Assembly: GCF_001571145.1 (NCBI RefSeq)
Contig: NZ_BCTF01000002.1
Span: forward strand, 1 to 64,000
Source of the DNA: Hydrogenophaga flava NBRC 102514
Lineage (GTDB): Bacteria > Pseudomonadota > Gammaproteobacteria > Burkholderiales > Burkholderiaceae_C
Reading direction: 5' to 3'
DNA: 64,000 bases
Position 1 is the first letter of the stretch. Each line of letters starts with the position of its first letter. Positions 1-64,000 of this stretch are shown here, piece after piece. The notes under the pieces were generated by a model, which did not search any database, was not told the DNA's origin, and saw only the letters and a program-made list of their open reading frames with translations. Made by a program: the position numbers and the translations under genes.

Positions 1-1599
1 GACCAGACCGTTTTCATAGGCGAGGTCGAAGCGACCGAAGTAGTCGCTAGCGGTGGTAGTGTTGCAGCTGGAACCGCCTCCCCACAGCTGACCCACGATG
101 CGGGGGTTGCTGGTCGTCCCATCGGCGAACAGGCCCGAGCCGCTGCTTCCGCCTTCGGTGATGCCGGTGGTCCAGCGGACCTGGTACATCGGGGATTGGG
201 TGTTGAAGGAACTGTCGACGTTGAAGTACTCGACGCCCTGGGAAACAAAGGTATTCAGCACGGACCCGTATCCGATCAGCCGTCCGTCGGAGCGGCGAAG
301 GACCTCACCACCTGGGCTGTGTACGTCGACGTAGTTCGTATTGCCACCTACGACCTCACGCTGAAATGCCCAACCGGCATAGATGGTTCCTGCAGGCGGT
401 GTGTCGATCAGATCCAGCAACGAGGTGTCGGTGCCGACAGGTGTGCGCAGGCTGCCCGAGAACTCGGTTTTGTTATAGCGCAGGTTGGCGCCGCTATAAC
501 TGACGTTGGTGGAGAAGTTGTAAGTGGGGTCAAGGGTGTTGTTGTTGCAATCGCTACTGCGATAGAACCAGAAGACATCCAACGAGTTGGCCACCGTTTG
601 CGTGTTGATGCAGTGATTGGCGGTCAGAAAATAGCCCTGCTGCGTGGCACCGCGGTTGGCGATCAGCGTTCCGGTGCAGACATACGACGAGCTGCCGTCG
701 ACGAAGTCCATTGAGCCCACGGCATTGGTCACGGGTGGGAGGGTGCAGGTGGCATTGGGGGTCACCCCAGGACAGGCCGACCTTTGCTCGATCTGGCCCA
801 GGCTGGCCTTGGGTGCCAGCACGGCCTGGTGCATGAGCCTGGGCACCGTGAACACGACGGAAGAGGTTGGGCTCCCCTCCGGCAGGTCGATTTCCAGCAC
901 CGAGGCTTCACCGACAGTCGTCGGCGTCCAGTAGGTGCGGGCGGCCTCCGAGTCGCCGTCGGCCTTTACAGCGGTGGCGATTCGCGCGTTGATGTGAGCG
1001 CCCGTGGTCTCTTGGGCGTCGGCGCTGCCTTCGGCATACACCCGCAGGACTGCATCGTCGGGCAAGGCCTGGACGAGCATCCCCAGGCGCAAGCCAGCCG
1101 CCCCGGTGGAGCTGAAGCGCAGGCTGGCCCGCAGCACGCCGCTGGCTGTGGTGTTCCAGACGATCTGCTGCAGGCTCTTGCGCGAGTTGGTGGCGGCCAC
1201 GTCCCGTGCGAATCCGTTTTGAACCCGCTTGGCTCTCTCAAGGCCGTTTCCTTTTCGGTTGTGCCGCTCCATCTTCTCGATGGCCGAAGCTTCGGGCTGG
1301 CCCAGATCCACGCTGATGCCGGGGTTGGGCGCGGCACGCCGATCGATGCTCACCTTGGCAACCGGATTGGCCTGTGCATCCGCACCCTTGGGGGCAGCGC
1401 TCTGCAGCACCGCGTCGGTGGCGTTGATGCTGGATGCGCTCTGTTTGCTTTCGAGATCGCTGGCAGTGACGTCACTGCCCTTTGAGATCGACTCGCTGGA
1501 GCCGCCTGGCGATTCCCCCGAGCCTCCACAGGCCGCCATTAACAGACTAGCCAGCAGGGCGGCAAGTCGATGATGTTGAACCCTATGTTTTGAGCGCAT
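1..1599 (-). CDS. Secreted trypsin-like serine protease lipoprotein (3' end outside window)
   Basis: The frame is open from an ATG at 1599 to the window edge, giving 533 codons with the C-terminus missing. The N-terminus is a lipoprotein signal: basic residues, a hydrophobic stretch and a lipobox LMAAC followed by GGSG, so export and lipidation are expected. A Ser-rich linker and a propeptide-like region of about 270 residues precede the catalytic domain. Catalytic landmarks are TANHC (His), a DTSLLDL segment (likely Asp) and GGSSGSGLF (nucleophile Ser), as in the lysyl endopeptidase/S1 family. An AGGAGG sequence lies 7 nt before the 1599 ATG but only 1 nt before an in-frame ATG at 1605, so 1599 is chosen. 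Cleavage specificity cannot be read from the part seen. Confidence 0.85.
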   Translation of the reverse strand, partial: MRSKHRVQHHRLAALLASLLMAACGGSGESPGGSSESISKGSDVTASDLESKQSASSINATDAVLQSAAPKGADAQANPVAKVSIDRRAAPNPGISVDLGQPEASAIEKMERHNRKGNGLERAKRVQNGFARDVAATNSRKSLQQIVWNTTASGVLRASLRFSSTGAAGLRLGMLVQALPDDAVLRVYAEGSADAQETTGAHINARIATAVKADGDSEAARTYWTPTTVGEASVLEIDLPEGSPTSSVVFTVPRLMHQAVLAPKASLGQIEQRSACPGVTPNATCTLPPVTNAVGSMDFVDGSSSYVCTGTLIANRGATQQGYFLTANHCINTQTVANSLDVFWFYRSSDCNNNTLDPTYNFSTNVSYSGANLRYNKTEFSGSLRTPVGTDTSLLDLIDTPPAGTIYAGWAFQREVVGGNTNYVDVHSPGGEVLRRSDGRLIGYGSVLNTFVSQGVEYFNVDSSFNTQSPMYQVRWTTGITEGGSSGSGLFADGTTSNPRIVGQLWGGGSSCNTTTASDYFGRFDLAYENGLV

Positions 1600-1689
1600 T
1601 CGCATTCCTCCTGAAATAGGTTTTGAATTGTAAAAGAGTGCTTAATTGTTCGGTCAGACCTGAGTCAATCACGCGCGCACTGGCCATGT

Positions 1690-2049
1690 TCAGCGCACAC
1701 GGCCCAGCCTGCCGGCCCAGTCCCGGGGGGCGAAGCCCACAGTGACCGAGCTGTCTGCCCAGCCGACCACCGGGCGCTTGATCAGGCTGGGATGCAGCAG
1801 CAACACGGCGCGCGCACTCGGGTTGTCCACCACGGCCAGGCGGGTGGCCTCGTCCAGTCCACGCCAGGTGGTGCCTTTGCGGTTGACCAGCGTTTCCCAG
1901 CCCGCGGCGGCCAGCCACAGGTCCAGTGCGGCCTCGGGCACGCCCTGCTTCTTGAAGTCGTGGAAGCTGTGCGCGACGCCGTGCTCGTTCAGCCAGGCCC
2001 GGGCCTTTTTGACGGTGTCGCAGTTGGGGATGCCGTAGAGTGTGGTCAT
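1690..2049 (-). CDS. ArsC/Spx-family protein (YffB-like arsenate reductase fold)
   Basis: A 119-residue protein with the small thioredoxin-like ArsC fold. The N-terminus reads MTTLYGIPNCDTVKKAR, placing the single conserved Cys at residue 10, and the C-terminal part has the usual VVGW and VGF segments. Length and motif match the YffB branch, whose members are mostly of unproven function and probably glutathione-dependent thiol reductases, rather than operon-borne arsenate reductases. No other ars gene is nearby. It is divergent from the proline iminopeptidase gene with only 46 bp between start codons. Confidence 0.85.
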   Translation of the reverse strand: MTTLYGIPNCDTVKKARAWLNEHGVAHSFHDFKKQGVPEAALDLWLAAAGWETLVNRKGTTWRGLDEATRLAVVDNPSARAVLLLHPSLIKRPVVGWADSSVTVGFAPRDWAGRLGRVR

Positions 2050-2074
2050 CCCCGAATTCTGTCACGCGGCCTCT

Positions 2075-3043
<969 letters not shown>

Positions 3044-3060
3044 GCACGGGGCCTTGTGAT

Positions 3061-3079
3061 GGCCGGGATAATCCCGGCC
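3061..3079 (+). promoter_or_regulatory. Perfect inverted repeat abutting the folC start
   Basis: GGCCGGGA-TAA-TCCCGGCC is a perfect 8-bp inverted repeat with a 3-nt centre, ending one base before the ATG at 3080. The centre contains GATAAT, which looks like a -10 box placed so that transcription would begin at the ATG itself (a leaderless mRNA). No good -35 element is visible at 16-18 bp, so the promoter reading is weak. The palindrome itself is certain. Confidence 0.4.
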
Positions 3080-4429
3080 ATGAACACCTTAGACGAGTGG
3101 CTGGCTCATTGCGAGCGACAGCATCCCCAGGGCATCAGCGGCATCGAGCTCGGACTGGACCGGGTGCAGCGGGTGGCGCAGCGCATGCGCCTGTCCATGC
3201 CCTGCCCGGTGATCACCGTGGCCGGTACCAACGGCAAAGGCTCGACCTGCGCCATGCTGGAGGCCATCTACAGCGAGGCCGGGTACCGGACCGGTGTGTA
3301 TTCCTCCCCGCACCTCGTGCGGTTCGAGGAGCGCTGCCGCGTGGCCCGCGAGGCGGTGGCCGCCGAGACGCTGCTGCCCGCTTTTGCCGAGGTTGAGCGC
3401 GCGCGCCTGGGCGACGGAGGGGCGGGCGACGAGGGCGTCGTGGTGCTGACCTATTTCGAGTTCACCACGCTGGCCATCCTGCGCACGCTCTCGGACAGCG
3501 GCATCGACGTGGCCATCCTGGAGATCGGCCTGGGCGGCCGGCTGGACGCGGTGAACATCGTCGACCCGGACTGCGCCGTCATCACCTGCATCGCGCTGGA
3601 CCACATGGCCCTGCTGGGCAACGACCGCGAGGCCATCGGCTACGAAAAGGCCGGGATCATGCGCACGGGTCGGCCGGTGGTGCTCAGCGATCCGGTGCCG
3701 CCGCAGAGTGTGCTGGACCGGGCGCTCGAAGTCGGCGCCCAGCTCTGGCGCATCGGCAAGGACTTCCATTTCGCCGGTGACAAGCAGCAGTGGGGTTGGG
3801 CCATGCACCCGTCCCAGGGCGGGCGCAAGTTCAGCGGTCTGGCCTACCCGGCCCTGCGCGGCGCCAACCAGCTGGTGAATGCTTCGGGCGTCCTGGCCGC
3901 CATCGAGGCACTGCGACCCCGTCTTCCCGTGACGGCTCAGGCCGTCCGCAACGGGCTGGCCATGGTGGAGCTGCCCGGCCGTTTCCAGATCGTGCCCGGA
4001 GAGCCCGCGCTGGTGCTCGACGTCGCCCATAACCCACATTCCGTGGCCGCGCTGGCCGAGAACCTCGACGCCATGGGCTACTACCCGGTCACACACGCGG
4101 TGTTCGGCGCCATGGCCGACAAGGACCTGCCCGCCATGCTGGAGCGCATTGCGCCGCTGATCGATCGCTGGCACCTCACCGATCTGCCCCTGCCGCGCGC
4201 CAGCCGGGCGGCCGATCTGGCGGCCGTGCTCGACAGCGGCGCCGGCCAGGCTTCGGGCGGGCGCTCGCGGGTGGCCGGATGCCATCCGTCGCCGCTGGAG
4301 GCGCTGCGCGCCGCGGTGCTGGAGGCGGACCCCACTGATAGAATCGTGGTCTTTGGTTCCTTCCACACGGTGGGGGGTGTTCTGAAGGATGGCGTGCCGC
4401 GTCTGGCGGCCAAGCACCTCGCGAACTGA
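3080..4429 (+). CDS. folC: Bifunctional folylpolyglutamate synthase/dihydrofolate synthase
   Basis: A 449-residue Mur-ligase-family enzyme that adds glutamate to dihydropteroate and to folates. Visible motifs are the P-loop TVAGTNGKGST, YSSPHLVRFEER, the EIGLGGRLDAVN block, the carbamylated-lysine region YEKAGIMRTG and DVAHNPHS near the C-terminal domain. The ATG at 3080 is used because family members begin just before the TLDEWL segment; a GTG at 3056 and an ATG at 3059 are in frame but lie in the palindrome region. It heads the folC-SPOR-cvpA-purF-metZ block. Confidence 0.95.
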   Translation: MNTLDEWLAHCERQHPQGISGIELGLDRVQRVAQRMRLSMPCPVITVAGTNGKGSTCAMLEAIYSEAGYRTGVYSSPHLVRFEERCRVAREAVAAETLLPAFAEVERARLGDGGAGDEGVVVLTYFEFTTLAILRTLSDSGIDVAILEIGLGGRLDAVNIVDPDCAVITCIALDHMALLGNDREAIGYEKAGIMRTGRPVVLSDPVPPQSVLDRALEVGAQLWRIGKDFHFAGDKQQWGWAMHPSQGGRKFSGLAYPALRGANQLVNASGVLAAIEALRPRLPVTAQAVRNGLAMVELPGRFQIVPGEPALVLDVAHNPHSVAALAENLDAMGYYPVTHAVFGAMADKDLPAMLERIAPLIDRWHLTDLPLPRASRAADLAAVLDSGAGQASGGRSRVAGCHPSPLEALRAAVLEADPTDRIVVFGSFHTVGGVLKDGVPRLAAKHLAN

Positions 4430-4463
4430 TCCTCCCCGCGATCTCCGCCGGACCCATTTCCGC

Positions 4464-5153
4464 ATGCTCACATCCCGTTCCGGTTCTGCGGGCCACACCG
4501 CCTCACCGCCGCCACAAAGCATCGAGGCCGTGCGTCGTCGGGCCCGGCACCGACTGATCGGGGCGGCCGTGCTGGTGCTGGTGGGGGTGCTCGGGTTTCC
4601 GCTGCTGTTCGATACGCAGCCCCGCCCGATCGCGGTCGACGTGCCGATCGAGATTCCCTCCCGCCACACGCCCGCAACCCCTGCGCCCAAGACCGAGGCT
4701 CCTGCGCCTGCCGCAGCCAGGCCTGCGCCTGTGGCCACGGCCGACAGCCTTGCCGCGCGTGAGGAGGTGGTCGAGCCCAAGGCTGTCGCCAAGCCGGCCG
4801 ACAAGCCCGTTGAAAAGCCTGCAGAGAAGCCCCAGCTTGAGAAGCCTGCGGCCGAGAAGGCCGTGGCGGAGAAAGCCACGGAAAAACCACCAGAAAAGCC
4901 CTCCGACAAGGCCGCCACCGGCAACGAGCGCATCGTGGTGCAGGTGGGTGCCTTTTCGGAAGTCGAGCGTGCCCGCGAGGCCCGGCTGAGGCTGGAGCGG
5001 GCCGGGCTCAAGACCTACACCCATGTGGCCGAGACCGCGCAGGGGCGCCGCATCCGGGTCCGTCTGGGGCCTTTCGCCACGCGTGCAGAGGCCGAAAAGG
5101 CCGCTGAGCGCGCCAAGGCGCTGGGCCTGTCGACGGCCTTGCTCTGGTTGTGA
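4464..5153 (+). CDS. dedD: SPOR-domain membrane protein (DedD-like)
   Basis: A 229-residue single-pass inner-membrane protein. A short cytoplasmic part (about 30 residues) is followed by one membrane segment at about residues 31-49, a Pro/Lys/Glu/Ala-rich periplasmic linker with PAEKP-type repeats, and a C-terminal SPOR domain (about 155-229) expected to bind denuded glycan strands at the division septum. Position between folC and cvpA is that of dedD in gammaproteobacteria, and this supports the symbol more than residue identity does. The ATG at 4464 is preferred to an in-frame upstream codon at 4389, which overlaps folC. Confidence 0.85.
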   Translation: MLTSRSGSAGHTASPPPQSIEAVRRRARHRLIGAAVLVLVGVLGFPLLFDTQPRPIAVDVPIEIPSRHTPATPAPKTEAPAPAAARPAPVATADSLAAREEVVEPKAVAKPADKPVEKPAEKPQLEKPAAEKAVAEKATEKPPEKPSDKAATGNERIVVQVGAFSEVERAREARLRLERAGLKTYTHVAETAQGRRIRVRLGPFATRAEAEKAAERAKALGLSTALLWL

Positions 5154-5184
5154 TGGCTTCGGCCTGGGACCTGGGGGCGGCGAC

Positions 5185-5670
5185 ATGAACGCAGTGGATG
5201 GTTTGTTGCTGTTCGTGCTGCTTTTGTCGGCCGTGGTGGGCATGTGGCGTGGACTGGTGTACGAAGTGCTTTCTTTGATGGTCTGGGTGGCGGCGTTCGT
5301 GCTGGCTCAGGCTTATGCAGGAGAGGTGGCGCACCTGCTGCCGCTGGACGGGCTCTCCGCGGCACTGCGCATCGCGGTGGCATTCGTCCTGGTTTTTGTG
5401 GCCTGCGCGTTTGCGGGCGGGTTTGTGGCGTGGCTGGTGAAAAAAATGGTGGCGGCCGTGGGGTTGCGTCCCATTGACCGCGTGCTGGGCGGTGTGTTTG
5501 GCCTGCTGCGCGGCGCGGTGGTGCTGCTGGCGGTGGCGGTGGTGGTGGGAATGACTCCGCTCCAGTCGCAACAGGCCTGGCAGACGTCCGCAGTGGCGCA
5601 GGTGCTGGGTGACAGCCTGCAGGCCCTCCGGCCGCTGCTTCCCGAGCCGGTGGCCCGGTACCTGGCCTGA
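5185..5670 (+). CDS. cvpA: CvpA family membrane protein
   Basis: A 161-residue integral membrane protein with four hydrophobic segments and the family pattern MNAVDG at the start and WRGLVYEVLSL in the first loop. It is linked to envelope homeostasis and colicin V production in enterobacteria; the molecular role is unresolved. The ATG at 5185 has a GGGGGCGG sequence just upstream and agrees with family N-termini, whereas the frame is open further 5'. It sits directly upstream of purF, as in many proteobacteria. Confidence 0.9.
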   Translation: MNAVDGLLLFVLLLSAVVGMWRGLVYEVLSLMVWVAAFVLAQAYAGEVAHLLPLDGLSAALRIAVAFVLVFVACAFAGGFVAWLVKKMVAAVGLRPIDRVLGGVFGLLRGAVVLLAVAVVVGMTPLQSQQAWQTSAVAQVLGDSLQALRPLLPEPVARYLA

Positions 5671-5703
5671 GTCGACAGTCTTTGTTTCGTTGAGGATCCA
5701 ATC

Positions 5704-7209
5704 ATGTGTGGAATCGTGGGCGTGGTGAGCCAGGCGCCTGTCAATCAGCTGATTTACGACGCCCTGTTGCTGCTGCAGCACCGGGGGCAGGATGCCGCCG
5801 GCATCGTGACCCAGCAAGGGCGCAAGTTCTTCATGCACAAGGCCAAGGGCATGGTGCGTGACGTCTTCCGCACACGCAACACGCGCGCGCTGCCGGGCAA
5901 TGTGGGCCTGGGCCAGGTGCGTTACCCCACCGCGGGCAACGCCTTCAGCGAGGAAGAGGCCCAGCCGTTCTACGTCAACGCGCCGTTTGGCCTGGTGATG
6001 GTGCACAACGGCAACCTGACCAATGCCCAGGGTCTGAAGCAGGAGCTGTTCCAGACCGACCACCGCCACATCAACACCGAGAGCGACTCCGAGGTGCTGC
6101 TCAACGTGCTCGCGCACGAACTGGAAAAGTCCACCCGCGGGGCGTCGCTCAAGCCGGCCGATGTGTTCGCTGCGGTGCGTGGCGTGCACCGGCGCATCAA
6201 GGGTTCGTATGCCGTGATCGCCCTGATTGCGGGCCACGGCCTGCTGGCGTTCCGCGACCCCTTCGGCATCCGTCCGCTGTGCATCGGTCGCAGCGCCGAT
6301 GGTGCCCGCATGGTCGCCAGCGAATCGGTCACGCTTGAGGGCAACGGCTTTGAGCTGGAGCGCGATGTGGCGCCTGGCGAAGCCGTGTTCATCGACCTGG
6401 ACGGCCAGGCCAGCTTCGAGCAGTGTGCGGATAAGGTCAGCCACAACCCCTGCATCTTCGAATACGTCTACCTGGCGCGGCCGGACTCGGTGCTCGACGG
6501 CATTTCGGTCTACCAGGCCCGCCTGAACATGGGCAAGACCCTGGCCAAGCGGCTGGTGTCCACCGTGCCGCCGAATGAAATCGACGTGGTCATCCCGATC
6601 CCGGAATCTTCGCGCCCCAGCGCCATGGAGCTGGCCCAGATCCTCGGTCTGCCGTACCGCGAGGGTTTCGTGAAGAACCGCTACGTCGGCCGCACCTTCA
6701 TCATGCCCGGCCAGGGTGTGCGCAAGAAGTCGGTGCGGCAGAAGCTCAACGTGATTGCCAGCGAATTCAAGGGCCGCAACGTGCTGCTGGTGGACGATTC
6801 CATCGTGCGCGGCACCACTTCCAAAGAGATCGTGCAGATGGCGCGCGACGCCGGTGCGCGCAAGGTCTACATGGCCAGCGCCGCACCGCCGGTGCGTTTC
6901 CCCAACGTGTATGGCATCGACATGCCCACCGCGACGGAGCTGGTGGCGCACGACCGCACGGTTGAGCAGATCCGCGAACTCATTGGTTGCGACGCGCTGA
7001 TCTACCAGGACGTGGATGCGATGAAGCAGGCCATCGCCGCGCTCAATCCGAAGCTGGCCGGTTTCGACGCATCGTGCTTCGATGGCGTCTATGTCACGGG
7101 CGACATCACGCCCGAGACCATTGCCCGCATGAACCAGGGCCGCGACCAGACCGAAGAGGGTCAGGAAGACAGCTCGCGCCTGGCCCTGCCCAACGCCCAG
7201 ACCGCCTGA
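5704..7209 (+). CDS. purF: Amidophosphoribosyltransferase
   Basis: A 501-residue enzyme of the first committed step of purine synthesis, moving glutamine amide nitrogen to PRPP. The protein begins MCGIVGVV, so Cys2 becomes the N-terminal nucleophile after removal of Met. The glutaminase half (to about residue 250) contains GQVRYPTAG and the ammonia-channel region. The C-terminal phosphoribosyltransferase half contains [16 protein letters not shown]. The sequence is full length, and metZ follows after 6 bp. Confidence 0.97.
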
Positions 7210-7215
7210 TCCGTT

Positions 7216-8430
7216 ATGTCATCGAACGCGAAATCCGCAGAGGCTCTGCACCGCGAAACCCTGGCGGTGCGGCTGGCGACCGAGCGCAGCCAGTACGGCG
7301 AGAACTCCGAGGCCCTGTTCCTGACCAGTGGCTATGTGCAGCCTTCCGCCGAAGAGTCGGCGCGCCGCTTTGCCGGCGAGGAAGACGGCTACACCTACGG
7401 CCGTTCGGGCAATCCCACGGTCACCAGCTTCGAAATGCGACTGGCTGCCATGGAGGGCGCCGAGGCCTGCATGGCCACCGCCTCGGGCATGGCCGCCGTC
7501 ATGCTGATGTGCTTCAGCCTGCTCAAAGCGGGTGACCACGTAATCATTTCGCAGTCCATGTTCGGCTCCACGCTCAAGCTGATTGGCTCGGAGTTCGGGC
7601 GCTTCGGCGTGGAAACCTCGGTGGTGCCGCAGACCGACCTCGAGGCTTGGCGCGCCGCCATGCGGCCCACTACGCGGCTGCTGTTTGCCGAAACGCCCAC
7701 CAATCCGCTGGGCGAGGTGTGCGACATCGCGGCCCTGGCCGAACTGGCGCACAACGCCGGCGCGCTTCTGGCGGTGGACAACTGCTTCGCCACGCCCGCA
7801 CTGCAGCGCCCCATCGCGCTGGGTGCCGACATCGTCATGCACTCCGGCACAAAGTACCTGGACGGCCAGGGCCGCGTCATGGCCGGAGCCCTGTGCGCCA
7901 CCGAAGCCATGGTGCGCGAGAAATTTCTGCCAGTGCAGAAGAACTCCGGCATGGTGCTGTCGCCGTTCAACGCCTGGGTCGTGCTCAAGGGGCTGGAGAC
8001 GCTGGACCTGCGCATGAAGGCCCAGAGTGCGCAGACCTTGGCGCTGGCGCAATGGCTGGAGGCCCACCCCGCCGTGGCTCGTGTGTATTACCCCGGCCTG
8101 GCGAGTCACCCGCAGCACGAACTGGCCATGCGCCAGATGAACGGCATCGGTGGCGCTGTGCTGTCCTTCGACGTGAAGGCGGCGGGCCCCGAGCAGGCGC
8201 GCCAGCGCGCCTTTCATGTGCTCGATACGCTGCAAGTGCTGTCGCTGTGCACGAATCTCGGCGACACCAAGACCCTGTGTACCCACCCCGCCAGTACCTC
8301 GCACGGCAAACTGTCTGAAGCGCAGCGCCAGGCCGCCGGCATCGGCCAGGGCCTCATCCGCGTCGCCGTCGGCCTCGAACACCTGGACGACATCCGTTCC
8401 GACCTGGATCGCGGGCTCTCCAGCCTCTGA
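7216..8430 (+). CDS. metZ: O-succinylhomoserine sulfhydrylase
   Basis: A 404-residue PLP-dependent Cys/Met-metabolism enzyme making homocysteine from O-succinylhomoserine and sulfide in the cytoplasm. Family landmarks are [11 protein letters not shown], the ATASGMAAV helix, the DNCFATP strand and the PLP-lysine motif [13 protein letters not shown]. The start at 7216 lies 6 bp after purF, so co-transcription is likely; a purF-metZ pair is common in Burkholderiales. MetZ rather than MetB or MetC is the call from the overall pattern and context, without alignment. Confidence 0.92.
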
Positions 8431-8446
8431 CTTTTCTTTTTCTCCC

Positions 8447-9829
8447 ATGACCGTTCGCACCCGTTTCGCGCCGTCGCCCACCGGCTTCATCCACCTGGGC
8501 AACATCCGCTCCGCGCTTTACCCGTGGGCGTTTGCCCGTGCCACCGGTGGCACCTTCATCCTGCGCATCGAAGACACCGACTTGGAGCGATCGTCGCAGG
8601 CCGCGGTGGACGTGATCATCGAAGGCATGAAGTGGTTGGGCCTGGACCACGACGAAGGGCCGTTCTACCAGATGCAGCGCATGGACCGCTACAAGGCAGT
8701 GCTGGCCGATATGGTTGAAAAAGGGCTGGTCTACCCCTGCTACATGAGCGTGGCCGAGCTGGATGCGCTGCGCGAACGCCAGATGGCCAACAAGGAAAAG
8801 CCTCGCTACGACGGCACCTGGCGGCCCGAGCCGGGCAAGGTGCTGCCGCCGGTTCCAGAAGGCGTCAAACCCGTGCTGCGCTTCAAGAACCCGCAGGGCG
8901 GTTCGGTGGTGTGGGAAGACAAGGTCAAAGGTCGCGTCGAGTTCAGCAACGAAGAACTCGACGACCTGGTGATCGCGCGCCCCGACGGCACACCCACATA
9001 CAACTTCTGCGTGGTGGTGGACGACATCGACATGGCGATCACCCACGTGATCCGTGGCGACGATCATGTCAACAACACGCCGCGCCAGATCAACATCTTC
9101 CGTGCCCTGGACAAGGAGCCGCCGGTCTACGCCCATCTGCCCACCGTGCTCAACGAGCAGGGCGAGAAGATGAGCAAGCGCAACGGCGCCAAGCCGGTCA
9201 CGCAGTACCGCGACGAAGGTTATCTGCCCGACGCAATGGTGAACTACCTCGCGCGCCTGGGCTGGAGCCACGGCGACGACGAGATATTCAGCCGCGAGCA
9301 GTTCCTGCAGTGGTTCAACCTCGACCACCTGGGCAGCAGCGCCGGCCGCTTCGACGAAGCCAAGCTGCGCTGGGTGAACGCGCAACACCTCAAGGCCATG
9401 GACGACGCAGCGCTGTCGGCGCTGGTGGCTGAGCAACTGGCCAAGCGTGGCATCGCCGCTGACGAACGTTTGCCCCGCATCTGTGGTCTTTTCAAGGACC
9501 GCTGCGACACGACGGTCGCTCTGGCCGGCTGGGCAGCGGCCTTCTACACCGACGTGACACCTTCGGACGCCGAGCGCACGCAACACATCACCGATGTGGT
9601 TCGTCCTGCGTTGCAGACACTGACCGACAAGCTGGTCGACTGCGCCTGGGACAAGGCAAGCCTCTCTGCTGCGATCAAGGAGACCATCACGGCGCATGGC
9701 CTGAAGATGCCGCAACTGGCCATGCCGGTGCGCGTGCTCGTGATGGGCACGGCCCAGACGCCTTCGCTCGATGCGGTGCTGGAACTGCAAAATCGTCAAA
9801 CAGTTTTGGAGAGGTTGCAGAAGGCCTGA
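8447..9829 (+). CDS. gltX: Glutamyl-tRNA synthetase
   Basis: A 460-residue class I aminoacyl-tRNA synthetase. It begins [14 protein letters not shown] and carries the HIGH-like signature HLGN and the KMSKR signature (EKMSKRNGA). The start at 8447 is fixed by the family N-terminus; the frame runs open upstream into metZ. Immediately downstream is a tRNA cluster that includes tRNA-Glu, and the promoter of that cluster overlaps the last codons of this gene. Confidence 0.96.
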
Positions 9830-9844
9830 AAAATGGTCTATAAT
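9815..9844 (+). promoter_or_regulatory. Sigma70-type promoter of the tRNA cluster
   Basis: TTGCAG (9815-9820) and a perfect TATAAT (9839-9844) are separated by 18 bp, about 70 bp upstream of tRNA-Ala. The -35 element lies inside the 3' end of gltX. Confidence 0.75.
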
Positions 9845-9914
9845 TTGAGTCTTGCTGATTCACACTGAGTTGTTCGCAACAAAGCAGAGTCAGCATCCCA
9901 GAAATGGATTTCGT

Positions 9915-9990
<76 letters not shown>

Positions 9991-10049
9991 AAATTGAAGA
10001 ATTGGGCAGCGTGGTTTTGCTACAATGCACAGTTCGGTTCTTAGGTTTT

Positions 10050-10125
10050 GACCCTATCGTCTAGAGGCCTAGGACATCACCCTTTCACGGTGAGTACCGG
10101 GGTTCGAATCCCCGTAGGGTCGCCA
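10050..10125 (+). tRNA. tRNA-Glu (anticodon TTC)
   Basis: A 76-nt cloverleaf with CCA. The acceptor stem GACCCTA/TAGGGTC is perfectly paired, anticodon loop CTTTCAC gives TTC, and T-arm is GGGGTTCGAATCCCC. The cognate synthetase gene gltX lies immediately upstream. Confidence 0.97.
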
Positions 10126-10179
10126 AGTTTGTGGCACTTGGCCTGATGCGAGAGCAGAAGGCAAAAGCTGCACCACTGC

Positions 10180-10256
10180 GGAGTGGTAGTTCAGTTGGTT
10201 AGAATACCGGCCTGTCACGCCGGGGGTCGCGGGTTCGAGCCCCGTCCACTCCGCCA
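10180..10256 (+). tRNA. tRNA-Asp (anticodon GTC)
   Basis: A 77-nt cloverleaf with CCA. Acceptor GGAGTGG pairs with CCACTCC, anticodon loop CTGTCAC gives GTC, and T-arm is CGGGTTCGAGCCCCG. Confidence 0.97.
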
Positions 10257-10264
10257 GTTTTGAT

Positions 10265-10298
10265 AAGCCGTTCAGATCTCTGGTCTGAACGGCTTTTT
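10265..10298 (+). terminator. Rho-independent terminator after the tRNA cluster
   Basis: AAGCCGTTCAGA pairs with TCTGAACGGCTT around a 7-nt loop and runs straight into TTTTT. It ends 9 bp after tRNA-Asp and closes the gltX/tRNA transcription unit. Confidence 0.92.
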
Positions 10299-10338
10299 CA
10301 TTTCCGCAATGCACACCCGGCGTATCTGCTGCGTGCTT

Positions 10339-11244
10339 TTACACGCTGCTGACCTGCGGCCGCCGTTTCAGCAGTCCGGTCGACAGGGCCGTGCCTGCCA
10401 TGATGATGAGGCCGCAGCCGATCATCCATGGGGTGATGGCTTCGTCTAGAAAAATGCGCCCGTAGATCAGCGCGAACACGGGCACCAGGAAGGTCACGGT
10501 GAGCGCCTTGCTGGGGCCTGCCTGGGCAATGATTCGAAAGAACAGGACGTACGCGAGCGAGGTGCACAGCAGGGCCACGGCGACCAGCGCGCCCCAGGCG
10601 CCGGTGCTGACGGGCTGATCCGGCCACAGCCACAACGTGGGCAGCGCCAGTCCCAGTGCAGCGCCGATCTGGCTGCCCGAAGCGGTGGCCAGCGGGTGGA
10701 CGCCGGTGAGGTGGCGTTTTGTGAAGCTGGCCGCCAGCCCGTAGCAGAACGTGGCGACGAGACAGGCCAGCATGGCCAGCAGGGCTTGTCCTGCAGAGGC
10801 GGCTCCCGATGCCAGGCTGAAGCCGGACTTGCCGATCACCAGCAGGCAGACGCCCACGAAGCCGATGGCCAGGCCGGTGGCTCGCCAGGCATCGGGCCGG
10901 TCCTTGAGCCATACCCAGGCCACCAGGGCCCCGGTCAGTGGCACCGTGGCGTTCAGGATCGAGGTCAGGCCGGTGCTGATGTGCATGACCGCGTACGCGA
11001 ACAGGGCGAAGGGGATGCCCGAGTTGAGCAGACCCACGAAGAGGATGAGCCGGGCGCGCTGGCGGAAGTCGGCCCAGACGCCTTTGAGCAGGAACACCGG
11101 CAGCAGGAACAGCGCCGCGAACGCCACCCGCAAGCCGGCTGTGGGCAGGGCGCCGAACTCCGCTGCGCCCAATCGCATGAAGAGAAAGGAGGAGCCCCAG
11201 AGGGCGGCGAGCAGGAAAAATTCAAGAATGAGTGCGGGCGACAT
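10339..11244 (-). CDS. EamA/DMT-family transporter
   Basis: A 301-residue integral membrane protein with about ten hydrophobic helices in two EamA repeats, typical of the drug/metabolite transporter superfamily (metabolite export, substrate unknown). The first helix LLAALWGSSFLFMRLG carries the usual WGS/F pattern. The start at 11244 lies 4 bp after the ogt stop, so it probably forms the third gene of a unit with the alkylation-repair genes upstream. Confidence 0.9.
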   Translation of the reverse strand: MSPALILEFFLLAALWGSSFLFMRLGAAEFGALPTAGLRVAFAALFLLPVFLLKGVWADFRQRARLILFVGLLNSGIPFALFAYAVMHISTGLTSILNATVPLTGALVAWVWLKDRPDAWRATGLAIGFVGVCLLVIGKSGFSLASGAASAGQALLAMLACLVATFCYGLAASFTKRHLTGVHPLATASGSQIGAALGLALPTLWLWPDQPVSTGAWGALVAVALLCTSLAYVLFFRIIAQAGPSKALTVTFLVPVFALIYGRIFLDEAITPWMIGCGLIIMAGTALSTGLLKRRPQVSSV

Positions 11245-11248
11245 GGAC

Positions 11249-11833
11249 TCAGTGTGCCGGCAAAGGCCTTGTGGAGGGCTGAAGCGTTGATGATGTTCGC
11301 TCGGGCCATTGATGCGCTTTGTCGATCAATGCGCGTTCGAGCTTTAGCAGCGCCTGCTTGCGGTCCAGACCACCGGCGTACCCCGTCAGTGAACCGTTGC
11401 CGCCCACCACCCGGTGGCAAGGCACCACGATGCTCAACGGATTGCGACCAACGGCGGCGCCCACCGCGCGCACCGCCTGGGGCTTGCCAAGGCCGGCGGC
11501 CAGAGCGCCGTAGCTCGTGGTGGCGCCGGCTGGAATCTCCCGCATGGCCTGCCAGACGGTGCGCTGGAATGGTGTGCCCTGCTCCAGATCCAGAGGCAGA
11601 TCAAAGCACTGGCGCAGTCCCTGGAAGTACTCGTCCAGTTGCCGCGCCGCGGCGTCGAGCACCGGGTGCGACGCCACGGTGGGCCAGGCGGCCAGACGCT
11701 CAGCCGGCGGCTCGTGGCGTTGCCGTTGTACGAACCAGAGGCCGGCGAGTCCATTGGCGCTGGCCACCAGCCGCAGATCGCCCAGCGGGCTGCCCACGAT
11801 GGTCTGGACACGGCGGTCATGTGTGGTGTTCAT
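11249..11833 (-). CDS. ogt: Methylated-DNA-protein-cysteine methyltransferase
   Basis: A 194-residue suicide repair protein that moves the methyl group from O6-methylguanine or O4-methylthymine to its own Cys. The active-site signature IVVPCHRVV and the helix-turn-helix region FQRTVWQAMREIP are both present. Its start overlaps the end of the upstream Ada/AlkA gene by 17 bp, so the two repair activities are probably translated together. Confidence 0.95.
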   Translation of the reverse strand: MNTTHDRRVQTIVGSPLGDLRLVASANGLAGLWFVQRQRHEPPAERLAAWPTVASHPVLDAAARQLDEYFQGLRQCFDLPLDLEQGTPFQRTVWQAMREIPAGATTSYGALAAGLGKPQAVRAVGAAVGRNPLSIVVPCHRVVGGNGSLTGYAGGLDRKQALLKLERALIDKAHQWPERTSSTLQPSTRPLPAH

Positions 11834-13361
11834 CGGGAATCTCCTCAGGAACGTTGAAACGGGGGGGCGTGGCCCAGGCGCGTATCACGGCGTAGCTGCG
11901 CCAGGGCTGCCAGCGCCGAGCGATGCGTTCGGCTTCCCGTCGGGCCGTGGAGGCGGGCAGGTTCCGCAGCCCCAGCGCCTGCAGGAGCACGACGTCGCCG
12001 CTGGGCCATGCGTCGGGCCAGCGCAGGGCCCGCATCGCGATGTACTGGGCCGTCCAGGGGCCGATGCCGGGCAGCGCTTCGAGGCTTTTCAGCGTCGATG
12101 CCGGGTCGGCACGACTGTCGAGCACCAGGCGGCCGTCCGCCACCGCGCGCGCCAGCGCGAGGATTGCCTGCTGGCGTTGGCGCACGATCCCGATCTCGCC
12201 CAGCAGCTGCCCATCGACCTCGGCGAGCGTCCCGGGCGTGGGGAACAGGCGCTGCAGACCCGGTGGACCGTCGGCCAGCGGGGAACCCAGGCGTTCCAGC
12301 AAGCGGCCACACAGGGTGCGGGCCGCCGCCACTGTCACCTGCTGGCCCAGCACGGCCCGCACCGCCAGCTCGAAGCCGTCGAAGGTGCCGGGCACGCGCA
12401 TGCCGTCGCTGTGGGGAAAATCAGGGTGCAGTACGCGGTCGATGGCCTGCGGATCGGCGTCCAGGTCCAGGGCCGCGCGCACGCGGTCGATGACCGCGGG
12501 CAGTGCCGGCAGCAGGCCCTCGCTGACCCGCAGACCGATGCGGTGCTCGTCCGGAAGGAAGCGGATGTGCAGCCAGCCGCTCGCCACCGTGCCCCGCACC
12601 GCGAGGCGCAACGTTCGCACCAGGGTCTGTTGCACCAGGTCGACCACTTCGAGCCCCGGCAGGGCCCGGTCGGCGAAGAAGCGCAGCACGTCCTGCACCC
12701 GGTAGGGCGGCCGCCAGGAGAGCCGCACCTCGGCCGGCGCCCGGGTGGCCCCGGCCGAGCCGGTCGACCGGCTGCGCCGCAGCTGGGTCGGGTTGAGACC
12801 GTAGCGGCCCACGAAGGCATCGTTGAATCGGCGCAGGCTGCTGAATCCGGCGGCCAGGGCCACCTGGGCCACGGGCAGGTCGGTGTCGGCCAGCATCTGT
12901 TTGGCGGCCAGCAGACGCTGCGTCTGCAGGTACTGCAGAGGCGAGACGCCCAGCCGGGCTTCAAACAGGCGGCGGATGTGGCGCCCGCTTACCCCCAGCC
13001 GAGCCGCCAGCTGCTCCAGCGGTGGTTCATCCGCTCCCGTGTTCCAGGTCTCCGGTGTGTCGAGCAGGGCGGTGGCCTGGCGGATCAGGATGTCCCCGGC
13101 GTCCTCGGTCGACCAGTGGCGATCGCGCGGCGCCAGCTCCGGCCGGCAGCGCAGGCAGGGCCGGAAGCCGGCCTGTTCGGCCTGGGCGGCATGCTCAAAA
13201 AACACGCAGTTGTCGCGTTTGGGTGTGCGGACCCGGCAGATCGGGCGGCAGTAGATGCCGGTGGAGGTGACGCCGGTGAAGAAACGCCCGTCAAAACGGG
13301 CATCGCGCGCGCCCAGTGCCCGGTAGAGAGCGTCGGCGTCGAGCGGTGCAGGGCGGTTCAT
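11817..13361 (-). CDS. Ada/AlkA fusion: methyl-sensing AraC-type regulator joined to 3-methyladenine DNA glycosylase II
   Basis: A 514-residue fusion. The N-terminus is the Ada metal-binding domain with four Cys (IYCRPIC and PCLRC), the site that takes methyl groups from DNA phosphotriesters. Next is an AraC-type helix-turn-helix (about residues 110-200). The C-terminal half is an AlkA domain with the helix-hairpin-helix LEALPGIGPWTAQY and the catalytic Asp in WPSGDVVL. It would sense methylation damage, activate repair genes and excise alkylated bases. The O6-methyltransferase missing from this Ada is supplied by the overlapping ogt. Start is 13361 (ATG AAC CGC); ATGs at 13370, 13412 and 13442 are also in frame. 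Confidence 0.92.
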   Translation of the reverse strand: MNRPAPLDADALYRALGARDARFDGRFFTGVTSTGIYCRPICRVRTPKRDNCVFFEHAAQAEQAGFRPCLRCRPELAPRDRHWSTEDAGDILIRQATALLDTPETWNTGADEPPLEQLAARLGVSGRHIRRLFEARLGVSPLQYLQTQRLLAAKQMLADTDLPVAQVALAAGFSSLRRFNDAFVGRYGLNPTQLRRSRSTGSAGATRAPAEVRLSWRPPYRVQDVLRFFADRALPGLEVVDLVQQTLVRTLRLAVRGTVASGWLHIRFLPDEHRIGLRVSEGLLPALPAVIDRVRAALDLDADPQAIDRVLHPDFPHSDGMRVPGTFDGFELAVRAVLGQQVTVAAARTLCGRLLERLGSPLADGPPGLQRLFPTPGTLAEVDGQLLGEIGIVRQRQQAILALARAVADGRLVLDSRADPASTLKSLEALPGIGPWTAQYIAMRALRWPDAWPSGDVVLLQALGLRNLPASTARREAERIARRWQPWRSYAVIRAWATPPRFNVPEEIPDEHHT

Positions 13362-13477
13362 GGCTGCCATGGTAGGTGTTTTGCCAATTGGCGACTGGCC
13401 ATTTCCGGACATGTCCCGGGCCGGCAAGCACGGTCCGGCCACCTACAATCGCCGGTTTGTTCTCCCGAGCGACGACC

Positions 13478-14860
13478 ATGCAAGTGACCGCTTCCATCTT
13501 CAAGGCCTACGACATTCGGGGCATCGTTCCCGGCGCACTCAACGAAGCGGTGGCCGAGGCGCTGGGCCTGGCCTTCGGCACGGTGGCCCTGCAACAGGGC
13601 GAGCGCAGTGTGGCCGTGGGGCGCGACGGGCGGCTCAGCGGCCCCGGCCTGTCCGAGGCGCTGATCCGGGGTCTGGTGGCCGCCGGCGTCGATGTGATCG
13701 ATATCGGCCTGGCGACCACCCCGATGCTGTATTTCGCGGCCAGCACCCTGTGCAGCAGCGGCATCCAGGTCACCGGCAGCCACAACCCCCGGGACTACAA
13801 CGGCTTCAAGATGGTCATGGGCGGCCGGGCCATCTATGGCGAGGACATCCAGGCCCTGCGCCGGATGATGGAGACCGAAACCCATGTGCGCCGGGACGGC
13901 GGGCGGGTGCGGCATGTCAATGTGCTGAAACCCTATACCGACCGCATCGTTGGCGACGTGACGCTCTCGCGCCCGATGAAGGTCGTGGTCGACTGCGGCA
14001 ACGGCGTGGCCGGTGCCTCGGCCCCGGCGCTGTTCCGGGCGCTGGGCTGCGAAGTGATCGAGCTGTTCAGCGAGGTCGATGGCGAATTTCCGAACCATCA
14101 CCCGGACCCGAGCAAGCCTGAGAACCTGCAAGACGTGATCCGCACCCTGCGCGAAACCGACGCCGAACTGGGCATGGCTTTCGACGGCGACGGCGACCGC
14201 CTGGGCATCGTGACCAAGGACGGCCAGACCATCTTCCCCGACCGTCAGATGATCCTGTTCTCGCAGGACGTGCTCTCGCGCGTGCCGGGCGGCCAGATCA
14301 TCTTCGACGTCAAGTGCTCGCAGCGTCTGGCGCCGGCGATCGAGGCGGCCGGCGGTGTGCCGAACATCTACAAGACCGGCCACTCCCTGATCAAGGCGCG
14401 CATGAAGGAGCTGGACAGCCCGCTGGGCGGCGAGATGAGCGGCCACATCTTCTTCAAAGAGCGCTGGTTCGGCTTCGACGACGGCAGTTACGCTGGCGCG
14501 CGCCTGCTGGAAATCCTCAGCCGCAGCCCCGACGCCAACGCGGTGCTCAATGCGCTGCCGACGTCGCACAGCACGCCGGAGCTGAACGTGGCCTGCGCCG
14601 AAGGCGAACCCCACGCCGTGGTGGAACAGTTGCTGACCCTCGCGCGCTTCGAGGCGCTCGCCAAGGTCTCGACCATCGATGGCCTGCGGGTCGACTGGCC
14701 CGACGGTTTTGGCCTGATACGCGCCTCCAACACCACGCCGGTGCTGGTGCTGCGCTTCGAGGGCCACACGGCCGAGGCCCTGCACCGCATCGAGCACGCC
14801 ATGCTGGATCTGCTGCGCCAGGCCAAGCCCGACGCGGTGGTCGGCGCGAGCGCGCACTGA
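13478..14860 (+). CDS. Phosphomannomutase/phosphoglucomutase (AlgC-like)
   Basis: A 460-residue alpha-D-phosphohexomutase interconverting hexose 6- and 1-phosphates for sugar-nucleotide and LPS synthesis. Family sites are the N-terminal KAYDIRGI, the phosphoserine loop VTGSHNPRDYNGFK, the metal loop FDGDGDRLG, the sugar-specificity loop GGEMSGHIFF and the C-terminal phosphate-binding RASNTTP. The start at 13478 is set by KAYDIRG near the N-terminus. TACAAT at 13444-13449 is a candidate -10 box. It opens the polysaccharide gene block. Confidence 0.93.
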   Translation: MQVTASIFKAYDIRGIVPGALNEAVAEALGLAFGTVALQQGERSVAVGRDGRLSGPGLSEALIRGLVAAGVDVIDIGLATTPMLYFAASTLCSSGIQVTGSHNPRDYNGFKMVMGGRAIYGEDIQALRRMMETETHVRRDGGRVRHVNVLKPYTDRIVGDVTLSRPMKVVVDCGNGVAGASAPALFRALGCEVIELFSEVDGEFPNHHPDPSKPENLQDVIRTLRETDAELGMAFDGDGDRLGIVTKDGQTIFPDRQMILFSQDVLSRVPGGQIIFDVKCSQRLAPAIEAAGGVPNIYKTGHSLIKARMKELDSPLGGEMSGHIFFKERWFGFDDGSYAGARLLEILSRSPDANAVLNALPTSHSTPELNVACAEGEPHAVVEQLLTLARFEALAKVSTIDGLRVDWPDGFGLIRASNTTPVLVLRFEGHTAEALHRIEHAMLDLLRQAKPDAVVGASAH

Positions 14861-14870
14861 GGACGCCCGG

Positions 14871-15773
14871 GTGCCGAGCAGCCACGACGTGTCCATCGAT
14901 CCTGCGCGCCTGAGCGGCGGGGCCCTGGCGGCGGTCACCATCATCGTGGTCACGCGCGAGAGCGCACACTGCCTGCCGGCCCTGAACACGCTGCTGTCGC
15001 GCTGTCCGAACGTCATCGTCTCGGACAACGGCAGCGCTGACGGCACGGCCGCCTCGGCGCGCCGGCTCTGGCCGCACGCGATCGTGCTCGACCATGGCCG
15101 CAACCTGGGGTTTGGCGCGGCCAACAACCGCGCGCTGGCCCGGGTGCAGACCCCGTTCGCCTTCCTGCTCAACCCGGACTGCGAGATCGACGGCCCGGGC
15201 CTGGAAGCCCTGCTCGCAACCGCGGCCGCCATGCCCCAGGCCGCCGTGCTGGCGCCACAGCTGGTCAGCGCTTCTGGCAAGCCCGAGATCAACTACCGCT
15301 TTCCCCAGACCTGGTGGTCGCCCCGTGGTCCGGGCGCTTCCGGCCCCACCTGCGTGGGCTTCGTCTGTGGCGCGGCGATGCTGCTGCGCATGGCCTCGTT
15401 CCGCGAGGTCGGGTTCTTCGACGAGCAGTTCTTCCTCTACTACGAAGACGACGACCTGTGCCTGCGCCTGTTCAACGCCAGGCAGAACATCGTCGTCGTG
15501 CCCGCGGTGCAGGCCATCCACCACTCACGCGGTTCGGTGCGCGGCGCGTCGCCCTGGCGCCACGAGTACGCGCGTGGGTTCCACCACGCGCAGTCCAAGC
15601 TGCAGTTCGCCACCAAGTACCGCTCGCGGGAGGAGGCCCAGCGCCTGCGCCGCTGGCTGCTGGTGACCACCACCCTGGGGCTGCCCCTGCGGGCCATCGT
15701 GTTTTCGCCCAAGCTGCTGGCCCGCATGTTCGGCCGCTGGCGCGGGCTCATCGGCTGGAGGGCCCGTGGCTGA
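14871..15773 (+). CDS. Glycosyltransferase family 2 (rhamnosyltransferase-like)
   Basis: A 300-residue GT2 enzyme starting at GTG 14871. The GT-A fold is visible: TIIVVTRES, the SDNGSADGTA nucleotide-binding strand, GFGAANNRAL, and an NPDCEI motif standing in for DXD. FFDEQFFLYYEDDDLCLR is the acceptor/catalytic segment typical of O-antigen rhamnosyltransferases of the WbbL type. Basic C-terminal helices may touch the membrane. It lies 10 bp after the phosphomannomutase and overlaps the next glycosyltransferase by 8 bp. The sugar transferred is not proven. Confidence 0.88.
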   Translation: MPSSHDVSIDPARLSGGALAAVTIIVVTRESAHCLPALNTLLSRCPNVIVSDNGSADGTAASARRLWPHAIVLDHGRNLGFGAANNRALARVQTPFAFLLNPDCEIDGPGLEALLATAAAMPQAAVLAPQLVSASGKPEINYRFPQTWWSPRGPGASGPTCVGFVCGAAMLLRMASFREVGFFDEQFFLYYEDDDLCLRLFNARQNIVVVPAVQAIHHSRGSVRGASPWRHEYARGFHHAQSKLQFATKYRSREEAQRLRRWLLVTTTLGLPLRAIVFSPKLLARMFGRWRGLIGWRARG

Positions 15774-16560
15774 ACATCGCAAGCCGACGCTGTGCATCGG
15801 CATCCTCACGCTCAACGAAGCGCACCGCATCGCGCGCTGCATCCAGAGCGCGTCATTCGCCGACCAGGTGGTGGTGATCGACAGCGGCAGCGAGGACCGC
15901 ACGCGCGAGATCGCCCAGGAGATGGGGGCGCAGGTGCACCTGTACCCCGACTGGCACGGTTTCGCCGAGCAGCGCAACCGGCTCATGACCCATGTGAATG
16001 CCGACTTGATCTTCTTCCTGGACGCCGATGAGGTGATTCCACCCGGCCTGCAGGACGAGATCCGCGCGGCGGTGGCCTCTGGCGAGAACGCGGTGTGGAA
16101 GATCTACTGGGACCAGGTGGCGTTCGGCCGCACCCTGCACCGCATGGCCAAGACAGAAGGGGGCGTGTGGCGTCTGTTCCGCACCGACCAGCTGCTGCGC
16201 TACGAAGGCGTCGTGCACGAGCATGCCGTGCTGCGCGACCCGGCCACGCCGGTCAAGACCTTCGGCACCCGCCTGCTGCACCATTCGCGCGAGTCGGTCT
16301 ATGGCGGCCTGCTCAAAATGGCGCAGTACGCCCAGCTGGGTGCGGTGCGCCGCGTGCAGGCCGGGCGCCGCGGTGGCGTGCTGCGCGGCCTGGCCTCGGC
16401 CACCAGTAACTTCATCCGTCTCTACATCTTCCGGCGCGGGTTCCTGTGTGGCGCGGAAGGCTTCCTGTTCTGCCTGCTGGTGGCACTGGAGTGCTTCTTC
16501 CGTTACGCCATCATCCGCTACGACCGGCCTGTGCCCGGCGACACCATGGTCAAGCGCTGA
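15766..16560 (+). CDS. Glycosyltransferase family 2 (WaaE/KdtX-like LPS core)
   Basis: A 264-residue GT2 enzyme with a GTG start at 15766, overlapping the previous gene by 8 bp. It has CIGILTLNEA, VVIDSGSEDRT, and the FFLDADEVIP metal-binding motif. The pattern HGFAEQRNR and the hydrophobic segment near the C-terminus are those of WaaE/KdtX-type beta-1,4-glucosyltransferases acting on the first core heptose. The role fits a block that also carries the O-antigen ligase and the Kdo transferase. The acceptor is an inference. Confidence 0.87.
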   Translation: MAEHRKPTLCIGILTLNEAHRIARCIQSASFADQVVVIDSGSEDRTREIAQEMGAQVHLYPDWHGFAEQRNRLMTHVNADLIFFLDADEVIPPGLQDEIRAAVASGENAVWKIYWDQVAFGRTLHRMAKTEGGVWRLFRTDQLLRYEGVVHEHAVLRDPATPVKTFGTRLLHHSRESVYGGLLKMAQYAQLGAVRRVQAGRRGGVLRGLASATSNFIRLYIFRRGFLCGAEGFLFCLLVALECFFRYAIIRYDRPVPGDTMVKR

Positions 16561-16609
16561 TCCTGCGCCCCCGCATGTGCCCGGCACCCTCTCCCACGAC
16601 AAGCCTGCA

Positions 16610-17860
16610 ATGAGTTTCCGAACGTTTGCCCGCAGGGCCGCCATCTACAGCCTGGTGCTGCTGTTCGGTGGTTTTCCCATATCCGTGGCGCTGGCCAACA
16701 GCCTGATGCTGATCGTCGTCCTCCTGTGGGTGTTGAGCCTCGACGGCACGGACCTGCGCGAGTTCCTGCGCAGCTCCTGGGCCAACCCGGTGGTGCGCCC
16801 GGCGCTCGCGCTGGCGCTGTTGATCGTCCTGGCCTCGTTCTGGTCGCCCGCCAGCTGGGCGGAGATCGGGGGCTACTACAAGAAGTACGTGAAGTTCCTT
16901 CTGCTGCCGGTGTTCATCTTCCTGCTGGCGCGCCGCGAAGACCGCGCCCACTGCTGGACGGCCTTCGGCCTGGCGCTTTTGTTCACGCTGGTGTCCACCT
17001 GGCTGAACGTGTGGTTCCAGCTGCCCTGGTCGCGCACCTACAACCAGGGCTTCGGTGCCGACCACACCGTGTTCAAGGACCACATCTCGCAGGGCATCAT
17101 GATGTCGCTGTTCACCGTCCTGTGTGCGCACTGGGCGATCAAGGCCACTCCGAACTGGAAGAAGGTCCTGTGCTGGCTGGTGGCCGGGCTGGCTGCAGTG
17201 AGCATCCTGGTGCTGACGCAGGGTCGCACCGGGTACCTCAGCCTGTTGCTGGCGACCGTGGTGTTTTCGCTGGCGGTGCTCTGGCGCCGCCCGCAGATGC
17301 TGCTGGGCGTGGTGCTGGTCGGCGCGATGGCCCTGATGTCGGCCTACACGCTCTCGCCGCAGTTCCAGCACCGCACCAACCTGGCCTGGCAGGAGGCGCA
17401 GAATCACAGCGCGGGCACCGTGACCTCGATCGGCGCGCGCATCGAGGTCTGGCGCTTCATGGTCCGCCAGACCGACTTTGACAACGCCAAGCTGATGGGG
17501 GCTGGCACCGCCTCCTACCCGGTGCTGGCGCGTTCGTACTTCAAGGACCCGAAGTTCTGCGACGCCATCTGCCCGCACCCGCACAACCAGTTCATCCTGT
17601 TCTATTTCGAGCAGGGGCTGCCGGGCTTCGTGCTGATCCTCTGGTTCATGGGCACCATCGTGCGGCAGGGGTTGCGCTACCGCTCGACACACCGGGCGCT
17701 GATGCTGGCCTTCGTGAGCATCATGCTGACCTCGAACATGACCCACAGCTCGCTGTGGCTGTCGACCGAGAGCCACTTCTTCATCCTGATGACCGCGCTG
17801 CTGATGGCGTCTGCGGGCCGTCGCCCGCCACCACCGGCGGCTCAGGTCTCGCCGGCGTAA
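16610..17860 (+). CDS. O-antigen ligase family protein (WaaL-like)
   Basis: A 416-residue polytopic membrane protein with about eleven hydrophobic segments and a large periplasmic loop containing HPHNQFILFYFEQG, the Wzy_C/WaaL signature whose His is needed for ligase activity. Expected role is joining undecaprenyl-linked O-antigen to lipid A-core in the periplasm; an O-antigen polymerase is the alternative. The ATG at 16610 is chosen because it precedes the first membrane helix; the frame is open far upstream. Its last 19 bp overlap the end of the convergent Kdo-transferase gene. Confidence 0.88.
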   Translation: MSFRTFARRAAIYSLVLLFGGFPISVALANSLMLIVVLLWVLSLDGTDLREFLRSSWANPVVRPALALALLIVLASFWSPASWAEIGGYYKKYVKFLLLPVFIFLLARREDRAHCWTAFGLALLFTLVSTWLNVWFQLPWSRTYNQGFGADHTVFKDHISQGIMMSLFTVLCAHWAIKATPNWKKVLCWLVAGLAAVSILVLTQGRTGYLSLLLATVVFSLAVLWRRPQMLLGVVLVGAMALMSAYTLSPQFQHRTNLAWQEAQNHSAGTVTSIGARIEVWRFMVRQTDFDNAKLMGAGTASYPVLARSYFKDPKFCDAICPHPHNQFILFYFEQGLPGFVLILWFMGTIVRQGLRYRSTHRALMLAFVSIMLTSNMTHSSLWLSTESHFFILMTALLMASAGRRPPPPAAQVSPA

Positions 17861-19845
17861 GCCTTCAGCAGGTCGTCCCAGCGCGCCTCGTCCCAGTGGA
17901 ACGGGTGGCGCCGGCCCTGTTCCTTGCGCAGCGAACGGCGCAAGCGCTCCAGGTTCTCCTGCTTCCAGGTCTCGCCCGGTCGCACGCCGCATTTGTCGAA
18001 GTCCACAATCCAGGCGGCGCCTTGCGCGTCCAGCAGCAGGTTGTGGCAGTTCAGGTCGGAGTGGAACACCTGGCGGTCGTGCAGCTGGCGGATGGCACGT
18101 CCGAGCGAGGTCCAGTCGGCCCTCGGCAATGGGCCCTCGGACAGTGCCTGGGCCACGTTGCGGGTCTGCGGGATCATCGCGACCACGATGTCGGCGGTGT
18201 GGCCGATCAGGCCGCGCACCTGTCGTGCGGCCACGGGCGTTGGCACCGGCAGCTCCCAGGCGCGCAGGCGGCGCAGCAGGGTGAATTCGTTCATGGCCCG
18301 GCTGGACAGCGGCGAACGGCCCAGGTAGCGGTCGGGGCTGAGCCGGGCCATCAGGCCGCCGCGCCGGTAGTGGCGCAGCACACCCTCGCCGTGGTCCAGC
18401 GCCACGCGGTGGGCCTGGCCGCGGCCACTGCCCGTCGCCAGCGCCGTGCTCTCGCTGGAGGGCGGTGTGAACAGGGCTGGCGGGGCCTCGGCAACTTGTG
18501 CGGGGTCGAACCAGATGGTCTGGCCGGCCGGCGATGAGGCCCGGGCCGGCGCCAGGCGCTCGGGCCGCATGGGGGCCCAGACCTGGCGCAGCGCCTGCAG
18601 GCTGCGCTGGCTGCTGCCCTGCTGGCGCAGCACGAAATCGCGCGCCTGCTGACCCTTGCGCTGCAGCAGGGCCTTGTCGCGCATCCATTGCGCGGCGGTG
18701 TGCAGCATCAGGCGGGCCGAGTCGACGCGTTCGCCTGCGCCGCAGGCCTCGACGTCCTGGTACAGCTCCTGGAAGTGGTGGGTGTGCGGGCCGAACAGCA
18801 CCGGCCGGGCGCAGGCCATGGCCTCCAGCGCGTTGTGGCCGCCGATGGGCACCAGGCTGCCACCGATGAAGCACACGCTGGCGTGCAGATACCAGGTGCC
18901 CAGCTCGCCCATGGTGTCGGCCAGCAGCACCGAGGTGCCGGCCGCCGGTGTTTCGCCGCGGCTGCGCCGCACGAAGCTCAGGCCGCTGGCGGTGATCTGC
19001 TCGGCCACCTCGTCGAAGCGCTCCGGGTGGCGGGGCACGAGGATCAGCAGCGCGCCGGGATGCTGGCGCGCCAGCTCGGGCCAGGCCAGCAGCAGGGCCG
19101 CTTCTTCGCCGTCGTGTGTGCTGCCGGCGACCACGATGGGTCGCCCCGCCAGCCAGGGCAGGCGGTCCGGGCTCTCGGGCGTGTCGCGCTGGTCGAACTT
19201 GAGATTGCCGGTCAGCACCAGCCGGCCAGCGGGCACGCCCAGGGCCGCGTAGTGCTCGACGCTGGGCGCGTCGGCGGCGGCCACCAAGGCCATCTGCGGC
19301 CAGATGGGCGCCATGAGGGCGCACCAGCGCTGGTAGAACTGGGCCGAGTCGGCCGACAGGCGGGCATTGACCAGGGCCACGGGCGTGAGTCGCTGGCGGC
19401 ACTGCCAGAGCATTTCCGGCCAGATCTCGCGCTCAATCAGCACCAGCAGGGAAGGCTGCAGCCGGTCCAGGAAGCGGCGTGTGGCCCCTGGTGTGTCGAT
19501 GGGCGCGAAGACGTGGCGGATGTCATCGCCCCAGTGGGAGCGCAGCGTGCGTGCGCCTGTGGGCGACTGGGTGCTGACCGTGATCGCGTGGTCGGGCCAG
19601 GTCTCGCGCAGCGCTGCGATCAGCGGGCGCGCCGCCTGCACCTCGCCCACGGACGCGGCGTGGATCCAGAGGCCACCCATGGACGCGGGTTCGATGCGGA
19701 TGAAGCCCAGCCGCTCGCGCAGCCGTTCACGGTAGCCGGCGTCCTTGCGGCCGCGCAGCCACAGCCAGCCCAGCAGGGGCAGCGTCAGACCGCGCAGCAG
19801 CAACCGGTAGCCGCGCTGGGCCAGGCTGGTCTTGTTCAGCGCCAA
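17842..19845 (-). CDS. waaA: Kdo transferase fused to Kdo kinase (WaaA-KdkA)
   Basis: A 667-residue protein with two enzymes in one chain. Residues 1 to about 430 are a WaaA/KdtA GT-B transferase with an N-terminal membrane anchor, HAASVGEV, the EREIWPE segment, AGSTHDGEE and GGSLVPIGGHN; it adds Kdo to lipid IVA. Residues about 442-667 are a Kdo kinase of the KdkA/lipopolysaccharide kinase family, with the catalytic loop HSDLNCHNLLL (about 594-604) and the metal motif IVDFDK (about 612-617). No stop or frameshift separates them. The start is probably TTG 19845, overlapping the upstream gene's stop; GTG 19860 and CTG 19839 are alternatives. Confidence 0.9.
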   Translation of the reverse strand: MALNKTSLAQRGYRLLLRGLTLPLLGWLWLRGRKDAGYRERLRERLGFIRIEPASMGGLWIHAASVGEVQAARPLIAALRETWPDHAITVSTQSPTGARTLRSHWGDDIRHVFAPIDTPGATRRFLDRLQPSLLVLIEREIWPEMLWQCRQRLTPVALVNARLSADSAQFYQRWCALMAPIWPQMALVAAADAPSVEHYAALGVPAGRLVLTGNLKFDQRDTPESPDRLPWLAGRPIVVAGSTHDGEEAALLLAWPELARQHPGALLILVPRHPERFDEVAEQITASGLSFVRRSRGETPAAGTSVLLADTMGELGTWYLHASVCFIGGSLVPIGGHNALEAMACARPVLFGPHTHHFQELYQDVEACGAGERVDSARLMLHTAAQWMRDKALLQRKGQQARDFVLRQQGSSQRSLQALRQVWAPMRPERLAPARASSPAGQTIWFDPAQVAEAPPALFTPPSSESTALATGSGRGQAHRVALDHGEGVLRHYRRGGLMARLSPDRYLGRSPLSSRAMNEFTLLRRLRAWELPVPTPVAARQVRGLIGHTADIVVAMIPQTRNVAQALSEGPLPRADWTSLGRAIRQLHDRQVFHSDLNCHNLLLDAQGAAWIVDFDKCGVRPGETWKQENLERLRRSLRKEQGRRHPFHWDEARWDDLLKAYAGET

Positions 19846-20576
19846 TGGTCGGCGACCCACTGGGTCGGCAGGACGCGGCGGTACCACTTGCCACTGACGC
19901 CGGCGATGGCGTCGGGCGGGTTGGGCTTGCCATGGAAGGCGATGAGGCGCGCGCCTTTGGGGATGGTGGGCGGCTTGAACCAGCCCATGATGCCCGGCTG
20001 CAGGCAGTGGCGCTTGAAGCTGCGGCACCACTCCTCGGGCCAGTAGCTGAGCTTGCCCTGGCGCGCCAGGTAGAGCGTGATGAACTCCTGCTCGTTGCGC
20101 ACCGGCGCGATCGAGGCGGGGTAATCGTTCTTGAGGTGCTCCAGCGCGTCGGCGTGCGCGCCAATGGTGTAGAGGTAGCACGAGGTGTTGCCCGTGCCAT
20201 CCTTCTTGTCCCATTCCTTGATCACGATGAACTCGCCCTTCTGCTCGAAGAACGGGTCCAGGCTGTCCAGGATGACGATGTCCAGGTCCAGGAACAGGGT
20301 GCGGCCCTGCAGGTCGTACAGCGGGTTGGCGAACGAGGTCAGCTTGAGCCAGCCGTGACCGAAGGTCCAGGGTTTGCGCTGGTCGAACTCGTCGAAGCCG
20401 ACCATGGGGATGGGCTTGACTTCGACGGCGGGGTCGATGCCGGCGCCGTCATCGGTCAGGCAGACAAAACGGAACGGCCGGTGCAGGTGGCGGCGGACCA
20501 TGCTGTGCAGCTTGTTGACGTACTCGGGGCCGTACTTCTTGCCCCACTTGATGCACAGCACATTGACCGCTTGCAT
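19836..20576 (-). CDS. Glycosyltransferase-fold protein (GT8-like), substrate unknown
   Basis: A 246-residue soluble protein with a GT-A-like layout: an N-terminal strand VNVLCIKWGKKYG, a nucleotide-binding region FRFVCLTDD, and the metal-binding motif FLDLDIVILD at about residue 95. The C-terminal part has AFHGKPNPPDA, where the His may join the metal site. Similar genes sit next to waaA in Burkholderiales, so a role in LPS decoration is likely. It starts at ATG 20576 with AAGGTG upstream, and its stop overlaps the waaA-kdkA start. Confidence 0.75.
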   Translation of the reverse strand: MQAVNVLCIKWGKKYGPEYVNKLHSMVRRHLHRPFRFVCLTDDGAGIDPAVEVKPIPMVGFDEFDQRKPWTFGHGWLKLTSFANPLYDLQGRTLFLDLDIVILDSLDPFFEQKGEFIVIKEWDKKDGTGNTSCYLYTIGAHADALEHLKNDYPASIAPVRNEQEFITLYLARQGKLSYWPEEWCRSFKRHCLQPGIMGWFKPPTIPKGARLIAFHGKPNPPDAIAGVSGKWYRRVLPTQWVADHWR

Positions 20577-20598
20577 GAATCACCTTTGGCTCTGTCTT

Positions 20599-20627
20599 GC
20601 CGCCGCGGACGGTATGTCCCCGGCGGC
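20599..20627 (-). other. Long GC hairpin between tolC and the glycosyltransferase gene
   Basis: GCCGCCG-C-GGAC-GGTAT-GTCC-C-CGGCGGC folds into an 11-bp stem with one symmetric C/C mismatch and a 5-nt loop. It lies in the 80-bp gap downstream of tolC. No T-tract follows it on the minus strand, so it is either a weak terminator or a processing element, not a classical terminator. Confidence 0.45.
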
Positions 20628-20656
20628 CGACCCGGCAGTTTATCCCAGCAGGGAGA

Positions 20657-22000
20657 TCACTTCAGCAAGGCGTTGACCGGCTGCAGGTCGTCGGCCTTGA
20701 GCACGCCGCCGGCCTGCTTCAGGCGCAGCTGGCCCACCAGCACGTTGTAGCGCGCCACGGCCAGGTCGCGCTTGGTCTGGAACAGCTGGCTCTGGGCGTT
20801 GAGCACGTCGATGTTGATGCGCACGCCCACCTGGTAGTCCAGCTTGTTGGCATCCAGCGCGCTCTGGCTCGACGCCTCGGCCGCTTCCAGCGCCTTGACC
20901 TGGCTGGTGCCCGAGACCACGCCGAAGTAGGCACTGCGGATGGCCTGGGAGATGTTGCGCAGCGCGGTCTCGCGGTCGGCGCGCGATTTCTCGACCAGCG
21001 CGAGCGCCTCGCGGACCCGGTTCTCGATGGCGTTGCCGGCGTACAGCGGCAGATTGAACTGCAGGCCGACGCTGGCGTTGTTGGTGCGCACGTTGCCGGC
21101 GGTCGGGAAGTTCGAGTTGGGGCCGCGCGCCACCTGGTACTGGCCGACCAGGTCCAGTGTGGGCTTGTGCCCGGCCTGCGCCTTCTGCACCTCGACTTCT
21201 GCGATCTCGAAGGCCTTGTCGGCCTGGCGCACCGCAGGATGCTGCGTGAGCGCCTGTTCCACCCAGGCCTCGGCGCTGGCGGGCTGCACCGTGGGCAGGT
21301 TCACCGGGGCGGCCAGCGGCTTCGGGCTCGCGCCGCGGCGTCCCACCAGCTGGTCGAGGGCGAGCTTCTTGACCAGCAGGTCGTTGCTGGCGGTGATTTC
21401 CTGGGCCAGCACCAGGTCGTAGCGGGCCTGGGCCTCGCGCGAATCGGTGACGGTGGTGGTGCCGACCTCGAAGTTGCGCTTGGCGGCGGCGAGCTGCTCG
21501 GCCACGGCGGTCTTCTGTGCCTGCACGAAGGTCAGCGTGTCCTGCGCAGCCAGCACGTCGAAATAGGCCTGGGCGGTGCGAACCATCAGGTCCTGCTCGG
21601 CGGCTTCCAGCTGGGCACGGGCGATCTCCACCGAGAGCTGACCCTGTTCGTCGTTGTATCGGTTGACCGGGCGGTACAGCGGCTGGCTGGCCGAGAGGGT
21701 GACGTTCTGCGAATTGCTGGTGCGGCCGGTGTCCGTCACGTCGTTGCGGCTGTTGGCCCAGTTGGCCCCGGCGCCCAGACCCGCCTGCGGACGCAGGCCG
21801 GCCTTGGCCTGGTCGGCCTTGGCGAGGTTGGCGTCGTACTGGGCACGCGCCGACTGAAGCGTGGTGTCGTAGCCCCGCGCCGCCTCGTACAGCTCCACCA
21901 GGCTCTGGGCCTGGGCGCCTGTCGCACCCAGCGTGAGGGCGGCCGCGAGGGACAGACGGGTCAGGGCAGAACGACGGGGAGCGAGAGACGGAGCGGTCAT
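20657..22000 (-). CDS. tolC: TolC family outer-membrane efflux protein
   Basis: A 447-residue outer-membrane channel protein. A signal peptide ending in GAQAQ is followed by two TolC repeats of long amphipathic helices and short strands (SLVELYEAARGYDTTLQSA in the first, a second start near residue 235). Length fits TolC. The ATG at 22000 follows AGGAAA. It lies downstream of pcm and a rhodanese gene on the same strand and near an RND pump operon that lacks its own outer-membrane component, so it may serve that pump and type I exporters. Confidence 0.93.
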   Translation of the reverse strand: MTAPSLAPRRSALTRLSLAAALTLGATGAQAQSLVELYEAARGYDTTLQSARAQYDANLAKADQAKAGLRPQAGLGAGANWANSRNDVTDTGRTSNSQNVTLSASQPLYRPVNRYNDEQGQLSVEIARAQLEAAEQDLMVRTAQAYFDVLAAQDTLTFVQAQKTAVAEQLAAAKRNFEVGTTTVTDSREAQARYDLVLAQEITASNDLLVKKLALDQLVGRRGASPKPLAAPVNLPTVQPASAEAWVEQALTQHPAVRQADKAFEIAEVEVQKAQAGHKPTLDLVGQYQVARGPNSNFPTAGNVRTNNASVGLQFNLPLYAGNAIENRVREALALVEKSRADRETALRNISQAIRSAYFGVVSGTSQVKALEAAEASSQSALDANKLDYQVGVRINIDVLNAQSQLFQTKRDLAVARYNVLVGQLRLKQAGGVLKADDLQPVNALLK

Positions 22001-22032
22001 GGGGTTTCCTTGGGAACAGGGCGCCGGCGGGG

Positions 22033-22380
22033 TCAGTACGTGGGAACCCCGGGATCGCGTTGCTGGGACCAGGCGTCGATGCCGCCGTGGATATTGACGA
22101 CGGCGGTGAAGCCGTTCTGGATCAGGAAGTGCGCCACCTGGGCACTGCGCGCACCGTGGTGGCACAGGCAGGCGATGGGGCGGTCGCGTTCGAGTTCGAG
22201 GTAGCGGGCGGGCACACTGCGCATCGGCATGGCCACCAGCTCGAATCCGTCGGGCCGCACCGAGGCGGTCTGCAGTTCCCACGGCTCGCGCACGTCCAGC
22301 ACCACCGGCAGCGCGCCGGGTTTCTGTGCGCTGGCGTGCCGCAGCCAGTCGTCGAGTTGGGCGGGGTGGATGGCTTGCAT
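22033..22380 (-). CDS. Rhodanese-like domain protein
   Basis: A 115-residue single-domain sulfurtransferase-like protein. The loop CLCHHGARSAQVAHFL provides the active-site Cys, and VLDVREPWE is the conserved early motif. No signal peptide, so cytoplasmic. It lies 11 bp after pcm and 32 bp before tolC, an arrangement usual in Burkholderiales. The physiological sulfur acceptor is unknown. Confidence 0.9.
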   Translation of the reverse strand: MQAIHPAQLDDWLRHASAQKPGALPVVLDVREPWELQTASVRPDGFELVAMPMRSVPARYLELERDRPIACLCHHGARSAQVAHFLIQNGFTAVVNIHGGIDAWSQQRDPGVPTY

Positions 22381-22391
22381 GGTGTCGCGGC

Positions 22392-23081
22392 TCAGAAAGA
22401 GAAGCGCGAGGGCTCGGCAAAGTTCCGCAGGCGCGGGGCGATCGTGTCCCAGGGCTGCTGGGTGCTGAAGCCGGCATCGGCCACGCGGGTGACGATGGTG
22501 GCGCGCATCACCGGCTCGTGGCCGACGATGGTGATCAGACGGCCGCCCTTGGCCAGCAGGGCCAGCAGCGCGGCCGGCACCTCGGCGACCGAGCCGGCCA
22601 CCAGGATGGCGTCCCAGGGGCCTTCGGCCGCACAGGCGGCAAAGCCGTTGGCGGCGGCGTCGGCCACGCGCACCTCGGCGTTGGTGATGCCGGCCTGCTG
22701 CAGGTTCTTGCGCGCGGCGCTGGCGATGGCGTCGTCGATCTCCAGCGAGACCACGCGCTGGGCCAGGCTGGCCAGCAGGGCGGTGGTGTAGCCGCTGCCA
22801 GTGCCGATCTCCAGCACCTTGTCTGTCGGCTTGATGGCCAGGTCCTGCACCATGCGGGCCTGCAGGCGCGGGGCGAGCATGACCTGATCGGCGCTTTCGC
22901 CCAGGGGCAGCTCCATGTCGACATAGGCCAGCGCCTTCTGGGCCGCGGGAACGAACTGGTCGCGCTTGACGCGGTCGAGCAGCTCCAGCACGGTCGGGTC
23001 CAGCACCTCCCAGGGGCGGACTTGCTGTTCGATCATGTTGAAGCGGGCGCGGTCGAGGCTCAGGGGCGTCGAAGAGGTCAT
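22392..23081 (-). CDS. pcm: Protein-L-isoaspartate O-methyltransferase
   Basis: A 229-residue SAM-dependent enzyme that methylates isoaspartyl residues to start their repair. It has the SAM motif VLEIGTGSGYTTALLA, an N-terminal MIEQQVRPWEV and the downstream acidic VVSLEIDD loop. The ATG at 23081 follows GGAG. The 55-bp gap upstream, after the RND pump gene, probably holds the promoter for pcm-rhodanese-tolC. Confidence 0.9.
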   Translation of the reverse strand: MTSSTPLSLDRARFNMIEQQVRPWEVLDPTVLELLDRVKRDQFVPAAQKALAYVDMELPLGESADQVMLAPRLQARMVQDLAIKPTDKVLEIGTGSGYTTALLASLAQRVVSLEIDDAIASAARKNLQQAGITNAEVRVADAAANGFAACAAEGPWDAILVAGSVAEVPAALLALLAKGGRLITIVGHEPVMRATIVTRVADAGFSTQQPWDTIAPRLRNFAEPSRFSF

Positions 23082-23136
23082 TTTGATACTCCGGTGGGTA
23101 TGTTAGCCGATCTGTCCCGATTTTACCGAGCGGGGG

Positions 23137-26100
23137 TCATCGGGCCGCTGACGCCGCGGGAGCGAAGCCCAGCCGGCGGCGCACCCAGTTCGCCAGATCG
23201 TCCATGTAGCAGTAGACCACCGGCACCACGACCAGGGTCAGGATGGAGGAGGTGATGACGCCGCCGATCACGGCCTGGCCCATGGGGGCGCGCTGCTCCG
23301 AGCCTTCGGTCAGCGCAAAGGCCAGCGGCACCATGCCGACCACCATGGCCAGGGTGGTCATCAGGATCGGGCGCAGCCGCACTTTCGCCGCCAGCAGCAG
23401 GGCGTTCTCGCGGTCCAGCGGGGGCTGGCCCTCGAAGCCCTCGCGCGCCCGGATCGCGAAGTCCACCAGCAGGATGGCGTTCTTGGTCACCAGGCCCATC
23501 AGCAGCACGATGCCGATGACCGAGAACATGCTCATGGTCGAGCCGAACATCAGCAGTGCCAGCACCACGCCGATCAGGGTCAGCGGCAGCGAGGTCATCA
23601 GCGCCAGCGGCTGCAGGAAGCTCTGGAACTGGCTGGCCAGGATCATGTAGATGAAGATGATCGCCAGCGCCAGCGCCGAAACCGCGTAGGCGAAGGACTC
23701 CTGCATGTTCTTGGTCGAGCCGCCGAACTCGTAGCGGTAGCCGGGCGGGAAGCTCATCTGATCGAGCACCTGGCGGATCTCGCCCGAGACCTCGCCGGCC
23801 GAGCGGCCGTAGACGTTGGCGCTGATGGCCACCTCGCGGTTGAGGTTGCGGCGGTTGATCTGGTTCGGGCCGGTGGCGTCGACCACCTCGGCGATCTGGC
23901 CCAGGCGCACCACGCGCGCGCTGCCGTCGGCGTTGTTGCCGACCACGAAGGGCAGTTGCTCCAGGTCGTCGGCGCGGGCGCGCTGCTCGGGTGCCAGCCG
24001 CACATTTACGTCGTAGCTCTCGCCATCGGCGGCGCGCCAGTTGCCCACGGTCTGGCCGGCCACGAAGGTGCGCAGGCTGCTGGCCACGGCGGCGCTGTTC
24101 AGGCCCGCGTCGGAGGCGATCTCGCGCCGCATCACGATGTCCACCGTGGGCTTGTTGGGTTTGACGCTGGCGTCCAGGTCGACCAGGCCAACGATGGGCC
24201 GCACGCGCTCCATCACCTGCTGCGTCAGCCGCTCCAGCTCGGCCAGGTCGTCGCCCTGCAGCGAGAACTCGATCTGCTTGTTGCCGCCCACCGGGTCGAG
24301 CAGGCCGGCGTGGGTCACGGTGACGCCGGGCACGGTGCGCAGCCGGTCGCGCAGCTTGGCGGCCATGGCGTCTGCGTTGAGCGTGCGCGCCTGGCGGTCG
24401 ACCAGGCGCACGTAGACGCTGGCGTACATGGTGCCCTGCGCATTGCCGGTGTTGATGGTGGAGAGCGTGTACTTCACCTCGGGGAACTCGCGCAGGATGG
24501 CCTCCACCTGCTTCGTCTTGGCCTCGGTGGCCTGCAGCGAAGAACCGACCGGCGTGTGGAAGGACAGCGAGGTTTCGGAGAAGTCGGCCTTGGGCACGAA
24601 CTCGGTGCCCAGCAGCGGCAGCATGAACACGCTGCCGATGAACACCGCCAGCGCCAGCGCCATCGTCGAGAGCTTGTGCGCCAGCGACCAGCGCAGCGCG
24701 CCCTGGTAGCTATCGGCCAGCCGGTCCTGCACATGATCGAACCAGCCGGTGATGCGGCCGATGGTCTTGTCGTACAGCGTCACCGGCGCAAGGTGCCGCC
24801 CATGCTTTTCGATCTCCGGGTCGTGCCAGATGCTGGAGAGCATCGGGTCGAGCGTGAAGCTCACGAACATCGAGATCAGCACAGCCGCGACCATGGTGAT
24901 GCCGAACTCGTGGAAGAACTTGCCGATGATGCCGCCCATGAAGCCGATGGGCAGGAACACCGCCACGATGGACAGCGTGGTGGCCAGCACCGCCAACCCG
25001 ATCTCCGAGGTGCCGTCCATGGCGGCGTCGAAGGGGCGCTTGCCCATCTGCACGTGGCGCACGATGTTCTCGCGCACCACGATGGCGTCGTCGATCAGCA
25101 GGCCCACCGACAGGGTCAGCGCCATCAGCGTGATCATGTTGATGGTGAAGCCAAACAGGTTCATGAAGAAGAAGGTGCCGATCACCGAGATCGGCAGCGT
25201 CAGGCCGGTGATCACCGTCGAGCGCCACGAGTTCAGAAACAGGAACACGATCAGCACGGTGAGCAGCGCGCCTTCGATCAGCGTGCGGCGCACGTTCTCC
25301 ACCGACACCCGGATGGGCCGCGAGCCGTCGGCAATCGGCTCCAGCTTCACGCCCGGCGGCAGCTCGGCCTTGATCGATTCGACGGCCTTCTTCAGGCCAT
25401 CGGTCACCGCAATGGTGTTCTCGTCCTGCGATTTCTGCACCTGCAGCAGCAGGGTGCGCTGGCCGTTGTAGAGCGCCAGGCTCTCGACCTCCTGCGTGCC
25501 GTCGCTCACCCGCGCGACCTGCGACAGGTGCACCGGGCTGCCGCCGCGCCGCGCCACGATGATCTGGCCGAAGTCCTGCGGGTTCTTCAGGCGCGAGAGC
25601 ACCTGCACCACGCGGTCGCGCTCGGTGGTCTTGAGCATGCCGACCGGCAGGTCCTGGTTCTCGTTGCGCACCGCCGCCGTGACCTGGTCGGCGGTGACAC
25701 CCAGCGCCTCCATCGCGGCCGGGTCGAGGTGGATGTTGACCGCGCGCCGGGTGCCGCCCACCAGGGTGACCGAACCCACGCCGCGCACGTTCTCCAGCCG
25801 CTTCTTGAGTGTCTGCTCGGCCCAGGTGGTGAGTTCCACCGCGCTGGGCGCCTTGCCGTTCGATGCGTCCGGCAACACGGCCACCGACCAGATCGCCCGG
25901 CTGGCCGGGTCGAAGCGCAGCACGCGCGGCTCCTTCACGTCGGTGCGGAAGCTCGGCTTGAGGATGGCGATCTTCTCGCGCACGTCGTCGGCTGCCTTGC
26001 GGCCGTCGATGTGCAGCTGGAACTCGATGATGACGACCGACTGGCCTTCGTAGCTGCGCGAGGTCAGGGCGTTGACGCCGGCGATGGCGTTGACCGACTC

Positions 26101-26304
26101 CTCCACCTTCTTGGTGACCTCGGATTCGACGATCTCGGGCGAGGCGCCGGGGTACTCGGTGGTGACCACGACCACCGGGAAGTCGATGTTGGGGAACTGG
26201 TCGACCTTCAGGCGCTGGAAGGCGAACAGCCCCAGCACCAGCAGGGCCAGCATGACCATGGTCGCGAAGACCGGGTTGCGCAGCGAAACGCGGGTGAACC
26301 ACAT
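23137..26304 (-). CDS. RND efflux pump inner-membrane subunit (HAE1/AcrB type)
   Basis: A 1055-residue proton-driven pump with twelve membrane helices and two large periplasmic loops. It begins MWFTRVSLRNPVFATMV and carries the charged helix-4 motif (LTLSVGLLIDDAIVVREN, with the proton-relay Asp pair) and the HAE1-like order of family motifs. It lies 10 bp after its membrane-fusion partner. Expected substrates are hydrophobic drugs or solvents. No outer-membrane gene is in the operon; tolC lies 1.1 kb downstream. Confidence 0.94.
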   Translation of the reverse strand: MWFTRVSLRNPVFATMVMLALLVLGLFAFQRLKVDQFPNIDFPVVVVTTEYPGASPEIVESEVTKKVEESVNAIAGVNALTSRSYEGQSVVIIEFQLHIDGRKAADDVREKIAILKPSFRTDVKEPRVLRFDPASRAIWSVAVLPDASNGKAPSAVELTTWAEQTLKKRLENVRGVGSVTLVGGTRRAVNIHLDPAAMEALGVTADQVTAAVRNENQDLPVGMLKTTERDRVVQVLSRLKNPQDFGQIIVARRGGSPVHLSQVARVSDGTQEVESLALYNGQRTLLLQVQKSQDENTIAVTDGLKKAVESIKAELPPGVKLEPIADGSRPIRVSVENVRRTLIEGALLTVLIVFLFLNSWRSTVITGLTLPISVIGTFFFMNLFGFTINMITLMALTLSVGLLIDDAIVVRENIVRHVQMGKRPFDAAMDGTSEIGLAVLATTLSIVAVFLPIGFMGGIIGKFFHEFGITMVAAVLISMFVSFTLDPMLSSIWHDPEIEKHGRHLAPVTLYDKTIGRITGWFDHVQDRLADSYQGALRWSLAHKLSTMALALAVFIGSVFMLPLLGTEFVPKADFSETSLSFHTPVGSSLQATEAKTKQVEAILREFPEVKYTLSTINTGNAQGTMYASVYVRLVDRQARTLNADAMAAKLRDRLRTVPGVTVTHAGLLDPVGGNKQIEFSLQGDDLAELERLTQQVMERVRPIVGLVDLDASVKPNKPTVDIVMRREIASDAGLNSAAVASSLRTFVAGQTVGNWRAADGESYDVNVRLAPEQRARADDLEQLPFVVGNNADGSARVVRLGQIAEVVDATGPNQINRRNLNREVAISANVYGRSAGEVSGEIRQVLDQMSFPPGYRYEFGGSTKNMQESFAYAVSALALAIIFIYMILASQFQSFLQPLALMTSLPLTLIGVVLALLMFGSTMSMFSVIGIVLLMGLVTKNAILLVDFAIRAREGFEGQPPLDRENALLLAAKVRLRPILMTTLAMVVGMVPLAFALTEGSEQRAPMGQAVIGGVITSSILTLVVVPVVYCYMDDLANWVRRRLGFAPAASAAR

Positions 26305-26314
26305 GGCGCGGCGC

Positions 26315-27502
26315 TCAGTTGGCGGCGGCCTTGGCCGGGACCGCGGCGGCGGGCGCTGCGAGCTTCACCTCGGTGCCCTCGCGGATCAGGCCGGCCTGCA
26401 CACGCAGCAGCTGCGTGCCCGCGGGCGCGGCGGCCACACCGTCGACCACCAGCATCGCCTCACCGGCGCGCTGGCCCTGGCGGCCGAGGGTGACCGGCAC
26501 GTGGGCGATCTTGCCGTTCTGGATCACCTGGATGTAGGGCTGGGGCTTGTCGTTGCGCACCGACGAGAGCGGCACGGCCAGCGCCTTGAGCTGGCCGGTG
26601 ACGATCTCGCCCTGCGCGAACAGACCCTGGCGCATGCCGGCCGCTGCGGGCAGGCGCAGGTACACCAGCACGCTGCGGCTGCCGGCCTGCACGCTGGGGT
26701 TGATGCGCGCCACCGTGGCGTCCACCGCCTGGTCCAGACCTTCTACCTTGAGTTGCGCCTTCTGGCCCACCGCCACTCGGGCGGCGTCGGCCGGGGCCAG
26801 CGCGGCCTCCAGCTCGAAGCCGCTGAGGTCCACGACTTCCAGGATGCGGGCGTCCACACCCACGCGCTCGCCGTTCTGCACCAGCCGGGCCGAGACCTGC
26901 CCCGAGAGCGGTGCGCGCAGCGTGGTGTCGCCCAGCGCCTTGCGCGCGATGTCCAGCGCCGCGACGGCGGCCTGGTGGTTGGCCTCGGCGGCGGCCAGGT
27001 TGTTGGTCGAGGTTTCGAGCGCGGTGGCCGAGATGAAGCCCTGCTGCACCAGCGACTGGTTGTTGTCCTGTGCGCGCCTGGCGATCGCCACCTGGGCCAG
27101 CGCCGATTTCGCCTGCTGCTCGGCCTGGCGCACACGGGCCTGGGCCTCGGTGCTGTCGATGCGGGCGACCACTTCGCCTTCTTTCACCGCATCGCCTTCG
27201 CGCTTGCCAATGCCCTGCACCTCGCCGGCCACGCGGGCCTTGATGGCGGCAGTCTGCAGTGCCCGCAGCGAGCCCGAGACGCCGACCGATTGCTCCAGCT
27301 CCAGTGCCTCGACCGTGGCTACGTCCTGCGGTGGCACCTCGTACACCGGCGCCTTCTGCGCGGCGACAGCGGCCGCGGCGGCGGCCTCGTTCTGCGCCTT
27401 GCGCTTGCCCAGCGCACGCACCACGCCCAGCGCGATGGCGATCAAAAGCAGGGCCAGCAGCAGCCATTTGATCCAGCCGGAACGGGAAGCGGGTGCGTTC
27501 AT
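26315..27502 (-). CDS. RND efflux periplasmic adaptor (membrane fusion protein)
   Basis: A 395-residue membrane-fusion protein. An N-terminal membrane anchor (about residues 10-30, WIKWLLLALLLIAIALGVV) is followed by a split barrel-sandwich domain (QTAAIKARVAGEV and TTLRAPLSGQVSA), a coiled-coil hairpin between them, a beta-barrel and an Ala/Pro-rich C-terminus. It links the RND pump to an outer-membrane channel. The start is ATG 27502 rather than the further open frame, because the anchor begins just after it. It lies 25 bp after the TetR gene. Confidence 0.93.
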   Translation of the reverse strand: MNAPASRSGWIKWLLLALLLIAIALGVVRALGKRKAQNEAAAAAAVAAQKAPVYEVPPQDVATVEALELEQSVGVSGSLRALQTAAIKARVAGEVQGIGKREGDAVKEGEVVARIDSTEAQARVRQAEQQAKSALAQVAIARRAQDNNQSLVQQGFISATALETSTNNLAAAEANHQAAVAALDIARKALGDTTLRAPLSGQVSARLVQNGERVGVDARILEVVDLSGFELEAALAPADAARVAVGQKAQLKVEGLDQAVDATVARINPSVQAGSRSVLVYLRLPAAAGMRQGLFAQGEIVTGQLKALAVPLSSVRNDKPQPYIQVIQNGKIAHVPVTLGRQGQRAGEAMLVVDGVAAAPAGTQLLRVQAGLIREGTEVKLAAPAAAVPAKAAAN

Positions 27503-27527
27503 GGGGGTTTTGGAAAAAGTCGGGTGT

Positions 27528-28169
27528 TCAGGGGCGCACGCGCATGCCGTCCAGCAGCAGGCCAACCTGCGTGTCGAGGAAGGCCTGCGGGTCCAGCCGG
27601 TCGCTGGGCGGGCAGCAGGGCGCCATGGAGTGTTTCCACATCAGCAGGAAGATCATGGGTGCGATCAGGCTGTAGACCGCGCTGTCCAGGTCCATCGGCC
27701 GGAAGTCGCCACGGTCGATGCCGCGCTGCAGCACCCGCTTGAGCAGTTCCTTGCCGGGGTCGATCACCTCGTGCTGGTAGAAGCTGGCTATTTCGGGGAA
27801 GGTGCCGGCCTCGCTCATCACCAGCTTGGTGATGCCCGAGGCGGCCGTCATGCCGATGCGTTCCCACCAGGCGTTCATGGTGTATTGCAGCAGTTCGGCG
27901 CTGCTGCCTTGGAAGGCGGCCAGCTCGTCGTTCCACTCGCCGAAGCGGCCGGCGATGTTCTCGCGCACCACCGCCTTGAACAGGTCTTCCTTGCTCGGGA
28001 AGTAGAGGAAGAGGGTGCCTTTGGAGACGCCCGCGTGCGCGGCGACCTCCTCGACGCGGGTGGCGGCGAAGCCTTTTTCAACGAACAGGGCGAGGGCGGC
28101 GTCCAGCAGTTCGCCCGGGCGGGCTTCCTTGCGGCGTTCGCGTTTGGTGGGGGAGAGCGCGGAATTCAT
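27528..28169 (-). CDS. TetR/AcrR-family repressor of the RND operon
   Basis: A 213-residue regulator. The N-terminal helix-turn-helix (about residues 18-64) reads [22 protein letters not shown], the classical TetR signature, followed by a ligand-binding domain of helices. It is the first gene of the operon with the adaptor and pump, so repression of its own operon is expected. A palindrome ACTGAC-TG-GTCAGT lies 10-23 bp upstream of its start codon. Confidence 0.93.
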
Positions 28170-28178
28170 CTTCTAATG

Positions 28179-28192
28179 ACTGACTGGTCAGT
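28179..28192 (-). promoter_or_regulatory. Probable TetR operator of the RND operon
   Basis: A perfect 6-bp inverted repeat ACTGAC/GTCAGT with a 2-bp centre, within the longer TGACTGACTGGTCAGT, ends 10 bp before the TetR start codon. Position and symmetry fit autorepression; the binding protein is inferred. Confidence 0.6.
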
Positions 28193-28195
28193 AGT

Positions 28196-28807
28196 TTAGT
28201 TCCGCACCCCTGCAGCGTCAATCTGCGCCAGCAGCGTGTGCAGGTGGGCGGCCACATCGGCCGGCCAGCCGGCCGCCAGCGCGTCCACCCGTGCCAGATC
28301 GCCCGCGAACAGCGCGCGGCTGACCTCTTCGTACCGCGGCAGGTCGCCGCAGACGATGGACATGAAGCGGTAGGCCGCCTCGGTGGCGCGCCGCTGCGCT
28401 TCGGCCGAGCCACCTTCGCGCATGGCCGACTGCACCAGCTTGCGCAGCGCGACCGAGGCGCCGCCGGGCTGGCGCGAGAGCCAGTCCCAGTGGCGCGGCA
28501 TCAGGGTCACCTCGCGGGCGGTCACGCCCAGCTTGGGCCGGCCGGGGCCGCGCGGTGCGTCGCCGCCCGGGGCCTCGTCCGCATCGTCGGAGGCCGGGGC
28601 GGCCGGCAGCAGCGCGAGCAGTTGGGCGGCGGGCGTGCGCCAGTCCAGCTCGACGCGTTCGCTGGTGGTGGCATCCAGCACCAGCGGCATTGCCTCGGGC
28701 TGTGCCGCCAGGCGCTGCTGCACGGCGGCGATCACGCCGGCCGGCTCTCCGAGAGCCAACAGGCGGTGGTGTTCAAAAGCGATCCAGTGCGGGGTGAGCG
28801 ATGGCAT
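28196..28807 (-). CDS. DUF2239 family protein
   Basis: A 203-residue protein of unknown function. The family core GRPKLGVTAREVTLMPRHW followed by QPGGASVALRKLV is clear in the middle of the protein, flanked by an Ala/Pro/Asp linker and a C-terminal helical part. GRPKLGV resembles a DNA- or nucleotide-contacting loop, and WDWLSRQPGGASVALRKLV resembles a small helical DNA-binding module. No signal peptide. Two identical 12-bp palindromes lie in its promoter (28826-28864). It is separate from the RND operon, whose TetR gene starts 26 bp downstream. Confidence 0.85.
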   Translation of the reverse strand: MPSLTPHWIAFEHHRLLALGEPAGVIAAVQQRLAAQPEAMPLVLDATTSERVELDWRTPAAQLLALLPAAPASDDADEAPGGDAPRGPGRPKLGVTAREVTLMPRHWDWLSRQPGGASVALRKLVQSAMREGGSAEAQRRATEAAYRFMSIVCGDLPRYEEVSRALFAGDLARVDALAAGWPADVAAHLHTLLAQIDAAGVRN

Positions 28808-28825
28808 GTGTGCGGTGTCCGAATA

Positions 28826-28864
28826 TTACCCGGGTAAAAGTATAGCTCATTTTTACCCGGGTAA
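28826..28864 (-). promoter_or_regulatory. Twin 12-bp palindromic operator upstream of the DUF2239 gene
   Basis: TTACCCGGGTAA occurs at 28826-28837 and again at 28853-28864, both perfect palindromes with centres 27 bp apart. The spacer holds AT-rich promoter-like sequence. The first copy begins 19 bp before the DUF2239 start codon. The regulator cannot be identified from the window. Confidence 0.7.
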
Positions 28865-28882
28865 TAAAACGGACCGCCGCCG

Positions 28883-31495
28883 TCAGGGGGCCACCGCGTG
28901 CAGGGCCAGCGCCCGCTCCACGATGCTGGCGGCGTCGACCGCGAAAAAGCGCCGCAATGCCGCGCGCGTGTCGCTGCGGCCGAAACCGTCGGTGCCCAGG
29001 GTGGCGCAGGCGCGTCCGGCGGGCAGGTAGGCGCGCACGCTGTCGGGCACGGCGCGCACGTAGTCGGAGGCGGCCACGATGGGCCCGCGGGTCTGGCTCA
29101 GCAGGCGCGCGATGTAGGGCTCGGCGGTGCCCGCGGCGGCGCCTTCGCGCGCCAGCTCGCTCCAGCTGGTGACGCTGACCACGTCCACGCCCAGACCCTG
29201 CGCGGCCAGTTGCTGCGCGGCCTGCCGCACCTCGCCCAGGATGGCGCCCGAGCCCATCAGCGTGACGCCGGGGCCGCTGGCCGGGCCCAGGCGCTCGAAC
29301 AGGTAGGCCCCGGCGATCACGCCGTCCGCCGCGCCCTCGGGCAGGTCGGGCTGGGCGTAGTTCTCGTTCATCAGCGTGACGTAATAGAAGACGTCCTGCT
29401 GCCGCTCCAGCATCTCGCGCATGCCGTGATCGAGGATGACGGCTAGCTCACCCGCGTAGGCTGGGTCGTAGGCCCTGCAGTTGGGGATGGTCGCGGCCAC
29501 TAGGTGGCTGCTGCCGTCCTGGTGCTGCAGGCCTTCGCCGCCCAGCGTGGTGCGGCCCGAGGTGGCGCCCAGCAGGAAGCCGCGGGCACGCTGGTCGGCG
29601 GCGGCCCAGATGGCGTCGCCCACGCGCTGGAAGCCGAACATCGAGTAATAGATATAGAAGGGCAGCATGGCCAGGCCGTGCACGCTGTAGCTGGTGGCTG
29701 CCGCCGTCCAGCTGGCGATGGCGCCGGCCTCGCTGATGCCTTCTTCCAGGATCTGCCCGTCCTTGGCCTCGCGGTAGCTCAGCACCGAGCCGATGTCTTC
29801 CGGCGCGTAGCGCTGGCCCACGCTGCTGTAGATGCCGACCTGCTTGAACAGGTTGGCCATGCCGAAGGTGCGCGCCTCGTCGGCCGCGATGGGCACCAGG
29901 CGTTGGCGGAACCCGATGTTCTGCGGGCCGGGCGTGTCGTCCTTGAGCAGGTTGCCCAGCATGCGCACGAAGGCCATGGTGGTGCTCATCTCCTTGCCGC
30001 CGGCGGCCAGGGCGAACTGGCCGTAGCCCGCCAGTGGTGGCACGGCCACCGGCTCGCAGGTGGTGTCGCGGCGCGGCAGGTGGCCGCCCAGGGCGGCGCG
30101 GCGCGCGTGCAGGTACTGCATCTCGGGGCTGTCGGCCGCGGGTTTGTAGAAGCTTAGGCTTGTGGCCTGGTCATCCGTCAGCGGCAGGTTGAAGCGGTTG
30201 CGGAACTCGATGAGGTCGGCGTCGTCCAGTTTTTTCTGGCTGTGCGTCGTCATCTTGCCCTGCCCCGCTTGTCCCATGCCATAGCCCTTTTTGGTGTGGG
30301 CCAGGATCACCGTCGGTTGCCCCTTGTGGGCGGCAGCGGCGGCGTAGGCGGCGTGAATCTTGACGAGATCGTGTCCGCCCCGTTTGAGGCGGTCGATCTG
30401 CTCATCGGTCATGCCCTGGGCCAATGCGGCCAGCTCGGGGTTCTGGCCGAAGAAATGTTCTCGGTTGAAGCGGCCGTTCTTGGCCGCAAAGGTCTGCATC
30501 TGGCCGTCCACCGTGCCCTGGAGCGCGCGCACCAGGGCGCCGCTGCGGTCACGGGCGAACAGGCCGTCCCAGTCGCTGCCCCAGACCAGCTTGATCACGT
30601 TCCAGCCGGCGCCGGCGAACAGGCGTTCGAGCTCGTCGATGATGCGGCCGTTACCGCGCACCGGGCCGTCCAGCCGCTGCAGGTTGCAGTTGACCACCCA
30701 GACCAGGTTGTCGAGCCGCTCGCGCGCGGCCAGGGTGAGCGCGCTCATGCTCTCGGGCTCGTCCATCTCGCCGTCGCCGAACACGCCCCAGACCTTGCGG
30801 CCGGCGCAGTCGAGCAGATTCCGGTCGCTCAGGTAATGCATGAAGCGCGCGTGGTAGATCGAGCTGATCGGCCCCAGGCCCATGGAGCCGGTGGGGAACT
30901 GCCAGAAATCGGGCATCAGCCAGGGGTGCGGGTAGCTGGAGAGGCCGCGCGCGCCGTGTTCGGGCGCCACGATTTCCTGCCGGTAGTGCGCCAAGTCGGC
31001 CTCGCTCAGCCGCCCTTCGAGGAACGCGCGGGCGTAGACGCCGGGCGCGCTGTGCGGCTGGAAGAACACGAGGTCGCCGCCATGGCCGTGGCTCCGCGCG
31101 TGGAAGAAGTGGTTGAAGCCGGCCTCGAACAGGTCGGCCGCGCTGGCGTAGCTGGCGATGTGGCCGCCCAGCTCACCGTAGGCCTTGTTGGCGCGCACCA
31201 CCATGGCCAGGGCGTTCCAGCGCATCAGCGAGGCCAGCCGCTCCTCGATGGCCAGGTCGCCCGGGAACGGCGGCTGGTCGTCGACCGCGATGGTGTTGAC
31301 GTACGGTGTGTTGCGCTCGGGTTGCCAGCCCACATGGTGTTCGTGCGCCAGGCGGGCCAGCTCGTCCAGCACGGCACGGGCGCGCGCCGGCCCCTGGGTG
31401 TCGATGAGCGAGCGCAGGGCGTCGCGCCACTCCTGCGTCTCGGCGGGGTCGAGGTCGGCGCTGTCCGGGTGCGGGTGGTCGGGGCTGCTGTTCAA
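28883..31495 (-). CDS. AceE-like 2-oxoacid dehydrogenase E1 (pyruvate or 2-oxobutyrate)
   Basis: A homodimeric-type E1 of 870 residues, thiamine-diphosphate dependent, that decarboxylates a 2-oxoacid and passes the acyl group to a lipoyl E2. The cofactor motif is GDGEMDEPESMSALTLA followed by the NLQRLDGPVRGNG segment. No E2 or E3 gene is adjacent, unlike a housekeeping pdh operon, and it is divergent from an Lrp/AsnC regulator. The TTG at 31495 is taken as start because GGAG lies 8 nt upstream; an in-frame start at 31567 would run through the shared promoter. 2-Oxobutyrate (MdeB-like) is a plausible substrate, unproven. Confidence 0.88.
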   Translation of the reverse strand: MNSSPDHPHPDSADLDPAETQEWRDALRSLIDTQGPARARAVLDELARLAHEHHVGWQPERNTPYVNTIAVDDQPPFPGDLAIEERLASLMRWNALAMVVRANKAYGELGGHIASYASAADLFEAGFNHFFHARSHGHGGDLVFFQPHSAPGVYARAFLEGRLSEADLAHYRQEIVAPEHGARGLSSYPHPWLMPDFWQFPTGSMGLGPISSIYHARFMHYLSDRNLLDCAGRKVWGVFGDGEMDEPESMSALTLAARERLDNLVWVVNCNLQRLDGPVRGNGRIIDELERLFAGAGWNVIKLVWGSDWDGLFARDRSGALVRALQGTVDGQMQTFAAKNGRFNREHFFGQNPELAALAQGMTDEQIDRLKRGGHDLVKIHAAYAAAAAHKGQPTVILAHTKKGYGMGQAGQGKMTTHSQKKLDDADLIEFRNRFNLPLTDDQATSLSFYKPAADSPEMQYLHARRAALGGHLPRRDTTCEPVAVPPLAGYGQFALAAGGKEMSTTMAFVRMLGNLLKDDTPGPQNIGFRQRLVPIAADEARTFGMANLFKQVGIYSSVGQRYAPEDIGSVLSYREAKDGQILEEGISEAGAIASWTAAATSYSVHGLAMLPFYIYYSMFGFQRVGDAIWAAADQRARGFLLGATSGRTTLGGEGLQHQDGSSHLVAATIPNCRAYDPAYAGELAVILDHGMREMLERQQDVFYYVTLMNENYAQPDLPEGAADGVIAGAYLFERLGPASGPGVTLMGSGAILGEVRQAAQQLAAQGLGVDVVSVTSWSELAREGAAAGTAEPYIARLLSQTRGPIVAASDYVRAVPDSVRAYLPAGRACATLGTDGFGRSDTRAALRRFFAVDAASIVERALALHAVAP

Positions 31496-31558
31496 GAGAG
31501 ATTCTCCGGGTGAATGCAGCACTGTAGGCAAGGCATGCACGCATTTGTTGCCGGACTT

Positions 31559-31583
31559 GCTGAACAATCAGCCCCTGATCAGC
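31559..31583. promoter_or_regulatory. Candidate Lrp/AsnC operator between the E1 gene and its regulator
   Basis: GCTGA-ACAA-TCAGC (31559-31572) is followed 2 bp later by the palindrome CTGATCAG (31575-31582). Clustered imperfect dyads of this kind fit Lrp-type oligomeric binding in a divergent promoter of about 107 bp. Confidence 0.4.
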
Positions 31584-31602
31584 ACGATGCACCGCAAATT
31601 CA

Positions 31603-32085
31603 ATGAAAAGCAGCACAAAGCACCTCGACGCCACGGACCGCCGGATTCTGGAAGAGCTTCAGCGGGACGCCAGCCTGTCCAACGTCGAACTCGCGCGCCG
31701 CGTGCACCTCTCGCCATCGCCCTGCCTGGCGCGGGTGCGGGCGATGGAGGCCAGCGGGCTGATCCGCCAGTACGTGGCCCTGCTGGACGCCGGCCAGCTG
31801 GGGCTGCACCTGAACGTGTTCGTCTCCATCAGCCTCAAGCAACAGAGCCGCAAGGCGCTGCAGGCCTTCGAGGAACGCATCACGCTGCGCGAGGAGGTGA
31901 TGGAGTGCTACCTGATGTCCGGCGACGCCGACTACCTGCTGCGCGTGGCCGTGCCCGACATGCCGGCGCTGGAGCGCTTCATCCTCGAACAGCTCTCGCC
32001 CATTGCCCAGGTCGAGAAGATCCGCTCGTCGTTCGCTCTCAAACAGGTGCGCTACAAGACGGCGCTGCCGCTGGCGCCGACCTGA
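31603..32085 (+). CDS. Lrp/AsnC family transcriptional regulator
   Basis: A 160-residue regulator: N-terminal helix-turn-helix ([41 protein letters not shown]) and a C-terminal RAM effector domain with the GDADYLLRV motif. Family members sense amino acids or 2-oxoacids. It is divergent from the AceE-like E1, which it probably controls. In Pseudomonas an Lrp-type gene (mdeR) and an AceE-like gene (mdeB) are paired in methionine breakdown. Confidence 0.93.
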
Positions 32086-32110
32086 ACGCCCGGGTGGCGC
32101 CGCACCGCCC

Positions 32111-33592
32111 TCAGCCCAGCCGGATGCCCACCCGCGTGATGCGCCCGCCCTCCAGCGCGCGCACGCTCAGCTCTGCCGCGCCCAGCATGGCGCTGTCGCC
32201 TTCGACGGCGGGGCGGCGCAGTTCCTCGCGCATCCAGGTCGCCACGTCGGTCGGCGCGTCGGGCGGCACCGGCAGGCCGTAGAACGAACACAGCGAGTCC
32301 ATCGGCGTTGCGCCGTCGATCACGAAGTCGCCGAACACCAGGCGGTTGGCCTGCAGGTCGTCCGGCGCAGGCAGCGCCAGGCCCAGGCGCCGCGCGCTCC
32401 AGGCGATGGTCGAGCCCTGCAGCAGCAGCGAGGTGAGCACCACGACGAAGGCCACGTTGAAGAAGGTCTGCGCGCCGGGCACGCCGGCCATCAGCGGGAA
32501 CATGGCCAGCACGATGGGCACCGCGCCGCGCAGCCCCACCCAGGAAATGAACGCGATCTCGCGCGGCGGAAAACGCAGCGGCACCAGGCACAGCGCCACC
32601 GCCAGCGGCCGCGCCACCAGCATCAGCACCAGCGACACCCCCAGCCCGGGCAGCAGGGTGGGCAGCAGCTGCGACGGCGTCGCCAGCAGGCCCAGCAGCA
32701 GGAACATGCCCGCCTGCGACAGCCAGGCGTAGCTGTCCATGGCGGAGAGCGTGGACCGCACCAGCCGCCGCGCGCGGTTGCCCACAATCACGCCCATGGC
32801 GTACACCGCCAGAAACCCCGAGCCGCCCAGCCAGGTGGTGGCCGCGAACACCGTCAGCCCGCCCGAGACCAGCAGCAGCGCGCGGATGCCGCCGCCCCCG
32901 TCCTCGCCGCGGCCCAGCCGCTTGAGCAGCTCGGCCATGGCGAAGCCGGCGCCCAGCCCCAGCGCCGCGCCCCAGCCGAACTGCAGGGCCAGCGAGCGCA
33001 GCACCTCCAGTGCCGACAGACCGGCGCCGGCCCCTGCGGTGGTGGCCGCCAGCGCCACGCCGATGAGCGCCAGCGTGAGGTACACCGCCATCGGGTCGTT
33101 CATGCCCGATTCGATCTCCAGCGTCGCCGCCACGCGTTCGTTCAGCCGCACGCCCGAGGACTTGAGCAGCGCGAACACCGCTGCGGCGTCGGTGGAGCCC
33201 ACGATGGCGCCCACCAGCAGCGCCATCGGCCAGGACAGGTCCAGCAGCCAGCGTGCCGCCGCGCCGGTGATGCCTGCACTGAGCACCACGCCCAGCGTGG
33301 CCAGCAGCAGGGAGGGCTTCAGGCCGGTGCGGAAGGTGTCGAAATCGGTGCGCAGTCCGCCATCGAGCAGGATCACCGCCAGCGCGATGTTGCCGACCCA
33401 GAAGCTCAGGCGGAAGTCGTTGAACACCAGTCCGCCCGGCCCGTCCTCGCCGGCCAGGATGCCCGCCAGCAGGAACACCAGCAGGAAAGAAAACCCCGCC
33501 CGCGCCGAGACCACGCCTGCCAGCACGCTGACAAACACCAGCGCGGCGGCGACGAGCAGGGGCAGGGCGAGAAAGTCCAGCGAGAGGGCCAT
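32111..33592 (-). CDS. Potassium/proton antiporter (CPA1, NhaP2/CvrA type)
   Basis: A 493-residue inner-membrane antiporter. About twelve membrane helices include the ion-site segments VGSTDAAAVFALL and ESGMNDPMAVYL, both hallmarks of CPA1 exchangers. The C-terminal part of about 100 residues, beginning near ANRLVFGDFVIDG, is cytoplasmic and resembles the regulatory region of NhaP2/CvrA. Expected role is K+ or Na+ export in exchange for protons. Confidence 0.9.
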   Translation of the reverse strand: MALSLDFLALPLLVAAALVFVSVLAGVVSARAGFSFLLVFLLAGILAGEDGPGGLVFNDFRLSFWVGNIALAVILLDGGLRTDFDTFRTGLKPSLLLATLGVVLSAGITGAAARWLLDLSWPMALLVGAIVGSTDAAAVFALLKSSGVRLNERVAATLEIESGMNDPMAVYLTLALIGVALAATTAGAGAGLSALEVLRSLALQFGWGAALGLGAGFAMAELLKRLGRGEDGGGGIRALLLVSGGLTVFAATTWLGGSGFLAVYAMGVIVGNRARRLVRSTLSAMDSYAWLSQAGMFLLLGLLATPSQLLPTLLPGLGVSLVLMLVARPLAVALCLVPLRFPPREIAFISWVGLRGAVPIVLAMFPLMAGVPGAQTFFNVAFVVVLTSLLLQGSTIAWSARRLGLALPAPDDLQANRLVFGDFVIDGATPMDSLCSFYGLPVPPDAPTDVATWMREELRRPAVEGDSAMLGAAELSVRALEGGRITRVGIRLG

Positions 33593-33703
33593 GCCCGCAA
33601 GCTAACAGAATGTGTGCCAGCGCGGGGCGGGGGGCTGCCAGTCGGGGTGTGAGGGCCACATGGCGTCGGGTCGCCGCCAAGCGCCAAGCGCCATGCCCGT
33701 GCA

Positions 33704-34086
33704 CTAGGCCGGCAGATCCTCGTGCAGGCAGAGGCAGTTGCCCTCGGTGTCCATGAACCAGGCGGCCTTCTCGGCGCCGAGCACGCAGACGTGGTTCACC
33801 GTTTTCAGGCCCGGAAAGTCGTAGTCCTCGAACACCACGCCCGAGCGTTTCAGCTGCTCGATGCTGGCGGCGATGTCGCTGACCTGGAAGCTGATGGCGG
33901 TGTGGTCGCCTTGGTGCCATCGGGTTTGGGGAACAGGGCCAGCGTGCTGCCGCCGACCGAGTAGACGAACTTGCCGTCGGGTTTGAACCCGCCCGGTGCC
34001 AGGCCGAGGCAACCTTCGTAGAACGCCCGTGCGCGGTCGATGTCTTTCACGGGCAGCATGGTGGTGACAGAAGCAGTGGACAACAT
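33704..34086 (-). pseudogene. VOC/glyoxalase-like gene broken by a one-base frameshift
   Basis: The N-terminal half (from ATG 34086, with AAAGGA upstream) reads as a VOC-fold protein: TTMLPVKDIDRARAFYEGCLG through LALFPKPDGTKA. Near 33907-33910 the frame shifts, and the second half (DHTAISFQVSDI to WFMDTEGNCLCLHEDLPA) continues in another frame to a stop at 33704. Adding one base in the AAGGCGACC stretch restores one frame of about 127 codons. Both halves are otherwise intact, so this is either a recent mutation or a sequencing error. Confidence 0.8.
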
Positions 34087-34206
34087 ACACAGTCCTTTCG
34101 CTCGAACCGGCCACGTTCGCGCCGCCTGGCGCCCGCCAGGCCACCGGGCCGGCGCACCAGCATAGGCTTGCTGGTGTGCGGGCGCCAGTGGCTCTCATTG
34201 GGTGGT

Positions 34207-34235
34207 GTGGGCATGGCTCGAACTACCATGCCCAC
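34207..34235 (+). promoter_or_regulatory. 10-bp hairpin just before the methyltransferase start
   Basis: GTGGGCATGG and CCATGCCCAC form a perfect 10-bp stem with a 9-nt loop; the stem ends 2 nt before the ATG at 34238. TACCAT (34224-34229) inside it could be a -10 box. Confidence 0.4.
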
Positions 34236-34237
34236 CC

Positions 34238-34999
34238 ATGACCATGGACGCCCTTGAACTCCTCATCGACCTGCACCAGCCCAACCCCCGCCAGGGCCCG
34301 GGCGGAGACGCGCAGACCGAGTTGGCGCTGCACCTGACCGGGCTCGATCCGGCAGCGCCGCTGACCGTGGCCGACATCGGCTGTGGCACGGGTGCGGCCA
34401 CGCTCGCGCTGGCCCGGCTGCTGCCGCGGGCGCAGATCACGGCGGTGGACTTCCTGGCGCCGTTCCTGGCGAAGCTGCAGCAGCGGGGTGAAGCAGCGGG
34501 CGTCGCCGACCGCGTGGTGCCGCTGCAGGCGTCCATGAGCGAACTGCCGTTCGCCGACGCGCAGTTCGACCTGCTCTGGTCCGAAGGCGCGATCTACAAC
34601 ATGGGTTTCGAGAAGGGCGTGAAAAGCTGGCGGCGTTTTCTGAAGCCCGGCGGCGTGCTTGTCGCCTCCGAACTCACCTGGACCACGTCCACCCGTCCGC
34701 CCGAGCTGCAGGCCTTCTGGGACACTGCTTACCCCGAGGTCGCCACCGCCGCAGACAAGATGGCCGTGCTGGAACGGCACGGCTACTCGCCTCTGGGCTA
34801 CTTCGTGCTGCCCGAGACCTGCTGGCGCGACGCCTACTACCGCCCGCTGCAGGCCGCGTTCGCCGACTTCCTGAAACGCCACGGCCACAGCGAGGCGGCG
34901 ACGGCGGTGGTGGCGGAACACGAGCAGGAGATCGCGCTGTACGACACCCACGCGGCGCACTACAGCTACGGGGTGTATGTGGCCCAGCGGGTGGACTGA
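34238..34999 (+). CDS. SAM-dependent class I methyltransferase
   Basis: A 253-residue protein with the Rossmann methyltransferase motifs VADIGCGTGAATLALA, the acidic loop ITAVDF and the post-II segment FDLLWSEGAIYNMGF. FLKPGGVLVASE is the usual strand after motif III. The target is unknown. The ATG at 34238 is used because the frame upstream codes only spurious residues. The GNAT gene follows with no gap (TGA then ATG). Confidence 0.88.
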   Translation: MTMDALELLIDLHQPNPRQGPGGDAQTELALHLTGLDPAAPLTVADIGCGTGAATLALARLLPRAQITAVDFLAPFLAKLQQRGEAAGVADRVVPLQASMSELPFADAQFDLLWSEGAIYNMGFEKGVKSWRRFLKPGGVLVASELTWTTSTRPPELQAFWDTAYPEVATAADKMAVLERHGYSPLGYFVLPETCWRDAYYRPLQAAFADFLKRHGHSEAATAVVAEHEQEIALYDTHAAHYSYGVYVAQRVD

Positions 35000-35473
35000 A
35001 TGGGCTCCTCGGAACGTGCCTCGGTGTGGAGCCGGGCCTATCGGCCCGCCGACCGCGCGGCGTGCATCGCCGTGTTCGCCAGCAACGTGCCGCACTTCTT
35101 TCACGAAGGCGAGGCTCAAGACTTTGCTGCCTTTCTCGATGGTGAGGCAGACCGCTACCTCGTGGTGCTGGACGGCGCCGACATCGTGGGCTGTGGTGGC
35201 TTCGCGCTGGACGAAGACGGGCGAGAGGTCAGTCTGTGCTGGGGCATGCTCCGGCGCGATCGCCATGGGCAGGGCATCGGCGCACAGCTGCTGCGGGCGC
35301 GGCTGCAGGCCATTGCGGCCACCCCGGCCGTCAGCGTCCGACTCGTGACCAGCCAGCACACGGCTGGCTTCTACCGGCGCTTCGGGTTTGAGGTTCGGTC
35401 TGTGCAGACAGACGGGCTCGCGCCGAGGCTGGATGCGGTGGAGATGCGGCTTGATCTGGCAACGCACCCATGA
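35000..35473 (+). CDS. GNAT family N-acetyltransferase
   Basis: A 157-residue acetyl-CoA-dependent acetyltransferase. The acetyl-CoA loop is RDRHGQGIGAQLL and the C-terminal part has TAGFYRRFGFEV. It starts directly after the methyltransferase stop, so the two are probably one transcription unit. Substrate unknown. Confidence 0.88.
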   Translation: MGSSERASVWSRAYRPADRAACIAVFASNVPHFFHEGEAQDFAAFLDGEADRYLVVLDGADIVGCGGFALDEDGREVSLCWGMLRRDRHGQGIGAQLLRARLQAIAATPAVSVRLVTSQHTAGFYRRFGFEVRSVQTDGLAPRLDAVEMRLDLATHP

Positions 35474-35516
35474 AACGCAACAACAACTCTGCACCGCCGC
35501 TAACGGAACCCGCCAG

Positions 35517-36023
35517 ATGACCAATACAACCCTCCAACTCCAGCGCTTGCAGTCGCTCACCGGCGAACAGCGTGAGCGCGTGCTGACCCTGCACATCTCG
35601 CCCGAGCAGATCGAGTTCGCCGGCACCACCGCGCAGGCCGTTTCGGTGTGTGAAGGCGCTTCGCCCGACGAGGTGGCGGGTCTCGCCATTCTCGAATCGG
35701 AGACACCCATCGGCTTTGTGCTTCTGAGCCGGGGAGCACGGTTGCCGGACTGGGCACCTGCAGGTTCTGCTGCGCTCCGTGCCATGCGCATCGATAGCCG
35801 CGAGCAGGGGAAAGGCCATGGGCGGTCTGCGCTGGTGCAGGTGGCCGCGTGGGTGTCGGAACACTGGGTGTCCTGCAGCACGCTCGCACTGTGTGTGGAC
35901 GACCAGAACCTCGCTGCCCGGCGCGCCTACGAAGCGGCGGGGTTCACTGAGTACTCGGAACCGAGGGCGGGGCGCATTGGGCTGGTGCGGTACCTGGCAA
36001 AGCCCTTGGCAGCATCCCTATGA
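35517..36023 (+). CDS. GNAT family N-acetyltransferase
   Basis: A 168-residue second GNAT protein. The acetyl-CoA loop is DSREQGKGHGRSAL and the late motif is NLAARRAYEAAGF, which is typical. The start is set at ATG 35517, after the 43-bp gap that follows the first GNAT gene. Substrate unknown; it may modify an antibiotic, amino acid or protein N-terminus. Confidence 0.87.
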   Translation: MTNTTLQLQRLQSLTGEQRERVLTLHISPEQIEFAGTTAQAVSVCEGASPDEVAGLAILESETPIGFVLLSRGARLPDWAPAGSAALRAMRIDSREQGKGHGRSALVQVAAWVSEHWVSCSTLALCVDDQNLAARRAYEAAGFTEYSEPRAGRIGLVRYLAKPLAASL

Positions 36024-36041
36024 GTCGTCGTCCGGTGATAC

Positions 36042-36070
36042 AAAAAAGGGCTGCCACTGGCAGCCCTTCT
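36042..36070 (-). terminator. Terminator downstream of gcdH
   Basis: AAGGGCTGCC-ACT-GGCAGCCCTT is a perfect 10-bp stem with a 3-nt loop. On the minus strand it is followed by a run of six T, making a strong terminator for gcdH. In the plus direction the tail is only CTTGTT, so it may also slow transcription from the GNAT side. Confidence 0.9.
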
Positions 36071-36091
36071 TGTTGGCAAGCGCGAACCCGA

Positions 36092-37279
36092 TCAGTTCGC
36101 AAACGCCGCAATCCCCGTGATCGCCCGACCCAGGATCAGCGCGTGCACGTCGTGCGTGCCTTCGTAGGTGTTCACCACCTCCAGGTTCACCAGGTGGCGC
36201 GCCACGCCGTATTCGTCGCTGATGCCGTTGCCGCCCATCATGTCGCGGCTCATGCGGGCGATGTCCAGCGCCTTGCCGCAGCTGTTGCGCTTGAGGATGC
36301 TGGTGATCTCGACGGCGGCCGTGCCTTCGTCCTTCATGCGGCCCAGGCGCAGGCAGCCCTGCAGGCCCAGGCTGATCTCGGTCAGCATGTCGGCCAGCTT
36401 TTTCTGGATCAGCTGGTTGGCGGCCAGCGGGCGGCCGAACTGCTGGCGGTCCAGCACGTACTGGCGGGCGCGGAAGTAGCAGTCTTTGGCGGCGCCCAGC
36501 GCGCCCCAGGCGATGCCGTAGCGCGCGCTGTTCAGGCAGGTGAACGGACCCTTGAGGCCACGAACGTCGGGGAAGGCGTTTTCTTCCGGCACGAATACCT
36601 CGTCCATGACGATTTCGCCGGTGATGGAGGCGCGCAGGCCGACCTTGCCGTGCACGGCCGGGGCAGAGAGGCCCTTCCAGCCCTTCTCAAGAATGAAGCC
36701 GCGGATCTGGCCGCCGTCGTCCTTGGCCCAGACCACGAACACGTCGGCGATCGGGCTGTTGGTGATCCACATCTTGGCGCCGGACAGGCTGTAGCCGCCG
36801 TCGACCTTTCGGGCGCGGGTGATCATGCTGCCGGGGTCGCTGCCGTGGTTGGGTTCGGTCAGGCCGAAGCAGCCGATCCATTCACCCGTGGCCAGCTTGG
36901 GCAGGTACTTCTGCTTCTGCGCTTCGCTGCCGAACTCGTTGATCGGCACCATCACCAGCGAGCTCTGCACGCTCATCATGGAACGGTAGCCGGAATCCAC
37001 GCGCTCCACTTCGCGCGCCACCAGGCCGTAGCAGACATAGTTCAGGCCGGCGCCACCGTACTGCTCGGGGATGGTCGGGCCCAGCAGGCCCAGCTCGCCC
37101 ATCTCGCGGAAGATGGCCGCGTCGGTGGTCTCGTTGCGGAAGGCCAGCTGCACGCGCGGCAGCAGCTTTTCCTGGCAGTAGGCGCGCGCGGCGTCCTGCA
37201 CCTGGCGCTCGTCGTCGGTCAGCTGGGCGCTGAGGTGGAACGGGTCTTCCCAGCTGAAGGTGTTCTTGTTGGATGCCAT
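36092..37279 (-). CDS. gcdH: Glutaryl-CoA dehydrogenase
   Basis: A 395-residue FAD enzyme that oxidises and decarboxylates glutaryl-CoA to crotonyl-CoA in lysine, tryptophan and glutarate breakdown. Acyl-CoA dehydrogenase motifs are [15 protein letters not shown], the WITNSP segment and the catalytic-base region [16 protein letters not shown]. Length is usual. The start has GGAG 8 nt upstream. It is divergent from a LysR regulator, and a terminator follows. Confidence 0.93.
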
Positions 37280-37356
37280 GGTGCGGGTCTCCGGTGAAGG
37301 GGTGGAATGCGTTGGGTCGGACGAGATTGTCGGGCGACCATGAATAGCTGTCTAAT

Positions 37357-37377
37357 ATTGATTGCCGATTGATCAAT
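37357..37377. promoter_or_regulatory. Candidate LysR-type binding site between gcdH and its regulator
   Basis: ATTGAT (37357-37362) and ATCAAT (37372-37377) are inverted arms with a 9-bp spacer, and ATTGATCAAT (37368-37377) is itself a perfect palindrome. The site sits 16 bp before the regulator start, the usual position for an autoregulatory LTTR box. Confidence 0.5.
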
Positions 37378-37392
37378 ACACAAAGCAGATTC

Positions 37393-38277
37393 ATGGAATT
37401 CCGCCACCTGCGCTGTTTCACCGTGCTCGCCGAGGAGTTGCACTTTGGCCGCGCGGCCCAGCGCCTGGCCATGACGCAGCCGCCGCTGTCCATGGCCATC
37501 CAGCAGCTCGAAGCCGACGTGGGCGCGCGCCTGTTCGAGCGCAACAGCCGCGGCGTGGCGCTCACGGCCGCGGGCCTGGCCTTTCTGCCGCGCGCGCAGG
37601 CGCTGCTGGAGCAGGCGGCGCTGGCGGCGCGCGAGGCGCGCGACGTGGGTCAGGGGCTGGCGGGGCAGCTGCAGATCGGCTTTGCCGGCACCGTGCTCTA
37701 CCGCGGCCTGCCGCAGGTGCTGCGCGAGTTCGCCGCCGCGCACCCCAAGCTGCGGCTGGCGCTGCGCGAACTCAGCAGCAGCGAACAGCTGGTGGAGCTG
37801 GTGCACGACCGGCTGGACCTGGGCTTCGTGCACACCACGCGGGTGCCGGCGGGCTTCTCGCAGATCCTGGTGTCCAGCCAGCCTTTCATGGCCTGCCTGC
37901 CGGCCGGCCACCCGCTGGCGAAGAAACGCAAGCTGCCTTTGCGGGCTTTGAAAGAAGAGTCCTTCGCCATCGTCATGCGCGCGGTTTCGCCCGACTACCA
38001 CGACCGCATCCTCGCTGCATGCGCCGACGCGGGGTTCGAGCCCGCGCTGGGTTTCGAGCTGCGGCACTGGCTGAGCGTGGTGTCGGTGATCGCGCAGGGC
38101 CTGGGCGTGGGGCTGGTGCCTGCGGCGCTGCAGCAGGCCGGGCTGCCGGGCGTGGTGTTCCTGCCGCTGGAGCAGCCGCTGGCGCCCTACGACACCCACT
38201 GCCTCTGGCGCACCGGGCGCGACCAGTCGGCGCTGGGGGTGTTTCTGGCTGCGGTGCGCGAGGTGTCGGGCGGTTGA
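37393..38277 (+). CDS. LysR family regulator, probably of gcdH
   Basis: A 294-residue LTTR. The N-terminal winged helix is MEFRHLRCFTVLAEELHFGRAAQRL with MTQPPLSMAIQQLE as recognition helix, followed by the substrate-binding domain (GLAGQLQIGFAGT onward). The ATG at 37393 starts directly with MEFRHLR as usual for the family; 37369 is an upstream in-frame alternative within the palindrome. The divergent position next to gcdH suggests it responds to glutarate or a related CoA ester. Confidence 0.92.
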   Translation: MEFRHLRCFTVLAEELHFGRAAQRLAMTQPPLSMAIQQLEADVGARLFERNSRGVALTAAGLAFLPRAQALLEQAALAAREARDVGQGLAGQLQIGFAGTVLYRGLPQVLREFAAAHPKLRLALRELSSSEQLVELVHDRLDLGFVHTTRVPAGFSQILVSSQPFMACLPAGHPLAKKRKLPLRALKEESFAIVMRAVSPDYHDRILAACADAGFEPALGFELRHWLSVVSVIAQGLGVGLVPAALQQAGLPGVVFLPLEQPLAPYDTHCLWRTGRDQSALGVFLAAVREVSGG

Positions 38278-38310
38278 CGGGGTGGTGTGGCCGGCCTCCG
38301 AACACGGTGG

Positions 38311-39246
38311 TCAGGCGGCGGCCTGCTCGGGTTGCCAGCGCAGGTCGGCGATGTCGCGCGACGGCGGGGCACCGAACATCCGCCGGTACTCGCGGCTGAA
38401 CTGCGACGGGCTTTCGTAGCCCACGCGGAAGGCTGCGGTGGAAGCGTCCAGGCGGTCGGACAGCATCAGCCGCCGTGCTTCGGTCAGGCGCAGCTGCTTC
38501 TGGTACTGCAGCGGGCTCATGGCAGTGAGCGATTTGAAGTGGTGGTGGAAGGTGGTCAGGCTCATGCCCACCTCGCGCGCCAGGGTCTCCACCCGCAGCG
38601 GTTCGGCAAAGCGGGTGTTCAGGCTGGCGATGGCGCGGGCCACCTGGTGGCTCTGCGTGTCTACGGTCGCGATCTGCCGCAGCCGGGCACCCGCCTCGCC
38701 GGCCAGCAGCCGGTAGTGGATCTCGCGCCGGATCAGCGGCGCCAGCGCTGGGATGTCCTCGGGCTGGTCCAGCAGCGCCAGCAGGCGGTCGAAGGCTTCG
38801 AGCAGCGGCGCGGTGAGGGCGCCGGTGGTCATCGCGCGGGTGTCGGCCTCGGGTTTGCGGGCCATGGCCGGTGGCATCTCCAGCATCAGCGAGGCGATGT
38901 CGCGCCAGTCCAGCTTCAGGGCCACGGCCAGGTAGGGGCGTTCGGGGCTGGCCTGCAGCAGCGCGGTCTTGACCGGCAGGTCCATCGAGGCGATCAGGTA
39001 GTGGTTTTCGCCATAGCTCATGCTCTCCGAGCCGAGCACCACGCGCTTGCTGCCTTGCACGATGACGGCCACGCACGGCTCATACATGCTGCAGCTGTTC
39101 ACGGCCGGCTGGTCGTGCCGCATCAGCATCACGCCCGGCAGCTCGGTCAGTTGCCGGACGCCGCTGTCGCCCGCCCGCGCCAGGATGCGCCGGGTCAGCG
39201 AGGAACGGGGTGCGCGCATTGCATCGAAGATGGAAGGATCGGGCAT
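38311..39246 (-). CDS. AraC family regulator with N-terminal AraC_N cupin domain
   Basis: A 311-residue regulator. Residues to about 185 match the AraC_N type (SMYEPCVAVIVQGSKRVVLG), and the C-terminal two helix-turn-helices include VETLAREVGMSLTTFHHHFK and AFRVGYESPSQFSREYRRMFG. The ATG at 39246 is used; upstream in-frame codons extend over the promoter. It is divergent from the molybdenum hydroxylase operon across a 171-bp gap and likely activates it in response to an aldehyde or heteroaromatic substrate. Confidence 0.9.
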   Translation of the reverse strand: MPDPSIFDAMRAPRSSLTRRILARAGDSGVRQLTELPGVMLMRHDQPAVNSCSMYEPCVAVIVQGSKRVVLGSESMSYGENHYLIASMDLPVKTALLQASPERPYLAVALKLDWRDIASLMLEMPPAMARKPEADTRAMTTGALTAPLLEAFDRLLALLDQPEDIPALAPLIRREIHYRLLAGEAGARLRQIATVDTQSHQVARAIASLNTRFAEPLRVETLAREVGMSLTTFHHHFKSLTAMSPLQYQKQLRLTEARRLMLSDRLDASTAAFRVGYESPSQFSREYRRMFGAPPSRDIADLRWQPEQAAA

Positions 39247-39417
39247 GGTGGTGCAGGGGTGGGGCGTTGGCGCGGATGGTATCGGGGCTTGCCTGTTCGT
39301 GCCGGGTGACCGCAGGAATGGGCAAACATGGCGCAGTTTCTGGCTAGCGCGCCGCCGGACTCCGGTTTCACACTGCGCTCCTCGCTGGGCCTCGCCCACC
39401 ACCTTTCAGGAGAAACC

Positions 39418-39891
39418 ATGACCCCATTGCTTGTCAACGGTCGCGCCCAGTCGCTGGACGTCGATCCCTCCACCCCCGTGCTCTGGGCTTTGCGCGATTC
39501 GCTGGGCCTGACCGGCACCAAGTTCGGCTGCGGCGCGGCGCTGTGCGGTGCCTGCACCGTGCACGTCGATGGCCAGGCCGTGCGCTCCTGCGTCACGCCC
39601 GTTGGCAGTGTGGAAGGCAAGCGCATCACCACCATCGAAGCCGTCACCGGCGGCGGGGACCGTGTGGGCAAGGCCGTGCGCGACGCCTGGGTGAAGCACG
39701 ACGTGGCCCAGTGCGGCTACTGCCAGAGCGGCCAGATCATGAGCGCCACCGCGTTCCTGAAATCGCTGCCCAAGGGCGCGCAGCCCAGCGCCACCGACAT
39801 CGACAGCGCCATGGCCGGCAACATCTGCCGCTGTGGCGCCTACGCCCGCATCCGCGCCGCCGTGGCCGACGCCGCGCGCACCCTGGCCTGA
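39418..39891 (+). CDS. (2Fe-2S) subunit of a molybdenum hydroxylase (isoquinoline 1-oxidoreductase alpha-like)
   Basis: A 157-residue iron-sulfur subunit. The plant-ferredoxin cluster site is [17 protein letters not shown] with a later Cys, and the second cluster site is [10 protein letters not shown] plus CRCGAY. It carries electrons from the Mo subunit encoded next. The ATG at 39418 follows AGGAGA. Family context suggests oxidation of N-heterocycles or aldehydes; the actual substrate is unknown. Confidence 0.92.
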
Positions 39892-39904
39892 AGGAGACCA
39901 CCCC

Positions 39905-42145
39905 ATGTTCAACGCTTCCACACAAGAACTTCCGCGTGCCCTGCAACTGATGCTGGCGCGCGACCAGGCCCCGGCGCCCGTGGCCGAGTTGCCGCGGCGC
40001 AGCTTCCTAAAAATCGGTGCCGCCAGCGGTTTTGCGCTTGGTGTCTTCCCGCTGCTGTCGCGGGCACAGGGCAGCAGCGCCGCGCTCGAAGGGCTCAAGC
40101 CCACGCAGCTGCCTGGCGCCTTCGTCGCCATCGCGACCGATGGCACCGTCACCGTCACGGTCAACCGCCTCGAATTCGGGCAGGGCGTGCAGACCGCGTT
40201 GCCCATGATCCTGGCCGAGGAGCTGGACGCCGACTGGACCAAGGTGCGCAGCCAGCTGGGCACCAACAACCCGGCGTATGCCGACCCGCTGTGGGGCATG
40301 CACCTCACGGGTGGATCCACCGCCATCAAACACAGCTTTACCCAGTACCGCGAGCTGGGCGCACGCGCCCGGGCCATGCTGGTGCAGGCGGCGGCCACGC
40401 GCTGGGGCGTGGCTGCCGCCAGCCTGCGGACCGAGAAGGGCGTGGTCATCGGTGCCGGTGGCAGGAGAGCCACCTACGGCGAGCTTGCCGAGGCCGCCAT
40501 GGCCCTGCCGGTGCCCGAGCGGATCGCGCTCAAGGACCCGAAGCAGTTCCGCCTCATCGGCCAGCCCACCACGCGGCTGGACGCCGCCGCCAAGAGCAGC
40601 GGCCGGCAGGACTTCGGCGTCGATGTGCGGCGACCCGGCCAGCTCACCGCCGTGATCGCACGTCCTCCGGTGTTCGGCGCCAAGCTGCGCTCGGTGGACG
40701 ACACCGCGGCGCGCGCCGTCAAGGGCGTGAAGGCGGTGCTGCGTGTGCCACTGGACCGTGGCGCCGAGGGCGTGGCGGTGATCGCCGAGGGCTACTGGCC
40801 CGCGAAGACCGCGCGCGATGCCCTGAAGCTGGCGTGGGACATTGAGACGATGGAAAAGGTGGACAGCGCCCGCCAGTTGGTGCAGTACCGTGAACTCGCC
40901 CGGCAGACCGGCGCGAAGCACTTCGACGCCGACATGGCGCCGCTGGCGAACGCGCCACAGAAGATCGAGGCCGAATTCGTCTTCCCCTATCTGGCACACG
41001 CGCCCATGGAGCCGCTGAACTGCACGGTAGAACTGGGCGAGCAGGGCGCGACGCTCTGGGTCGGCTCCCAGTTTCCTGGCGTCGACGGCATGGCCGCTGC
41101 CGCCGTGCTGGGTCTCAAACCCGAGCAGGTGCAAGTGCGGGTGCAAGCGGCTGGCGGTGGTTTTGGCCGACGCGGCATCCCCAACAGCGACTACGTGGTG
41201 GAGGCCTGCGCCATCGCCAGGGCGGCACAGGCTGCTGGTCTGCGCGCCCCGATCCGCACCCTGTGGAGCCGCGAGGACGACATCAAGGGCGGCTACTACC
41301 GTCCCATGCACCTGCACCGGGCGCAGATTGGTTTTGACGCCGATGGCAAGGTGCTGGCCTGGGACCATGTGATCGTGGGCCAGTCCATCATGGCGGGAAC
41401 CTTCTTCGAAGGCACCACGGTGAAAAACGGCGTGGACATCACCACCGTGGAAGGCATGCGCGCGCCTTACCCGATGCCCATGCGGCTGACGGTGCACCAC
41501 CCCAAGGTGAACGTGCCGGTGCTGTGGTGGCGCAGCGTGGGCAGCACGCACACCGCCTTCGTCATGGAGACGCTGGTCGACCAGATCGCCCGCGAAACGA
41601 ACCAGGACCCGGTGGCCTACCGCATGAAGCTGTTCGGTGAAGCGCACCCGCGCCACCGCGCCGCGCTGCAACTGGCGGTGGACCGCAGCGGCTACGGCAA
41701 GAAGGCGCTGCCCTCCGGCCGCGCCTGGGGCGTGGCGGTGCACGAGTCCTTCGACTCGGTGGTGGCCTACGTGGTCGAGGCCTCGGTGAAAGACGGCCAG
41801 CCCGTGCTGCACCAGGTCACGGCCGGGGTGCATTGCAATCTGGTGGTCAACCCGCGCACGGTGGAAGCGCAGGTGCAGGGGGCAGCGCTGATGGGACTGG
41901 GCATGTGCCTGCTGGGCGCTGCCATCACCTTCAAGGACGGCGTGGTCGAGCAGCAGAACTTTGGCGACTACACCGTGGCGCGCATTACCGACATGCCGGC
42001 CATCGCCGTGCACACGGTGCCCAGCGCCGATCCGCCCACCGGCATGGGCGAACCGGGTCTGCCGCCGCTGGCACCGGCGTTCGCCAACGCCATCAGCCGC
42101 CTGACGGGCAAGCCGCTGCGCGAGCTGCCCTTCCAGATGGCCTGA
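39905..42145 (+). CDS. Molybdopterin-binding subunit of a periplasmic molybdenum hydroxylase (iorB type)
   Basis: A 746-residue large subunit of the xanthine oxidase family, with the cofactor-binding signatures GQGVQTALPM near the N-terminus, GGGFGRRG and the C-terminal GMGEPGLPP containing the catalytic Glu. The N-terminus has a Tat-like signal (RRSFLK followed by a hydrophobic stretch ending SRAQG at about residues 30-55), so the complex is probably exported folded, with its cofactor, to the periplasm. AAGGAG lies upstream of ATG 39905. The FAD subunit of classical xanthine dehydrogenases is absent, as in iorAB. Confidence 0.92.
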   Translation: MFNASTQELPRALQLMLARDQAPAPVAELPRRSFLKIGAASGFALGVFPLLSRAQGSSAALEGLKPTQLPGAFVAIATDGTVTVTVNRLEFGQGVQTALPMILAEELDADWTKVRSQLGTNNPAYADPLWGMHLTGGSTAIKHSFTQYRELGARARAMLVQAAATRWGVAAASLRTEKGVVIGAGGRRATYGELAEAAMALPVPERIALKDPKQFRLIGQPTTRLDAAAKSSGRQDFGVDVRRPGQLTAVIARPPVFGAKLRSVDDTAARAVKGVKAVLRVPLDRGAEGVAVIAEGYWPAKTARDALKLAWDIETMEKVDSARQLVQYRELARQTGAKHFDADMAPLANAPQKIEAEFVFPYLAHAPMEPLNCTVELGEQGATLWVGSQFPGVDGMAAAAVLGLKPEQVQVRVQAAGGGFGRRGIPNSDYVVEACAIARAAQAAGLRAPIRTLWSREDDIKGGYYRPMHLHRAQIGFDADGKVLAWDHVIVGQSIMAGTFFEGTTVKNGVDITTVEGMRAPYPMPMRLTVHHPKVNVPVLWWRSVGSTHTAFVMETLVDQIARETNQDPVAYRMKLFGEAHPRHRAALQLAVDRSGYGKKALPSGRAWGVAVHESFDSVVAYVVEASVKDGQPVLHQVTAGVHCNLVVNPRTVEAQVQGAALMGLGMCLLGAAITFKDGVVEQQNFGDYTVARITDMPAIAVHTVPSADPPTGMGEPGLPPLAPAFANAISRLTGKPLRELPFQMA

Positions 42146-42158
42146 CCGGAGCCACACC

Positions 42159-43211
42159 ATGGAAGACCTGGACACCCAGGTCCTGCGCAGCGCGCAGGCC
42201 TGGCACACCGCGGGCCTGCCGGTGCTGCTGGTCACCGTCACGCGCACCTGGGGCTCGTCGCCCCGGCCGCCGGGCTCGCTCATGGCCATCAACGGTCGGG
42301 GCGAGGTGGTGGGCTCGGTCTCGGGCGGCTGCATCGAGGACGACCTGATCCGCCGTGTGCGCGACGAGGGCGTGGCCTCCGTCTGTGCGGAAGGGCGACC
42401 CGCCACGCTGCGCTACGGCATCTCGGCCGACCAGGCGCACCGCTTCGGTCTGCCCTGCGGCGGCACGGTGGAGCTGGTGCTGGAGCCGGTGGCCGACCAC
42501 ACCCGCCTGCCCGACCTGCTGCAGGCCACGTTGGCGCGGCGCAGCACCGAGCGCCGGCTGGACCTGCGCACGGGCATGGTCACGCTGAGCGAAGGGCGGC
42601 GCGACGGCCTGCCTGAGCTGGGCGACGAGACGCTGGTGACGCACTTCGGCCCGCGCCACCGGCTCATCGTCATCGGCGCGGGCGACCTCTCGCGCTTCCT
42701 GTGCCAGATGGCGCTGGGGCTGAACTTCGAGGTCGTCGTCTGTGACCCGCGCGACGAGCAGCACGCCGGCTGGGCGCTGGACGGCGTCACCATCAGCCGC
42801 GAGATGCCAGACGACCTGATCCTGCGCCTGAAGCCCGACGCACACACCGCGGTGGTGGCGCTCACGCACGACCCCAAGCTGGACGACCTGGCGCTCATCG
42901 ACGCGCTGCAGTCCGAGGCCTTCTACGTCGGTGCCATCGGCTCGCGCCGCCACACCGGCCTGCGCCGCGAACGCCTGCGCGAGCACTTCGGTCTGGCTGA
43001 GACCGAGCTGGACGCGCTGCACGGACCGGCCGGCCTGTACATCGGCAGCAAGACGCCGGCCGAGATCGCGCTGTCCATCATGGCCGAGGTGGTGGCGGCC
43101 AAGAACGGCGTGGCACGGGCAGCGACGGTCCCCGTGGCCGAGGGCAAGGCCGCACTGCCAGCGGGCGGCCATGCGCCGGGCATGGACATGGCCGTGACCT
43201 GCAGGGTGTAA
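42159..43211 (+). CDS. XdhC family molybdenum-cofactor maturation protein
   Basis: A 350-residue protein of the XdhC/CoxI family, which loads or sulfurates the Mo cofactor for xanthine-oxidase-type enzymes. The N-terminal domain has VTVTRTWGSSPRPPG and SVSGGCIEDDL, and the C-terminal Rossmann domain has LIVIGAGDLSRFL. It follows the iorB-like gene by 13 bp, so it is probably the dedicated maturation factor. Confidence 0.9.
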   Translation: MEDLDTQVLRSAQAWHTAGLPVLLVTVTRTWGSSPRPPGSLMAINGRGEVVGSVSGGCIEDDLIRRVRDEGVASVCAEGRPATLRYGISADQAHRFGLPCGGTVELVLEPVADHTRLPDLLQATLARRSTERRLDLRTGMVTLSEGRRDGLPELGDETLVTHFGPRHRLIVIGAGDLSRFLCQMALGLNFEVVVCDPRDEQHAGWALDGVTISREMPDDLILRLKPDAHTAVVALTHDPKLDDLALIDALQSEAFYVGAIGSRRHTGLRRERLREHFGLAETELDALHGPAGLYIGSKTPAEIALSIMAEVVAAKNGVARAATVPVAEGKAALPAGGHAPGMDMAVTCRV

Positions 43212-43249
43212 CCCGGGCGGGGCATACTGCCCGCCAAGGAGACCCCACC

Positions 43250-43783
43250 ATGACCCATTCAACCATCGTGCTCGGCGGCGGCTGCTTCTGGTGCACCGAG
43301 AGCGTCTACAAGGAAGTGCGCGGCGTGACCGACGTCGAGTCGGGCTACAACAATGGCCAGGCGGCGCAGCCCAGCTACGAAGACGTGTGCACCGGCACCA
43401 CCGGCTGCAACGAGGTGGTCAGACTCGAATACGACCCGGCACTCATCAGCACGCGCGAGATCCTCGAAATCTTCTTCGTGGTGCACGACCCGACCACGCT
43501 GAACCGCCAGGGCAACGACGTGGGCACGCAGTACCGCAGCGGCATCTACTTCACCACCGAGGAACAGCGCGCGACCGCGCAGGCGCTGATCGACGAGCTG
43601 ACGGCCGACAACGCCTTCGGCCGCCCCATCGTCACCGAGGTGCTGCCCCTGGCGAACTACTGGCCTGCTGAGGACTACCACCAGGACTTCTTCGAGCGCA
43701 ACCCGCACCAGGGCTACTGCATGGCGGTGGCAGCGCCCAAGGTGGCGAAGTTCCGCAAGACGTTTACCCGTTTGGCGAAGTGA
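43250..43783 (+). CDS. msrA: Peptide methionine sulfoxide reductase A
   Basis: A 177-residue enzyme reducing the S-epimer of methionine sulfoxide. The active-site GGGCFWC is at residues 9-15, followed by the conserved GYNNG and the HDPTTLNRQGNDVGTQYRS block, all diagnostic of MsrA. AAGGAG lies 9 nt before the ATG. A 6-bp inverted repeat GGCGGG/CCCGCC (43216-43235) lies just upstream. Confidence 0.96.
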   Translation: MTHSTIVLGGGCFWCTESVYKEVRGVTDVESGYNNGQAAQPSYEDVCTGTTGCNEVVRLEYDPALISTREILEIFFVVHDPTTLNRQGNDVGTQYRSGIYFTTEEQRATAQALIDELTADNAFGRPIVTEVLPLANYWPAEDYHQDFFERNPHQGYCMAVAAPKVAKFRKTFTRLAK

Positions 43784-43788
43784 CTGGG

Positions 43789-43869
43789 TCAAGAATGCCG
43801 CGGAACCGGCTTCGCCGGGCCGCAGGCATTGCCCCCTACAGGGGGTCGGGCGAAGCCCGGCGGGGGTGG
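43789..43869 (-). repeat. Dispersed GC-rich intergenic repeat, copy A (inverted relative to copy B)
   Basis: About 81 bp that matches, on the minus strand, the sequence at 61487-61571. Shared blocks include CCACCCCCGC, GCTTCGC, CCCCCT-N2-AGGGGGCAA, GCGGCCCGGCG, AGCCGGTTCCGC and TTCTTGA. It contains several nested hairpins. It overlaps the last 34 bp of the EamA gene, so that gene's final codons and stop come from the repeat. Confidence 0.8.
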
Positions 43870-44726
43870 GTCAATCTCGGCCAGAGCACGATCACGGCCA
43901 GCCCGCTGAGGACCAGGGCGCCCGCACCCAGCTTCCAGCCCGGCAGGGCCTCGCCCAGCGACAGCGCCGAGGCGCCCATGCCGAACACGGGCACCAGCAG
44001 GGCCAGGGGCGTGACGGTGGCGGCGGGGTGTCGGGCGAGCAGCCAGTTCCAGACGCCGTAGCCGAACAGGGTGTTGCCCAGCGCCTGCCACAGCACGCTG
44101 CCCCACACCACCGCATCGGCGCCTTGCAGGGCCGCCGTGATGGCCGGCACCCCTTCGGTCAGCACGGAGATGAGCAGTAGCGGCGGCACCGCGAACGCGC
44201 TGCTCCAGACCATGAAGTGCAGCATGTTGACTGGCCCGAGCGACTTCACGACCAGGTTGGCGCAAGCCCAGAAGAACGCCGCGCCGATCACCAGCATCAG
44301 ACCCGCCAGGGTGACGGTGGCGTCCAGATGCGCGGCGATGACGCCCAGCCCCGCCAGCGCCAGCAGCAGGCCCGTGACCTGGAAACCCCGCACCCGCTCG
44401 CGCATCAGCACCAGGGACATGCCGATGGTGAAGAACACCTGGATCTGCACCACCAGCGAGGCCAGCCCGGGCGAGATGCGGCCCTGGATGGCGAGGAACA
44501 GCAGACCGAACTGGCCCACGCCCAGCAGCACACCGAAGGCGGCCAGCTTGCGCCATGGCGCGGTGGGGCGCGGGATGAACAGCAGCCAGGGCAGGGCCGA
44601 CAGGGCAAAACGCAGCGTGGCGAACAGGAAAGGCGGCAGCCCGTCCAGCCCCCAGCGAATGACTACGAAATTCGTACCCCAGACAAAGACGACGGCGAGG
44701 GCGAGCAGGAGGTGGGATGGGGGCAA
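43836..44726 (-). CDS. EamA family exporter (O-acetylserine/cysteine exporter-like)
   Basis: A 296-residue DMT-superfamily membrane protein with two EamA repeats (about ten helices) and the N-terminal VWGTNFVVIRWGLDGLPP characteristic of the YdeD/EamA branch. Likely exports amino-acid metabolites such as O-acetylserine or cysteine. The last eleven or so codons (ending HPRRASPDPL) lie within the dispersed repeat at 43789-43869, so the natural C-terminus has been reshaped. The 287-bp region upstream, before the large surface-protein gene, holds no recognisable gene. Confidence 0.88.
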   Translation of the reverse strand: MPPSHLLLALAVVFVWGTNFVVIRWGLDGLPPFLFATLRFALSALPWLLFIPRPTAPWRKLAAFGVLLGVGQFGLLFLAIQGRISPGLASLVVQIQVFFTIGMSLVLMRERVRGFQVTGLLLALAGLGVIAAHLDATVTLAGLMLVIGAAFFWACANLVVKSLGPVNMLHFMVWSSAFAVPPLLLISVLTEGVPAITAALQGADAVVWGSVLWQALGNTLFGYGVWNWLLARHPAATVTPLALLVPVFGMGASALSLGEALPGWKLGAGALVLSGLAVIVLWPRLTHPRRASPDPL

Positions 44727-45013
44727 TCGGGGCTCCGCGGGCGGTGGGGAGGGCAGTGTATCGGTCGGGTCCGTCGCCGGTCGGTCGCGCCCGTGCGTGA
44801 CATTGTTCCGAATGGGCGTCAGGCAAGAGGTTTCAGTCGCCCTCTACAACATGTTACAAAAGCATTCAAACCCGGAAAAGGCTTGATTTTCCTCAACTTT
44901 TTTCGTGATCTGACTTCAGTCTGACGTGCTGCCTGCCGATGAAGTGGGTGTACCGGCATTCCGTCCCAAGACGTGCACAAGCAGCGTCGATGCCCGGTGC
45001 AGAGGACACAGGC

Positions 45014-48000
45014 ATGAACAAGTCTTACAGGTCAATCTGGAATCCAAGCCTGGGTTGTTACGTCGCGGCGCCGGAGAGCGCCACGGCCCATTCGTCGGGG
45101 ACCTCGTCGGCGCGTGCGGTGCGCAGCAGCTGCCCGGCGCGCAGCCGTTCGGTGATGGCGCTGGAGCCGCGCATCCTGTTCGACGGCGCCATGCTGGTCA
45201 CCGCCGTCGAGACCGATGGCGAACAGGCGCCCGAAGCCAGCACCGTTGAGGACGCCGACGCGGCAGCGCCAGCCGCCAGCGAGCAACCAGCGGCCACCGC
45301 CGACGCAGACACCACGGACACCGACGCCACCGAGGTCGCGGCGACGGAAGAGACGGAAGAAGACGTTGCGCAGGAGGTGGACGCCTCCGCTGAAGAGCAG
45401 GCCCCCACGGACGCCGACGCAGACGCCAGCACCGGCGACGATGCCGACGACACCGAACTGGCCACCGAGCCGGCGCCCCCGGGTCGCAACGAAGTGGTGT
45501 TTGTCGACGGCCGCGTGAGCGACCCCGGCGCTTTTGCCGCCGACGGCCGCGAAGTGGTGGTGCTCTCGAGTGGGCAGGACGGCCTGACCCAGATCGCCAA
45601 CGCGCTGGCCGGCCGCACCGGTGTCGACGCCATCCACATCGTCAGCCACGGCAGCGACGGGCAGCTCCTGCTGGGCAGCAGCGCCATCACCGCCGAAACC
45701 ATTCAGACCTCCCAGCTGACGTCGCTGCAGCTCATCGGCCAGGCCCTGTCCGCCGACGGCGACATCCTGATCTACGCCTGCGACTACGCCGCGGGCGCCG
45801 ACGGCCTGGCGGCGATGGACCTGATCGCCGACATCACCAGTGCCGATGTGGCCGCCTCCATCGACGCCACCGGCCACGAGTCGCTGGGCGGCGACTGGAC
45901 GCTGGAGCAGAGCACGGGCGAGATCGAGGCCCAGTCGCTGGACATGGCGTCGTGGGACGGCGAGCTGCCCGCCTATTCCGGCGACGCCCTGGCCGCGAAC
46001 CTGACGCTGTCGGGCAGCGCCACCGCCGTGGCGCCCGACACCATCCGCCTGACCCCCGATGCGGGCAGCCAGAGCGGCGCCGCGCAGTCCTCGTTCGAGA
46101 TCGACCTGACCGAGGACTTCAGCCTGTCGTTCAGCGTCTACCTGGGCACCAGCGACGCAGGGGCTGACGGCGTGACCTTCATCATGCACAACGACCCCGC
46201 CGGGGCGCAGGCCCTGGGCGACATGGGTGGCGGGCTTGGCGCGATGGGCATTGCCAACGGCGTGGTGATCGAGTTCGACACCTACGACAACGGCAGCCCC
46301 GACCTCGCCAACGACCACACCTCGGTCTGGGACTCCGACAGTGGCGAGGTCATCGTGGCCGCGCAGGACCTGGGCGACATCGAGGACGGCACCTGGTACC
46401 CGGTGGAAGTGACCTGGGATGCGGCCACCGAAACCCTGTCCTACTCGTTCAACGGCGTGCCCATGGGCAGCACCTCGGGCCTGCTGTCTGCAGGGCGCTT
46501 CGGCACCGGCAACACGGTGCACTTCGGATGGACCGCCGCCACCGGTGGCGCCATGAACGAACAGGCGGTGCGCATCGACTCGTTCACCGGTGAAATCAAC
46601 TTCGCCCCGGTTGCGGTCGACGACAGCTTCACGGTCAGCGAAGACGGGTCGACCCTGCTCGGGCAGGTGCAGGCCAACGACAGCGACCCCGAAGGTGGCG
46701 CGCTGAGCGCCACGCCCCTGAACGCCACGGGCTCGGCGGGCGGCAGCCTCGGCACGGACGACTCGGGCAACCTGGTGTTCATCCCGGGCTCTTCGTTCGA
46801 CGACCTGGCCGCGGGCCAGACGCGCGACACGACCTTCACCTACACCCTGCAGGACGAGCAGGGTGCCACCGCCACCGCCACCATCACGGTGACGGTGCAG
46901 GGCGCCAACGACGCTCCCGATGCCCAGGACGATCACTACGACGCGACCGAAGACGGCGCCTTCACCCTGGGCAGCGTGCGGGCTAACGACAGCGACATCG
47001 ACAGCAGCGAACTCTGGGCCGAGATCAACACCGCAGAGGGCTCCAACGGAGGCACCTTCGGCCAGGACGACGCGGGCAACCTGATCTTCATTCCTGGCGG
47101 CGCGTTCGACGACCTCGCCGCCGGCGAAACCCGCGACACCAGCTTCTCCTACGTGCTGCACGACAGCGAGGGCGGCCAGTCCACGGCCACGGTGACCGTG
47201 ACGGTGCACGGCGTGAACGACGCGCCGGTGGCCGAGGCGGACCAGTTCGTGGCCTCGGAAGACGCGGCCTTGTCCCTCGGGCGGGTGACGGTGAACGACT
47301 GGGATGTGGACGGCAGCGAGCTCTGGGCAGACACCTCTGCCACGGGTGCCGGTGACCAGGGCGGCTTCTTCAGCTTCGACGACTCGGGCAGCCTGGTCTT
47401 CAACCCCGGCACCGACTTCGACGACCTGGCGGTGGGCGAGAGCCGGGACACCCAGTTTGCCTACACCCTCTACGACGACCAGGGCGCCAGCGCGACCGGC
47501 ACCATCACCGTGACCGTGCTCGGGGCGAACGACAACCCGGTGGCCCAGGACGACAGCTTCGAGGCCGACGAGGACACGCTGCAGTCGCTGGGGAGCCTGA
47601 CCGGCAACGACAGCGATGCCGACGGCGACGAGCTGCAGGTGGTGTTGCCCGGCATCGTGGCCGGCAGCACCGGCGGCCGCTTCTGGCTGGACGACTCCGG
47701 CAGCCTGATCTTCGACGCCAACGGCGACTTCGACGACCTGGACGCCGGTGAATCGCGCGAGACCTCGTTCACCTACTCCGTCACCGACGGCCTGGGTGGT
47801 TCCTCGGAGGCCACCGTGACCGTGGTGGTGAACGGCGTGACCACCGACCCAGCGCAGGACCCACCTCCTCAGGGCGGCGATGAAACGGGTGTGATCCCCG
47901 ATTCGCCCAGCTATCCCAACCAGATCGTGTTCGTGGACGCGCGGGTGCCCGACCCCCAGGCGTTTGCCCTCGACGGCCGCGAGCTGGTGATCATTTCCGA

Positions 48001-48931
48001 CGAAGCGGACGGCCTGACCCAGATCGCCAACCTGCTGGCCGGGCGCACCGGCGTCGAGGCGATCCACATCGTCAGCCACGGCAGCGAGGGCACGGTGACC
48101 CTGGGCCTGGGCGACATCAACGCCGGCAACGTGCAAGCCGGGCAGATCCTGGCCCTGCAGGCAATCGCCCAGTCGCTGACCGTGGAAGCCGACATCCTGA
48201 TCTACGCCTGCGAGTTCGCGGGCGGCCAGGATGGCCTGAACGCCATGCTGCTGCTCTCGCAGTACACCCAGGCGGACGTGGCCGCTTCGCTGTTTGTCAC
48301 CGGTTCGCCCACGCTGGGCGGCAACTGGTCGCTGGAAGCCACGGTGGGTTCGGTGGAGACGACGGCCCTGGCGCCCCAGAACTGGAACCACCTGCTGGAC
48401 GTGCCGCAGGCACCGCAAACACCGCAGGAGCCACAGGTGTCGCCGGAACCGTCGCAGCCGCAGGCACCCCAGCGCGCCGAGGCCACGCCGGTGGCCAAGC
48501 GCTTCTTCCTCGCGCCGTCAGACGGCGCGGCGCAGCAGCATTCGGCGCCAGATGTGCGCCACATGCACACCGCGGCCGAGCCGCGCTCGCTGTCTCTCGA
48601 ATCGTCTGGCACTGTCCGGGTCCAGGGGCTAGAAACCGTGCTGCGCGAACGCGTGGCCGCCGCGCAGCCCCTGCCGTCCACCGACCTGGCACCGGCGCTG
48701 CCCCAGGCCGATGCACAGGCGCCCGCCACCGACACGGGCCTCACACCGGTCTGGCCGGTGGAGCGCCCGCAGATCTGGAGCGCGGCTCAGCCCTGGCTGG
48801 ACGAGCTGGCCGTTGAAGACGCCGAGGCCGAAGAGACGCCACACGCCGCACCGGGCCTGCGTGCCCAGCTCAGCCAATGGGCCCAGTGGGGCATGGGCCG
48901 GCCGCTGACGCGCGCCGCCGTTCGCGCCTGA
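45014..48931 (+). CDS. Large surface/secreted protein: ESPR-like start, LEPR motif, two DUF4347 domains, lectin domain, four VCBS-like repeats
   Basis: A very acidic 1305-residue protein. MNKSYRSIWNPSLGCYVA matches the extended signal-peptide (ESPR) pattern, and MALEPRILFDGAML (about 48-60) matches the LEPR-XLL motif. DUF4347 domains lie at about 158-318 and 970-1128. Each has H-I-V-S-H-G (208-213 and 1018-1023) and a Cys in IYAC (256 and 1066), 44 residues after the second His. A legume-lectin-like domain (about 330-528, DGVTFIMHND, GVVIEFDTYDN) and four Ig/VCBS-like repeats (about 530-944) lie between. The Pro-rich tail has no recognised anchor or barrel, so the export route is unclear. The ATG at 45014 is fixed by the ESPR pattern. 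Confidence 0.85.
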   Translation: MNKSYRSIWNPSLGCYVAAPESATAHSSGTSSARAVRSSCPARSRSVMALEPRILFDGAMLVTAVETDGEQAPEASTVEDADAAAPAASEQPAATADADTTDTDATEVAATEETEEDVAQEVDASAEEQAPTDADADASTGDDADDTELATEPAPPGRNEVVFVDGRVSDPGAFAADGREVVVLSSGQDGLTQIANALAGRTGVDAIHIVSHGSDGQLLLGSSAITAETIQTSQLTSLQLIGQALSADGDILIYACDYAAGADGLAAMDLIADITSADVAASIDATGHESLGGDWTLEQSTGEIEAQSLDMASWDGELPAYSGDALAANLTLSGSATAVAPDTIRLTPDAGSQSGAAQSSFEIDLTEDFSLSFSVYLGTSDAGADGVTFIMHNDPAGAQALGDMGGGLGAMGIANGVVIEFDTYDNGSPDLANDHTSVWDSDSGEVIVAAQDLGDIEDGTWYPVEVTWDAATETLSYSFNGVPMGSTSGLLSAGRFGTGNTVHFGWTAATGGAMNEQAVRIDSFTGEINFAPVAVDDSFTVSEDGSTLLGQVQANDSDPEGGALSATPLNATGSAGGSLGTDDSGNLVFIPGSSFDDLAAGQTRDTTFTYTLQDEQGATATATITVTVQGANDAPDAQDDHYDATEDGAFTLGSVRANDSDIDSSELWAEINTAEGSNGGTFGQDDAGNLIFIPGGAFDDLAAGETRDTSFSYVLHDSEGGQSTATVTVTVHGVNDAPVAEADQFVASEDAALSLGRVTVNDWDVDGSELWADTSATGAGDQGGFFSFDDSGSLVFNPGTDFDDLAVGESRDTQFAYTLYDDQGASATGTITVTVLGANDNPVAQDDSFEADEDTLQSLGSLTGNDSDADGDELQVVLPGIVAGSTGGRFWLDDSGSLIFDANGDFDDLDAGESRETSFTYSVTDGLGGSSEATVTVVVNGVTTDPAQDPPPQGGDETGVIPDSPSYPNQIVFVDARVPDPQAFALDGRELVIISDEADGLTQIANLLAGRTGVEAIHIVSHGSEGTVTLGLGDINAGNVQAGQILALQAIAQSLTVEADILIYACEFAGGQDGLNAMLLLSQYTQADVAASLFVTGSPTLGGNWSLEATVGSVETTALAPQNWNHLLDVPQAPQTPQEPQVSPEPSQPQAPQRAEATPVAKRFFLAPSDGAAQQHSAPDVRHMHTAAEPRSLSLESSGTVRVQGLETVLRERVAAAQPLPSTDLAPALPQADAQAPATDTGLTPVWPVERPQIWSAAQPWLDELAVEDAEAEETPHAAPGLRAQLSQWAQWGMGRPLTRAAVRA

Positions 48932-48937
48932 AGCCGG

Positions 48938-50404
48938 TCAGGACGGGGACAACCGACCCGCCACGAACCGGGTCTGCCTGTGCGTGGCGTTGCGCGCCAG
49001 ATCTGGGTCGTGGCTGACCAGCAGCATGGCGCAGCCGCCCTCGGCCATGGCCTCGCACAGCGCCGCCATGGTCTCGCGCTGGGTCAGCGCGTCCAGCCGC
49101 GAGGTGGGCTCGTCGGCGAACACGAACACCGGCTGCAGCAGCATGGCGCGCAGGATGGCCAGGCGCTGCAGCTCGCCGCCCGACACCTCGCCGGGCAGAC
49201 GGTCCAGCAGCTCGTCGGACAGGCGCAGTCGCTGCAGCCAGTGGGCGGTGGGGTTGGCGTCCAGCCGGTGCAGCTGGAGCAGATCGTGGATGCCGCGGCG
49301 CAGCGTCTGGCCGGGGGCGAACGAGGCCACCGGGTCCTGGTAGAGCTTCTGGAAGCGCCAGGCCGGCACCCCCGCGCGGCGCCGGACCGTGCCCTGGCGC
49401 GGTGTGAGTGCGCCCACCATCACATTGCCCAGCGTGGTCTTGCCGCAGCCACTGGGGCCGACCACCGCCACCGACTCGCCTTCGGCAATCGGCAGGCTCG
49501 CACCCTGCAGCACGGCGCGTTCGCCAAAGCTCACGCTCACCTGCTCGGCAGAAACGACTACCTCACCCTTTGCCGCTTCGCGCACCGGGGCCAGCGAGGG
49601 CCAGTGGCGCGGCTGCGCGGCGATCAGCTCACGGGTGTAGCCGTGCTGGGGTGCATGGAGCACCGCGGCCACGTCGCCGGCTTCGACGATGCGGCCCTGG
49701 CGCATCACGGCCACGCGCCCGCCCAGCCGCAGCGCCAGGTCCAGGTCGTGGGTGATGGTCAGCAGCGCCTGACCCTGGCGCTGGGCGTCGGCCAGCAGCT
49801 GGGCCACCTGCTCGCAGGCACCGGCGTCCAGCCCCTTGGTGGGCTCGTCGGCCACCAGAACGCGCGCATCGCTCTGACTGGCGCAGGCCATGCCCACGCG
49901 CTGCGCCATGCCGCCCGAGACCTGGTGCAGCCACTGCCGGCCGGCGTGGGCCAGGCCCAGCGCGGCGAGGTGGCGGTCGGCCTGGGCCAGCGCGTCCGGC
50001 CAGCGGCGGCCGGCGGCGTAGCGGCCCGCCTCGGCCACCTGGGTGCGCAGGCGCATCACCGGGTTGAGCGCGGTCCAGGGCTCCTGCGGCAGCATCACGA
50101 TCTGCTGGCCCCACAGCGGCTGCGTGAGCGTGCGTTGGCCGTTGGTTTCGCGGCCGGCGATCTGCACCTGGCCGCTGGCCTGCATGACGTCGGGCAGGGT
50201 GCCCATGATGGCCTGGGCCAGCAGCGACTTGCCCGCGCCGGATTCGCCCACCAGGGTGAGCCGCTCACCGGCCCGCAGTTCGAAGCTGCAGCCTTGCAGC
50301 AGCATTCGGCCTTCGGGTGCCGAGCGGCCGGGGCGCAGGCGGATGCCCAGGTCCTGCACGCGCAGCACCGTGTCGCCTTGATTCATTCGGTGGCTGGTGC
50401 TCAT
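48938..50404 (-). CDS. Dual-ATPase subunit of a peptide/metallophore-type ABC importer (DppD-DppF fusion)
   Basis: A 488-residue protein with two complete ABC cassettes. The first has GESGAGKS, VSGGMAQR and LVADEPTKGLD; the second has GPSGCGKT, VSGGELQR and FADEPTSRLD. It powers the two permeases encoded just upstream and replaces the separate DppD and DppF subunits of enterobacteria. The start overlaps the permease stop by 4 bp (ATGA). Last gene of the unit. Confidence 0.92.
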   Translation of the reverse strand: MSTSHRMNQGDTVLRVQDLGIRLRPGRSAPEGRMLLQGCSFELRAGERLTLVGESGAGKSLLAQAIMGTLPDVMQASGQVQIAGRETNGQRTLTQPLWGQQIVMLPQEPWTALNPVMRLRTQVAEAGRYAAGRRWPDALAQADRHLAALGLAHAGRQWLHQVSGGMAQRVGMACASQSDARVLVADEPTKGLDAGACEQVAQLLADAQRQGQALLTITHDLDLALRLGGRVAVMRQGRIVEAGDVAAVLHAPQHGYTRELIAAQPRHWPSLAPVREAAKGEVVVSAEQVSVSFGERAVLQGASLPIAEGESVAVVGPSGCGKTTLGNVMVGALTPRQGTVRRRAGVPAWRFQKLYQDPVASFAPGQTLRRGIHDLLQLHRLDANPTAHWLQRLRLSDELLDRLPGEVSGGELQRLAILRAMLLQPVFVFADEPTSRLDALTQRETMAALCEAMAEGGCAMLLVSHDPDLARNATHRQTRFVAGRLSPS

Positions 50405-51201
50405 GCCGGGACTCCGTGGTGGACCTCATCGGCCGCGCGGCCGACCAGGGCCTGCAGCGCGCCGATCACCAGCACCAGCGCCACCACCGGGGCGGCGAGC
50501 AGCCAGGGCGCTTCGTAGTAGTAGGGCAGGGCCTCGGTCATCATCAGGCCCAGCTCGGCCTGCGGCGGGCGCAGTCCCACGCTGATGAAGCCCAGCGCCG
50601 CAATCGCCAGCACGGCCGTGGCCACGGCGTAGGCCCACAGGCGGGCCAGCACGCCGGCCACCGGGCGCAGCACATGCCACCAGGCGATGTAGGCGGGGCC
50701 GAAACCCAGCAGGCGCGCCGCCTGCACCGGCTGCCCCAGCAGGGCCGAGCGCGTGTGCGAGCGCATCAGGCGGAAGAACTCCACCCAGGCGGTGAGCACC
50801 AGGCCGCTGTAGAGGGCCCACTTCTGGCCGGGCGCCATGGCCGCGATCAGCAGCACCCAGAGCAGGCCGGGGATGGAGGCCACCGCGTCTGCCACGACCG
50901 ACGCGGCGCGGTCCACCCAGCCGCCGCGCGCGGCGGCCAGCAGGCCCAGCGCAGAGCCCAGGGCCACGGCCAGTCCGGCCGAGGCCAGGGCCAGGCCGAG
51001 CGAGGTGCGCAGGCCCTCGCCCAGGCGGACGAGCTGGTCGCGGCCCAGGTGGTCGGTGCCCAGCCAGTGCGTGGCACCGGGAGCCTGCAGGCTGGCCATC
51101 AAGTCCTGGGTGTGCGGGTCGGGCGCCAGAAACGGCGTGAGCACGGCGGTGGCAGCGACCAGGCCCAACAAGGCCAGGGAGATGAAAGATGTGGGCTTCA
51201 T
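50401..51201 (-). CDS. ABC transporter permease (DppC/NikC type)
   Basis: A 266-residue inner-membrane permease with about six helices, a periplasmic N-terminal loop (GATHWLGTDHLGRDQLVRL, the conserved GTD-GRD segment) and the EAA-type coupling loop near the middle. It pairs with the DppB/NikB-type permease. ATGA overlaps link it to the genes on both sides. Confidence 0.92.
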   Translation of the reverse strand: MKPTSFISLALLGLVAATAVLTPFLAPDPHTQDLMASLQAPGATHWLGTDHLGRDQLVRLGEGLRTSLGLALASAGLAVALGSALGLLAAARGGWVDRAASVVADAVASIPGLLWVLLIAAMAPGQKWALYSGLVLTAWVEFFRLMRSHTRSALLGQPVQAARLLGFGPAYIAWWHVLRPVAGVLARLWAYAVATAVLAIAALGFISVGLRPPQAELGLMMTEALPYYYEAPWLLAAPVVALVLVIGALQALVGRAADEVHHGVPA

Positions 51202-52205
51202 GGAGTGGGCTCCGCTGCAGGGTTGGCGGGGGCCGGGTCGTGATCGGGCTGGCGGCGCGCGGCCGGCGCGTCGGCTAGGCGCGGGTCCAGTGCGTGCAGC
51301 AGCAGGTCCACCGCGCTGCTGAGCAGCACGAACAGCAGGGCCATGGTGACGGCAGTGCCCTGGACCATGGGCACGTCGCGCGCGATGACGGCATGCACCA
51401 GGGCGTGGCCGATGCCGGGCCAGGCAAAAAGGGTCTCCACCACCACCATGCCTTCAATCAGCAGCACCAGCTGCACGCCCGCATAGGCCAGTGTGGCCAG
51501 CAGGACCTGGGGCAGCGCGTGGCGCCACAGGGCGGCGCGCAGCGGCAGACCCTTGACCTGGGCGAACTCGAACGCGTCCGAGCGCAGCAGCTTCAGGGCC
51601 GCGTCGCGCACCACCTGGGTGAAGCCGGGGCACAGCGCCAGCGCCAGCGTGAGCGCCGGCAGCACCACATGGTTGGCCTCTTCGTGGCCGGCCACCGGCA
51701 GCCAGTCCAGCTCCACCGCCAGCAGCGTGGACAGCACCACACCGATGAGGAAGGACGGGCTCGCGCGCAGCACGGTGTTGAGCGAGTCGGTGGCGTGGCG
51801 CAGCCAACCATCAGGCCGCAACGCAGTCCAGAGGCCCAGCGCCAAGCCCAGCAGCAGCGCCAGGGCCCAGGCCACCAGCGACAGCCACAGGGTGTGACCC
51901 AGCTGCACCGCGAGCAGCGAGACCACCGTGTCGCCCAGCACCACCGAGCGGCCGAGGTCGCCCTGCGCCATCTGCCCCAGCCAAGCGGCCCAGCGCACGA
52001 GGGCCGGGCGGTCCAGGCCGAGTTCGGCGCGCACCGATTCCGCGATCTCGGTGTTGACCACGTCGTAGCCGTAGCGGCCGGCCGCGATGCGGTAGGCCGA
52101 GTCGCCGGGCAGGGACTCGGCCATCACGAAGCACAGCGTGCCCACGGCCAGCAGCACGAACACCACCTGCAGCAGCAGGCGGGACAGCAGACGGCCCGGC
52201 ATCAC
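51198..52205 (-). CDS. ABC transporter permease (DppB/NikB type)
   Basis: A 335-residue permease with the typical opening RLLLQVVFVLLAVGTLCFVMAE and the ...PGDSAYR periplasmic segment, followed by five more helices and a coupling loop with GLPLRAALWRHALP. The C-terminal tail is Pro/Ala-rich. It overlaps the solute-binding-protein gene upstream by 4 bp. Confidence 0.92.
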   Translation of the reverse strand: MMPGRLLSRLLLQVVFVLLAVGTLCFVMAESLPGDSAYRIAAGRYGYDVVNTEIAESVRAELGLDRPALVRWAAWLGQMAQGDLGRSVVLGDTVVSLLAVQLGHTLWLSLVAWALALLLGLALGLWTALRPDGWLRHATDSLNTVLRASPSFLIGVVLSTLLAVELDWLPVAGHEEANHVVLPALTLALALCPGFTQVVRDAALKLLRSDAFEFAQVKGLPLRAALWRHALPQVLLATLAYAGVQLVLLIEGMVVVETLFAWPGIGHALVHAVIARDVPMVQGTAVTMALLFVLLSSAVDLLLHALDPRLADAPAARRQPDHDPAPANPAAEPTP

Positions 52206-53764
52206 GCGGCCCAGCCCATGCGGCTGATGCGGTAGCTGCGCTCCAGCGGGTCCACGCTCACGTTCACCAGGCGCGTGCTGGCGGTCATGGAGTGCTGGTA
52301 CCAGGCCACCGGAATGACCGGCAGCTCGGCCTGCAGCACGGTGGCGATGGCGCCGCGCAGCGCGGAGCGGCGTTTCGGGTCGACCGCCGCGCTCATGTCG
52401 GCCAGGGTCTGGCTGACCTGGGCGCTGTGCCAGCCCATGGCGCCCCAGTCGCCGCCCTTGGGGCCGAAGTCCTGCAGCAGGATGCCCAGCGGATCGGGCA
52501 CCAGGCCGTAGTTGCGGGCCACCAGGGCCAGCTCCAGCGAGCCGTTCTGGTGGCCGCTGGGGATCTCGCTGGAGTTGCCGATGCTCACCGCCATGTCGAT
52601 GCCCACGGCTTTGAGTTGGGCCTGGATCGCGGTGGCCAGGGGCGGCAGTTCCGGTCGGTCGGAGAAGGTGCGCAGCGTGAGCTTGAACGCCTCGCCGGCC
52701 TGGTTGCGCAGCACGCCGTCGGCGCCCGCCTGCCAGCCCGCCTCGCGTAGCAGCGTGCGCGACTGTTCAAGGTTCTGCGCCAGCGGCGCCAGGCCGGGCA
52801 CATGCCATTCGGCCACGGCCGGCGGGAACAGCTGGGTGGCGGCGGCCTCGGGCGCGCGCATCAGGGCGGTCGCCATGCCGCTGCGGTCCAGCGCCAGACT
52901 CATGGCCCGGCGCACCCGCAGGTCGGCCAGGAAGCGGTGGCCGGCGTTGACCTTGATGTAGATGGTGCGGGGCAGGGGCAGCCGGTGGAGCTGCAGTTTG
53001 CGGTTGGCGCGCAGGCGCTCGTAGCCCACCGGGTCGTGGGTGTAGACCAGGTCGGCCTGGCCCGACGAGGCCATCATGCCCCGCGTCTCGCCGCGCGAGG
53101 CGCCCAGGTAGTCCACCGCCTCAATCACCGGCTTGCGACCATCGAAGCCCTCGAAGCGGCGCGTGCGCAGGGACTGCGGCGCCTGGACCTCAACCACCTG
53201 GTAGGGACCGGAGCCGATGACCTGCCGCACGCTGCCGTCGGCCGCGTACGACGCGGGCGCCAGGATCAGCGTGCTGTTGTGCGCGAGGAAGGCCGGCAGC
53301 GCACTGAAGGGTTTGGCCAGCCGGAACAGCACCTCGCCGCCCTTCGCCGCGATCTGCTGCGCGCCCGTGTTGCGCAGCAGGCCAGGCTGGGCCAGGGCCC
53401 GTTGCAGGCAGGCGGCCACGGCCTCCGCGGTGACCGGGGTGCCGTCATGAAAGCGCGCGGTGGGGCGGATGGCAAAGCGCCACTCCAGCCCGTCGGCCGA
53501 GGTGGTCCAGCGGCTGGCCAGGCCGCCCACGAACAGGCCCTTGTCGTCCACCTCGACCAGGGTTTCGGCCACCTCCAGCCGCGTGAAGATGTAGCCGGTC
53601 TTTGACGGGTCGAGGGTCATCACCTCCCAGGGGGAGACCACCTTGAGCGTGCGGGTGCCCTGGGCATGGACCAGGCTGGTGGGCAGGGCCGCGGCGGCGG
53701 CGGTCGCCTGCAGCAGGCGACGGCGGGTGTGGTTCGGCAGAGGCACGGCGGTGGTGATTGACAT
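52202..53764 (-). CDS. Periplasmic solute-binding protein of a peptide/nickel/metallophore-type ABC importer
   Basis: A 520-residue SBP_bac_5 family protein. The N-terminus HTRRRLLQATAAAAALPTSLVHAQG is a Tat-like or Sec signal. The fold core includes LDPSKTGYIFTRLEVAETLVEVD and YTHDPVGYERLR. The ATG at 53764 has no Shine-Dalgarno, and a Fur-box match lies only 8 bp upstream of it, so either the mRNA is leaderless or the true start is further in. The ligand may be a metal chelate rather than peptide, judged by the Fur box and the zinc-island context. Confidence 0.9.
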   Translation of the reverse strand: MSITTAVPLPNHTRRRLLQATAAAAALPTSLVHAQGTRTLKVVSPWEVMTLDPSKTGYIFTRLEVAETLVEVDDKGLFVGGLASRWTTSADGLEWRFAIRPTARFHDGTPVTAEAVAACLQRALAQPGLLRNTGAQQIAAKGGEVLFRLAKPFSALPAFLAHNSTLILAPASYAADGSVRQVIGSGPYQVVEVQAPQSLRTRRFEGFDGRKPVIEAVDYLGASRGETRGMMASSGQADLVYTHDPVGYERLRANRKLQLHRLPLPRTIYIKVNAGHRFLADLRVRRAMSLALDRSGMATALMRAPEAAATQLFPPAVAEWHVPGLAPLAQNLEQSRTLLREAGWQAGADGVLRNQAGEAFKLTLRTFSDRPELPPLATAIQAQLKAVGIDMAVSIGNSSEIPSGHQNGSLELALVARNYGLVPDPLGILLQDFGPKGGDWGAMGWHSAQVSQTLADMSAAVDPKRRSALRGAIATVLQAELPVIPVAWYQHSMTASTRLVNVSVDPLERSYRISRMGWAA

Positions 53765-53772
53765 ATATCAAT

Positions 53773-53787
53773 TGAGAATTATTCGCA
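53773..53787 (-). promoter_or_regulatory. Fur-box-like inverted repeat before the ABC importer operon
   Basis: TGAGAAT-T-ATTCGCA is a 7-1-7 inverted repeat with one mismatch, close to the classical Fur core TGATAAT-N-ATTATCA. It lies in the 87-bp gap between the CobW gene and the solute-binding-protein gene and would place the importer under iron (Fur) control. Confidence 0.65.
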
Positions 53788-53851
53788 ATAAGAATGATCT
53801 TAGCGGAGTGCGGGCGGGGCTGGCAGATTCCGTCGGCGGCCCGGACGGTGG

Positions 53852-54847
<996 letters not shown>

Positions 54848-54862
54848 GGTGTGCTCCTGCGG

Positions 54863-56107
<1,245 letters not shown>

Positions 56108-56121
56108 GGTCGTGCGCCGGT

Positions 56122-57108
<987 letters not shown>

Positions 57109-57981
57109 TCAGGCCTGCAGGTGGCGCGGGCCGGTGGGACGCTGGCGCAGCACGCCGCGCGGCGCGAAGGCCATGGACAGCAGGTAGACCGTGCCCAGGC
57201 CGAGCACGATGACCGGGCTGGTCGGCCAGTCGGCGTGGTAGGACAGCAGCAGGCCGGCGATGGACGTGAGCAGCGCGATGCCGGTGGCCACGGCCACCAG
57301 CGGGCCGAGGCGCCGCACCCAGAAGCGCGCGCTGGCGGCCGGCAGCACCATGATGCCCACCGCCATCAGCGTGCCCAGTGCGTGGAAGCCGGCCACCAGG
57401 TTGATCACCAGCAGGGCCAGAAAGCCGACGTGCGCCACCGCGCCCAGCCCGCTGACTTGGCGCAGGAAGCCCGGGTCCAGGCATTCGAGGATCAGCGGTC
57501 GTCGGATCAGGAACAGGGTGACCAGCGTCACGCCGGTGATGCCCCAGAGCAGTGCCAGCGCCGCATCGTCCAGCGCCAGCACGCTGCCGAACAGCACATG
57601 CAACAGGTCCACGCTGTTGCCGCGCACCGAGACGATGAGCACGCCCAGCGAGAGCGAGATCAGGTAGAAGGCTGCCAGGCTGGTGTCCTCGCGGATCAGC
57701 GTGTGGCGCGCCACCAGGCCGGAACCGATGGCCACCGCCAGACCGGCGACGATGCCGCCCACCGTCATGGCCGCCAGCGACAGGCCAAACAGCAGGTAGC
57801 CGATGGCCGCGCCCGGCAGGATGGCGTGCGCCATGGCGTCGCCCGTGAGGCTCATGCGCCGCAGCATCAGGAACACGCCCACCGGAGCGGCCGACAGGGC
57901 CAGCGCGATGCAGCCCAGCAGGGCCTGGCGCATGAAGCCGAATTCGATGAAGGGGCCGAAGATCAGGTTGCCTTCGTTCAT
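57109..57981 (-). CDS. znuB: Zinc ABC transporter permease
   Basis: A 290-residue inner-membrane permease of the ABC-3 family with about eight helices; early FGFMRQALLGCIALALSAAPVGVFLMLRRMSLTGDAMAHAILPG contains the conserved GDAMAHA. The ATG at 57981 overlaps the znuC stop (ATGA), giving tight coupling. Confidence 0.94.
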   Translation of the reverse strand: MNEGNLIFGPFIEFGFMRQALLGCIALALSAAPVGVFLMLRRMSLTGDAMAHAILPGAAIGYLLFGLSLAAMTVGGIVAGLAVAIGSGLVARHTLIREDTSLAAFYLISLSLGVLIVSVRGNSVDLLHVLFGSVLALDDAALALLWGITGVTLVTLFLIRRPLILECLDPGFLRQVSGLGAVAHVGFLALLVINLVAGFHALGTLMAVGIMVLPAASARFWVRRLGPLVAVATGIALLTSIAGLLLSYHADWPTSPVIVLGLGTVYLLSMAFAPRGVLRQRPTGPRHLQA

Positions 57982-58784
57982 GGCGTGGCCTCCAGCGCGG
58001 GGCCCTGCGAGTGCATGTGCGGGTGATACCCCCTGGCGGGCGAGCCGGTCTCGCATTCGCCGGCCTGCTCGTCGAAGGGTTCGCGCAGCGACTGCGCGCG
58101 GGCCCAGTTCGCGTCGGTCAGCACCTCGGCCGTGGCGCCCCAGGCCACCGGCTCGCGCGCCAGCAGCAGGGTCTGGGGGAAGTGTTCTCGCACCTGCGCC
58201 AGATCGTGCAGCACGGCGATCACCGTCTTGTCCTGGCGCTGCCAGCCGTGCAACAGGGCCAGCAGGTCGGCGGTAGTGCGCTGGTCCACCGCGGCAAAGG
58301 GTTCGTCCAGCAGCACCACGGGCGCGTCCTGCAGGACCAGCCGCGCGAACCGCGCGCGCTGCAGCTGCCCGCCCGAGAGCGTGTCCAGCCCGCGCCTCTC
58401 GAAGCCCGAGAGGCCGACCGCGGCCAGCGCGGCATCGCACTGCTGCCGGTGCGCGGCGGTGAAGCGCCCGAGCGCGCCGACCCGCCGCCACAGACCGCTG
58501 GCCACCATGCCACGCACGTCGATGGGAAAGCTGGCGTCGAGCTCGCTGTGCTGCGGCAACCAGGCGATGTGCTCGCGCCGCAGGCCTTCGATGTGGCCCG
58601 ACAGCGGCGCCAGCGCTCCGGCCAGCGCCTTGACCAAGGTGCTTTTGCCGGCGCCGTTGGGACCGACCACGGCCACCAGCGCACCGGGTTCAATGTGCAG
58701 GCTCAGGTGGTGCACCGCCGGGTGGCGCTCGTAGCCCAGCGTCAAGTCGCGCAGGGTGATGGTGGGGGCTTGGGGGCCTGTCAT
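57978..58784 (-). CDS. znuC: Zinc ABC transporter ATP-binding protein
   Basis: A 268-residue ABC ATPase with Walker A GPNGAGKSTLVK, signature LSGGQLQRAR and Walker B VVLLDEPFAAVD. A His-containing C-terminal tail (GYHPHMHSQG) may bind metal. Start ATG 58784 is right next to the zur-znuC intergenic region, making it the first gene of znuCBA-cobW-cobW. Confidence 0.94.
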   Translation of the reverse strand: MTGPQAPTITLRDLTLGYERHPAVHHLSLHIEPGALVAVVGPNGAGKSTLVKALAGALAPLSGHIEGLRREHIAWLPQHSELDASFPIDVRGMVASGLWRRVGALGRFTAAHRQQCDAALAAVGLSGFERRGLDTLSGGQLQRARFARLVLQDAPVVLLDEPFAAVDQRTTADLLALLHGWQRQDKTVIAVLHDLAQVREHFPQTLLLAREPVAWGATAEVLTDANWARAQSLREPFDEQAGECETGSPARGYHPHMHSQGPALEATP

Positions 58785-58801
58785 TGGGCTGTGTAAACTG
58801 T

Positions 58802-58816
58802 TGCAACTCAATTGCG
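58802..58816 (-). promoter_or_regulatory. Degenerate Zur-box-like dyad on the znuC side
   Basis: TGCAACTCAATTGCG keeps the outer GCAAC and TTGCG arms of the perfect palindrome at 58833-58847 but not its centre; it sits about 17 bp before the znuC start. GTTGCAAC (58800-58807) is itself a perfect palindrome overlapping it. Confidence 0.5.
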
Positions 58817-58832
58817 ATAGTGCGAATGTTAA

Positions 58833-58847
58833 CGCAACATTGTTGCG
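58833..58847 (+). promoter_or_regulatory. Probable Zur box on the zur side
   Basis: CGCAACA-T-TGTTGCG is a perfect 7-1-7 palindrome ending 16 bp before the zur start codon. Odd-centred 7-1-7 symmetry is what Fur-family dimers bind. Autoregulation by Zur and control of the divergent znu operon are inferred from position. Confidence 0.7.
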
Positions 58848-58863
58848 ATAATGGAGGCCTTCT

Positions 58864-59379
58864 ATGGCAACCCGACCCAGCCCCAAAGAACCGGTGACCG
58901 TGCCGGCCGAGATCCAGACCCGTCTGGAAGCCGCCGGCCTGCGCCGCACCCTCGCCACACGCGCGGTGCTGGGCCTGTTCCTGGCCAACCCGCAGGGCAC
59001 GCTCAGCCACGCCCAGGCCCTGGCCTCGCTGCAGACTCGCGGGCTGGACATCAACCGCGTCACCCTCTACCGGCTGCTGGAACGCCTGGCCGCCTGTGGT
59101 GTGCTGCAGCGCCAGACCGACGACGACGCGCGCACCTGGCGCTTCCGACTGGCCGACCTGAGCGAGGACGGCACTGCGCCGCGCTTCGAATGCGACGCCT
59201 GCCATCGGCAGTTCCGCCTGGCCTCGGCGAGCGAACCGGCGCGGGCCGTGGCCGACGAGCTGATGCGCACGCTGGCGGGCATGGGGCACCGGGGCCTGCG
59301 GCTGGACATGGCCGTGCACGGCACATGCGCCGACTGCGCCGATCCCTCGGGCAGCCCGGCGACGGAGCCGCCGCGGTGA
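58864..59379 (+). CDS. zur: Zinc uptake regulator Zur (Fur family)
   Basis: A 171-residue Fur-family repressor. The winged helix contains AGLRRTLATRAVLGLF and NRVTLYRLLERLAACGVL. The structural zinc site is ECDAC plus CADC near the C-terminus, and the His-rich segment usual of Fur is thin, supporting Zur. It starts a rightward operon with a MacB-like ABC pair, and its stop overlaps the next start (GTGA). It lies across from znuC. Confidence 0.93.
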   Translation: MATRPSPKEPVTVPAEIQTRLEAAGLRRTLATRAVLGLFLANPQGTLSHAQALASLQTRGLDINRVTLYRLLERLAACGVLQRQTDDDARTWRFRLADLSEDGTAPRFECDACHRQFRLASASEPARAVADELMRTLAGMGHRGLRLDMAVHGTCADCADPSGSPATEPPR

Positions 59380-60026
59380 TCGAGACCCGCGACCTTGCCT
59401 TCTCCTACTCGCAGGCGCCTGTCCTGCGCTTCCCCGACGTGGCGGTGCCGCAGGGCGGCACGCTGCTGCTGCGCGGGCCCTCGGGCAGCGGCAAGTCCAC
59501 CTGGCTGGCCCTGGTCTCCGGTCTGCTCACGCCATCGTCCGGGGAGGTGGTCGTGGTCGGGCAGGCGGTGCACGCGCTGGCCGGCGCGGCCCGCGACCGC
59601 TGGCGCGCGCGTTGCCTGGGTTTTTTGCCGCAGAAGCTGTTCCTGAGCGAAGCGCTGTCGGTGGCCGACAACCTGGCGCTGGTGTTCTTCGCCGCCGGAC
59701 TGCCGGTGGACCGGGGCGCCATCGGGCGTGCGCTGTCGGCGCTGGACCTGTCGGCGCTGACGGAGCGCAAACCGTCGCAGCTCTCGGGTGGCCAGGCTCA
59801 GCGGGTGGCATTGGCGCGGGCGTTGCTGCTGCAGCCCAAAGTGTTGCTGGTCGACGAACCCACGGCCAGCCTGGACGACGAGGCCTGCGCGGCCGCGCTG
59901 GCGCTGCTGCAGCGTGGTGCCGCCGAGGTCGGCGCGACGCTGGTGATCTCGACCCACGACGCACGCGTGGTGCAGGCGCTGCCCGCCGCGCAGACGCTGC
60001 GGCTGGCGCGGGAGGGAGTGGCATGA
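59376..60026 (+). CDS. ABC transporter ATP-binding protein (LolD/MacB-like) of the zur operon
   Basis: A 216-residue ABC ATPase with GTG start at 59376 overlapping the zur stop. Walker A GPSGSGKS, signature LSGGQAQRVAL and Walker B VLLVDEPTASLDDEA are intact. The size and the following FtsX-like permease fit a MacB/LolCDE-type system that works on lipoproteins or envelope proteins rather than bulk solute uptake. In Pseudomonas aeruginosa the like-arranged PA4064 is zinc-repressed. Confidence 0.9.
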   Translation: MIETRDLAFSYSQAPVLRFPDVAVPQGGTLLLRGPSGSGKSTWLALVSGLLTPSSGEVVVVGQAVHALAGAARDRWRARCLGFLPQKLFLSEALSVADNLALVFFAAGLPVDRGAIGRALSALDLSALTERKPSQLSGGQAQRVALARALLLQPKVLLVDEPTASLDDEACAAALALLQRGAAEVGATLVISTHDARVVQALPAAQTLRLAREGVA

Positions 60027-61234
60027 ACGTGCTGAGCCTGTCCTGGCGCTACCTCTGGTCGCGTCCGCTGTCCACGGCGCTGAACCTGCTGTTGCTCACA
60101 CTCGGGCTGGCCTCGATGGCCTTCGTGCTGATCGCACAGCACCAGGTGGACCGTGCGTTCGAGCGCGACCTGCAGGGCATCGACGCGGTGGTCGGCGCCA
60201 AGGGCAGCCCGATGCAGCTGATCCTGGCGGGTGTGTTCCACATCGATGTGCCGCCGGGCAACATCCCTCTGGAGGAAGTGAAGAAGCTGCAGGCCCATCC
60301 ACAGGTGGCGCAGCTGATTCCGCTGAGCCTGGGCGACAACCTGCAGGGCTTCCGCATCGTCGGCACCACGCCGGACTACGCAACCCACTACGGCGCGACC
60401 CTGGCGCAGGGCGCGTTCTGGACCGCGCCGATGCAGGCGGTGCTGGGCGCCCAGGTGGCGCGCAGCACCGGTCTGGCGCTAGGCCAGTCTTTCGTCGGTG
60501 CGCACGGGCTGGGCAGCGGCGGCGCGGTGCACGGCGAGGCGCTGTATGCGGTGAACGGCGTGCTCGCGCCCTGCGGCTGTGTGCTCGACCGGCTGGTGCT
60601 GACGGCGACCGAATCGGTCTGGAAGGTGCACGACGACATGCACGCCACCGAGGACATGGACGAAGAAGACCGCGCGGCCATCGAGGCCGACCGGGAGGTG
60701 ACGCTGGCCTTGATCCGCTACCGCACGCCGCTGGCGGCCGCGAGCTTTCCGCGCTTCATCAACGACAGCACGCCGATGCAGGCGGCCTCGCCGGCGGTGG
60801 AGATCACGCGCCTGCTGAGCATGGTGGGTGTGGGCACGCGTGTGCTGCAAGGCCTGGGCGCGGTGCTGCTGGCGGTGGCCGGGCTGTCGGTGTTCATCGC
60901 GCTCTGGGGCGCGGTGCGCGAGCGCCGCCACGACCTGGCGATGCTGCGCATGCTCGGCGCGCCGCCGACCCGGGTGGGCGCGCTGGTGCTGTGCGAATCG
61001 CTGTGGCTGGCGCTGATGGCCTGCACGCTGGGCTTGCTGGCGGCACACGGTCTGACCGCGCTGATGGGGCAGATGTTGATGGACCAGCAGTCGCTGGCCA
61101 TCACGGGCTGGCAGTGGGTGCCCGCCGAAGGGTGGGTGCCGCTGCTGGCCCTGGGGGTGGCGGTGGTGGCGGCGCTGGTGCCGGCCGTCAGCGCCTATCG
61201 GGTCGATGTGACCCAGTTGTTGAACACGAGGTGA
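60023..61234 (+). CDS. MacB/FtsX-like ABC permease of the zur operon
   Basis: A 403-residue permease: an N-terminal membrane helix (SLSWRYLWSRPLSTALNLLLLTLGLASMAFVL), a large periplasmic domain with VGAKGSPMQLILAGVFH, an acidic patch (VHDDMHATEDMDEEDRAAIEAD) that could bind metal, and three C-terminal helices of the FtsX type. PA4065 of P. aeruginosa is the positional counterpart. ATGA overlap with the ATPase gene. Confidence 0.9.
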   Translation: MNVLSLSWRYLWSRPLSTALNLLLLTLGLASMAFVLIAQHQVDRAFERDLQGIDAVVGAKGSPMQLILAGVFHIDVPPGNIPLEEVKKLQAHPQVAQLIPLSLGDNLQGFRIVGTTPDYATHYGATLAQGAFWTAPMQAVLGAQVARSTGLALGQSFVGAHGLGSGGAVHGEALYAVNGVLAPCGCVLDRLVLTATESVWKVHDDMHATEDMDEEDRAAIEADREVTLALIRYRTPLAAASFPRFINDSTPMQAASPAVEITRLLSMVGVGTRVLQGLGAVLLAVAGLSVFIALWGAVRERRHDLAMLRMLGAPPTRVGALVLCESLWLALMACTLGLLAAHGLTALMGQMLMDQQSLAITGWQWVPAEGWVPLLALGVAVVAALVPAVSAYRVDVTQLLNTR

Positions 61235-61239
61235 AACCG

Positions 61240-61482
61240 ATGAAAAAGACCGCTCTCTTCCTGGCCCTGTCCGCCTGCATGACCACCGCCGCGCTGGCGC
61301 AGCACTCCGACAAGGAACTGCAGGAAGACATCCAGCGCCACCGCGCCATGGCCGCGGCCCACGAGGGCGCGGCCAAATGCCTGGAGACCAAGAGGGACGA
61401 GAAGGTCTGCATGGCGGAACTTCAGGCCGCGTGCAGGGGTCTGGCGATTGGCAAATACTGTGGGATGAAGCACGCGCATTAA
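61240..61482 (+). CDS. Small Cys-rich periplasmic protein of the zur operon
   Basis: An 80-residue protein. MKKTALFLALSACMTTAALAQ is a Sec signal peptide with cleavage after LAQ, leaving about 59 residues. The mature part has four Cys (AAKCLETK, DEKVCMAEL, QAACRGL, GKYCGMKHAH) and His residues at both ends, so metal binding or two disulfides are possible. It begins 5 bp after the permease gene and is clearly part of the zur operon. No family is recognised. Confidence 0.8.
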   Translation: MKKTALFLALSACMTTAALAQHSDKELQEDIQRHRAMAAAHEGAAKCLETKRDEKVCMAELQAACRGLAIGKYCGMKHAH

Positions 61483-61486
61483 TGGG

Positions 61487-61571
61487 CCACCCCCGCGCCG
61501 CGCTTCGCGCGTCACCCCCTCCAGGGGGCAACGCGAGCGGCCCGGCGGAGCCGGTTCCGCCGCGTTCTTGA
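61487..61571 (+). repeat. Dispersed GC-rich intergenic repeat, copy B
   Basis: About 85 bp matching 43789-43869 in inverted orientation, with the same ordered blocks (CCACCCCCGC to TTCTTGA). It fills the gap between the small Cys-rich gene and the DUF3299 gene and can form stable hairpins, which could terminate or stabilise the zur-operon mRNA. Confidence 0.8.
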
Positions 61572-61590
61572 ATGAAGTCCTTGCTCTCTT

Positions 61591-62148
61591 ATGAATCTTC
61601 GTTTTCGTTGCTTGCTGTTGCCGCTGGCTTGTTTCTCCGGGTTGGCGTTGGCGCAGCTGACGTCGCCCATTGGCACGCCTGCCGCGCCGGCCGCCGGGGC
61701 TGCAGCCGATCCCGTCGTGCCTCCGCATGTGCAAGGGCAGGGGGCTGGGGTGCACAGTCCGCTGTCGCCGTTTGCGCCGCTCAAGCCGCGCGAGGACGTG
61801 GTGCCCTGGTCGCTGCTGACCGACATCAAGACCGAGGTGAAGAACAAGCGCATCACACCGGTCTACACACCGGGCGTGCAGGCGCTGAACCAGAAGACGC
61901 AGAAGGTGCAGGGCTTCATGCTGCCGCTGGGGCCGGGCGAGCAGCAGCGCCACTTCCTGCTCGCATCGGTGCCACCGACCTGTTCGTTCTGCACGCCGGG
62001 CGGGCCGGAAAGCATGATCGAGGTCCGCACCAAGGCGCCGGTCAAGTACAGCCTCAATGCGGTGGTGGTCGAGGGCACGTTCCACGTGCTGCAGAACGAC
62101 CCCTACGGCCTGTACTACCGCATGACCGAAGCGGTCGGCGTCAAGTAG
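61591..62148 (+). CDS. DUF3299 family secreted protein
   Basis: A 185-residue exported protein: signal peptide ending LALAQ, a low-complexity Pro/Ala region, then the DUF3299 core. Core marks are VQGFMLPLGPGEQQRHFLLAS, PPTCSFCTPGGPESM (two Cys in C-S-F-C) and LYYRMTEA. DUF3299 proteins sit next to MacB-like pairs in zinc-regulated operons of pseudomonads (PA4066). It overlaps the convergent membrane-protein gene by 8 bp. The role is unknown; a periplasmic metal protein is the favoured idea. Confidence 0.88.
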   Translation: MNLRFRCLLLPLACFSGLALAQLTSPIGTPAAPAAGAAADPVVPPHVQGQGAGVHSPLSPFAPLKPREDVVPWSLLTDIKTEVKNKRITPVYTPGVQALNQKTQKVQGFMLPLGPGEQQRHFLLASVPPTCSFCTPGGPESMIEVRTKAPVKYSLNAVVVEGTFHVLQNDPYGLYYRMTEAVGVK

Positions 62149-63007
62149 CGCTGGTGCCGTAGGCCATGGGCGGTGGCGTGAACACCGCGCCGTCCAGGCC
62201 ATTGGCCATCGCCACCACCCACAGCGCGGTGTAGAGCGCCACGAACCCCCAGAGCCCACGCCGCCCCGCGCCCGCGGCCGCCAGCAGGGCGCCGACGAAG
62301 GGAATGAACTGCTGCGCGTGCATGCCCACGAAGTGCGCCGGCCGCAGGTCGCCGCCGCCCAGGTGCCAGCCCACCACCGGCAGGCCCGCACCCGACGGGG
62401 GTTGCACCGAACCCAGCAGGCCGCCCGCGCCCGCACCCAGCACGAAGGTCAGGACCAGGCCGATCACGACCGCTTCGCGCCACACGGGTGCCAGGTCGGC
62501 CCTGCCGTGGCGCGCGATGCGCCAGGCCAGCACCGGCTGCGTCGCCGTCATCGCCAGCGCGCCCAGGCCCATCAGCGTGTACATGACCTGATGGAACGGG
62601 CTGCTGAAGTTGAAGTGCGAGGCCTGGCCCAGCGCGGCCTGCAGCGTGATGTAGCCGATCTCGAACAGGCCGGCGCCCAGGGCCACCGCCACCAGCGCAC
62701 GCACGCTGGCGTGGCGCCGCTGTGCCTCGGGCAGCAGGCCGACGAACCAGGCGGTGCAGAGCCAGAACAAGCCGATCGAGGCCATGAACTTCAGCGGCTT
62801 GACCCAGACGTTCACCTCTCGCACGGTGCGCTCGTCCAGACCGAGCGCCACCAGGGCGGGCAGCATGGCGGCCCAGATCAGCAGGGCGGCGATGGTGAGG
62901 GTGCGCTGGCGTTCGAGGGCCTCGCGCAGCAGAACCGATGGCGTGAACGACCGCGCCCGGTCGGGCGTGAGGGCAGGAAAGGCGGCGAGGGCGGAGGAGG
63001 GTTTCAT
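62141..63007 (-). CDS. Polytopic membrane protein of unknown function
   Basis: A 288-residue protein with about eight hydrophobic helices. Notable are a VNVWVKPLKFMASIG segment, HFVGMHAQQFIPFVG and the Pro-rich C-terminus. I do not recognise a characterised family. It is translationally coupled to the upstream ABA4-like gene (ATGA overlap) and divergent, as part of that pair, from a TetR regulator, which suggests an inducible two-gene unit. Confidence 0.8.
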   Translation of the reverse strand: MKPSSALAAFPALTPDRARSFTPSVLLREALERQRTLTIAALLIWAAMLPALVALGLDERTVREVNVWVKPLKFMASIGLFWLCTAWFVGLLPEAQRRHASVRALVAVALGAGLFEIGYITLQAALGQASHFNFSSPFHQVMYTLMGLGALAMTATQPVLAWRIARHGRADLAPVWREAVVIGLVLTFVLGAGAGGLLGSVQPPSGAGLPVVGWHLGGGDLRPAHFVGMHAQQFIPFVGALLAAAGAGRRGLWGFVALYTALWVVAMANGLDGAVFTPPPMAYGTSAT

Positions 63008-63453
63008 GGGGCGACTCCGGTGGTGGAAGGGGCGGCGGAACGGCGGAGGCTGCGGACCAGGGCAAACGCCAGCAGGCCCAGCGGTCCGAAGAGAAAACAC
63101 AGCACCAGCAGCGGCACAAGCAAGGCGTGCGGCCAGCCCAGGCGCGCGGCTTCGGCCGCGATCCAGCTGCCCACGAACAGGTCGAAGGCCAGGTAGTGCA
63201 CCCAGCCGGCCACCAGCACGCCGGGCACATCGAACAGCGCACGCACCTCGGCCTGGCTGCCGAAACCGCCTTCGCCGCGCCAGTGGGTCAGCAGCATCAG
63301 CGCGTACACGGCCGACAGCAGCACCGGCACCGCGCGGCCGGAGAGCCAGCGCACGCGCCCGCTCCAGGGGGCCCGCGCAGGCGACGCGATCAGGGCGGTC
63401 CAGGCCAGCAGCGCCAGCGCGTTGCAAAGGGAAAACACGGCATCGGGGGACAT
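63004..63453 (-). CDS. ABA4-like (DUF4281) membrane protein
   Basis: A 149-residue protein with four hydrophobic helices. The motif GWVHYLAFDLFVGSWIAAEA is diagnostic of the ABA4-like family, named for a plant carotenoid-pathway protein; the bacterial role is unknown. The ATG at 63453 is preferred because AGGAG lies 6 nt upstream; an in-frame ATG at 63483 is weaker. Confidence 0.85.
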   Translation of the reverse strand: MSPDAVFSLCNALALLAWTALIASPARAPWSGRVRWLSGRAVPVLLSAVYALMLLTHWRGEGGFGSQAEVRALFDVPGVLVAGWVHYLAFDLFVGSWIAAEAARLGWPHALLVPLLVLCFLFGPLGLLAFALVRSLRRSAAPSTTGVAP

Positions 63454-63488
63454 CGGGCACTCCTGGGCGGGTTGGGTTGGCATGAACT

Positions 63489-63499
63489 AGACAGTGTCT
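63489..63499. promoter_or_regulatory. Operator-like palindrome 1 of the divergent TetR region
   Basis: AGACA-G-TGTCT is a perfect odd palindrome with core GACAGTGTC. It is the reverse complement in core of the second site 36 bp away. Confidence 0.55.
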
Positions 63500-63522
63500 G
63501 GTCCGGCATCCTATGGGCTCGA

Positions 63523-63537
63523 CTTGACACTGTCAAG
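63523..63537. promoter_or_regulatory. Operator-like palindrome 2 of the divergent TetR region
   Basis: CTTGACA-C-TGTCAAG is a perfect 7-1-7 palindrome with core GACACTGTC, next to the TetR start codon. Confidence 0.6.
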
Positions 63538-63554
63538 TGATGCACACTCGGGCC

Positions 63555-64000
63555 ATGTCTGCCCGTTCCACCGACCCCGCACAGCCCGACCTGAAACAGC
63601 GCATCCTCGAAGCCGCCGAGCACCTGCTCGAAGCCGAGGGGCTGGCCGCCCTGTCCATGCGCGAGGTGGCGCGCCGCAGCGGCGTGACCCACCAGGCGCC
63701 GTACCACCACTTCGCCGACCGCGAGGCCATCCTGGCCGAACTGGTGATGCGCGGCTTCACCGAGCTGAGCGCCCGGCTGGCGCAGGCCAACGAGCAGATT
63801 GCCGCCGTGGGCCGGCTGGAGGCGGGCATTGCGTCGGGACTGGCCTACGTCGGCTACGCCATCGATCACCCGGGCGTGTTCCGGGTCATGTTCCGGCCCG
63901 AGCTGTGCGACGTCACCCGCTTTCCCGAGGCCCAGAAATCGGGCTCATCGGCCTATGCGCAGCTGGAGCGGCTGGTGTCGGAAATCCACGGCGCCGACCA
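63555..64000 (+). CDS. TetR/AcrR family regulator (3' end outside window)
   Basis: The first 148 codons of a TetR regulator. The helix-turn-helix SMREVARRSGVTHQAPYHHFADREAIL is plain, followed by the start of the ligand-binding domain. Start options are ATG 63555 (used), ATG 63540 and GTG 63537, all in one frame; the last two fall in the palindrome. It is divergent from the ABA4-like pair and probably represses it. Confidence 0.9.
   Translation, partial: MSARSTDPAQPDLKQRILEAAEHLLEAEGLAALSMREVARRSGVTHQAPYHHFADREAILAELVMRGFTELSARLAQANEQIAAVGRLEAGIASGLAYVGYAIDHPGVFRVMFRPELCDVTRFPEAQKSGSSAYAQLERLVSEIHGAD

What the first reader, a model, noticed from the sequence alone, without database searches (positions are those of the whole stretch)
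58864..62148. Zur-led operon resembling PA4063-PA4066, lacking the PA4063-type protein and carrying a new Cys-rich one
zur, an ABC ATPase, a MacB-like permease, an 80-residue Cys-rich exported protein and a DUF3299 protein run in one direction with overlapping or near-abutting genes. In P. aeruginosa the zinc-repressed PA4063-PA4066 operon has the ATPase, permease and DUF3299 genes, preceded by a His-rich DUF2796 metallochaperone. Here no such gene is seen, and the Cys-rich protein sits inside the operon, so it may take over the periplasmic zinc-binding role.
Basis: partly seen in the sequence, partly recalled or inferred. Interest (0 to 1): 0.75.

Follow-up and report, generated by a model that had tools for sequence, protein, structure and literature searches.

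The report
Small Cys-His protein in zinc operon
Beside its zinc-uptake genes a Hydrogenophaga-type bacterium carries a second operon, probably switched on by zinc shortage, whose small exported Cys/His protein seems to replace metal-binding parts that relatives carry as a separate protein or as a histidine-rich loop of the transporter itself.

Summary
In detail: zur, ATPase, MacB-like permease, an 80-aa exported Cys protein and DUF3299 run one way at 58864-62148, and DUF2796/ZrgA has no match in the genome (the search rings in 34 of 200 family genomes). Two Zur-box palindromes (58799-58819, 58830-58850) lie between zur and divergent znuCBA, the best matches in the genome. The Cys protein is an unnamed Burkholderiales family: C-x9-C-x7-C-x8-C in 51 of 51, four invariant His. 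No family genome has both it and ZrgA (53 and 34 of 200). Main new result: where the Cys gene is not adjacent, the permease often has a His-rich loop after invariant H203; with it, never in this sample. Loops with 3 or more His: 0 of 103 against 11 of 18; pre-stated hold-out 0 of 34 against 11 of 11; ZrgA-type permeases 0 of 21. Corrected for kinship the support is modest (median p 0.03-0.13). I read the protein as one of three interchangeable metal-loading parts of a ZrgBC-like transporter. It also survives without that transporter, beside znuD, zur or znuA. Zinc binding and zinc response are untested.

The parts
58799..58819 (.). Zur box 1 (TGTTGCAACTCAATTGCGATA)
   Evidence: De novo palindromic motif from 42 znuC/zur intergenic regions, window included; only this and box 2 score above 14 in 64 kb; 1 mismatch to the pattern genome-wide
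58830..58850 (.). Zur box 2 (TAACGCAACATTGTTGCGATA)
   Evidence: As box 1; 2 mismatches
58864..59379 (+). zur (Fur-family zinc regulator)
   Evidence: Profile of 22 members against PDB; CxxC pairs C110/C113 and C155/C158 invariant
59376..60026 (+). ABC ATPase, ZrgC/PA4064-like
   Evidence: Pfam ABC_tran 101.8 bits
60023..61234 (+). MacB/LolCDE-type permease, ZrgB/PA4065-like; conserved H161, H170, D189, H203; His-poor loop 204-224
   Evidence: Pfam FtsX and MacB_PCD; AF2 pLDDT 92.9; Foldseek best LolCDE 7e-18, MacB 1.9e-16; loop analysis
61240..61482 (+). 80-aa exported Cys/His helical-hairpin protein
   Evidence: Family alignment of 51; Cys spacing 9,7,8 in 51 of 51; AF2 helices 24-49 and 54-66, pLDDT 79.4; signal peptide read by eye
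61591..62148 (+). DUF3299 protein, ZrgE/PA4066-like, with a CxxC (TCSFC)
   Evidence: Pfam 25.9 bits, cut-off 22; a CxxC in 117 of 119 proteins read from related loci, window included
57978..58784 (-). znuC, divergent from zur
   Evidence: Pfam ABC_tran 96 bits; named znuC from its place with znuB and znuA
57109..57990 (-). znuB (start not fixed)
   Evidence: Pfam ABC-3 169 bits
56122..57069 (-). znuA
   Evidence: Pfam ZnuA 4e-88
54863..56107 (-). CobW-family GTPase directly after znuA
   Evidence: Pfam cobW 1.6e-54 and CobW_C 3e-22

Best explanation
This is a Zur-repressed, ZrgA-less variant of the zrg / PA4063-PA4066 type operon. When zinc is low, Zur leaves two boxes in one bidirectional promoter, and znuCBA on one side and zur-zrgC-zrgB-cys-zrgE on the other are transcribed (inferred from boxes and gene order). 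ATPase and permease form a MacB/LolCDE-type ABC machine whose periplasmic domain has a conserved His/Asp set (H161, H170, D189, H203), probably a metal site (inferred). The small exported protein is a helical hairpin, probably disulfide-stapled, whose four invariant His (H34, H41, H78, H80) bind zinc or a similar metal (inferred) and bring it to that domain. Relatives supply this part in cis, as a His-rich loop directly after H203, or as ZrgA in the sister type. In some lineages the same protein serves ZnuD or ZnuABC instead. Shown: gene order, boxes, conservation, mutual exclusion. Inferred: metal binding, contact with the permease, direction of transport.
For: Loop exchange: 0 of 103 operons with adjacent Cys gene, against 11 of 18 without, have 3 or more His between H203 and E225; three of those 18 have the gene elsewhere in the genome or contig, and their loops have 0-1 His. 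Pre-stated hold-out (note): 0 of 34 against 11 of 11. Specificity: His elsewhere in the permease is not raised in Cys-less operons (8.3 with, 7.5 without the gene). Phylogeny, both sets joined: 7 independent pairs, 5-7 opposite and 0 same per pairing, median sign-test p 0.031. ZrgA-type permeases: loop His 0-1 in 21 of 21. No overlap of Cys protein and ZrgA in 200 family genomes, 9.0 expected. Four Cys and four His invariant in 51 of 51. Zur boxes. Other contexts of the gene, znuD, zur, znuA-znuC, are zinc genes (two receptors checked, both nearest to ZnuD 4rdr, 5e-119 and 5e-55).
Against: No binding, metal-bound structure or expression data. Seven of 53 family genomes have the Cys gene without a detected A-type permease (one is a cut contig), and 6 of 80 named loci have it beside none of the zinc genes tested, so it is not only a part of this transporter. 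In operons without adjacent zur the box is missing (1 of 55 upstream regions; 0 of 27 for Cys genes without adjacent transporter), so zinc control there is unproved. Four of 15 operons whose genome lacks the Cys gene have only 1-2 loop His. Kinship-aware tests are weaker on the training set alone: by adjacency 8 pairs, 4.0-5.3 opposite, up to 1 same, median p 0.06-0.13; by genome 6 pairs, 4.6-5.8 opposite, 0 same, median p 0.03-0.06. The hold-out shares genera with the training set, and there Cys absence was judged by adjacency. The P. aeruginosa counterpart was read as exporter of pyochelin-cobalt (PMC11481552, passages), which would turn a 'loading' role round. No structural neighbour of the Cys protein at E<=1. 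The order-level lack of overlap with ZrgA is weak alone (0 seen, 2.1 expected).
Confidence: 0.53

Rival explanations
1. The protein is a general periplasmic zinc buffer or chaperone (a functional analogue of ZinT) that serves ZnuABC and ZnuD; its place in the ABC operon only reflects shared zinc control.
For: Kept without an adjacent transporter: beside the ZnuD-like receptor (L045-L047, L088 and 9 of 80 named loci), after zur (L130, L168, L220), beside none of the zinc genes tested (6 of 80 named loci), and as a fused tandem between znuA and an ATPase/ABC-3 pair (L222). No ZinT match in the window's genome (control rings in E. coli).
Against: Does not predict the exchange with one loop of this one permease nor that His in the rest of the permease is not raised.
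Confidence: 0.28
2. The protein is cargo: the MacB-like machine exports it as a small zinc-scavenging protein, and ZnuD or another TonB receptor brings the metal back.
For: MacB/LolCDE fold; a MacB-type export role is proposed for PA4064/PA4065 (PMC11481552, passages); a ZnuD-like receptor lies in 24 of 80 named loci.
Against: Kept in genomes where no A-type permease was detected; a His-rich loop in the permease would not replace a lost cargo; the five genes of the window's operon include no outer-membrane channel or adaptor.
Confidence: 0.07
3. It is a redox partner rather than a metal carrier, working with the CxxC of the DUF3299 protein and, in other genera, with the neighbouring msrA product.
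For: CxxC in 117 of 119 DUF3299 proteins; an msrA gene lies upstream in L047 (Pfam PMSR 9e-67) and, by eye, in several other zur-less loci.
Against: Four invariant His are not explained; the CxxC is present in Cys-less operons too (17 of 18); exchange with a His-rich loop points to metal.
Confidence: 0.07

Closest known systems
ZrgABCDE of Vibrio / PA4063-PA4066 of P. aeruginosa
   Same: Zur-linked ATPase + MacB-like permease + DUF3299 protein; the same conserved permease His/Asp positions are in the 21 ZrgA-type permeases examined, all from Burkholderiales; Vibrio and Pseudomonas proteins themselves were not compared
   Different: No ZrgA/DUF2796; Cys/His hairpin gene between permease and DUF3299; zur itself heads the operon; permease 32% identical to each of two ZrgA-type ones; DUF3299 carries TCSFC where ZrgA-type ones carry ACIH. 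Vibrio parahaemolyticus ZrgD is a DUF2607 protein listed next to zrgA, not in the Cys slot (PMC9817125, passages)
ZinT (PF09223), periplasmic zinc chaperone
   Same: Proposed role: small periplasmic zinc helper of uptake systems (ZinT's role from PMC8561739, passages)
   Different: No sequence relation found; no ZinT match in this genome
ZnuD, TonB-dependent zinc receptor
   Same: Gene neighbour of the Cys protein in relatives (24 of 80 named loci hold a receptor match)
   Different: Only a distant receptor match (32% over part) in the window's genome, elsewhere
Zur regulon of Cupriavidus metallidurans (same order, by recall)
   Same: Zur-linked zinc genes including cobW
   Different: The review's table lists zupT, a TonB receptor and cobW genes but no znuABC or zrg for it (PMC6103462, passages)

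Membership tests
ZrgABCDE / PA4063-PA4066 operon | ZrgA (DUF2796, PF10986) gene | tested here: not met
   No match in the whole genome; the search works in relatives
ZrgABCDE / PA4063-PA4066 operon | ABC ATPase and MacB-like permease | tested here: met
   Pfam, AF2 and Foldseek of the permease
ZrgABCDE / PA4063-PA4066 operon | DUF3299 protein (ZrgE/PA4066) | tested here: met
   25.9 bits, cut-off 22, a weak match beside 137-159 bits for 5 of 5 ZrgA-type ones; TCSFC in place of ACIH; no PDB match of the single sequence, PA4066's 4hsp included
ZrgABCDE / PA4063-PA4066 operon | Repression by Zur with zinc | tested here: inconclusive
   Two conserved boxes; no expression data
ZrgABCDE / PA4063-PA4066 operon | Contributes to growth when zinc is low | not testable with these tools
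   -
Zur (Fur family) | Fur-family sequence and structural Cys4 zinc site | tested here: met
   Profile against PDB, four invariant Cys; single sequence is below Pfam cut-off
ZinT | PF09223 domain | tested here: not met
   No such Pfam match of the Cys protein; PF09223 has no match in the genome
Any known family for the Cys protein | Match to a curated model | tested here: not met
   Window protein 0 in Pfam at E<=1; over 51 members only scattered weak hits at E<=0.01 (Conotoxin 4, DUF6488 3, DUF6520 1); PHROGs and PADLOC not searched

The most novel reading that the evidence does not exclude
A split MacB/LolCDE-type ABC machine uses three interchangeable metal-donor modules for one conserved His/Asp site: a separate His-rich protein (ZrgA), a His-rich loop grown in the permease itself, or a new family of disulfide-stapled Cys/His hairpins. 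The hairpin has also been recruited by ZnuD- and ZnuABC-type uptake, which would make it a new class of bacterial periplasmic zinc chaperone.
Probability: 0.45. Interest if true: 0.78.

Novelty: new variant of a known kind. Interest (0 to 1): 0.63.

Why it matters
How a MacB-like ABC machine helps cells in zinc starvation is disputed (zinc importer in Vibrio, exporter of a metallophore complex in P. aeruginosa). A swap between ZrgA, a permease loop and a small Cys/His protein points to metal delivery at one spot of the permease's periplasmic domain and gives a short list of residues to test. It also names a small-protein family of Burkholderiales that neither Pfam nor NCBIfam covers and that marks zinc loci.

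Tried and rejected
Lipoprotein reading: residues 10-13 (LSAC) look like a lipobox, but Cys before the mature part is present in only 14 of 51 relatives, so cleavage after ALA is preferred (by eye). V. cholerae zrgD as counterpart of the Cys gene: rejected, in V. parahaemolyticus zrgD is listed as DUF2607 beside zrgA, and in the 14 of 22 ZrgA-type loci where I could read a DUF3299-like ORF by eye it follows the permease directly (5 of these ORFs checked, all DUF3299). Fold comparison of the Cys protein: nothing at E<=1; its profile has one chance-level PDB match, E 0.78. Promoter and terminator scans: no sigma-70 match, terminators near chance; the 108-nt gap before DUF3299 folds no better than shuffles. 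De novo motif search upstream of operons without adjacent zur gave no shared palindrome except recurring coding sequence that I read as msrA. A regex failed and printed unparsed loops; I saw the pattern there by eye, and redid the count with alignment anchors.

Limits: in the hold-out Cys absence was judged by adjacency, not genome-wide. I count 56 new A-type hits in the capped list; two (split over contigs, or a fragment) were not fetched. Of 54 fetched, 9 were dropped: 8 at 97% or more identity to the training set and L326, whose broken frame left no readable loop. Of the 8, seven have the adjacent Cys gene and 0-1 loop His; L304, without it, has 0 loop His and equals L121, whose Cys gene lies elsewhere on the contig. 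One kept row (L321, G875) was 44% identical, just under the 45% line of my note; it has the Cys gene and 0 loop His. Before two ZrgA-type rows and L111 (29% identity, no Cys gene, no DUF3299 seen) were set aside, as were partial permeases and identical proteins. The named loci were found by the Cys protein and capped at 80 of 322, so the Cys-positive share is inflated. In one search Cys state is genome-level for training rows and adjacency-level for hold-out rows. The Fisher tests treat related sequences as independent.
Full report
WHAT IS THERE. Five genes run in one direction at 58864-62148: zur, an ABC ATPase, a MacB-like permease, an 80-residue exported Cys protein and a DUF3299 protein. 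The first three overlap by 4 bp at each junction, the Cys gene follows the permease after 5 bp and DUF3299 after a further 108 bp. Pfam names ATPase, permease and DUF3299 above their cut-offs; the window's Cys protein has no Pfam family. On the other side of a short intergenic region znuC, znuB and znuA run away from zur, followed by a CobW-family gene. The genome belongs with Hydrogenophaga: the closest named relative of the Cys protein is in H. pseudoflava NBRC 102511, 94% identical.

ZUR AND ITS BOXES. The regulator alone scores below Pfam's Fur cut-off (18.5 against 23.1). A profile of 22 members matches solved Fur/Zur proteins over most of their length, E. coli Zur 4mtd at 1.4e-6 and 7dh7 at 1e-10; stronger hits to designed repeat proteins cover one short repeat and I take them for artefacts. 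C110, C113, C155 and C158 are invariant. A palindromic motif search on 42 znuC/zur intergenic regions, the window among them, led to a box that I write TAAYGCAACTNRRTTGCRTTA; two sites are usual. In the window it lies at 58799-58819 and 58830-58850, the only scores above 14 in 64 kb. Genome-wide with up to 3 mismatches there are these two, plus two with 3 mismatches; the backward control has one. Outside the 42 training regions the box is in 32 of 35 loci with a zur match (misses L134, L217, L221; the zur match of L134 begins at base 3 of its locus) and in 2 of 88 loci without one. So the local Zur regulon looks like one bidirectional promoter. Operons without adjacent zur lack the box upstream (1 of 55), and so do Cys genes without adjacent transporter (0 of 27). 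In several of these msrA is the upstream gene (by eye; one checked, PMSR 9e-67). Zinc control is unproved there.

NO ZRGA. PF10986 has no match in this genome. No control genome rang in that call, but the same search finds it over cut-off in 42 of 300 order genomes and 34 of 200 family genomes. ZinT has no match either, with a control that rings.

THE CYS PROTEIN FAMILY. It occurs in 53 of 200 family genomes, 15 of 300 order genomes, and in 2 of 364 class genomes, both of the window's genus. In 51 aligned members H34, A40, H41, C47, C57, C65, G71, C74, G75, H78 and H80 are invariant, with spacing C-x9-C-x7-C-x8-C in 51 of 51. AF2 gives helices 24-49 and 54-66 and a less certain tail (pLDDT 79.4). 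Foldseek has no match at E<=1; the weak top of the list holds FrmR, CsoR and CnrX.

WHERE THE GENE SITS. Of 80 named loci (the best 80 of 322 confirmed), 60 have it between permease and DUF3299, 9 before a ZnuD-like TonB receptor, 6 before a membrane-transport gene (PF03547 in the one checked) with none of the zinc genes next to it, 2 after zur with the transporter genes not there, 2 after the permease with nothing recognised next, and 1 between zur and DUF3299. Two receptors were checked: both are nearest to ZnuD (4rdr 5e-119 in L046 and 5e-55 in L045; next best 6e-17 and 9e-12). In L222 a fused tandem version lies between a ZnuA (1e-42) and an ATPase/ABC-3 pair. The other genome of the same genus, G114, keeps the gene but has no match to the permease. 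So the gene is zinc-linked beyond this operon.

THE LOOP EXCHANGE. Fifteen fetched loci with a related permease lack the Cys gene, and none has ZrgA in the fetched DNA. Many of their permeases carry a His-rich stretch directly after invariant H203. With alignment anchors H203 and E225 (present in 121 of 121 permeases), 0 of 103 operons with the adjacent Cys gene have 3 or more His there (maximum 2), against 11 of 18 without. Three of these 18 have the Cys gene elsewhere in the same genome or contig (L110, L121, L222), and their loops have 0-1 His. Counted by genome it is 0 of 106 against 11 of 15; the other four have 1-2 His. I wrote the prediction down before a new search and fetch. In 45 usable new operons, 0 of 34 with and 11 of 11 without the adjacent Cys gene have 3 or more His. 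His elsewhere in the permease does not rise (8.3 with, 7.5 without).

KINSHIP. Tree-based independent pairs, both sets joined: 7 pairs, 5-7 opposite, 0 same, median p 0.031 at thresholds of 2 and 3 His. On the training set alone the result is weaker: by adjacency 8 pairs with 4.0-5.3 opposite on average, up to 1 same, median p 0.06 and 0.13; by genome 6 pairs with 5.8 and 4.6 opposite, 0 same, median p 0.03 and 0.06. The Cys label changes 10 times on the joint tree. All 21 ZrgA-type permeases examined have 0-1 His in the loop. H161, D189 and H203 are present in all 142 permeases of both types, and H170 in 141 with one gap.

ZRGA AND THE CYS PROTEIN. In 200 family genomes none has both (53 and 34; 9.0 expected; hypergeometric 9e-6, not corrected for kinship). 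At order level the absence of overlap is weak (2.1 expected, 0 seen). One genome (G013) has a Cys-less A-type operon and ZrgA; its A-type loop (L057) has 6 His.

MECHANISM. The permease model (pLDDT 92.9) matches LolCDE (7e-18) and MacB (1.9e-16). In V. cholerae ZrgA is needed for the function of this machine in zinc-poor growth (PMC9820375, passages); in P. aeruginosa the counterpart was proposed to export pyochelin-cobalt (PMC11481552, passages). The direction of transport is therefore open. What the present data add is that something metal-binding seems wanted at the periplasmic domain next to H203, and that three different parts can supply it: ZrgA, a loop, or the Cys/His hairpin. That the hairpin binds zinc and touches the permease is inference.

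NOVELTY. Searches for DUF3299, DUF2796 with zinc, Zur with Burkholderiales, Zur regulon with znuD/zrgA, Hydrogenophaga with Zur, and PA4065/PA4066 with cysteine- or histidine-rich (listings only, plus passages of PMC6103462 and PMC9817125) listed no paper whose title or abstract start describes this protein or the loop exchange. Many subscription papers are not held. I file it as a ZrgA-less variant that works like the zrg operon, not as a member.

Noticed in passing
   Followed up: partly
permease residues 161, 170, 189, 203 (window 60023-61234): H161, D189 and H203 in all 142 permeases examined and H170 in 141 (one gap), both in ZrgA-type and ZrgA-less operons: candidate metal site of this ABC family.
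   Followed up: partly
window 61591-62148: DUF3299 of the ZrgA-less type carries TC-x-FC where the ZrgA-type DUF3299 proteins that I read carry ACIHxPPPP (one ACVH).
   Followed up: partly
L045, L046, L047, L088, L148, L154 and others: Cys gene directly upstream of a ZnuD-like receptor with the ABC genes not adjacent; an msrA gene lies upstream in several of these and in operons without zur.
   Followed up: partly
L130, L168, L220: zur followed directly by the Cys gene, with the ATPase, permease and DUF3299 genes not found in between; Zur box kept upstream of zur.
   Followed up: partly
L043 (genome G114, same genus as the window): Keeps the Cys gene but has no match to the permease; no ZnuD-like receptor was found in the fetched 12.5 kb, unlike related neighbourhoods.
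   Followed up: no
window 61513-61529: CACCCCCTCCAGGGGGC palindrome between the Cys gene and DUF3299; 3 matches in the window with up to 2 mismatches, 0.4 expected; possibly a dispersed repeat.
   Followed up: no
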